Shown here in pieces: positions 1 through 29,821 of a stretch of DNA of 29,821 bases. The stretch is from a virus: IMG/VR virus record IMGVR_UViG_3300047476_000515, positions 1 through 29,821 of that record; one strand, 5' to 3'. The notes under the pieces are model-generated. The model searched no databases. It saw nothing but the letters and a program-made list of their open reading frames with translations, and had not been told where the DNA came from. Position numbers and translations under genes: made by a program. Positions within the stretch are counted from its first letter, which is position 1. Each line of letters opens with the position of its first letter.

Positions 1-3000
1 ATACACCATTATAAATAAAACCAGATCCAAAAGATATTGTGTAATATAATTTATCATTAAATAGGAATAAATCAGTTGTAACATCACCAGCTGAAGTAAA
101 ACCAGTTCCATAATTAAATGCAGTGTTAATAGATCCATCTGAGTTTATCGAAGTGGTTCTACTAGCATTTAATGTAGGATCAAATATCGGAGCATTATAT
201 CTTGTAAAAGATCCTGCCAAATATAATTTTTCATCACCAGATATAGTTTTAAATTGTATTGATGAAACGTTATCATTAATTCCAGTGCCTACATTAAATG
301 ATGTGTCTAACGTTCCATTTAGATTTAATCTAAATAATTTTCTAAAACCTTGTAAAGTAGTGCCATTATATGAGTCAGTTGCACCAGTTACATATAACTT
401 TCCAGTTGGCGACATAAATAATTTACCTTGTCCAAATGAAGGATCTGTGTTAGCAGATAAACCACTACCAGCGTTAGTGTTAAATGTAGTATCTAATGAA
501 CCATCTAAATTTAAACAAGCAATTCTATTTGCAGTTGCTTGGCCTTTATATTCATTAAAGATACCTAATACATAAACTTTATCTTCGTATGAAACAATAG
601 ATTCTACTCTACATAAAGATGGATCACTTGTATTATTAAAACCAGTAATAACATTAAAACTAGATATAAATTCTGCAGTAGTTGCATTTAAACCCGCTAT
701 ATCGTTTAAATTTGTTGTTGTTTGATATTGTGTATATTGGCCGCCAACTGCTAAAAATCTATCATATTCTACATCATTACCACCAGTTACAATGTTATTA
801 AACTCATATGTGTACTCATCATTTGTTGCAGATGAAACTACTAAAGTTACTGTAGCTGGTGTTTGAACTGTTGTATTGTCAAATGTATCTAAATTAATTA
901 AATAATTTGTTTGCATAGCACCATTAACAGTTGTTGTAGAGTTAATAGCTTTTAGTCTAACTCCATTTTCAACAGTAAATACTTGTGATACTTGTGTATT
1001 TGCTGGTTGACCTTGAGTTATAGTTACAGTACCAACATCTACGAACGAAGCTCCGTTGTCATATGACTTTTGTAGTAAAGTAGTAGTTAAATAACCTCGC
1101 TTTTCAGCAGATACGTTAACTGTAACTTCTACAGGTCCAGCAGGACATGGTGTACATGTAGTACAAGTGCTAAAAGCAGTTACAGCTCCTTCACCACCAG
1201 TTACTTGTGCAACTGTTGTGTCGTTAAATTTATAGAAACCATTTGTAACTTTTTGACTACCATTATTGGTGCTATAAAGTGTAGTGTTATTAGCAAATGT
1301 AGGGTTAGTACCGTACACGGTTGAAGTACCACCAAAGCAGCAACAAGCATCACATAAAACTGTGGATGCGCATACTGTAAATGGATAATAGGTTTCGCAT
1401 ACACAATTTGAGCACAAGAAATTATTAACTACTGAGCCATTTGCTACGACTTGTAGGGCTGTACCTTCACCCGATTGTTTATAGAATCCCGCCGGGCCAG
1501 GTGTAGTTAAAAGTGCATTAGTCCAAAAAGAACCATTTTGCAAAAAGTTAGCATTAGAGCCATAAACTGTAATTAGTGGTCCGTTATTGCAACAAACTTC
1601 ACAACCTGTAGTATTTAAATGTACAGTAAATTGATATGAAACTGGTACACAATCACATTCTGATGCGTCTTGTACTAAAATAGCACCGTTAGAGTTTACA
1701 AATATAGTACCAGTAGCATTTGAGTAATAACCAGGTGCAGCAATAATGCCGCCTGTCGCATCTTGATATGCTAACGTAGAATCTATTAGTGTACCGCCAT
1801 TAACATAAATGGTAACGTTCTGTGCACCTGCATATGTTGCACAACAATGAGCTGTACATAAATCTGTTTGACTATAGCATGTTTCAAAAGCTGTATATGT
1901 TGGAGGCGTAACTACTGGTAATGTAATACCAATGTTATTACCTAATTTAATTAATTGTACTTTACAGTTAGATGTTTCACCTGCAACATAATCTGATACA
2001 GAGTTAACAAAGTACCAAGAATCTTTAACAAAGATATAGTCATTAAACTTTAGATCTAGGATCTCGTTATAGTCTAATGCAAAGTAGGCTTCTACTATTC
2101 TAGAATATGGATCAAATGTTACGTCATACCATGTTTTCCAAAACGTGTTAAAACAACTAAATGAAGTTTGTGATTTTGGATTTGTTAGTACACCCGCAAT
2201 CAATTCATAGTTGTAAAGAGGTAATTCGTTTTCCCAATTTAAATCAAAAGTTGTAGGGGTAACTGGAAAATTTGAATACTGACTCATCAACGGATAGTCA
2301 TACATTTGAACTTTATTGGTATCATTTTGTGCCCACCAAGATATTGGAGCCGATCTCATACCATTCCAGAATACCAATCTCAATTTAGGTTGAATTGGTT
2401 CTCTTTTACCAACTGACACAGTACCAACTGACTCGCCATTACCACCAGTATCTTTAGCCATGTGTGGTATTAAAAAGCTAGCAGCCTCTATTTCTGAAAA
2501 AGATCCAGCAATATAACCAATACCATCTAAAGGTGTTGGTGCAAACTGATCTTTGTATTCTTTAGTTCCTTTAATTAATTCGTTAGTCGAGTCCAAGTTT
2601 AACTGACCAAAGGTTTGTTTGATACCTAATTGATAGTTGTAGTTTAGATAATCTGAGTCCTCTTGATCTTTGTAGATTTGGAATCTGGCTTGGTCAAAGA
2701 ATAATGGCTTGATAACCATATCTTTACTCGTGTCAAGTCTATCAGTCCAATCTTTAGAACGACCTTCTAAAACCCAATCTTTCCATGGTACAATTGTAAA
2801 ATGATTAGCTTCGAATTTAGATGGTACGAAAACAAGTCTATATCTGTTAATAATCGACTTCATAAAGTCAATCTTTCTAATGTTAGATGGCATAATACCA
2901 TTTACAGATAGGACTTCTGGTGCTTGAGTACATTCTACTGATTGACCATAAAATTGTATGTTAGTACCAAATAAACTAACTTGGCCAGAGATAACAAAGG

Positions 3001-4147
3001 TTCTCAATTGAAATCTAACTCTTTGACCAGCTTGTAAATATAAATTAAAGTCAGCATCTAAAGATTGGCCACCTGGATTACTTGAACTAAATGTCCATTG
3101 ATCATTGTATTGACTCAAAGATATGCCAGTGTCTGCATCTAATACATTAGCTTCGTAACCAATGATTACAATGTCTTGACCTCCGCCGTATAAATAGAAT
3201 TCAACTTCACTAGCCTTCATGCTCATATCATAGTTACCAGTTGATGGTGCTGTGTATATGCCAGAATCTGTAGAACTTGGCGTAAAGTTATTACCAGGAT
3301 CTGAAATTTCTATTGGCGTAATCCATGGAAATGGTTGACCGATCGTTGTGTTATAAATGCCTTGTCTTTCTGCACTAAATAGGTTTGAGTTATTTAAAGT
3401 AGCAGAAGCCACATTATCAGAAATAACATATTGATTTTTAAAGAATTCAGAATCTAAAAAGACTGAGTCGTATGTGTAACCAGCTTCTAAAAAGATTTGA
3501 TCCCAGATAGCTTTTGCTCTAATCTGTGGTTTCCATTGATCTTTTAGATATGGATTATTTGTATTTGTAAATGACTTTGCAAAACCAGTTGATAGTGTTG
3601 GTATATTTGGTTGGTTTTGAGCGTTGTATGTGTAACCCCACTCGATCAAACCATATCTAACATTACCATCAAATAGACCACCTGTAGTAGTCCAACTACC
3701 AGAGATATTAACCCATGATTTAGTGTGGTTGTATTGCGTCAAGTCGATCTCGTTCATAAAGCCACCACCAATCTTTGAACCAAAGTCAGATGTTGCACCA
3801 TAGAATGTAATCTCGTACTCAACAGAATTGTCTTTAGAGTTTACATTAATAGCGTTTAGTCTAATGTTACCATTCTCAAAGAAGATACCATTATCTAAAA
3901 TGTATGCATCTGCTTTTTTACTGGCGTCAAAGTTTAGTGAGTTAACATTAAAGACACCTTCAAAGAAAGGTCCATTAACTGCAGTATGTGGTACTCTAAA
4001 AGTTCTTGAGAATGTAGAGTTAGTTGCAGTTGGATCGATAATGTTAGCCACAGACAAGTTTAACTTGATTGGTTCTTCGATATGAAGATCAAGAGCTACG
4101 TATTGTCCGTTATTTTGTTGTTGTGCGTATAACTGTACTTGCGCCAT
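1..4147 (-). CDS. giant tail-tip/adhesin protein, N-terminal part (runs off left edge)
   Basis: An unbroken frame starts at an ATG at 4147, one base after the stop of the upstream gene, and is still open at base 1 (1,382 codons). Residues about 1-740 look like a tail-tip or baseplate-hub structural protein of the type found in Bacteroidota phages. Residues about 754-1000 form at least three Cys-rich modules of about 80 residues, with Cys pairs or triplets (CTAHCC, CEVCC, CDACCC) alternating with TVYG- and GYYS-like strands. From about residue 1130 to the edge are delta-60-type beta-propeller repeats, marked by LNLDGSLDTTFN, LNLNGTLDTSFN and INSDGSINTAFN. The position after tail chaperone and distal-tail-like genes fits a tail-tip or receptor-binding role at the virion surface. 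The architecture is seen directly; receptor binding is inference. The C terminus is probably the fragment at 28710-29821. Confidence 0.85.
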   Translation of the reverse strand, partial: MAQVQLYAQQQNNGQYVALDLHIEEPIKLNLSVANIIDPTATNSTFSRTFRVPHTAVNGPFFEGVFNVNSLNFDASKKADAYILDNGIFFENGNIRLNAINVNSKDNSVEYEITFYGATSDFGSKIGGGFMNEIDLTQYNHTKSWVNISGSWTTTGGLFDGNVRYGLIEWGYTYNAQNQPNIPTLSTGFAKSFTNTNNPYLKDQWKPQIRAKAIWDQIFLEAGYTYDSVFLDSEFFKNQYVISDNVASATLNNSNLFSAERQGIYNTTIGQPFPWITPIEISDPGNNFTPSSTDSGIYTAPSTGNYDMSMKASEVEFYLYGGGQDIVIIGYEANVLDADTGISLSQYNDQWTFSSSNPGGQSLDADFNLYLQAGQRVRFQLRTFVISGQVSLFGTNIQFYGQSVECTQAPEVLSVNGIMPSNIRKIDFMKSIINRYRLVFVPSKFEANHFTIVPWKDWVLEGRSKDWTDRLDTSKDMVIKPLFFDQARFQIYKDQEDSDYLNYNYQLGIKQTFGQLNLDSTNELIKGTKEYKDQFAPTPLDGIGYIAGSFSEIEAASFLIPHMAKDTGGNGESVGTVSVGKREPIQPKLRLVFWNGMRSAPISWWAQNDTNKVQMYDYPLMSQYSNFPVTPTTFDLNWENELPLYNYELIAGVLTNPKSQTSFSCFNTFWKTWYDVTFDPYSRIVEAYFALDYNEILDLKFNDYIFVKDSWYFVNSVSDYVAGETSNCKVQLIKLGNNIGITLPVVTPPTYTAFETCYSQTDLCTAHCCATYAGAQNVTIYVNGGTLIDSTLAYQDATGGIIAAPGYYSNATGTIFVNSNGAILVQDASECDCVPVSYQFTVHLNTTGCEVCCNNGPLITVYGSNANFLQNGSFWTNALLTTPGPAGFYKQSGEGTALQVVANGSVVNNFLCSNCVCETYYPFTVCASTVLCDACCCFGGTSTVYGTNPTFANNTTLYSTNNGSQKVTNGFYKFNDTTVAQVTGGEGAVTAFSTCTTCTPCPAGPVEVTVNVSAEKRGYLTTTLLQKSYDNGASFVDVGTVTITQGQPANTQVSQVFTVENGVRLKAINSTTTVNGAMQTNYLINLDTFDNTTVQTPATVTLVVSSATNDEYTYEFNNIVTGGNDVEYDRFLAVGGQYTQYQTTTNLNDIAGLNATTAEFISSFNVITGFNNTSDPSLCRVESIVSYEDKVYVLGIFNEYKGQATANRIACLNLDGSLDTTFNTNAGSGLSANTDPSFGQGKLFMSPTGKLYVTGATDSYNGTTLQGFRKLFRLNLNGTLDTSFNVGTGINDNVSSIQFKTISGDEKLYLAGSFTRYNAPIFDPTLNASRTTSINSDGSINTAFNYGTGFTSAGDVTTDLFLFNDKLYYTISFGSGFIYNGV

Positions 4148-4148
4148 T

Positions 4149-5633
4149 TTATATAGTTTGTAGATTTTGCGTTGTTGCTAATTTAACTGTAAATGTACCT
4201 TGTACTAATTTAGTTTGTCTAACATTTTTAGTTGTATAACTTGTATTTGTTACTACACAATTGTATGGTATCAAATCTGCTTGTGTATTATTAGGATCTT
4301 TAATATAACAAAGTACTTGTGGAGATTTAACCAAACCTTCTAATAGATTTACTTGATCTTGAGTCAACCAATCTGTTTGAATGGCGTATGTAGTCTCTGC
4401 TTGTTTAGCGTATGGTTTTGTACCACCGATAATACTTGCATTACCAAAAGGCACTGTGTTAGGTTGTGCAACTGGAACTGGAAGGGCTGATGAGTAATCG
4501 ATCTGCTCTTGGTTATAATTGCTTTGTGTTGTATTTATAGTCTTCTCTGTAAACATTGTAAAGTTCATGTAGTCACGACCTGCAAGAGTGTTAAACCATG
4601 AAAGTCTAACTCTTGGGTATAGTGGTGTACAGTACTCTAATATTTGGAATTGTGATTCTAGTGTTGCTGGTGTGCTAAAGTTACAGTCAGTCGATTGGTT
4701 ATATCCTTGAATAGAGATAGTCTGACCAGCTGTGATTGGTGACCAACCAAGAGCTTGTGCCAGTTTATCAGGACTTGCTAATACATGCACTAAACTAAAT
4801 TTAGAGTCTAACGTAGTACCAACTGTGTTAGTACAGATTTCTCTTTGACCAAAACCAGTACTTGTTAACATTGGAACATCATTGGTGTTTACAATTGTAC
4901 CATTAGCTGCAAGTCTTTTAAAACGGAAACCAAAGATTGTGTATGGTTGTGAACCACTTGAGATTGGCGCCCAGTTTAAATAACTCAAGACAGCATTGTC
5001 GAATTGATAAATGCTTTGAGTTAATGGTGCATAATTTAAAGGATGTGCTAAACCTACATTATGGTCATAGTTTGTGTTAGCATCAAATGGATTACCACCA
5101 AAAATACCAGATTGAAATGTAGATCTCATCTGCCATTGTTGTTCTAGGTCTGTCATTGATGCGCAGAAAATTGTAACTGGTGTAGTTAGGTTACCATTTT
5201 GTGTATTACCAGAATAAAGCAAGAATGCTGGTTCGCCAGCTGTGTCTGTTTGACCATTATAGATTTGTGTAACACCATTAAAGGTATACTCTTCGCCTAC
5301 TTTAATAAAATACTTTTGTGACATTAAATTGTTATCGCTATAGACTTTTGAGTTATCATAGTCAATAGTTAATTCACCTTGTGTCATTGCAGCATCTCTG
5401 TTAGACGAATCGATGTAACCTTGCACCAAAGTCGAAATGTCAATCATACCAAAGCCTGCTGGATTTGCACGTTGTTTGATTCTTTGGATTGGTGTTGCGT
5501 TACCTACTTGGTAAATATCAAAGACATATTTAAAGTCTACTGAGTTTACTTTAGAACTTGACACTGACCATATAATTGGATTATAGGCTGGTGAAATCCA
5601 AACTGGTTTGTATGGAACTGATGTTATTGCCAT
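4149..5633 (-). CDS. distal-tail-like / baseplate structural protein
   Basis: This 494-aa protein is beta-rich, without signal peptide or membrane segment. The N-terminal part has a motif around YVFDIYQVGN followed by RANPAGFGMIDIS, which I associate with tail-tip proteins of Bacteroidota siphophages. The C-terminal region (from about residue 410, TYAIQTDWLTQDQ onward) resembles the strand-rich end of distal tail proteins. It starts at an ATG behind an A-rich leader, 6 bases after the stop of the -1 extension of the chaperone frame. Its stop is one base from the next ATG, so it is translationally packed with the giant tail gene. It probably forms the ring between tail tube and tip, or part of the tip. 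The assignment rests on gene order and weak motif resemblance. Confidence 0.55.
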   Translation of the reverse strand: MAITSVPYKPVWISPAYNPIIWSVSSSKVNSVDFKYVFDIYQVGNATPIQRIKQRANPAGFGMIDISTLVQGYIDSSNRDAAMTQGELTIDYDNSKVYSDNNLMSQKYFIKVGEEYTFNGVTQIYNGQTDTAGEPAFLLYSGNTQNGNLTTPVTIFCASMTDLEQQWQMRSTFQSGIFGGNPFDANTNYDHNVGLAHPLNYAPLTQSIYQFDNAVLSYLNWAPISSGSQPYTIFGFRFKRLAANGTIVNTNDVPMLTSTGFGQREICTNTVGTTLDSKFSLVHVLASPDKLAQALGWSPITAGQTISIQGYNQSTDCNFSTPATLESQFQILEYCTPLYPRVRLSWFNTLAGRDYMNFTMFTEKTINTTQSNYNQEQIDYSSALPVPVAQPNTVPFGNASIIGGTKPYAKQAETTYAIQTDWLTQDQVNLLEGLVKSPQVLCYIKDPNNTQADLIPYNCVVTNTSYTTKNVRQTKLVQGTFTVKLATTQNLQTI

Positions 5634-6439
5634 GATAATTTATTTTTTATTTTCGAGCTCCATCTGTCTACGATAGTTCTCTTCTTCTCTTTGTTTATTT
5701 TTTCTGTGCGCGAGGTAGTTGAAGATTCCAATAACACTAGTTCGTTCAACTTCTCCAGTTTTGGTAATATCATCTCCTGCACAGAAGAATATGATTTTGC
5801 TCCAGTTTCTAGCAGTTCTAACATGATCTGGGTCGTTAGGTCGATCATTGCTTTCTCTCTCAGCGTCGTCTCTGGTTTCTGTGTCAAAGAGCTGAGAGTA
5901 GTTTCTACGTAATACTTTGACACTGCTAAAAAAAAATTAAATGCACCTGTTACATATTTAACAGGCAATTGCAAGAACTCTTCAGCTCTTGTCATTAATG
6001 TATCTGAGTTATAGGCTTCAACTTCCATCCACTTTTCAGTGATTTGTACAGCTGGTCTATAAAGGATTGCCATCATTATGTGCAATTTCTTTTGAGTCAT
6101 TGGATCTGTTTTTAGGACGTCCATGTCAGCAAACTCACCTAATGTAATTTTACTCATATCTAAAAAGCCATACAATTCACCTTTGTAAACAAAGTTTTTG
6201 TGAAATGGTGTTGTGTCTTCTAGATTTAAATAGTTTTCTACTACTGCATCCCAGATAACAATAAACTGATGCTTCTCTAGCTTCTTTAATTCATTCAGGT
6301 CACACTTTGAAATGCGACTAATGATTTCCATCTTTGCAGCAAAATCTTGACGTACAATCAGATCTTGTATGTCATAATAATGTTGGATAGTCACATCCTC
6401 TATTTTATATTCTTTGCCACTAATTTTAAACTCTATCAT
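5624..6439 (-). CDS. tail assembly chaperone-like protein, frame-0 product
   Basis: The zero-frame product is 271 aa, opening with MIEFKISGKEYKIEDVTIQ. It is largely helical and acidic/basic mixed, as expected for a tail assembly chaperone or T4 gp26-like protein. Such proteins coat the tape measure during tail assembly and are absent from the virion. The gene lies after the tail-terminator and gp10-like genes, where siphophages carry the lambda G/GT-type pair. Codons 168-171 (Asn-Phe-Phe-Leu) lie on a run of nine T, from which a second product probably arises by -1 slippage. Downstream the zero frame stays open about 100 codons and overlaps the next gene by 10 bases. The region after the slip site looks less AT-rich than its neighbours, as expected if two frames are constrained. 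The start overlaps the upstream gene by 14 bases. Confidence 0.7.
   Translation of the reverse strand: MIEFKISGKEYKIEDVTIQHYYDIQDLIVRQDFAAKMEIISRISKCDLNELKKLEKHQFIVIWDAVVENYLNLEDTTPFHKNFVYKGELYGFLDMSKITLGEFADMDVLKTDPMTQKKLHIMMAILYRPAVQITEKWMEVEAYNSDTLMTRAEEFLQLPVKYVTGAFNFFLAVSKYYVETTLSSLTQKPETTLREKAMIDLTTQIMLELLETGAKSYSSVQEMILPKLEKLNELVLLESSTTSRTEKINKEKKRTIVDRWSSKIKNKLSWQ
5640..5927 (-). CDS. -1 frameshift extension of the tail chaperone (GT-like)
   Basis: In the -1 frame after the T-run, 95 codons are open from AGC at 5927 to TAA at 5642-5640. No usable ATG, GTG or TTG lies near the beginning, so the frame needs ribosomal slippage from the upstream gene. The sequence is protein-like: it starts SSVKVLRRNYSQLF, has IGIFNYLAHRKNKQ near the end and finishes in a highly charged helix ending MELENKK. 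It stops 6 bases before the ATG of the next gene, a cleaner junction than the 10-base overlap of frame 0. The fused product would be about 266 aa: 171 residues from frame 0 plus 95. Lambda G/GT is the textbook precedent. Efficiency, and which tail is conserved, cannot be judged here. Confidence 0.65.
   Translation of the reverse strand, partial: SSVKVLRRNYSQLFDTETRDDAERESNDRPNDPDHVRTARNWSKIIFFCAGDDITKTGEVERTSVIGIFNYLAHRKNKQREEENYRRQMELENKK
5927..5938 (-). promoter_or_regulatory. slippery site for -1 ribosomal frameshift
   Basis: On the minus strand the zero-frame codons read AAT TTT TTT TTA, containing nine consecutive T. This includes U-UUU-UUA, a canonical X-XXY-YYZ heptamer for tandem P- and A-site tRNA slippage. 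Slipping back one base makes the next codon AGC and opens the 95-codon frame. I did not identify a clear downstream stimulatory pseudoknot. Confidence 0.65.
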
Positions 6440-6896
6440 TGGTCATTGATTGTATTGTTGATTGTAAAAATTGTTCGACTGATACTTTTAATTGGCCTTC
6501 AATCATATCTCTCAATTGTCCTTCTATTCTATTCATTGATGTCCAGTTTTGTGCTCTAATACCAGGTCCACCTTTAGTATAACCTTCAAAAGGTAAACCA
6601 AAAATACCATTATCTCTAATCAGTTCAAATTCATTATGGTTTCTAGTACCAAAGTTAGTAAATTTTGCTTGCGCAGGTAATCCACTTGCTTGTAGGTCTA
6701 AAGATAATTCCCAGTTGCCTACTTCATTTTTAGTCCATATAATCATATTAGCATTAACACGACCTGCAAGTAAACCAGTTGCAAAAGGATTTCTACCTTT
6801 CGCTGGCACTTGTTGGCGTAACTGAGATAAAACCAAAGCTTTAATTCTGCTACCCAAAGCTTGCATTTGTGTATCGTTTATTTCTGCTAATGTCAT
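6426..6896 (-). CDS. HK97 gp10-like tail completion protein (candidate)
   Basis: This 156-aa protein sits between the tail-terminator-like and chaperone genes, the usual slot for HK97 gp10-type head-tail joining or tail completion proteins. It contains an ANPFATG-like N-terminal stretch (GRNPFATGLLAGRVNANMII) followed by beta strands (WELSLDLQASGLPAQAKFTN) and a C-terminal helical region. Its ATG overlaps the stop of the upstream gene by one base (TAATG), so the two are translationally coupled. The call is mostly positional. Confidence 0.45.
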   Translation of the reverse strand: MTLAEINDTQMQALGSRIKALVLSQLRQQVPAKGRNPFATGLLAGRVNANMIIWTKNEVGNWELSLDLQASGLPAQAKFTNFGTRNHNEFELIRDNGIFGLPFEGYTKGGPGIRAQNWTSMNRIEGQLRDMIEGQLKVSVEQFLQSTIQSMTNDRV

Positions 6897-7363
6897 TATG
6901 CCACGGGATTGTTACAATGATCTAAAGGCGCTAAAGCTTCTATTTGTAATTGACAAGTCCAACCGCATGTGGAGTTTTTATAACCTTCAAAAAATGGTGT
7001 TGCGACTGCTGGTAAATTTACGTTAAATCTAAACTCTTTCCATGTAGTCATTTTATATTTTGCTAGAATATCGCGCAAGATCTCCATTGTATTAGAGTGC
7101 GTTCTTTCTTCTAGATCTAATTTATCTTTTGCTAAATCCATTACCACTAAATCAAAATCATAGGTAGTTGAACCTTGTGTAATTGTTGCAGGTTGAGGTA
7201 CTAACATTACATATGGATACTTTGCTGAAACTTGTTGCTCATCAGTTGGTATCTCAATCATAGATGCTGGTCCACAACGAAATGTTTCAATTGCAGGGTG
7301 ATCGTTACATATTTGTCTCAGTGATTCGACAACGTTACGATATGTTGAACTATAAACCGCCAT
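6896..7363 (-). CDS. tail terminator-like protein (candidate)
   Basis: This 155-aa protein opens with helical residues (VVESLRQICNDHP), followed by strands around YPYVMLVPQPATITQ and a long helix (HSNTMEILRDILAKY). The length and this order resemble tail terminators (lambda gpU, phage gp17-like), which cap the tail tube and join it to the head. It is the first gene of the tail block after the terminase, preceded by a 51-bp AT-rich gap with a possible promoter-like TATATTTA. A C-terminal cluster of Cys (CGWTC and DHCNNPVA) is unexplained. The family call is by fold impression and position. Confidence 0.45.
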   Translation of the reverse strand: MAVYSSTYRNVVESLRQICNDHPAIETFRCGPASMIEIPTDEQQVSAKYPYVMLVPQPATITQGSTTYDFDLVVMDLAKDKLDLEERTHSNTMEILRDILAKYKMTTWKEFRFNVNLPAVATPFFEGYKNSTCGWTCQLQIEALAPLDHCNNPVA

Positions 7364-7414
7364 TTTCTTTAAATTTGTTTGTTATTAATAAATATATCGA
7401 GGTGAGAAATTGAA

Positions 7415-8641
7415 CTAGAATTCCTCAAAATTATTTCTGCGTTTACCAGTGAATGCATAATTACCTTGTTTAGGTTTACTGAGTGCATATCTAATGGCAT
7501 CTATTGCATGGTTATGATCATCGATTGGTCGATCAGATCCAGGTTTCCATGAATACAAGAATGCTTCATCGTGTAGGTCTGAACTATTAGGATGCATGTA
7601 AACTTCATACTCTTTGAGCGTGTTGATGCCCGCTTGAATTGAATCTGGTCCTTTGTATGCTGGTTTAACATTAAAACCTGCTCTTTTTAGATCTTCAATA
7701 GATTTAGGTTCTGCTGAGTCTGCAATTATTTGATCTTTCGTAGTAATACCAAGCTTTCTCATCTGTTGTATCAGATCTGCATTCGTGAGTCCTGGTGAGT
7801 AGACTAATTGCTTTAAATAAAGTTTATTATTCTTTCTTTTAACCTCGACCAGTGCTGCGGGATCATTCGAAAACCCAAAATCCAAACCGTATATTGTATC
7901 GTATTCCCCCGCCGGATCGGCAACACCAATTTGCCAATTGTCAAAGATTCTACCAACAATACCATCTAACCACTTGCCTTCGATATGGTGCGCATAGTAT
8001 TCTGGATCTAGATCTTTCATACGTTCCCACTCTACAATCTTTTTAGGATCTAGGTTTTCTTCGTTGTCTTTGTATGTGGTGTGAATAAACTCATGATCGT
8101 CAAACCACTTCGGGTTAGGTTGACCATCGATATAAAATCTTTTGTGAATCCAATGTCTTTTTGAAGTAGGGTTAAACAAGATAAAGACTTTTCTTTCAGA
8201 ACCTTTAGATCTAAACGAGTCATTTAACTTGATAAATTCTTCTTCTGATGGTAACTCTGTAGCTTCATCTATTAATAAATGGGTTACGCCTGCTAAACCT
8301 TTACCTTTTGCAGTCATTGTACCATCTTGTAATTTCATGGCGTGTGTAATAACCATATTGCCATTTAGGACATTGGTCATTTCATCACCTTCAATCTTGA
8401 TAAATCTTTTAATGTTCCAAGACTCTGCGAGATCAAGAATATCTCTATAGATTGATGATTTAATTGATTTCTGGGTATAACGAGAAACGACTCCTCGAAA
8501 GTAGTCGTCACCCATTAGTCTGATTAAAAAGAATGCAGCAGCTTGCGTTGACTTGCCTGATCCACGTCCACCAGAAATCAGATAATATGTTTTATCTGAG
8601 TGAAACATTGGTGCATATGGGTCTAGGATTTTAAAGTCCAT
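7415..8641 (-). CDS. terL: terminase large subunit (PBSX-like)
   Basis: This is the 408-aa packaging motor ATPase and nuclease, complete in length. The ATPase domain shows a Walker A motif GGRGSGKST (24-32) and Walker B HLLIDEATEL with Asp125-Glu126. The C-terminal RNase H-like nuclease shows acidic positions in YGLDFGFSND (Asp254), IIADSAEP (Asp308) and DDHNHAIDAIRYA (384-396). These match Terminase_3/Terminase_3C proteins such as PBSX XtmB. It docks on the portal and translocates DNA into proheads. The ATG overlaps the upstream 67-aa gene by 11 bases. The identity is secure. Confidence 0.97.
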   Translation of the reverse strand: MDFKILDPYAPMFHSDKTYYLISGGRGSGKSTQAAAFFLIRLMGDDYFRGVVSRYTQKSIKSSIYRDILDLAESWNIKRFIKIEGDEMTNVLNGNMVITHAMKLQDGTMTAKGKGLAGVTHLLIDEATELPSEEEFIKLNDSFRSKGSERKVFILFNPTSKRHWIHKRFYIDGQPNPKWFDDHEFIHTTYKDNEENLDPKKIVEWERMKDLDPEYYAHHIEGKWLDGIVGRIFDNWQIGVADPAGEYDTIYGLDFGFSNDPAALVEVKRKNNKLYLKQLVYSPGLTNADLIQQMRKLGITTKDQIIADSAEPKSIEDLKRAGFNVKPAYKGPDSIQAGINTLKEYEVYMHPNSSDLHDEAFLYSWKPGSDRPIDDHNHAIDAIRYALSKPKQGNYAFTGKRRNNFEEF

Positions 8642-8834
8642 TGGCTCTAATCTCTTTTTTTAGTCTTGTAACTACTTTACTAACACACGCAGAACAAGAT
8701 GTTACTTGATCATTAGCACCTGTAATATCGTTATACAAGCCAAAGATTATTTTAGCTTCGTTTGGTGTAAAGACTTGTTTAGCTGAGATTAAAATCTTTG
8801 CATCTACTAATCTGTGTAATATGTCTTCGTTCAT
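8631..8834 (-). CDS. 67-aa hypothetical protein with CxxC, before terminase
   Basis: This small soluble protein of 67 aa is helical at both ends, with one Cys pair in SCSACV (Cys47, Cys50) and a basic C terminus (RLKKEIRANGL). Its start overlaps the stop of the upstream gene by 4 bases (ATGA) and its 3' end overlaps the terminase start, so it is translationally embedded between them. It could be a small terminase-associated factor, but no family is recognised. Confidence 0.65.
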   Translation of the reverse strand: MNEDILHRLVDAKILISAKQVFTPNEAKIIFGLYNDITGANDQVTSCSACVSKVVTRLKKEIRANGL

Positions 8835-9022
8835 TTTGGTTTATTTTGTTTGTAATCTATTATAAAGCCTATGGCAACTATAATGTTCATACCAAAGCTC
8901 ATTAGAATTTCGTGTAGGTCTTCATACACATTTAACATTAAATGGAGATGTCCTAAACTCCAGAATGGAATAGCCAAGTTTTGACTAATCCAAACTAAAG
9001 TCCATTTAATAAAGTGTTTCAT
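8831..9022 (-). CDS. 63-aa small membrane protein
   Basis: The protein is 63 aa, with an aromatic N terminus (KWTLVWISQNLAIPFW) and a clearer hydrophobic helix at about 43-57 (FGMNIIVAIGFIID), ending in a charged tail YKQNKPK. Its ATG shares a base with the upstream stop (TAATG) and its stop overlaps the next start (ATGA), both signs of a real gene in a packed operon. The function is unknown; membrane location is inferred from hydrophobicity. Confidence 0.6.
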   Translation of the reverse strand: MKHFIKWTLVWISQNLAIPFWSLGHLHLMLNVYEDLHEILMSFGMNIIVAIGFIIDYKQNKPK

Positions 9023-9300
9023 TAGTAGTCAAGCCATTTTTCAATTATCAGAGTGATGGCGCCGCTTGTGAACATAAAGACCAAGGAATATACACCAACC
9101 CCAGAATATAACAAGACCAATAAAGTGCTCCATTGTGATAAACAAAAGCTACAATTAAATGGCTTTCTTTCTACGTTTAGGTTTGTCAGTACTTTGAATA
9201 TTTTCAGTATCTTGTGATACCACGGGTTCCGAAGCAACGACACTATGGTCAATGACATCGATAGACTCAATAGAAGGCTCAATAATAGTTGGTTTAACAT
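9022..9300 (-). CDS. membrane protein with PFNCxxC motif, overlaps upstream gene
   Basis: The ORF is 92 aa from the ATG at 9300. It has an N-terminal hydrophobic helix (1-23), a basic RNPWYHKILK segment, the motif KPFNCSFCLSQW (Cys50, Cys53) and one or two further hydrophobic helices (59-90). Small phage membrane proteins with a PF-C-x2-C-x-S-x-W core are common in Bacteroidota phages to my knowledge, which supports the ORF. The first 146 bases overlap the upstream gene on the same strand in another frame. Either this is true dual coding or the real start is a downstream non-ATG codon. The stop overlaps the next start by one base. It could belong to the lysis or superinfection functions, but nothing shows that directly. 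Confidence 0.6.
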   Translation of the reverse strand: MLNQLLLSLLLSLSMSLTIVSLLRNPWYHKILKIFKVLTNLNVERKPFNCSFCLSQWSTLLVLLYSGVGVYSLVFMFTSGAITLIIEKWLDY

Positions 9301-9490
9301 TTTCTTCTGCTTTTTTTACATTTAAAAATTCAACTTCAATGTCAGCGCCAACGTTATACTTCTTGCGCCAAAAATCGATGTTACGTTCTAATCTGTTTTC
9401 GTCTGATCTAAATTCTAAATCAGTTCCTGCGAATTTCCAATGAATTCTGTTGTCAATGACGTCTTTGCCGTCTACAATAAATTTAAACAT
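9155..9490 (-). CDS. 111-aa hypothetical protein
   Basis: The protein is 111 aa, beginning MFKFIVDGKDVIDNRIHW. An ordered N-terminal half of about 60 residues (the strand or helix pattern RSDENRLERNIDFWRKKY is prominent) is followed by a low-complexity acidic/Ser-rich stretch and a very basic end (KPKRRKKAI). The start lies behind an A-rich leader resembling AAAATAAACCAAA. Its last 146 bases are shared with the membrane protein frame. It lies in the packaging block between the HTH protein and the terminase. No family is recognised. Confidence 0.65.
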   Translation of the reverse strand: MFKFIVDGKDVIDNRIHWKFAGTDLEFRSDENRLERNIDFWRKKYNVGADIEVEFLNVKKAEENVKPTIIEPSIESIDVIDHSVVASEPVVSQDTENIQSTDKPKRRKKAI

Positions 9491-9528
9491 AATAATTTGG
9501 TTTATTTTTAATATTTATCCTAATTAAT

Positions 9529-9999
9529 TTATAGGTTTTGCTTGATATGCTTTCGCACACGCTTGATTGTTAATGCTATACTAGTTCTCGGTATACCCGT
9601 TTCCTTGCTGAGTGTTGAGTAGTTGTGATCACCTTCAGCGAATAATTTAAATAGTTCTCTGTCGTACCAATCTAAACCATCGATTAGTTTATTAACTCGA
9701 TCTATGTCTAATTGTTTGTCTTCTTTTTCTGGTTTATCATGGTAGTCTAACTCTTCGTGTTGTTTAACGAATTGGCGATGGAATGGACCTGTATGTGACC
9801 TCCATTGTGTCATGAGAATTCTAATCAAGTAAAAGCGTGCACCACCTGAGTCTATAATATCTTGTAGATTGCTTTTGTTTGACAATTCTTCGATACCATA
9901 GTGTAATAAATCTAACGATAGATGATGATTACCAGTTATTTTATTAGCAGCATCTACTAATGCATTGTAATCATTTGAAAGATATTGATTAAAATTCAA
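9529..9999 (-). CDS. sigma-70 region 4-like HTH protein (TTG start)
   Basis: The protein is 156 aa. The C-terminal third (from about residue 105) reads as a sigma region 4 helix-turn-helix: LFKLFAEGDHNYSTLSKETG then IPRTSIALTIKRVRKHIK. The N-terminal part (DYNALVDAANKITGNHHLS) resembles the beginning of phage sigma-like proteins. No ATG is available in frame, so the start is the TTG at 9999-9997; the next Met would remove conserved-looking sequence. Such proteins near the terminase could redirect host RNA polymerase to late genes or act as a small terminase, which also binds DNA by HTH. A hairpin at 10023-10057 separates it from the upstream gene. The HTH is well supported; the biological role is open. 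Confidence 0.7.
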   Translation of the reverse strand: MNFNQYLSNDYNALVDAANKITGNHHLSLDLLHYGIEELSNKSNLQDIIDSGGARFYLIRILMTQWRSHTGPFHRQFVKQHEELDYHDKPEKEDKQLDIDRVNKLIDGLDWYDRELFKLFAEGDHNYSTLSKETGIPRTSIALTIKRVRKHIKQNL

Positions 10000-10022
10000 A
10001 TGTAGAGTATATTTTTAAAACT

Positions 10023-10057
10023 AAAATGAGGCATAATGTATATATTAGCCTCATTTT
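10023..10057 (-). terminator. intrinsic terminator-like hairpin
   Basis: A perfect 10-bp stem (AAAATGAGGC / GCCTCATTTT) encloses a 15-base loop, lying 7 bases after the stop of the DUF5681-like gene. On the minus strand the stem is followed by an interrupted T-tract (ATTTTAGTTTT), so termination may be partial. Placing it before the sigma-like gene gives that gene separate control. Confidence 0.6.
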
Positions 10058-10064
10058 GTGTGTT

Positions 10065-10364
10065 TTAGTCCTCTTTTTTAGGTGGAATTATAATATTCAA
10101 AGGACTATCAATAGTCATGTCTGTCTCTGTTTTCTTTGGAATAACAAATGGACTCAATTTAATTAGAAAGTCTAGTGCACCTTTAGGATCTACTGATGCA
10201 GTTTGATTTAACCACAACTGAATGTTCTGTAAATTGCCATTTAATAACTCTAAATAGTATTGTTTAACAGCTTCAGTTGTTGCATTACCTTTACCTGCTG
10301 GTCTTCCATTAGGATTACCTGACTCACCTTTCTTGAAATTAGGATTTCCTCTCTTGTTTGCCAT
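10065..10364 (-). CDS. DUF5681-like protein (candidate small terminase)
   Basis: The protein is 99 aa. The N terminus carries the hallmark RGNPNFKKGESGNPNGRPAG, the basic Gly/Asn/Pro-rich motif of DUF5681-type proteins. This is followed by a helical domain with DPKGALDFLIKLSPFVIPKK, resembling the LEPKDRL-LLEKLLPYVLPK pattern common in Bacteroidota prophages. Proteins of this type often sit near the terminase and are sometimes considered small subunits. The first 26 bases overlap the end of the upstream 49-codon gene. Family membership is fairly confident; the packaging role is inference from context. Confidence 0.75.
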   Translation of the reverse strand: MANKRGNPNFKKGESGNPNGRPAGKGNATTEAVKQYYLELLNGNLQNIQLWLNQTASVDPKGALDFLIKLSPFVIPKKTETDMTIDSPLNIIIPPKKED

Positions 10365-10488
10365 GTTTCTCGAGATATAGTTTTAATAAATTTGCATTCT
10401 GTGTAGTTTTAGGATACTCTCTGCTCAGTTTGACAACTTTGCTGATAGATTTATTAGCCAAAACTTTTTGGTTTGCCTGTGTGCTCAT
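10339..10488 (-). CDS. 49-aa small basic protein
   Basis: A 49-codon frame begins at the ATG at 10488, 12 bases after the stop of the connector gene, and ends at TAA 10341-10339 inside the start of the DUF5681-like gene. It begins MSTQANQKVLANKSISKVVK and is rich in Lys and Ser, with a helical, strongly basic C-terminal half (LLKLYLEKHGKQERKS). It fills an otherwise empty 135-bp gap in a tightly packed operon. No homologue is recognised. A DNA- or RNA-binding accessory role is conceivable from charge only. Confidence 0.6.
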   Translation of the reverse strand: MSTQANQKVLANKSISKVVKLSREYPKTTQNANLLKLYLEKHGKQERKS

Positions 10489-10499
10489 ATAGAGTTTTA

Positions 10500-11150
10500 T
10501 TAGTTTAATGGTTGATCGCAGTTACCACAAGGTTGTTCATTAACTCCATAACCACCCCAACCACCAGCTCCGCCTGGAGATGTACCAGTGCCATACGGAT
10601 AATTACGATATTTTTTCCAGTTAAAGAACTGTGAGTTAGTTTGAATACCACTAAAATATGGTTTCTTTGTATCTGGTGCTTGCTCACCGCTATTAGCATT
10701 CCAGTTAGCATACGCTGGGTATAATGACAAATGAAACGCAAGGTATCTTTGCATTTGATCTACGTATGATTCTGCAACTTCTTTAACATTTGATTGCAAG
10801 AATTTAACCTCATCTAACTCTACTGATGGTGCATTTTCTGAGTTTGGCTTTAAAATAGATTTGTTAAAGATCTTGTAGGCCAAGAATGGTATCGCGTGGT
10901 AGAATGAATAGTTACAAAGGATTGGACCAATATAATCATCTAACAATAATCTATTAGGTGTTGAAACTGCTCCATTTCTAACTTGTTCTTTTAGTTGATT
11001 GTAAAATGTACCACCTAAATAGTTACGTAGGTAAATATCCTGCGCTTGTAATACGTATGGTACTAAATCTTCTGGTGATACAGACTCATGAATTGAAGTA
11101 TAGCTTTTTAGCTTTTCTTCTGATATAAAGAGTACGTTATATGCTGACAT
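10500..11150 (-). CDS. head-tail connector/adaptor (DUF6712-like)
   Basis: The protein is 216 aa and lies immediately downstream of the portal, the standard position of the head-tail adaptor (HK97 gp6 type). The N-terminal half is helical with VSPEDLVPYVLQAQDIYLRN and LGGTFYNQLKEQV, a pattern I associate with DUF6712 connector proteins of Bacteroidota phages. The C-terminal tail from about residue 190 is Gly/Pro-rich with Cys pairs (GGAGGWGGYGVNEQPCGNCD) and probably disordered. It should form the ring below the portal. The start is an ATG behind an AT-rich leader, 17 bases after the portal stop. Confidence 0.65.
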   Translation of the reverse strand: MSAYNVLFISEEKLKSYTSIHESVSPEDLVPYVLQAQDIYLRNYLGGTFYNQLKEQVRNGAVSTPNRLLLDDYIGPILCNYSFYHAIPFLAYKIFNKSILKPNSENAPSVELDEVKFLQSNVKEVAESYVDQMQRYLAFHLSLYPAYANWNANSGEQAPDTKKPYFSGIQTNSQFFNWKKYRNYPYGTGTSPGGAGGWGGYGVNEQPCGNCDQPLN

Positions 11151-11167
11151 CTTTTAGTTTTTATTTT

Positions 11168-12322
11168 TTATACAACGGCTTTGGTTACTTCCATTGAGGC
11201 TGCATCGATTAATTTATTTTGTTCAATATACAATTCAACATCGTCATAACCTTTGTAATACATTAAAGTGTCAAATGTCTTTAACATTGTCTTTTGTAAT
11301 GGTTTAATTACTGTTGAAATAAAGTGAGCGTATGCTACTTCGATCTCATTGGCATTTGAATTAAAACCACCTGATCCACCTTGATGGTAAAGACCTAATA
11401 ACAATGGACTTGTAATTCTATGACCAGTTAAAATTCTTGAGCTGATTCTAGACTCTAGGTTTACGTAGTAGTCATCATTAGCAGATTCTATTGGTGTAAC
11501 TGTTGGAGCATGCTCTGAATCATCAGAAAAAGCAATAAAGCATTTACCAGCATTTTCAGATCCTCTGAATGACATTGTTAATTCATCGTAGATAGTTTGT
11601 CTTGATTCAGGATCGGGTATACCATTATTCATTGAGATGAATAAACCTGGATTTAATCCATTAGCTAAATTTGATAAATGGAATTTTGACACTTCAACAT
11701 CAATCTGAATATCGTTTAAACTACCAGCATATGAAGGTAGTGGATAAAACAATGCACCAGGTTCGTAGTCGAAACAGTAAATTACTTGAGATGGATGCGT
11801 ATCAGCACATGAAGGATCAAATGCTTTGTATTCTATAGGTCTAAACTTTCTAAATTGGTTCCAATCTGAAGAGTAATAGTAATATTCTGGTCTATCGATA
11901 TCTGGTACATGTACACCTGATCTAACTTTTGTGAAGTCCATATGATAGATTTCTGCAATTGTCTCGCCGTCATTTGAAAAAATTACATTAAATGCATAAC
12001 CACCAAAGGTTAAATAGTCTAATGCTGCTTTCTCGAACACATCGTTCCAACTTTCAGTTGGATTTGCTCTCTTTAACAAGTACTCTTGATCTGCGTTTTT
12101 AGTCTTTAGACCTTGACCAATTACACCATCTAATTTACTCATGATTGCAGTGCGGTTCATTGCTGATTTCTGAAATAAACCAGCCACAAAACCTGGCCAT
12201 TGATTGTCTAAACCATAGTCAATCCACTTTTTACCAGCTCTTTCAATAAAAATTGGTAATTGTACTTCTATTCTGTCTACGTTAAACGCAAAAAAGTTTT
12301 TATTTTGAGATAATTCTGCCAT
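11168..12322 (-). CDS. portal protein
   Basis: The protein is 384 aa and heads the packaging block, followed by the connector. Portal-like features include the N-terminal WIDYGLDNQWPGFVAGLFQ and KSAMNRTAIMSKLDGVIGQG segments, the clip/stem-like helices around SKFHLSNLANGLNPG, and the region SSRILTGHRITSPLLLG followed by the Gly/Asn-rich GGSGGFNSNANEIE. Portals form the dodecameric DNA gate at one capsid vertex and dock the terminase. The protein is short for an HK97-type portal (commonly 400-500 aa). A promoter-like AT-rich element lies 12 bases upstream of the ATG. The family call is based on context plus these motifs. Confidence 0.8.
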   Translation of the reverse strand: MAELSQNKNFFAFNVDRIEVQLPIFIERAGKKWIDYGLDNQWPGFVAGLFQKSAMNRTAIMSKLDGVIGQGLKTKNADQEYLLKRANPTESWNDVFEKAALDYLTFGGYAFNVIFSNDGETIAEIYHMDFTKVRSGVHVPDIDRPEYYYYSSDWNQFRKFRPIEYKAFDPSCADTHPSQVIYCFDYEPGALFYPLPSYAGSLNDIQIDVEVSKFHLSNLANGLNPGLFISMNNGIPDPESRQTIYDELTMSFRGSENAGKCFIAFSDDSEHAPTVTPIESANDDYYVNLESRISSRILTGHRITSPLLLGLYHQGGSGGFNSNANEIEVAYAHFISTVIKPLQKTMLKTFDTLMYYKGYDDVELYIEQNKLIDAASMEVTKAVV

Positions 12323-12334
12323 TATAATGGTTCT

Positions 12335-12352
12335 TTGTTTATTTTAAATATA
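12335..12352 (-). promoter_or_regulatory. AT-rich start-proximal element (copy 1), possible promoter
   Basis: The minus strand reads TATATTTAAAATAAACAA, ending 12 bases before the portal ATG, and is identical over 18 bases to 21415-21432. TATATTTA differs by one base from the Bacteroidota -7 consensus TAnnTTTG. A TTTTTG lies 17 bases upstream, an acceptable -33 element. An A-rich ribosome-recruiting leader is the alternative. Confidence 0.4.
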
Positions 12353-12377
12353 TGAATGTGCTAAACTGACAAAAACT

Positions 12378-12626
12378 TTAGAAATCAGATTCGAAATAAT
12401 TATCAAAGTCTCTCAGGATAGTTGAAAACTCAAAAGCTTCCTCTCTAATAGTTTTGGCCATAACATAATCGAAGACTTCTCTTTGGGATACTTCGAGTGC
12501 TAGGGCTTCATTATTAAAGAAAGCATAAAGAGCATAATAGATTTTTTCTCGATCTTTTAGACTCATACCTAAATATTGATCATATGTAAATTCAAATTCG
12601 AGATTAATCGGTTGGATTGGTTTCAT
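12378..12626 (-). CDS. 82-aa acidic helical hypothetical protein
   Basis: The protein is 82 aa, mostly helical and acidic, with no Cys or membrane segment. It contains EKIYYALYAFFNNEALALEV and ends DFDNYFESDF. It overlaps the 3' end of the upstream gene by 23 bases, supporting translational coupling. It is the last gene of the early/replication block before the portal. No family is recognised. Confidence 0.6.
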   Translation of the reverse strand: MKPIQPINLEFEFTYDQYLGMSLKDREKIYYALYAFFNNEALALEVSQREVFDYVMAKTIREEAFEFSTILRDFDNYFESDF

Positions 12627-13299
12627 CTTCTGCGGGTTTTATGCCATTATACTTTAAACGTTTTTGTTCAAGTATTTCGAGTCTTTTAGCCTCATAATAT
12701 AATCTAGCCTTTTGTTTTAAAGTTAACTCTTGGCTTGGTTTATTAGCAATAGGTTCGACGTCTTTTAGATCTGTAAATAATAAACCTAATCTATCTCTAT
12801 AAATTTGAGGTATAATATGTGTAGTTGAAGTCTTTTCTTTGCCTCTGTACTTTTGTAATTTTTCAGAATGTTCGTACTCTCTAACTTTATTTATTGTGGT
12901 TATTTCAGTGTTCTCATCTACATTAGCCAAGCGACCTAACAAATACGTCCATATGAGTGTGCCTTCTAAAGACAAATCATAGCCTATGGTTTCTGAATAC
13001 AAAGTCCTTCTGTCTAAACCAGCAACACGAGATTCAGCTAGGCGCATAGTGGTTTTGCCATCAACACCTTTAGCTACATCTATAATACCAAGTGTCTTTA
13101 ATTTTTTAATATCTGTGTAGTTTTGAGAATGTGGTCCTGTATGATTAACTCTGATCAGATCTTCGTTGTGGAATTCTAAATATGTTTCTGTACCATAAAT
13201 AGAGGCTAAAGCTGTAATTAAAGCAACTGTTAAAACTTGACCTTCGGGTGGTGTACTTTGCAACCACATAGCGTAACAACTTGGTATGTAAACTTTCAT
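12604..13299 (-). CDS. 231-aa hypothetical protein, winged-helix-like N terminus
   Basis: The protein is 231 aa. Residues about 15-100 have the helix-helix-recognition-wing rhythm of initiator-type winged helices: a buried helix TVALITALASIYG, then IKKLKTLGIIDVAKG as the end of the recognition helix plus wing. The C-terminal third is Lys/Glu-rich and helical (KQKARLYYEAKRLEI). It resembles in outline the two other possible winged-helix proteins of this block. It may be a replication or regulatory DNA-binding protein. This is structural inference only; I recognise no named family. Confidence 0.55.
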   Translation of the reverse strand: MKVYIPSCYAMWLQSTPPEGQVLTVALITALASIYGTETYLEFHNEDLIRVNHTGPHSQNYTDIKKLKTLGIIDVAKGVDGKTTMRLAESRVAGLDRRTLYSETIGYDLSLEGTLIWTYLLGRLANVDENTEITTINKVREYEHSEKLQKYRGKEKTSTTHIIPQIYRDRLGLLFTDLKDVEPIANKPSQELTLKQKARLYYEAKRLEILEQKRLKYNGIKPAEDETNPTD

Positions 13300-13352
13300 T
13301 TTGTAATTAGATTATAGTCTATGTATCGTTTTTGATTTTAAATAGAAATTTA

Positions 13353-13781
13353 CTATTTTTTAGGCATACCTTTGTCTCTGCGAACCTTTCTACCTTCTTC
13401 GATTGTAGGTCTAAAAGCTTTAGCTGTCCACTCGAGATTATTGACATGATTGTTTTCTCTGTTACCATCAATGTGTTGTACAAATCTCGAGTTGGTTTGA
13501 TTAGGTATAAAAGCTTGGGCCACAAGACGATGTACGTATTCTCCTGTTGGAATACCTAACATTTTAGGAGATGATGGTCTACCTTTCCAAAATTGATTTA
13601 CTTCTCTTTCTGAGATAAAAGACATGTCTTCTCTAAAATGTTTAACTTTTACATTACCATGGTCTGAGATAAACCATTGTGTTGTGCCTAGGCATTGTGT
13701 TTTTGTACCATTTTTGCATGGTATATTGTAGGTAATTGGTCGGGTTTTAAATAATACCCAGTTTTGATTGATTTGTGCCAT
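13353..13781 (-). CDS. HNH endonuclease with NUMOD4-like N terminus
   Basis: The protein is 142 aa. The N-terminal half resembles a NUMOD4 DNA-binding module (WFISDHGNVKVKHF). The C-terminal half is an HNH nuclease: YVHRLVAQAFIPN with His84, then FVQHIDGNRENNHVNNLEW with His103, Asp105, Asn107 and the closing N114-N115-L-E-W. This is the arrangement of free-standing phage homing endonucleases. It is inserted between the replication-like genes, 4 bases after the upstream stop in transcription order. It is likely a selfish mobile gene cutting phage relatives that lack it, although HNH proteins can also help packaging. All motif residues look intact. Confidence 0.9.
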   Translation of the reverse strand: MAQINQNWVLFKTRPITYNIPCKNGTKTQCLGTTQWFISDHGNVKVKHFREDMSFISEREVNQFWKGRPSSPKMLGIPTGEYVHRLVAQAFIPNQTNSRFVQHIDGNRENNHVNNLEWTAKAFRPTIEEGRKVRRDKGMPKK

Positions 13782-13785
13782 AATT

Positions 13786-14136
13786 TTAAAATAATTGGTT
13801 TTGTGTTTCTGGTTGTGCTGGTCGAGTTCTAACTAGTTTTAATGGATTTACTTTAAATACCAAATCTGTGCTGTTAGGTGAAACTTGGGCACCATTGGTG
13901 TTGATTAAATAACCATTGTCTAGTAATTGTTGCATGTTATAACAAATATCCTTTACCGAGGTATCAAATATCTGTGCATTTTTGAGTGGGTAGAATGTTA
14001 GGTATTCTTGGGCTTTTGCCATTTTGTAATAAAGGGCAAACATTAGCTTTTGCATACCTTTTAATCTAGTGTCTTTCATGATAAAAGCTGGAATCGTTAG
14101 ATCCATGTCTTCGTATCTGGCTTGTATTGTGCTCAT
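13786..14136 (-). CDS. 116-aa winged-helix-like protein, replication block
   Basis: The protein is 116 aa. A conserved-looking core, TRLKGMQKLMFALYYKMAKA followed by VKDICYNMQQLLDNGYLINT, reads as the N-terminal winged helix of replication initiator/DnaD-like proteins, ending in a short wing. The C-terminal tail is Gln/Pro-rich. It lies directly after the helicase-loader gene (7-bp gap) and before the HNH gene. It probably binds DNA or a replication partner. The fold is inferred, not demonstrated. Confidence 0.6.
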   Translation of the reverse strand: MSTIQARYEDMDLTIPAFIMKDTRLKGMQKLMFALYYKMAKAQEYLTFYPLKNAQIFDTSVKDICYNMQQLLDNGYLINTNGAQVSPNSTDLVFKVNPLKLVRTRPAQPETQNQLF

Positions 14137-14143
14137 AATTTAT

Positions 14144-14632
14144 TTATTTTCTATTTGATTCTCCTGTAAAAACTACAACAGTTGTCATTTCTTTAATACG
14201 ATCTGCTACTGCTTCACCGTATCTTTCTGCTATTTCTGCAAATGTTAAATTTGTAGTAAAATGTGTTTTGTAACCTTGCATAAATGCTTCATATCTAATA
14301 CAGATTAGATCATGCATTACTTGAATCTCATCTAAATAATGTTTAACTGTTTTTGGTTCTCTACCTAAATCATCTATAATCATATCATGGATTGAATATT
14401 TTTCTAGGTATATTCTACCATTTTGCTGTGCAAGGGCTGCTATTTGTCTAGCTTTTCCATACCATTTACCTTTTATAAATTGTTCTAATATAGTTGTTTT
14501 ACCTGTGCCAGTTGGTCCAAATAAAAGTAAACCTTTTTTAGATTCTTGTTTAAAGTAATCTTGTACTTCAATTTGACTAGAAGAAAGTAACATTTCTGTC
14601 TGTAAAGGATTTTGCGTTGTTTGTTGTGTCAT
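14144..14632 (-). CDS. DnaC-like AAA+ ATPase (helicase loader)
   Basis: The protein is 162 aa with an almost complete AAA+ core: Walker A GPTGTGKT (39-46), Walker B MIIDDLG (84-90), sensor I THFTTNL (123-129) and box VII YGEAVADRI with an arginine-finger candidate at Arg145. DnaC/DnaI/IstB-type loaders place the replicative helicase on DNA. It is much shorter than host DnaC (about 245 aa) and lacks most of an N-terminal helicase-binding domain, so partner recognition may differ. No phage helicase is visible, suggesting that it captures the host helicase. Its start overlaps the initiator-like gene by 56 bases; a second Met at residue 14 would shorten this overlap. Confidence 0.85.
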   Translation of the reverse strand: MTQQTTQNPLQTEMLLSSSQIEVQDYFKQESKKGLLLFGPTGTGKTTILEQFIKGKWYGKARQIAALAQQNGRIYLEKYSIHDMIIDDLGREPKTVKHYLDEIQVMHDLICIRYEAFMQGYKTHFTTNLTFAEIAERYGEAVADRIKEMTTVVVFTGESNRK

Positions 14633-15347
14633 TGTTCTTTTGATTTTTTTGTTTTTGATTTTGTTCTTCTGCTTTTAACCACGCTTCAGTAAAGCATTGC
14701 TCTGTAATATAGTTTTGTAAAGATTTAACGAATGTTCCAGCTACTGCTAAATAACGTTTTAGGTTTATTGCTGCAAGTTTAGCTTCTTCTTTAGATAATG
14801 TACTAAACTTCTTTAAACCGTGTTGACGATTACCAATTCTATTTTTAGGGTATGCTTCAACTATTTTAAAGAAAATCTTTCCATAAAAATCTTTATTTTC
14901 GTTATCAGAAGACGAAACGTCTAACTCTTCCTGTATTATTTCTTTATGTTCTTGTTTATTACTGTTAGCGGTACCATTTTGTAACTTTCGAATATGACCT
15001 TTTGTAACCTTCGAAGGTTCCTCTTGTGCACTTTCGAATAGTTCAATTATGTTATCTGTTAAAACAGTATAATAGTATTTTGCGCCATGTCCGCGTCTAG
15101 CTATTAGTACATTATTCTCAACTAATCTTTTTCTAGCAGCTACTAAAATTTTTTCAGTTATGCCTAAAGTTTTAGCTAATTCATCTTGTTGTTGATAAAA
15201 ATCACCATTAGGAAAATACTCAAATTGCAAATCTATTAGTTGTTGTAATAGGATCGTAGATGCGAATCCAAATTTACGAGCTAAATGTTTATTAACAGTC
15301 CAGTATCCATTTATTGATAATAATTTTTGTATATCAATTCTTCTCAT
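14577..15347 (-). CDS. replication initiator-like winged-helix protein
   Basis: The protein is 256 aa. The N terminus (about 10-105) is a classic initiator winged helix: GYWTVNKHLARKFGFASTIL, then a Tyr/Phe-rich linker, the HTH YQQQDELAKTLGITEKILVA and wing LVENNVLIARRGHGAKYYY. The C terminus (about 150-230) is a helical domain around KKFSTLSKEEAKLAAINLKR, reminiscent of DnaD/DnaB-like replication proteins. Located upstream of a helicase-loader gene, it probably binds the phage origin and recruits the loader. Its ATG is one base after the stop of the 28-codon gene. The last 56 bases are shared with the ATPase gene. Confidence 0.75.
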   Translation of the reverse strand: MRRIDIQKLLSINGYWTVNKHLARKFGFASTILLQQLIDLQFEYFPNGDFYQQQDELAKTLGITEKILVAARKRLVENNVLIARRGHGAKYYYTVLTDNIIELFESAQEEPSKVTKGHIRKLQNGTANSNKQEHKEIIQEELDVSSSDNENKDFYGKIFFKIVEAYPKNRIGNRQHGLKKFSTLSKEEAKLAAINLKRYLAVAGTFVKSLQNYITEQCFTEAWLKAEEQNQKQKNQKNNDTTNNAKSFTDRNVTFF

Positions 15348-15348
15348 T

Positions 15349-15435
15349 TTATGATTTATATTTTTTTATGATACTTGGTACTCTAAATAATAGAAACCAA
15401 GCTATAATTGCGGGTATTAATTTGATTATTAACAT
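15349..15435 (-). CDS. 28-aa predicted membrane microprotein
   Basis: A 28-codon frame starts at the ATG at 15435 and ends at TAA 15351-15349, one base before the initiator ATG. The peptide has one hydrophobic helix (LIIKLIPAIIAWFLLF) and a basic tail (SIIKKYKS). The exact stop-start junction and the lack of other content in this gap support it. Single-helix microproteins in phages may act in lysis control or host takeover. No homologue is recognised, so coding status is plausible rather than certain. Confidence 0.5.
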   Translation of the reverse strand: MLIIKLIPAIIAWFLLFRVPSIIKKYKS

Positions 15436-15459
15436 TTTTATTTTATTTATGTTTTTAAA

Positions 15460-15484
15460 AAGAAGGAGCTTTATGCTCCTTCTT
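15460..15484 (-). terminator. terminator overlapping the end of the 76-aa gene
   Basis: A perfect 10-bp stem, AAGAAGGAGC / GCTCCTTCTT, has a 5-base loop. On the minus strand it is followed by TTTTT then AAAAA. The TAA stop of the 76-aa gene lies within the loop, so a terminating ribosome may influence folding. It could attenuate expression of the downstream replication genes. Confidence 0.65.
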
Positions 15485-15701
15485 GTGTTAGTTGGTATCG
15501 ATATTTTGCGCTTGGTAGATCACTGATAATATCTTCATCAGTATTTTTCCATTGAATACCATCTTCATCCCATTCCCATTTTACGTTGTAGTGGTCTATT
15601 CCATAAACTTTAAATGGTCCTTTAGTAATGATACCTTTTTTAATTACTTGACCGAGTTTAGTATGTTCGATCTTGTCATTGTTTATAGATATTATATACA
15701 T
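15471..15701 (-). CDS. 76-aa hypothetical early protein
   Basis: The protein is 76 aa and rich in Trp/Tyr/Asp, with VKWEWDEDGIQWKNTDEDI in the middle. It looks like a small all-beta soluble protein, with no Cys or membrane segment. It is the first gene after the non-coding region, so it is likely an early gene transcribed from a promoter there. A terminator hairpin overlaps its stop, giving it a separate short transcript. The function is unknown. Confidence 0.65.
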   Translation of the reverse strand: MYIISINNDKIEHTKLGQVIKKGIITKGPFKVYGIDHYNVKWEWDEDGIQWKNTDEDIISDLPSAKYRYQLTQEGA

Positions 15702-15833
15702 ATATATCTTTATGTTTCATTAAATTTTTCACTTTTTTACATTTTTTTAAAATATTTTATAACTAATTGATTTCTAAACTGAGAAGCAGGTGCGGATTAT
15801 AGAAGTCTTTTCATTCACTGTATTTATATTATA

Positions 15834-15852
15834 TATTAATACATTGTTTCAT
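15834..15852 (-). repeat. AT-rich element, copy 1 (ATGAAACA-TATTAATA)
   Basis: The minus strand reads ATGAAACA, then a 3-base spacer, then TATTAATA. It begins 14 bases after the terminator stem ending at 15866. It matches copy 2 in both blocks with a spacer one base longer. It could be a protein-binding operator or a promoter core. Confidence 0.55.
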
Positions 15853-15865
15853 AATTTGACATAAA

Positions 15866-15894
15866 AAAAGCCAGGCTGATAAATCCTGGCTTTT
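15866..15894 (-). terminator. intrinsic terminator
   Basis: A perfect 10-bp stem AAAAGCCAGG / CCTGGCTTTT surrounds a 9-base loop. On the minus strand it is followed by a T7 tract running into TTATG. It is the last of three hairpins after the tailspike gene and a strong, classic intrinsic terminator. Confidence 0.85.
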
Positions 15895-15969
15895 ACAACA
15901 AAATATGGGAAAAAGATAAACGTTCACTAATTAGATTTCGTACACAGTGCTCAAGCTGTTGTAAAAAAT

Positions 15970-15986
15970 GCCCGTCCTTTTCGAGC
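15970..15986 (-). terminator. weak terminator-like hairpin
   Basis: The minus strand shows GCTCG, a 7-base loop, then CGGGC, followed by ATTTTTT. The middle pair is G-U and only forms in minus-strand RNA, since the plus strand would have a C-A mismatch. This favours a minus-strand RNA function, perhaps the 3' end of a short RNA starting after the 16043 terminator. Confidence 0.4.
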
Positions 15987-16019
15987 GTTTAATTGTGAAT
16001 ACTAAAGATTATATAAATT

Positions 16020-16037
16020 TATTAATATATGTTTCAT
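16020..16037 (-). repeat. AT-rich element, copy 2 (ATGAAACA-TATTAATA)
   Basis: The minus strand reads ATGAAACATATATTAATA and lies directly after the T-tract of the terminator at 16043. It is followed by TTATATAAT, which could serve as a promoter box. Confidence 0.55.
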
Positions 16038-16042
16038 AAAAA

Positions 16043-16069
16043 AGGTCGCTAACCAAACGCTAGCGACCT
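16043..16069 (-). terminator. intrinsic terminator after the tailspike gene
   Basis: A perfect 9-bp stem AGGTCGCTA / TAGCGACCT has a 9-base loop. On the minus strand it is followed by T6. It lies about 90 bases beyond the tailspike stop and should end the late fibre transcript. Confidence 0.85.
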
Positions 16070-16158
16070 AATACATAATAAAAAATCAAAAATGAAAATC
16101 AAAAAACCTTTAAATCTTCATAGGTATATATTGAACTTTTAAATAAAGTTTCAAGAAA

Positions 16159-17844
16159 TTATGAAATTGTTATAGAATCGATCCAAACATATTTGGCTGC
16201 CAAGTTATCTACTCTCAAACCGATTGACAAATATGAATTTAATAATACTGCAGCATTACCAGCATCTAAACCAGTATATGTATAGTTTTGCCAATCAGTA
16301 GTTAATGAAAATACTTGTGATCTATTTTGAAATGCTGCACTACCAGCATTACTATTATACCTATTTGAAATAATACTAAAAGTTGCACTAGTAACTGCAG
16401 AAGCTTTAGCTCTAATAGTTATAGTTTTAGCAACACTAGTAGAATTATAATATGAATTAATAGGTGTAACCGCAACTGTACCACCGACTGGAAATGTATT
16501 ACTAACTCTCAATGAATTAGTACCTGTATCAAATTGGCTAGAATCTGCAAAAACTATTTGACCAGCGCCATATATTTGTTTTTCACCTTCTTGATCTATA
16601 ACAATCGATATTGGTCTAATACCCGCTGGTATTGATGGTGTTTGAGAAATTAAACTATTTTGAGTAGCTGTTGAACCAGCTATATCTTCTATAATTTGTG
16701 TTGGTATCGATATTTGAGAAAAACCAGAAGCAACGTTAGGAAACGTTGCTTTAGTAGAAGCTGCATTAGGTCCTACAATTGTAATAGTTCCATTTAAATA
16801 ATTATTATTTGCACCATTTGGAGCAAATATAGCTACTGTTTCTGTTGTAGTACCAGCATTTTGCTGAGTAGCTGCAATTAAATTATTAACTACGCAGTTA
16901 TATGATTGAATTGCACCATTAATAGTAAAAGAAGAACCAGTAGATCTACTATAAACATTAGTAAATTTACAAATTATTGTGTTAGTGGAGTTAGCATTAA
17001 CTGTATTCGAATACCAACAGTTAACCCATTGATTACCAATTTCACCATCTGTTAAAGTTAGTGATGTACCTGCACTTGGAAATCTTGAGTTAGTTAAATA
17101 TAAATCTCTTGTAGGATATGTTGCATTAATTCCAATGCTACCTTGGTAAATGTTATTTGTTGTTCCAAAAACAAAAGCTAAAGTTCCTGGTGTCCAGCTT
17201 TGTGTAATTAAAATTGCCGATGTTATATGTGAAAACATAAAACGATCTATGTACATACCAGAACTCGGTGGCGCAGCTGAAGTTGCAGTAAATCCAGTAC
17301 CTGATTGAGCAGTTGCAGAAACCGTAGAATGATAGTTCATTGCTGTCCAACCAGTTTGTTCTGTAAAGTTATTAATCCAACCACCTCTAATAATAAATTG
17401 AGTTTTACCAGCAATATTAATATTCTCAAATGTTTGAGATGCTGTAGTTGTGTAGTATTGTTGTGAAGCAACTGGGATTCTAGAAAAAGTTAATTGAACG
17501 TTTGCTGTTCTATTCCATGCGCCATCAACTACAATCGATGTAGCACCAACTGAGAAAACTTTGTAAAAAAACTTTTGATCACCAAATTCTGCATCGTTAA
17601 CTGTAATAATATCACCAGGATTTAAAATACCTGTTTGGTTAACTGATGTATTCCAAGTAGTAGAACCATTTGATGTTGCTGTTATAGTACCAGACAATGC
17701 AGTAAATGTTGATCCAGCTACTCTAATCTCATCATCATTGGCGCCAACAGTCATGGCTTTATTAATAGTTTTATATGGTGCTGCAATAGTACCTAAACCA
17801 GTAGTATCATTACCATTTATATTATCTGTATACCAAATTGCCAT
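16159..17844 (-). CDS. tailspike-like right-handed beta-helix protein
   Basis: The protein is 561 aa. It opens with WYTDNINGNDTTGLGTIAAP then YKTINKA, the DUF1565/pectate-lyase-like opening of parallel beta-helix proteins. A long Thr/Ser/Asn-rich region with many short strands follows, as in phage tailspikes. The last 110 residues (from about 450) look like a jelly-roll carbohydrate-binding-type module ending in YVWIDSITIS. No signal peptide or transmembrane segment is seen. It follows the collagen-like fibres and two tiny genes, so it probably attaches to the tail apparatus and binds or cleaves surface glycan. No catalytic residues can be assigned. Two terminators follow closely. Confidence 0.75.
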   Translation of the reverse strand: MAIWYTDNINGNDTTGLGTIAAPYKTINKAMTVGANDDEIRVAGSTFTALSGTITATSNGSTTWNTSVNQTGILNPGDIITVNDAEFGDQKFFYKVFSVGATSIVVDGAWNRTANVQLTFSRIPVASQQYYTTTASQTFENINIAGKTQFIIRGGWINNFTEQTGWTAMNYHSTVSATAQSGTGFTATSAAPPSSGMYIDRFMFSHITSAILITQSWTPGTLAFVFGTTNNIYQGSIGINATYPTRDLYLTNSRFPSAGTSLTLTDGEIGNQWVNCWYSNTVNANSTNTIICKFTNVYSRSTGSSFTINGAIQSYNCVVNNLIAATQQNAGTTTETVAIFAPNGANNNYLNGTITIVGPNAASTKATFPNVASGFSQISIPTQIIEDIAGSTATQNSLISQTPSIPAGIRPISIVIDQEGEKQIYGAGQIVFADSSQFDTGTNSLRVSNTFPVGGTVAVTPINSYYNSTSVAKTITIRAKASAVTSATFSIISNRYNSNAGSAAFQNRSQVFSLTTDWQNYTYTGLDAGNAAVLLNSYLSIGLRVDNLAAKYVWIDSITIS

Positions 17845-17845
17845 G

Positions 17846-18028
17846 TTAGTTTATTATATTGTTTGTTATAAATTCAATACACTCTTGTAGTGTACCTTCG
17901 AATGCATTTGCATTAATTATATTTTCAGCATTTAAATCTTTAATTATAACTATAAATGTGTTATTATTAATAACAACACTATAATTTAATTGTTTTTCGA
18001 TTGAATTATCTACGTATACTATTTCCAT
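17846..18028 (-). CDS. 60-aa hypothetical protein
   Basis: The protein is 60 aa, beginning MEIVYVDNSIEKQLNYSVVI; it is beta/alpha mixed, with a C-terminal helix (LQECIEFITNNIIN). Its ATG shares one base with the upstream stop (TAATG), and its stop lies one base before the tailspike start. The coupling on both sides supports a real gene, perhaps a chaperone or accessory of fibre assembly. No homologue is recognised. Confidence 0.65.
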   Translation of the reverse strand: MEIVYVDNSIEKQLNYSVVINNNTFIVIIKDLNAENIINANAFEGTLQECIEFITNNIIN

Positions 18029-18234
18029 TATTTAAAATTTATATTTAGACCAGATGTTACGTATGTGTTGCTAACAGTTTGGTTTAAAGTAATATTTAAA
18101 CCTGAAGTTTTCCATTTTGCAACAGATGTTAATCTTTGCCATACGAGAATAGCACCTCTGTAAACAAAATTTACATTGACGCTATCTCTTTTTAGGTCTG
18201 TTATGCTATTTATTTGTCTTTTAATGTCTCCCAT
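18028..18234 (-). CDS. 68-aa hypothetical protein
   Basis: The start chosen is the ATG at 18234 (MGDIKRQINSITDLKRDSVN), which overlaps the upstream stop by one base. A longer in-frame start at 18306 would lie inside the fibre gene and looks like shadow. The product is 68 aa, basic and strand-rich, with two similar short pieces, TSGLNITLN and TSGLNINFK, suggesting a small internal repeat. The name-giving context is the fibre/tailspike operon, where it may be a small tail component. The function is unknown. Confidence 0.65.
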   Translation of the reverse strand: MGDIKRQINSITDLKRDSVNVNFVYRGAILVWQRLTSVAKWKTSGLNITLNQTVSNTYVTSGLNINFK

Positions 18235-19916
18235 TATTCGATAAAGTATAGTGTTGTTGCTGAATATGTACCTAAAGCTGTGTATTCTGCTTGAGTTCCA
18301 CTCCAAACGTTTGTTATTGTATTAGGTCCAGAAGTTGTAATAGTTCCAGATGGTGTAGTTCCAGATGTACCGCTTGTACCAGCTAATCCATTGATACCAC
18401 TCGTACCGCTTGTTCCAGAAGTACCAGAAACTGAAGCAACTGTAGTTACAACAAATGAATAGTATTGTTGACCTTCAGTGTACCAGTTAACTGTGTGTGT
18501 AGTAGAATCATTGTTTCTCAAGTAGAGTTTAACAATCATTCTATTTGTTGGATCTATAATAGTATTTGAAAGTGTTAGATCTAATGTTACTTCAGCTGGA
18601 GTAGAAGCATCTACCCAACCAATTTCATCTAAACCAGATTGAATTACTGGACCAAATGGTGTGCCTGTTGAATCTGCTAATTGAATAGTTACATAGGCTT
18701 CGATTTGGTCATTAGATCCTGGTTTTAAATAGTGTAAATAAAATCTTTGATTTCCACCAGGAATTACACCAAAACCAAGTTGAGGTGTTATAAATTGACT
18801 AACCAATACGTTTTGTGCACCGTTAGTTAAAGTAGTTGGCGTTACAACTTGTGGTCCATTAGGTGTTGTTGCTAAAACTTTATATGTAGCAACGTCTGAA
18901 TTTTGAGATTGATTAAAGTAATATGTTTGACCACTCGAAATACCATTAACACCGCTTGTACCACTAGTTCCAGATGTACCATCATTCGATACTCCACTTG
19001 TACCGCTTGTTCCTGATGTGCCAGGCGTTCCAGGTTGAGAGATGCCAGATGTACCACTTGTTCCATTAGCTCCGCTAGTTCCATTCTGTCCTGACGTACC
19101 TGATGAGCCACTAGGACCAGTAGATCCATTAACACCAGAAGTTCCAGACGTACCAGAACCATTACTTTCGCCAGAGGCTATTAAAGTTAAAAAGCCATTA
19201 AATGTAAAATCAGATATTGCAGCTCCAAAATAAAGAACAACAGTAATAGATGTTGTAGTTTTATTTGTAAAATTTACTGCAATTGAACTTGAAGTATTAC
19301 TAAATGCTTGATCTGGAATATCACTAACATCCCATGTAAAGTCTACTGAGTAATTTGTGTTAGCAAAAGCAGAACCAAAATTAAAAGTTTTAGTATTTGT
19401 ATTACCATCAAAAGTCCAACCTTGGTTATCAGTAATAATTACTTTAGAAGGTAATCCTAGTGCTGATACACCTGACGTGCCCGAAGTTCCAGCGCTTCCT
19501 GTTTGGCCAGAAGATCCGTTAACTCCACTGGTTCCACTTGTTCCGCTTGTACCTCGTGTGCCGCTTGTGCCTGAAGTACCTGCACTTCCTGTTTGGCCAG
19601 AAGAACCATTAACTCCACTTGTACCGCTAGTACCTGCTGCTCCATTTGTTCCGCTCGTTCCAGAAGTTCCAGCAAGTCCTTGAGTAGGTCCTGTCCAGTT
19701 TCCGTTTTGATCAATGACTTCACCATACTCTTCTATGAATAAATTTTTAGATGTTAAAAAACCAACTTCTACGTCAGTTTCTGACACTTTAATTGGTAAT
19801 TCATTACCTTCTCCATCAGAAAGTGGTTTTAGTGCACCATCAATAGGTTCGTTATCTAATGTCTTGATTAAACCTTTAAAGGTTTCATAAATGTATTTGT
19901 TTAATAAACTTGCCAT
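18234..19916 (-). CDS. collagen-like tail fibre, 560 aa
   Basis: The N-terminal 75 residues (MASLLNKYIYETFKGLI, PLSDGEGNELPIKVSET, NLFIEEYGEVID) match the beginning of the next fibre gene and probably attach to the tail. Three collagen-like Gly-X-Y blocks (about 80-150, 252-328 and 507-530), dominated by Gly-Thr-Ser, alternate with globular beta domains. The C terminus reads VWSGTQAEYTALGTYSATTL then YFIE, a motif found at the ends of many phage fibre proteins. The repeats should form a trimeric shaft. Proline is scarce, so stability must come from Thr/Ser and intertwined domains. A 90-bp internal DNA repeat lies at 19495-19604. Confidence 0.85.
   Translation of the reverse strand: MASLLNKYIYETFKGLIKTLDNEPIDGALKPLSDGEGNELPIKVSETDVEVGFLTSKNLFIEEYGEVIDQNGNWTGPTQGLAGTSGTSGTNGAAGTSGTSGVNGSSGQTGSAGTSGTSGTRGTSGTSGTSGVNGSSGQTGSAGTSGTSGVSALGLPSKVIITDNQGWTFDGNTNTKTFNFGSAFANTNYSVDFTWDVSDIPDQAFSNTSSSIAVNFTNKTTTSITVVLYFGAAISDFTFNGFLTLIASGESNGSGTSGTSGVNGSTGPSGSSGTSGQNGTSGANGTSGTSGISQPGTPGTSGTSGTSGVSNDGTSGTSGTSGVNGISSGQTYYFNQSQNSDVATYKVLATTPNGPQVVTPTTLTNGAQNVLVSQFITPQLGFGVIPGGNQRFYLHYLKPGSNDQIEAYVTIQLADSTGTPFGPVIQSGLDEIGWVDASTPAEVTLDLTLSNTIIDPTNRMIVKLYLRNNDSTTHTVNWYTEGQQYYSFVVTTVASVSGTSGTSGTSGINGLAGTSGTSGTTPSGTITTSGPNTITNVWSGTQAEYTALGTYSATTLYFIE
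19495..19604 (-). repeat. 90-bp-period repeat in collagen-like region
   Basis: CTTCCTGTTTGGCCAGAAGA on the plus strand occurs at 19495-19514 and again at 19585-19604, an exact 90-bp period equal to 30 residues. It encodes the repeated stretch GVNGSSGQTGSAGTSGTSG. Such repeats can expand or contract by slippage and change shaft length. Confidence 0.75.
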
Positions 19917-19925
19917 ATTGTTTTA

Positions 19926-20894
19926 TTATATTGTTTGTGCTGATGTTCTTGCAAATGTTATACCAGACATAAATGCACTATTTGCTGCGTTTGCTTGAGT
20001 TGCTGTAATTACAAAATATTGATCTTGCGTCCAATCAACTGGTGAAGTTATTACACCGCCAACTGGAGCTCCAACAAATTCACTACCTTGTGTAAAATTA
20101 TAGTATTGTGTACCATAATTTGTACCATTTTGTTTATTAACATAAAAGAATTTTTGAAATGCTATAGATGCAGAAGTAATAGCTCCAGTAGTTGCGCCAG
20201 TTGAATTTAAAGGCAATGCACCAAAATTAGTAGGGTTTGTATTTAAATATGATTTATATGTTGTAGTAGCGCTAACCGTTTTTACGCCATCAAATCTACC
20301 CATTAACATCCATATTTCGTTATCTTTAACAGTATTAGCAGGAATCAAAAGTGTATAAATTATAGTTTCTGCTGTAGTGCCAGTAACTGGTGTAGTTCTA
20401 TCTGTTATAACAATAGCTGGTACACTTGCATTTGTGCCACTAGTACCAGCAGTTCCACTAGTTCCTGATGTGCCAGGCGTACCAGGTTCAGACACGCCGC
20501 TTGTGCCTGATGTTCCATTTAGTCCAGCAAATCCATTACGGCCTGACGTACCTGATGAGCCATTTTGACCACTTGTGCCACTGGTTCCAGAGCTTCCTGT
20601 TAATCCACTAGTTCCACTCGTGCCAGAAGTACCAGTACCTCCACCACCTCCACCTTCACCGACAAAATAACCTTGAGCATTTATTACTTCACCATAACCT
20701 GCAATAAAAAGGTTTGGTACAGTTGTTGGTGCTGTTAGATTTACTTCTGTCTCACTAACTTCTATCGGTAAATGATTACCTTCTCCATCAGTTAAAGGCT
20801 CGAGATTAGCTCCTAAACCACTCGTTCCTGAATCACCAATTCCTATAATAGATTTATAGGTTTCATAGATGTATCTGTTAAATAAATTTGCCAT
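19926..20894 (-). CDS. collagen-like tail fibre, 322 aa
   Basis: The N terminus (MANLFNRYIYETYKSII, PLTDGEGNHLPIEVSET, NLFIAGYGEVIN) is paralogous to the 560-aa fibre. It is followed by a six-Gly stretch (81-86) and a Gly-X-Y block (about 87-155), then a single beta-rich C-terminal domain of about 165 residues. That domain shares nothing obvious with the neighbouring fibre. The two genes share DNA stretches in the collagen part, for example CCTGATGTGCCAGGCGT near 20463 and 19012. They probably provide two alternative or co-assembled adhesins of different reach. The ATG lies 13 bases after the upstream stop. Confidence 0.85.
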   Translation of the reverse strand: MANLFNRYIYETYKSIIGIGDSGTSGLGANLEPLTDGEGNHLPIEVSETEVNLTAPTTVPNLFIAGYGEVINAQGYFVGEGGGGGGTGTSGTSGTSGLTGSSGTSGTSGQNGSSGTSGRNGFAGLNGTSGTSGVSEPGTPGTSGTSGTAGTSGTNASVPAIVITDRTTPVTGTTAETIIYTLLIPANTVKDNEIWMLMGRFDGVKTVSATTTYKSYLNTNPTNFGALPLNSTGATTGAITSASIAFQKFFYVNKQNGTNYGTQYYNFTQGSEFVGAPVGGVITSPVDWTQDQYFVITATQANAANSAFMSGITFARTSAQTI

Positions 20895-20907
20895 TTTATA
20901 TTATATT

Positions 20908-21405
20908 TTAATTACACTCGTTCCATTTTTGTACAGCGAGATTCCATGCATCTGGATCAGTGTTCCATTTATTACAAATAGATTCTGCTCTAGTTAAATA
21001 AACTACGTTTCTTTCAGGATCATTGTCAGAAATGTATGTAATGGTTGGTACTTCTTCTGCACTACCATCTAAATACATTTGACCTTGATCTAAAATATAT
21101 GCTGAGAACGGATCTAATGTTACACCATCTGTAGCCCATAATTTATAATCATAGTTACCATCTGGTGAAATAACAACTTTGCTATCTTCGGGATCTTCAT
21201 TACCTACGGTAACTAATTCTATAGCAAATTGAGTATATCTTGTATTTTGTTTAACAATAGTAGGTACAACGTATGTCCACATATTCGTAAAACCACCTTT
21301 AAAACCAAACAAGAATGTATTAGTTTCAAAAGGAATATCAGCATCCATCGTATTAACATATATGATGATGTCCGTATTAACACTGAGATTCTTTAAATTT
21401 ATCAT
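20908..21405 (-). CDS. 165-aa hypothetical protein before fibre genes
   Basis: The protein is 165 aa, mostly beta strands, with MWTYVVPTIVKQNTRYTQFA centrally and VVYLTRAESICNKWNTDPDA near the C terminus. It opens the fibre operon after the palindromic terminator and an AT-rich element. By position it could be a structural adaptor or decoration protein linking fibres to the tail. I have the impression of similar proteins in Bacteroidota phage fibre operons, but I cannot name a family. Confidence 0.65.
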   Translation of the reverse strand: MINLKNLSVNTDIIIYVNTMDADIPFETNTFLFGFKGGFTNMWTYVVPTIVKQNTRYTQFAIELVTVGNEDPEDSKVVISPDGNYDYKLWATDGVTLDPFSAYILDQGQMYLDGSAEEVPTITYISDNDPERNVVYLTRAESICNKWNTDPDAWNLAVQKWNECN

Positions 21406-21414
21406 TGTAGATAC

Positions 21415-21432
21415 TTGTTTATTTTAAATATA
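21415..21432 (-). promoter_or_regulatory. AT-rich start-proximal element (copy 2), possible promoter
   Basis: This 18-base sequence is identical to the one upstream of the portal gene, here ending 9 bases before the ATG and lying after a strong terminator. This is where a promoter for the fibre operon is needed. No convincing -33 TTG at the preferred spacing is seen, so a translational leader is the alternative. Confidence 0.4.
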
Positions 21433-21464
21433 CAAATCTCTTTTTTTGACATAATATCAAATAA

Positions 21465-21494
21465 AAAAGGCTGTTAGAATTCTAACAGCCTTTT
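21465..21494 (-). terminator. 30-bp perfect palindrome terminator
   Basis: A perfect inverted repeat without loop bases, AAAAGGCTGTTAGAA / TTCTAACAGCCTTTT, is centred on GAATTC. The minus strand ends in T6 and the plus strand in T4, so it can terminate in either direction. It ends the scaffold-capsid-tube transcript. Confidence 0.85.
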
Positions 21495-21516
21495 AAAATT
21501 GTAATACTAATTTAGA

Positions 21517-22050
21517 TTACGCAGGAGTAACAGTTAAACCGCCACCAACAACATCAGCTAGAGAAGATCCAGCTTCGATTGGATATGCTGCAGTTGGTTC
21601 CTGTGCAGTGAAAGATAATGAGTATTGGTTAGCGTCAGCTGGCGCAGTACCAGTTGCAGCAGAAGAAGCTGACATAACAGCACCTCTGTCTAGACCCATA
21701 ATCCAAGTAATATCGTTTTGATCAACAAAAGCGATTTTTAAATCACGATTTTGAGCTAAAAGTAAAATTGAATTACGCTTTTGCGCACTCATTTTTTGTA
21801 AAATGATAGTTAATACTCCTTCGTAGAACACAGTTCCCGCGGTGTTTGATACGTTGATTGCTTCGTTAAAGAAAGCTGTATCTTTAGCTAATTGATATTC
21901 GTAGAATGTACCAGTACCAGAAATTGCAGTGATTTCTCCTGCAGCTACGGTAGTTGATGTAATTTCACCTGCTAAAAAATACGCTGTCTTTAAACCGCCA
22001 ATACCACCCATACAATCTAGTGGTAACGCTGAATTAATTAAACAAGCCAT
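21517..22050 (-). CDS. major tail tube-like structural protein (candidate)
   Basis: The protein is 177 aa. The N terminus MACLINSALPLDCMGGIGGL then KTAYFLAG, the central FYEYQLAKDTAFFNEA, GTVFYEGVLTIILQKMSAQK and RNSILLLAQNRDLKIAFVD follow a pattern I associate with a small abundant Bacteroidota phage structural protein encoded next to the capsid gene. The strand-rich composition and a terminal YSLSFTAQEPT segment fit a tail-tube fold. It is transcribed after the capsid gene, separated by a weak hairpin, and followed by a strong terminator. A capsid decoration protein is the main alternative. Confidence 0.6.
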   Translation of the reverse strand: MACLINSALPLDCMGGIGGLKTAYFLAGEITSTTVAAGEITAISGTGTFYEYQLAKDTAFFNEAINVSNTAGTVFYEGVLTIILQKMSAQKRNSILLLAQNRDLKIAFVDQNDITWIMGLDRGAVMSASSAATGTAPADANQYSLSFTAQEPTAAYPIEAGSSLADVVGGGLTVTPA

Positions 22051-22077
22051 ATAGTTATAAATTTATTTTTTAAAATT

Positions 22078-22101
22078 AGGTGGTACCTCTCGATACCACC
22101 T
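22078..22101 (-). terminator. hairpin between capsid and tail-tube-like genes
   Basis: An 8-bp perfect stem AGGTGGTA / TACCACCT has an 8-base loop. On the minus strand it is followed by AATTTTAAAAAA, a weak T-tract. It may attenuate, process or stabilise the transcript so that the capsid gene is expressed more than its neighbour. Confidence 0.45.
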
Positions 22102-22117
22102 GTTAGTTTGGTTGAAA

Positions 22118-23053
22118 TTACGCTACAGTTGAAACGAATTGGTTTGCGATAGCAGCAGTACCAACTTTGAATTTAGAAAGGAATGACATCTCATCTAAAT
22201 TTTGGTTGTAGAAGAATCTGAAGTTAGACTCATCGTTTACTAAACCTGTACCGAAGAAAGCATATTTCTTTGGTCCAACTACTACAGCTGAATCACCAGC
22301 TGGATCGATTAATCCTGGAGCAGCAAATACTTTAACGTTAGAACCTGGGAAGATGAACGCTGATTCAGCAGCACCAGTTACGTTGTTAACGTTTGGATAT
22401 TGTAACAAGATAGAGTTACCTTTGTCTTGTAAACCTTGAACTAATTTAGAATAGGTCGCGTATGAAACGAAAGCTACTAAATCATCTTCTTGTTTTACAG
22501 CAGTAGGGATTAAATCAATCATTCCCCACATGTTAGCTACTGCGTTACCTGCAGTCCAAGCAGTTGAGTATGCAGTACCGTCAACAGCGCCTTCAGCTAC
22601 TGAAGTTTGGAATAACAAACCATCAAGGTTTGCACCGTCACCAGTCCAAATAGTTTCTTCAACATATTTAGCGATTTCTTTTACTTTCAAATCAGCGATT
22701 TGAGTTTCAAATGGAACTGATTCGTGTAATGCAGAAGCAGATAATTGGCTTGATAACCAAGTAGAATAAAGTACATCTGGGCACAATAATTCTTTTAACA
22801 TCTTCGCAGTAACATTCATGTTTACTTGAGTGAAGATAGTTGAGTTAGTACCAACTTGTCCTGCACCGAATCCGCAAGCTGCGTCTTTGATGTCTACGTT
22901 AGCACCTAAAATGTTGATTGCAGTTGTTCCTGCAGTTAAACCAGCTTTAACAGTTAAATTGTTAACAGTTTGTGGTTTTAAAATCGCGCGTGTAATCAAA
23001 TCAGTTGATAACTGGTCAGTATACGCTGGTAATCCTGATAAATTAAATGACAT
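22118..23053 (-). CDS. major capsid protein (HK97-type)
   Basis: The protein is 311 aa. The opening MSFNLSGLPAYTDQLSTDLI then TRAILKPQTVNNLTVKAGLT, the region DAACGFGAGQVGTNSTIF and the helix MNVTAKMLKELLCPDVLY match the family of capsid proteins I know from Bacteroidota siphophages. The C-terminal half (SNVKVFAAPGLIDPAGDSAV, RFFYNQNLDEMSFLSKFKVG) is typical of the P- and A-domains of the HK97 fold. It lies 30 bases after the scaffold gene and downstream of the protease. It assembles the icosahedral shell and may be processed by the protease. The leader is A-rich, with no Shine-Dalgarno. Confidence 0.9.
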   Translation of the reverse strand: MSFNLSGLPAYTDQLSTDLITRAILKPQTVNNLTVKAGLTAGTTAINILGANVDIKDAACGFGAGQVGTNSTIFTQVNMNVTAKMLKELLCPDVLYSTWLSSQLSASALHESVPFETQIADLKVKEIAKYVEETIWTGDGANLDGLLFQTSVAEGAVDGTAYSTAWTAGNAVANMWGMIDLIPTAVKQEDDLVAFVSYATYSKLVQGLQDKGNSILLQYPNVNNVTGAAESAFIFPGSNVKVFAAPGLIDPAGDSAVVVGPKKYAFFGTGLVNDESNFRFFYNQNLDEMSFLSKFKVGTAAIANQFVSTVA

Positions 23054-23083
23054 AATTTTTAAATTTATTTTTTTGGTTAGAGA

Positions 23084-23674
23084 TTATTTTCTCAAAGATT
23101 TCAAGAAATCAATTTTAGCATCGATTCCACCGAATTCTTCATTAGAAATATTTGTTACTTTTGGAGCAGCAGCTGCAGCAGGAGCTTTAGCAAACTTTTC
23201 CATTTTGGTTTTCATTGCACCCATTTCTTCTTTAATCATAGAAACTTCTTTTGCAACTTCTTCTACTGCTTCGAAGATAGCTTTCATTTTGTCAGCTACT
23301 TTTTCTTCGATTTTTGCTATGATACCTTCTTCCATAGCTACGTCGATTTTAGCTTCAGGTGCAGCTTCACCAGAAACTTCAACTACTGCTTCATCAGCGA
23401 TTGGTGCCTCATCTTCGATTTCTGCTTCTTTTGAAGAGATTTCCATGATGATACCTTGAGCATCAACCTCGATTACAGTACCGTCTTCTAAAGTGTGTTC
23501 ACCTTCAGGGGCAGGAGTTTTAGTAGAACCATCTTCAGAAACTACAAACACAGGCATTCCTGGCTCTAATTTCTCATACTCAACAACAGTTACGCCGTCT
23601 TGTAATTTAGCTGATTCTAATTTAACTTCTAATCCTAAAATTTCACGCACTTGATTCAATTTCAATTTGTACAT
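23084..23674 (-). CDS. capsid scaffold-like protein
   Basis: The protein is 196 aa. The N-terminal part (1-90) is a small beta domain with EGEHTLEDGTVIEVDAQG, a motif common in proteins encoded before Bacteroidota phage capsid genes. The middle is highly acidic. From about 120 to 165 lies a coiled coil (IEEKVADKMKAIFEAVEEVA), then an Ala/Pro linker and a basic end (IDFLKSLRK), which scaffolds use to touch the capsid. The gene order protease-scaffold-capsid supports the role. The transcript begins behind a structured leader after a terminator. It would be removed, probably by the protease, during maturation. Confidence 0.75.
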   Translation of the reverse strand: MYKLKLNQVREILGLEVKLESAKLQDGVTVVEYEKLEPGMPVFVVSEDGSTKTPAPEGEHTLEDGTVIEVDAQGIIMEISSKEAEIEDEAPIADEAVVEVSGEAAPEAKIDVAMEEGIIAKIEEKVADKMKAIFEAVEEVAKEVSMIKEEMGAMKTKMEKFAKAPAAAAAPKVTNISNEEFGGIDAKIDFLKSLRK

Positions 23675-23696
23675 AATTTTTAGTTATTTTTAAATT

Positions 23697-23751
23697 AGTT
23701 CATTAGTGCAAAATGCACTTGATATTTATAAATATTATATTATTATGAACT
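23697..23751 (-). promoter_or_regulatory. structured leader, three-way-junction-like
   Basis: A 7-bp outer stem AGTTCAT (23697-23703) / ATGAACT (23745-23751) encloses two perfect local structures. One is the hairpin AGTGCA-AAA-TGCACT (23705-23719); the other is the 14-base palindrome ATATTTATAAATAT (23722-23735). It sits between a terminator and the scaffold ATG, so it lies in the capsid-gene leader or overlaps its promoter. Confidence 0.5.
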
Positions 23752-23772
23752 GACACATCTAGACATAAAAAA

Positions 23773-23796
23773 ACCTAGCCCGTTCAAAAGCTAGGT
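23773..23796 (-). terminator. intrinsic terminator after protease gene
   Basis: A 7-bp stem ACCTAGC / GCTAGGT has a 10-base loop. On the minus strand it is followed by T7. It isolates the tape measure-holin-protease transcript from the scaffold-capsid transcript. Confidence 0.8.
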
Positions 23797-23821
23797 AAAA
23801 ACATTGTTTTTATGGCACAAC

Positions 23822-25744
23822 CTATATATCGGTTCCCAAAATCTTTTTTATCTTCTCATAGGTCTTCATTGCTTCAAGCTCCTCCAGATCAACTAAAATA
23901 CCTTCGATAGAAAATCCACGCAATTCACCAGCTTTAACTCTTGCCCAAGTTGCTGCATCTTCTACTTTTACTGAAATAACCCAAGAACCAATTGGTAAAT
24001 CATAACCGTAAAGAGTATTTGCTTTATCATCTGGTGTTTCTACAATCCAACTTTCAAATATGTATGCACCAGCAGTATTCTCTTCGTGATCTGTATTTAA
24101 TTCATGTACTCTACCTTCTTTAAAATATTTTAGAGCTATTTCTTTAATTGTTTCTGGTGAGAATTTAACAAAATACTTTTGACCATCTTCGTCTACTCTC
24201 AAGATTTTCATATCTGGAACCATAGCAGGTCCTACTAAAATCTGTTGCTCTTCAGCTGCAAAACTAAAAATAGATTCATTAACAGTATTATAATAACCAT
24301 TTTTAGCCATATCTTTAGGTTTAATTCCAGCTGTGCCAGCTGCAGGTCCTAAATCTTGTATGTATATTTTACCATCTTTAGTAGATTTAACTAAAAAGTC
24401 ATTCCATCTGTGTTTGCAATTTGGTCCGCCTTTATATTTAAAAAGACTATATGAAGCGCCATTATGACCAAATCCTGGATTAGCTATTAAACTGTCAAAG
24501 GATTGGATTTGTTGTTTAGTATAATATAAATCAGCACTAACCATTTGTCTACAGAAACTTCTTGAATCAGATCCAATATCACCCATATATTTATAAAGTA
24601 TCAATTCTCTATCTTTAGCTTGCGAAGCTTCAGCTGGATTTGTACCTGGTGTAATTGCTTGTGCAAATTGCATATCAAATAGTTTACCTAAATCTTCTTC
24701 TTTAGTACCTATTTCTTTTGCCACTGCGATAATAGTATCTACTACGTATTGATCTTTGGTCCAAGAATTGTCGCACTCAGACTGCGCTAAAATAGCTCTG
24801 GTAACAATATCTTTTTTCTTTTTAGGTACTTGATCTACATACGCAGGTAATCCAGCTACATCAATATCAAAATCTATAGTGTCTAATCCTATTGCTTTAA
24901 CAAAATTATTTAAATTATAGATAACACCTTCTTCTTCGAAACTTTTAATCATTTCTATTGCAATCTCTTTACGATTTTCAATATCATCTACTTGTAAAAG
25001 AATATCTATAATACCATTTACCATTTCTGTATCTTCAACAACACTAAAGTCTTCACCTCTAATCTCTTTTAGTTTATTAGATGCCCATTCAATACCAGCT
25101 TGTCCTCCCCATGCATCAACCATTAAACCACCACAACCTTCTGTATATGGTACATCTTTATATTGTAGGTGTCTTGCGAATGAAGCCATACGTGCAATAG
25201 TCTCTTCTGAGATGTTCTCGCCTTTGGCTAATTGATTAGCTCTTGTCCAACCAACTGCAGTGCCACAATCTATATTTGGATTTTTATCTCTAAATTCTAA
25301 TGATCTTTTAGCTGCATTTTTAGCAGATTCTGGGTAATCATTATATGATTCAAACTTTTCTGTAATAGGTGCATTGTCTGCACCACATTTATGGCAGATG
25401 TATGGATCTTCACCGCCATCTACTAAATCCCATGACCAACCACAAGAGCATTTTATTTCTTTAAACTTTTTAAAGTCTTTGTTTTCCCAATATGAATAAC
25501 AAATTGCTGCAGCTTGATCTTGATCTTTACCTTCGCCTATTACTACAGGAATACAACGACTAATAAATTCATCTTCTGATTCACCAGCACTTGGATTTAC
25601 AAACTTTTCAATCTTTTGAGTATTAAAATAGTGAAAGTCCAACATAATTGCTGGTTCTTCTACTAACGAGATCTTTTTAACACCTGATACTTCATCAGTT
25701 TCAAGAATTCCAAGATCTATAATTTTCTTTTTATTTGGTTCCAT
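23822..25744 (-). CDS. multidomain head protein with XkdF-type prohead protease
   Basis: The protein is 640 aa with several parts. The N terminus has KKISLVEEPAIMLDFHYF (24-41), typical of Bacteroidota phage proteases. A Cys motif follows at about 64-82, then a zinc ribbon with Cys99, Cys101, Cys117 and Cys120. A domain at 135-230 includes NIDCGTAVGWTRANQLAKG and WGGQAGIEWA. At 298-319 a stretch resembles the capsid N terminus. At 393-447 is a Mu-F/SPP1-gp7-like head motif (DSRSFCRQM and KYKGGPNCKHRW). At about 505-620 is an XkdF-like protease with His547 (GRVHELN), His553 and Ser612 in RGFSIEG. It probably matures the prohead. Domains 1-4 are unusual fusions. A terminator follows. Confidence 0.85.
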   Translation of the reverse strand: MEPNKKKIIDLGILETDEVSGVKKISLVEEPAIMLDFHYFNTQKIEKFVNPSAGESEDEFISRCIPVVIGEGKDQDQAAAICYSYWENKDFKKFKEIKCSCGWSWDLVDGGEDPYICHKCGADNAPITEKFESYNDYPESAKNAAKRSLEFRDKNPNIDCGTAVGWTRANQLAKGENISEETIARMASFARHLQYKDVPYTEGCGGLMVDAWGGQAGIEWASNKLKEIRGEDFSVVEDTEMVNGIIDILLQVDDIENRKEIAIEMIKSFEEEGVIYNLNNFVKAIGLDTIDFDIDVAGLPAYVDQVPKKKKDIVTRAILAQSECDNSWTKDQYVVDTIIAVAKEIGTKEEDLGKLFDMQFAQAITPGTNPAEASQAKDRELILYKYMGDIGSDSRSFCRQMVSADLYYTKQQIQSFDSLIANPGFGHNGASYSLFKYKGGPNCKHRWNDFLVKSTKDGKIYIQDLGPAAGTAGIKPKDMAKNGYYNTVNESIFSFAAEEQQILVGPAMVPDMKILRVDEDGQKYFVKFSPETIKEIALKYFKEGRVHELNTDHEENTAGAYIFESWIVETPDDKANTLYGYDLPIGSWVISVKVEDAATWARVKAGELRGFSIEGILVDLEELEAMKTYEKIKKILGTDI

Positions 25745-25751
25745 AGTATAT

Positions 25752-26234
25752 CTATTTTAATTTATCAGTCTCATTTTTGATGTCTTTAGCTCTAGCTGTC
25801 AACTCTTTAAAGTAATCCCAAAAACCTTTCTTTTTAACTGCTTTAAAGTTTTCGTCAATAGAAAATAACTCTATTGAAATTAAAGTTAAAGCAACTAATT
25901 TAGTAGCTAATAAAGGAACAGTAAAAAATTGTTGAATGATGTCATTTAAAATAAATTTATCAACAGCAAAAATTAGAACTACAGTTGCTTGATATAAAAA
26001 CATCTTTGAGATGATCTGACTCAATTTTCTTGAGGTAACTGTTTGTTTTAGTTTTTTAGCTTTCCAAACACCCATAATAGTATCTGCAATAATACAAATA
26101 CCTACGGTTATCATTATACCGTGTATTGGTAATAAAAAAGCAGCTATTGCCATCATAATTCTATGTGCACTGCTCTGTAAAGCAAGTGCTAAATATTTTA
26201 TTTGTTCCATAAAGCAGGCGTACAAGGTTTCCAT
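25752..26234 (-). CDS. phage holin-like membrane protein
   Basis: The protein is 160 aa with three hydrophobic helices at about 27-56, 75-96 and 104-124. The first two are separated by a basic loop (KAKKLKQTVTSRKLSQ), and a charged C-terminal tail (LTARAKDIKNETDKLK) follows. The order and the IELFSIDENFKAVKKKGFWD segment after the third helix fit the holin_4/toxin-secretion holin family. Holins form inner-membrane lesions that time lysis. Its ATG overlaps the tape-measure stop by one base, and Met9 is an alternative start. No endolysin is evident nearby, which is odd, so a structural membrane role cannot be excluded. Confidence 0.65.
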   Translation of the reverse strand: METLYACFMEQIKYLALALQSSAHRIMMAIAAFLLPIHGIMITVGICIIADTIMGVWKAKKLKQTVTSRKLSQIISKMFLYQATVVLIFAVDKFILNDIIQQFFTVPLLATKLVALTLISIELFSIDENFKAVKKKGFWDYFKELTARAKDIKNETDKLK

Positions 26235-28639
26235 TATATTTTTGCTAAATCATTAATGCGTTTGTCAGCTTCTTGTTGACTTGAAACGTCACTCGCAACA
26301 ACATATGTTTTAAAGATAGGTGCTGCGTTATTGCCACCTCCATTTTGAGTTTGTATTGGTGCACCGCCACCAGCTTGGTTAATTTGGTTTAATAAACCAC
26401 CAAACATTTCAGTTGAATTAGCATTAATAACAGATTCGCCATTTGATAACATAGCAGGAATAGAATCTGACACACTAGTGCCTGCGCCTGACACATAACC
26501 ACCACTTGCAAATTTGCTAGCAGATGGTCTTGGCGCTGCACCTCCGCCTCCACCACTAGAAATATTTCCAGTTGGTGTTTGTACTGACATAATTTTCTTT
26601 ACATTCATTAAACCACCAGCAATAGCCACACCTGCAGCAACTGCTGCTAATGCAGGACCTATAACAGGTATACCTACTAATGATTTATAGGCTTTAGTCG
26701 CAGATTGATATGTATCAATAGTAGTACCAGCAATTGCAATTGCTTTACCTGCTACTGTATCTTGACCTGCTAAAGCTGATGCATTTTGTAATAAACTAGA
26801 AATAGCATTTAAATTTGCTTCTTTAGCTGCTGCAGCTGCATCATCAATTTCTTTTCTGGCTTTTGCATTCTCTGCTATAGCCATAGTTCTTTGATCTTCA
26901 TTCTCAAAAGTCATTTCAGTAATTAACTTTTGATTAGCATCGTTTAACGCTATTTTTTCTGCATATGTTGTTCCTTCTTGTTGGATTTGCCATTGATTGA
27001 AAGCCAATTCGTCTTCCATATCTTTTTGTTTAAATCCAGCATTTTGTTCATCAACCTTTGCTTGGTTAACAGCTTTAACAGCAGCAATCTTTTCACCTTT
27101 TTGTGTTTCGGTTAACTCAGATGCATTAATTTCTGCAATTTGTTTATCGAGTTCTATTTGTAATTCTGCCGCAGCACGTGTTCTTGCATTCTCAATATTT
27201 AACAAGAACGCATTATTTTTGATCTCTTCTAATTCCTTTTGGAATGTAGCTTCTTTTTCTTTTTTAGCTTCAGCTTGAGTATCTAAAAGGTTTTGAGTCT
27301 CTTGCGCTTGTGTAACACCTAATTGCTTTTGTTGAGCGTATAACGAATTTAAATACTTTTGCTCTTCAGCAGTTAAAGCTTTTTTCTTGGCAAGTTTATC
27401 GATTTCAACTTGTACTAATGCTTGTGCATTCTTTTGTTGAATCTCTAATTCTTTTTGGGCTTTTTGATCTGCATCTTTAATAGCATCTATTTCAGCTTTT
27501 TGCTTTAACTCTAAAATCTTTTTTTCGGATTCTACAGTTTTATCTTGTATTTCTTTTAAATGCTCGTTATATTTTTCTTTACGCTCTTTCTCTTTTTCTG
27601 CAGCTTTTGTATTAGCTTCTTTAGCTTTATCTTGTTTTTGTTTATCGTATGCCGCTTGATCAATTAGTGCTTGATTATTTAAATCTTTAACAGCTGCTTG
27701 AAGTTCTGTTAATTTCTTTTTCTTGTCATCATCTAACTCTCCATCAATTTGTTGTAGTTTTAACAATTGATTAATAGCTGCAGTTCTAGATGCAACTTCT
27801 TCTTGGTTAATCTTTTTCTTTTGTGCTAGCAATTGCTCTTCAGTTGCACCTTGTGCTTCCATTAAAGCTAATCTTCTTTTACTTGCAGCAATCATTTTAT
27901 TTTGTGCAGATCCTACATCATCTAAAGATGAAATAACCTTTTCTGCATTATCTCTTGTTTTTGCTGTAGCAGAATCGTCAATTAAACCAAATGTTAATGC
28001 TGATGCAAGATCTCTGGCTTTGCCAATAACGAAATCTATAGCATCGCCAAGTGGTTTAAACGCGGCGCCGAACTTTTTAACTGCACCAATAGCAACTGTC
28101 ACACCTATTACTAATGCAGCAAGTGCAGTTACAATTAAACCAATTGGATTGGCAGATAAAATAGCATTAGTAATTAGAGCTTCTTTACCAAAAAGTCTAG
28201 TTGCAACGGCTGCAGCCTTTTCAGTTGTAGTTCTCAATGCAACTGCAGCATCTACTTTTAGTTCTGCAATTTGTCTAGCATTTAACGCTGCTGTGATTAA
28301 CCCGTTTGCTGTAGATGAAATAGTTCCTAAAGCTTTAGATTCTACTCCAAAACTTTTTAAAGCTCCTTCAGCAACATCAAATGAGCCTGAAATACCACCA
28401 GCAAGATCATTGAACTGATCTTTGACTTCTTTGGTTCTAGTATCGTTCTTGAATTCTTTAACAGCAGCTTTGGCTTGTTGAATTCTACCTACTATTTCTT
28501 CATATGCAGCGCTACCATAGTCTGCGCTAGCTGCTTCTTTAGTTAAATCTCTAATGGCACCTTGCAATTCAGTCAAAGATTTGACCGTTTGTTCAACACC
28601 ATTAACTTTTATCGAGAAACCTACTTCGTTATTTGCCAC
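26234..28639 (-). CDS. tail tape measure protein (GTG start)
   Basis: The protein is 801 aa. The start is GTG at 28639, since in-frame stops lie upstream and no ATG is close. The N-terminal VGFSIKVNGVEQTVKSLTEL and helices match tape-measure openings. A hydrophobic stretch (161-186, SANPIGLIVTALAALVIGV) resembles the membrane-inserting part. Long Lys/Glu/Ala coiled coils run from about 245 to 620. A C-terminal hydrophobic region and FASGGYVSGAGTSVSDSIPA complete the pattern. At about 0.15 nm per residue, the family rule predicts a tail of about 120 nm. The TAATG junction couples it to the holin gene. Confidence 0.9.
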   Translation of the reverse strand: MANNEVGFSIKVNGVEQTVKSLTELQGAIRDLTKEAASADYGSAAYEEIVGRIQQAKAAVKEFKNDTRTKEVKDQFNDLAGGISGSFDVAEGALKSFGVESKALGTISSTANGLITAALNARQIAELKVDAAVALRTTTEKAAAVATRLFGKEALITNAILSANPIGLIVTALAALVIGVTVAIGAVKKFGAAFKPLGDAIDFVIGKARDLASALTFGLIDDSATAKTRDNAEKVISSLDDVGSAQNKMIAASKRRLALMEAQGATEEQLLAQKKKINQEEVASRTAAINQLLKLQQIDGELDDDKKKKLTELQAAVKDLNNQALIDQAAYDKQKQDKAKEANTKAAEKEKERKEKYNEHLKEIQDKTVESEKKILELKQKAEIDAIKDADQKAQKELEIQQKNAQALVQVEIDKLAKKKALTAEEQKYLNSLYAQQKQLGVTQAQETQNLLDTQAEAKKEKEATFQKELEEIKNNAFLLNIENARTRAAAELQIELDKQIAEINASELTETQKGEKIAAVKAVNQAKVDEQNAGFKQKDMEDELAFNQWQIQQEGTTYAEKIALNDANQKLITEMTFENEDQRTMAIAENAKARKEIDDAAAAAKEANLNAISSLLQNASALAGQDTVAGKAIAIAGTTIDTYQSATKAYKSLVGIPVIGPALAAVAAGVAIAGGLMNVKKIMSVQTPTGNISSGGGGGAAPRPSASKFASGGYVSGAGTSVSDSIPAMLSNGESVINANSTEMFGGLLNQINQAGGGAPIQTQNGGGNNAAPIFKTYVVASDVSSQQEADKRINDLAKI

Positions 28640-28674
28640 TTTGTGTAAATCTTTTTATAATTATAAATATAAAA

Positions 28675-28697
28675 AAGAGGTGTTTTGAACACCTCTT
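28675..28697 (-). terminator. terminator between giant tail protein and tape measure
   Basis: A 10-bp stem AAGAGGTGTT / AACACCTCTT has a 3-base loop. On the minus strand it is followed by T6. It separates the giant tail gene from the tape-measure transcript. Confidence 0.85.
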
Positions 28698-28709
28698 CTT
28701 CGACTTTTT

Positions 28710-29821
28710 TTAGCATATGTCTGTTGCTGTTGCTATATATGAACCACCTATGACATTTAAAGAACCTTGTCTAATACAAACTCCAGTGGTTGCAAAGTTA
28801 CCTGGATATATGTCACCATACAAAATTTCATCGATGCAAGATAATGCGTTCCAACTGATTATATTACCAGATGTGTTTTGTATTCTATAAACAGCATAAC
28901 AATCACCGATTCCACAATCTGTAGTACAATCAAAGGTATTAACTACGTTTCCATTATTAATAACTTGTAATGCTATACCAAAATTGTATGCATAATAACC
29001 ATTTAGTGCAAATGCAGTCCCTTGTGGATTTGTATATAAAACAGCGTTCGAACTCCAGTTTGGATTTAAACCATACACTGTAATACTTGCATATGATCCA
29101 CCGCCACAAGATACACAAAGATTTGCATCAAATGTTACATCAAATTGATATAAAGTATTACAATTACATGTGCTAACATTAGTATAACCAATAATTAAAC
29201 CATTACCATCTACTTCAGCAATTGTACCACCATCAGAGTACCAACCTGGTGCAGCGAATGAGGTACCTGTTTCGTTTGCATATAAAATAGTAGAATTAAC
29301 TAAAGTTGTTGCATTACCATAAATTACAGTATTGTATGGAGTTGCACAAAAAGCTGCACATGGAGATTCATTACTGTATGATATATTAATTGGGTATACA
29401 ATCGGAGGCGTTTGATAAAGCACTTCTGATAAAGTGTATACAAAATCTGTGTCACCTGGATTTGAGAATCCAGTTCCTACATTAAACGCAGTAATTGGAC
29501 TACCATCTGTTTTGTTTATTTTAACTAAATTAGATGAAGCAAAACTTCTATAACTATTAAATTTACCCCACGAATATAATCCATCTGATACAGCTAATAT
29601 TTCTATTCTATTACCAACTGGACTGAAAGGTTCAGTATTATTATTAAAAGTAGTATTTAGTGTCCCGTCAAAATTTAATTTAGCAACTCTAAATGATGCT
29701 GTACCATTATATGAAGCAAATTCTCCACTATAATATAAACCTGTTGAATCTGCTTGTATAGCTTCTGCACCATTATTAAATCCTGTAGTAACACCTGAAT
29801 TAAAAGTTGCATTAGGTGTTC
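28710..29821 (-). CDS. giant tail protein, C-terminal part (starts beyond right edge)
   Basis: The frame is open from the right edge (codon phase: last two bases of a codon at 29821-29820) to TAG/TAA-type stop at 28712-28710, giving 369 complete residues. The GTG at 29423 is not a real start, since the reading frame continues upstream without a stop. The first part has delta-60-type repeats (GTPNATFNSG, LNFDGTLNTTFN). The remainder is Cys-rich modules (CAAFCATPYN, CNCNTLYQF, CVSCGGG) like those of the left-end gene. It is probably the C terminus of that same protein. Cys-rich modules on both sides of the repeats suggest a duplicated or symmetric architecture. It ends before a terminator. Confidence 0.8.
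   Translation of the reverse strand, partial: TPNATFNSGVTTGFNNGAEAIQADSTGLYYSGEFASYNGTASFRVAKLNFDGTLNTTFNNNTEPFSPVGNRIEILAVSDGLYSWGKFNSYRSFASSNLVKINKTDGSPITAFNVGTGFSNPGDTDFVYTLSEVLYQTPPIVYPINISYSNESPCAAFCATPYNTVIYGNATTLVNSTILYANETGTSFAAPGWYSDGGTIAEVDGNGLIIGYTNVSTCNCNTLYQFDVTFDANLCVSCGGGSYASITVYGLNPNWSSNAVLYTNPQGTAFALNGYYAYNFGIALQVINNGNVVNTFDCTTDCGIGDCYAVYRIQNTSGNIISWNALSCIDEILYGDIYPGNFATTGVCIRQGSLNVIGGSYIATATDIC

Follow-up and report, generated by a model that had tools for sequence, protein, structure and literature searches.

A putative phage tail chaperone gene with a conserved T9 run and two long, overlapping C-terminal reading frames

Frameshifted tail assembly chaperones are widespread; among the textbook examples examined here, almost all of the -1 tail falls outside the frame-0 gene. 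A minus-strand gene of the virus record IMGVR_UViG_3300047476_000515 (29,821 nucleotides, analysed over its whole length and called the window below) raises the question of whether a single piece of DNA can encode two long alternative C-termini of such a protein, one read in frame 0 and the other reached through a -1 shift on a run of nine T.

The slip site, the two frames and their homologues

The features of the gene and of its immediate surroundings are the following.

5624..6439, minus strand: frame-0 gene, 271 aa, putative tail assembly chaperone (G-like, with a long C-terminus), from the ORF and its translation
5931..6439, minus strand: N-terminal domain common to both products, about 170 codons, from alignments and a match to phrog_32199 (E 6e-5)
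5928..5936, minus strand: T9 slippery run with the heptamers T_TTT_TTT and T_TTT_TTA
5881..5923, minus strand: possible stimulatory stem-loop, 4 nt past the T run, with a 9-bp stem GUGUCAAAG/CUUUGACAC (about -11.6 kcal/mol)
5640..5936, minus strand: -1 frame tail (T-like domain), 98 codons including FFF, proposed to be reached solely via a -1 shift
5624..5927, minus strand: frame-0 C-terminal tail, 100 codons, overlapping the -1 tail almost wholly
4149..5633, minus strand: next gene, 494 aa, probable tail protein, with its ATG inside the end of frame 0

The T9 run, which reads as A9 on the plus strand (5928-5936), lies in the frame-0 codons AAT TTT TTT TTA GCA, codons 168-171 being AAT TTT TTT TTA, and it provides an in-frame slippery heptamer of the X_XXY_YYZ type. 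The -1 frame is opened by a stop immediately before the run and comprises 98 open codons including FFF, 95 of them beyond T9; its TAA (5640-5642) is separated by 6 nt from the ATG of the next gene (5633). Frame 0 stays open for 100 codons past T9 and overlaps the next gene by 10 nt (ATGGCAATAA). The predicted products are thus a frame-0 protein of 271 aa and a -1 fusion of about 267 aa; the 494-aa product of the next gene has no Pfam or PHROG match. The preliminary description of this DNA, made from its letters, had reported the site, the 95-codon frame ending 6 nt short of the next gene and the overlap of frame 0 with that gene, all of which are verified in the sequence. It had also seen the region as less AT-rich than its surroundings, which holds mildly: the GC content is 0.36-0.39 in the overlap, slightly above the 5' portion of the gene (0.32-0.33) and the sequence downstream (0.34-0.36).

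A protein search of IMG/VR retrieved 14 relatives (49-96% identity), every one of which carries AAT/AGT TTT TTT TT(A/G) and keeps both frames open beyond it, the -1 frame for about 98-107 codons. Profile searches with the -1 tail led to relatives sharing only 22-31% identity, and the homologue set comprises about 80 sequences that form three diverged clades, with identities down to ~20%. Alignments show that the N-terminal domain is conserved across these sequences. The site has a T9-T11 run in all of them except one, which has T8C, and an in-frame U_UUU_UUN heptamer was found in all homologues examined. The -1 tail is conserved in every homologue free of contig-end truncation (which affects a few clade-2 entries) or apparent indel.

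The three clades differ in what follows the run. Clade 1, to which the window belongs (22 entries, 17 distinct sequences), has T9 throughout except in L019, the T8C case, and 90-104 frame-0 codons and 95-103 -1 codons past the run. Clade 2 has T10 or T11 (with one T9, in L143), 12-47 frame-0 codons and 91-95 -1 codons, and clade 3 has T9, 15-24 frame-0 codons and about 78 -1 codons. Homologues with broken T runs and with stops in the -1 frame, the pattern that had been named beforehand as speaking against a shift, were looked for and the opposite was found, the run and the -1 tail being kept in about 80 sequences from three clades. The T9 of L143 (L143:2083-2580) stands where its close relatives L140 and L142 have T10; its frame 0 closes at once and the usual frame-0 tail falls into the -1 frame. 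It looks like a natural variant or a sequencing error, resembling a one-base indel relative to L140/L142.

Clade 3 includes a cultured phage, the Nonlabens (Persicivirga) phage P12024S. Its gene 38 has the site CTT TTT TTT TAT (T9) and a -1 continuation, its N-terminal domain is homologous to that of the window gene (phrog_32199) and its -1 tail is homologous to that of the window (hhalign probability 92%, E 5.7e-7); it differs from the window gene in its frame-0 tail of 24 codons, versus 100. P12024S_39, annotated as a hypothetical gene of its own, covers the end of the -1 continuation of gene 38. From their sequences, P12024S_38 and P12024S_39 appear together to form a single frameshifted gene (L081:23136-23830, JQ823122.1). 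The T9 site of P12024S is also present in locus L089. In Flavobacterium phage 6H (L082:10352-10927), a fold-related gene ends at a T6 site, where a -1 shift meets a stop immediately; the same frame holds a T-like stretch further downstream, and the phage 6H group may use another route to its T-like part. Given this T6 site without simple -1 continuation, phage 6H was not counted as a family member with the site. The relationship to P12024S suggests that the host of the window virus is probably a member of the Bacteroidetes. Two scans of GTDB genomes gave no relative and hence no cellular host, and a tblastn search of 50,697 phage records with the N-terminal domain and -1 tail of the window and L053 gave no match.

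Access to the -1 tail

The -1 tail is conserved as a protein and is almost devoid of start codons of its own. In the window, its single start codon is an ATG at codon 91, in keeping with the earlier statement that the frame has no near start. This tail lacks any ATG, GTG or TTG in about half of the 22 clade-1 entries, and in most of the others it has only a late ATG, also at codon 91; the exceptions are L022, with an additional GTG (codon 46), and L038/L039, with an ATG at codon 9. Because usable starts are nearly absent from clade 1, independent initiation cannot explain the conserved 95-codon tail, and it was rejected for this clade. A programmed -1 shift, as first suggested for this gene, is supported by the site, by the conservation of both frames and by the selection described below, a signature on which slippage of the ribosome and of RNA polymerase are indistinguishable.

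The stem-loop that begins 4 nt past the T run is a possible stimulatory element. Its complementary arms occur only in the window, L001, L002, L018 and L019, with shuffle z-scores of -1.0 to -1.8 that are not significant, and a competing fold is preferred over it in the window and in L001 when 80 nt are considered. Among the clade-1 relatives, a conserved stimulatory hairpin was sought and none was found beyond the immediate relatives of the window.

The T run itself is exceptional in its genomic context. In the AT-rich 29.8-kb window it is the sole A/T run of at least 8, versus 8.7 expected from the dinucleotide composition. In each of 14 clade-1 loci (122 kb in all) the slip site is the sole run of at least 9, and besides the sites these loci have one A/T run of at least 8, versus 22.6 expected in all. 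This purging of long runs would fit slippage of RNA polymerase, which would insert one U in part of the mRNA on T9-T11 and would replace ribosomal frameshifting. The strict maintenance of run length would fit as well, T9 or longer being kept with a single exception among about 80 sequences, where a run of 7 would do. Precedents exist: transcriptional slippage is known on a U run in Shigella mxiE and on A9 in Thermus dnaX (PMC1088944). The mxiE case resembles the present one in that the gain of one base on a T run joins two frames, and differs in that the gene encodes a cellular regulator and that it is the polymerase that slips (PMC1088944). However, the heptamer is in frame at every site, L019 with its T8C still keeps U_UUU_UUU, the known shifts in tail chaperone genes (lambda, P2) are ribosomal (PMC5009743), and long A/T runs elsewhere are not avoided in the loci of clades 2 and 3. 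Slippage of RNA polymerase is the less probable route, even though it is the rival that fares best, and the slipping machinery would more probably be the ribosome.

Constraint on the two frames

In all 17 distinct clade-1 sequences, both frames are open for ~90-104 codons. When frame 0 of the window was fixed and its codons were shuffled synonymously, the -1 frame stayed open in 3.4% of the trials with the codons of the overlap itself and in 0.02% with the codon usage of the gene. Over the 17 sequences, the corresponding proportions are 0-10% and at most 0.8%; when the -1 protein was fixed instead, frame 0 stayed open in 0.2-36% of the trials, and in at most 1.8% with gene codon usage. Since the shuffles rarely keep the double frame and since it recurs in every complete homologue, its presence together with T9 is beyond chance.

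If only the -1 tail were functional, frame 0 would be open as a passenger, for instance through translational coupling that brings ribosomes which have not shifted to the start of the next gene. Several features are in line with this: the -1 frame is far more strongly constrained, the length of frame 0 ranges from 12 to 104 codons between clades, and, in clade 1, the start of the next gene is found at -10 to +37 nt relative to the stop of frame 0. The amino acids of frame 0 are nevertheless kept beyond what conservation of the -1 frame would impose as a shadow. The similarity of the frame-0 tails exceeds the -1 shadow prediction in 17/17 pairs (z 2.1-5.1, the z-scores not being independent, as the pairs share branches), and this excess is spread along the whole tail. 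An upstream single-coding control gave values mostly near 0, with a few pairs at z 2-3. In the reverse test, conservation of the -1 frame exceeds the frame-0 shadow with z 5.7-8.8. Among 16 frame-0 tails, G213 and L231 are invariant and E211 is nearly so. A purely passenger frame 0 is consequently regarded as unlikely.

Codon-level data point in the same direction. Where sequences agree in an amino acid, its codon is also the same in 57.5% of cases upstream, in 79.5% for frame 0 of the overlap and in 78.6% for its -1 frame, and in most close pairs the changes altering both proteins are below expectation (e.g., 10 versus 15.5 between the window and L018). Both tails thus appear to be under purifying selection, the -1 tail more strongly. 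The suspicion, raised in the preliminary description, that two long alternative C-termini are both used is supported by this selection on both frames.

Function of the gene and comparison with known frameshifted tail genes

The gene lies between neck/tail genes and the 494-aa gene, which is followed by a very large fibre-like gene and then by the tape measure gene (26234-28639), two genes further downstream across the record ends. It had been said to occupy the tail-chaperone slot, which is roughly true as regards the neck/tail module; the tape measure gene is two genes on and does not adjoin it, and the gene is not located between a tail tube gene and the tape measure gene. In clade 2 and in P12024S, it directly follows the terminase gene. 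Candidates for the tube protein of the window virus are the products of 21517-22050 and of the 494-aa gene (4149-5633). Elsewhere in the record, one minus-strand ORF runs off both ends (2-4147 and 28710-29819); therefore the genome is probably circular or circularly permuted, and the joined ORF would encode some 1,750 aa that include Cys-rich repeats. Two adjoining genes (18234-20894) carry long collagen-like GTSGTSG repeats and probably encode tail fibres.

No match to a chaperone family reaches the cut-off, and searches of Pfam, NCBIfam and PDB sequences gave nothing above threshold. The most frequent Pfam match is Phage_TAC_7, sub-threshold in 4/30 members (best E 0.011), and one member has a sub-threshold match to the tail assembly chaperone family phrog_3860 (E 0.007). 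In the AlphaFold2 model of the frame-0 product, the N-terminal domain has a pLDDT mostly of 85-92 and is followed by predicted helices; folded alone, the -1 tail gives a separate helical fold, with residues 40-98 at about 80-86. Foldseek found no match below E 1 in the PDB. Among viral models, it retrieved many uncharacterised phage proteins, including those of P12024S (E 2.6e-8) and Flavobacterium phage 6H (E 3.2e-4), and a weak match to a 'tail assembly chaperone' (E 0.058). A common N-terminal domain with alternative C-termini, one of which would be reached by a -1 shift, is recognizable from sequence architecture and conservation. By analogy, from its module context and from the sub-threshold family matches, the gene appears to work like a G/GT chaperone gene, its membership of the family being probable but unproven.

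The product might instead be a structural neck or tail protein with a minor frameshift-extended form, like SPP1 gp17.1* and virion proteins of phage A2, and have no chaperone role. The tape measure gene that does not adjoin, the neighbours of neck type or terminase, and the lack of any significant match to a chaperone family are all compatible with such a protein. The small common N-terminal domain, the T-run heptamer like those of P2 and SPP1, and the fact that the best sub-threshold matches are tail chaperones argue against it and make it a rather improbable option.

The reading that is preferred, with a probability of about 0.72, is that of a G/GT-like tail chaperone gene from a siphovirus related to cultured Bacteroidetes phages, with a programmed -1 shift and a long doubly coded C-terminus. 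The majority of ribosomes would read frame 0 and produce the 271-aa protein. A minority would slip one base back on T9 (U_UUU_UUU, U_UUU_UUA) and produce the protein of about 267 aa, which would carry the same N-terminal domain as the frame-0 product and a different, helical C-terminal tail. In lambda, the tape measure is bound both by G and by the G portion of GT, and the T portion binds the tube protein (PMC5009743). The common domain of the window gene would by analogy coat the tape measure, with its -1 tail recruiting subunits of the tail tube. In clade 1, frame 0 itself runs about 100 codons more, so that one DNA encodes two full-length C-termini.

A more far-reaching version would have ~100 codons of a tail chaperone gene doubly coding for two equally long, independently functional C-domains, the frame-0 one being an overprinted, clade-specific novelty, and polymerase slippage on the strictly kept T9 acting instead of or besides the ribosome; as a whole, it is judged unlikely. 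A homopolymer sequencing error or a decaying gene is rejected, for although homopolymer runs are error-prone and L143 is one T off L140/L142, the run and two open frames recur in contigs that come from many samples and share 40-60% protein identity, and the complete genome of the isolate P12024S has the site too.

Two C-termini of about 95-100 residues are encoded by one DNA and each bears signs of selection, which makes the gene a clear natural example of phage overprinting that can be compared with short-tailed relatives. The gene would also offer a system where ribosomal and transcriptional slippage can be separated, and the analysis provides a poorly annotated group, the cultured P12024S among its members, with a frameshift annotation. 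A literature search, with subscription journals outside its scope, returned no report of this doubly coded case.

What sets the gene apart from known frameshifted tail genes is the length of frame 0 past the slip site, which is 5 codons in lambda, 5 in HK97, 6 in P2 and 8 in TP901-1, versus 90-104 in clade 1. Because the tails of clades 2 and 3 and of these textbook cases are short, the sequences suggest that the long frame-0 tail arose by later overprinting; the tree supports a single long-tailed clade weakly (33/59). Homology of the -1 tail to the classical T domains (lambda, HK97, P2, TP901-1) was considered and set aside, with no detectable sequence relationship, lambda T included.

Lambda G/GT shares with the window gene a common N-terminal domain, a -1 shift, a -1 tail made as a fusion and a place in the late tail region. 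It differs by its site (GGGAAAG), by the 5 frame-0 codons after this site (100 in the window) and by the position of G/T between the tube protein and tape measure genes, the window gene being located elsewhere. P2 E/E+E' has a T-run heptamer (TTTTTTG), and its family, Phage_TAC_7, is the one most often matched below threshold; it differs by the 6 frame-0 codons after the site and by the location of the gene directly before the tail-length gene T. SPP1 gp17.5/gp17.5* have in common with the window gene a T-run heptamer and two different long C-termini: a putative -1 shift at UUUUUUC yields proteins of 173 and 297 aa with 112 aa in common (PMC6316719). In SPP1, however, the frame-0 tail has about 61 aa and the -1 tail about 185 aa (PMC6316719), whereas the two tails of the window gene have nearly the same length and coincide over almost all of it.
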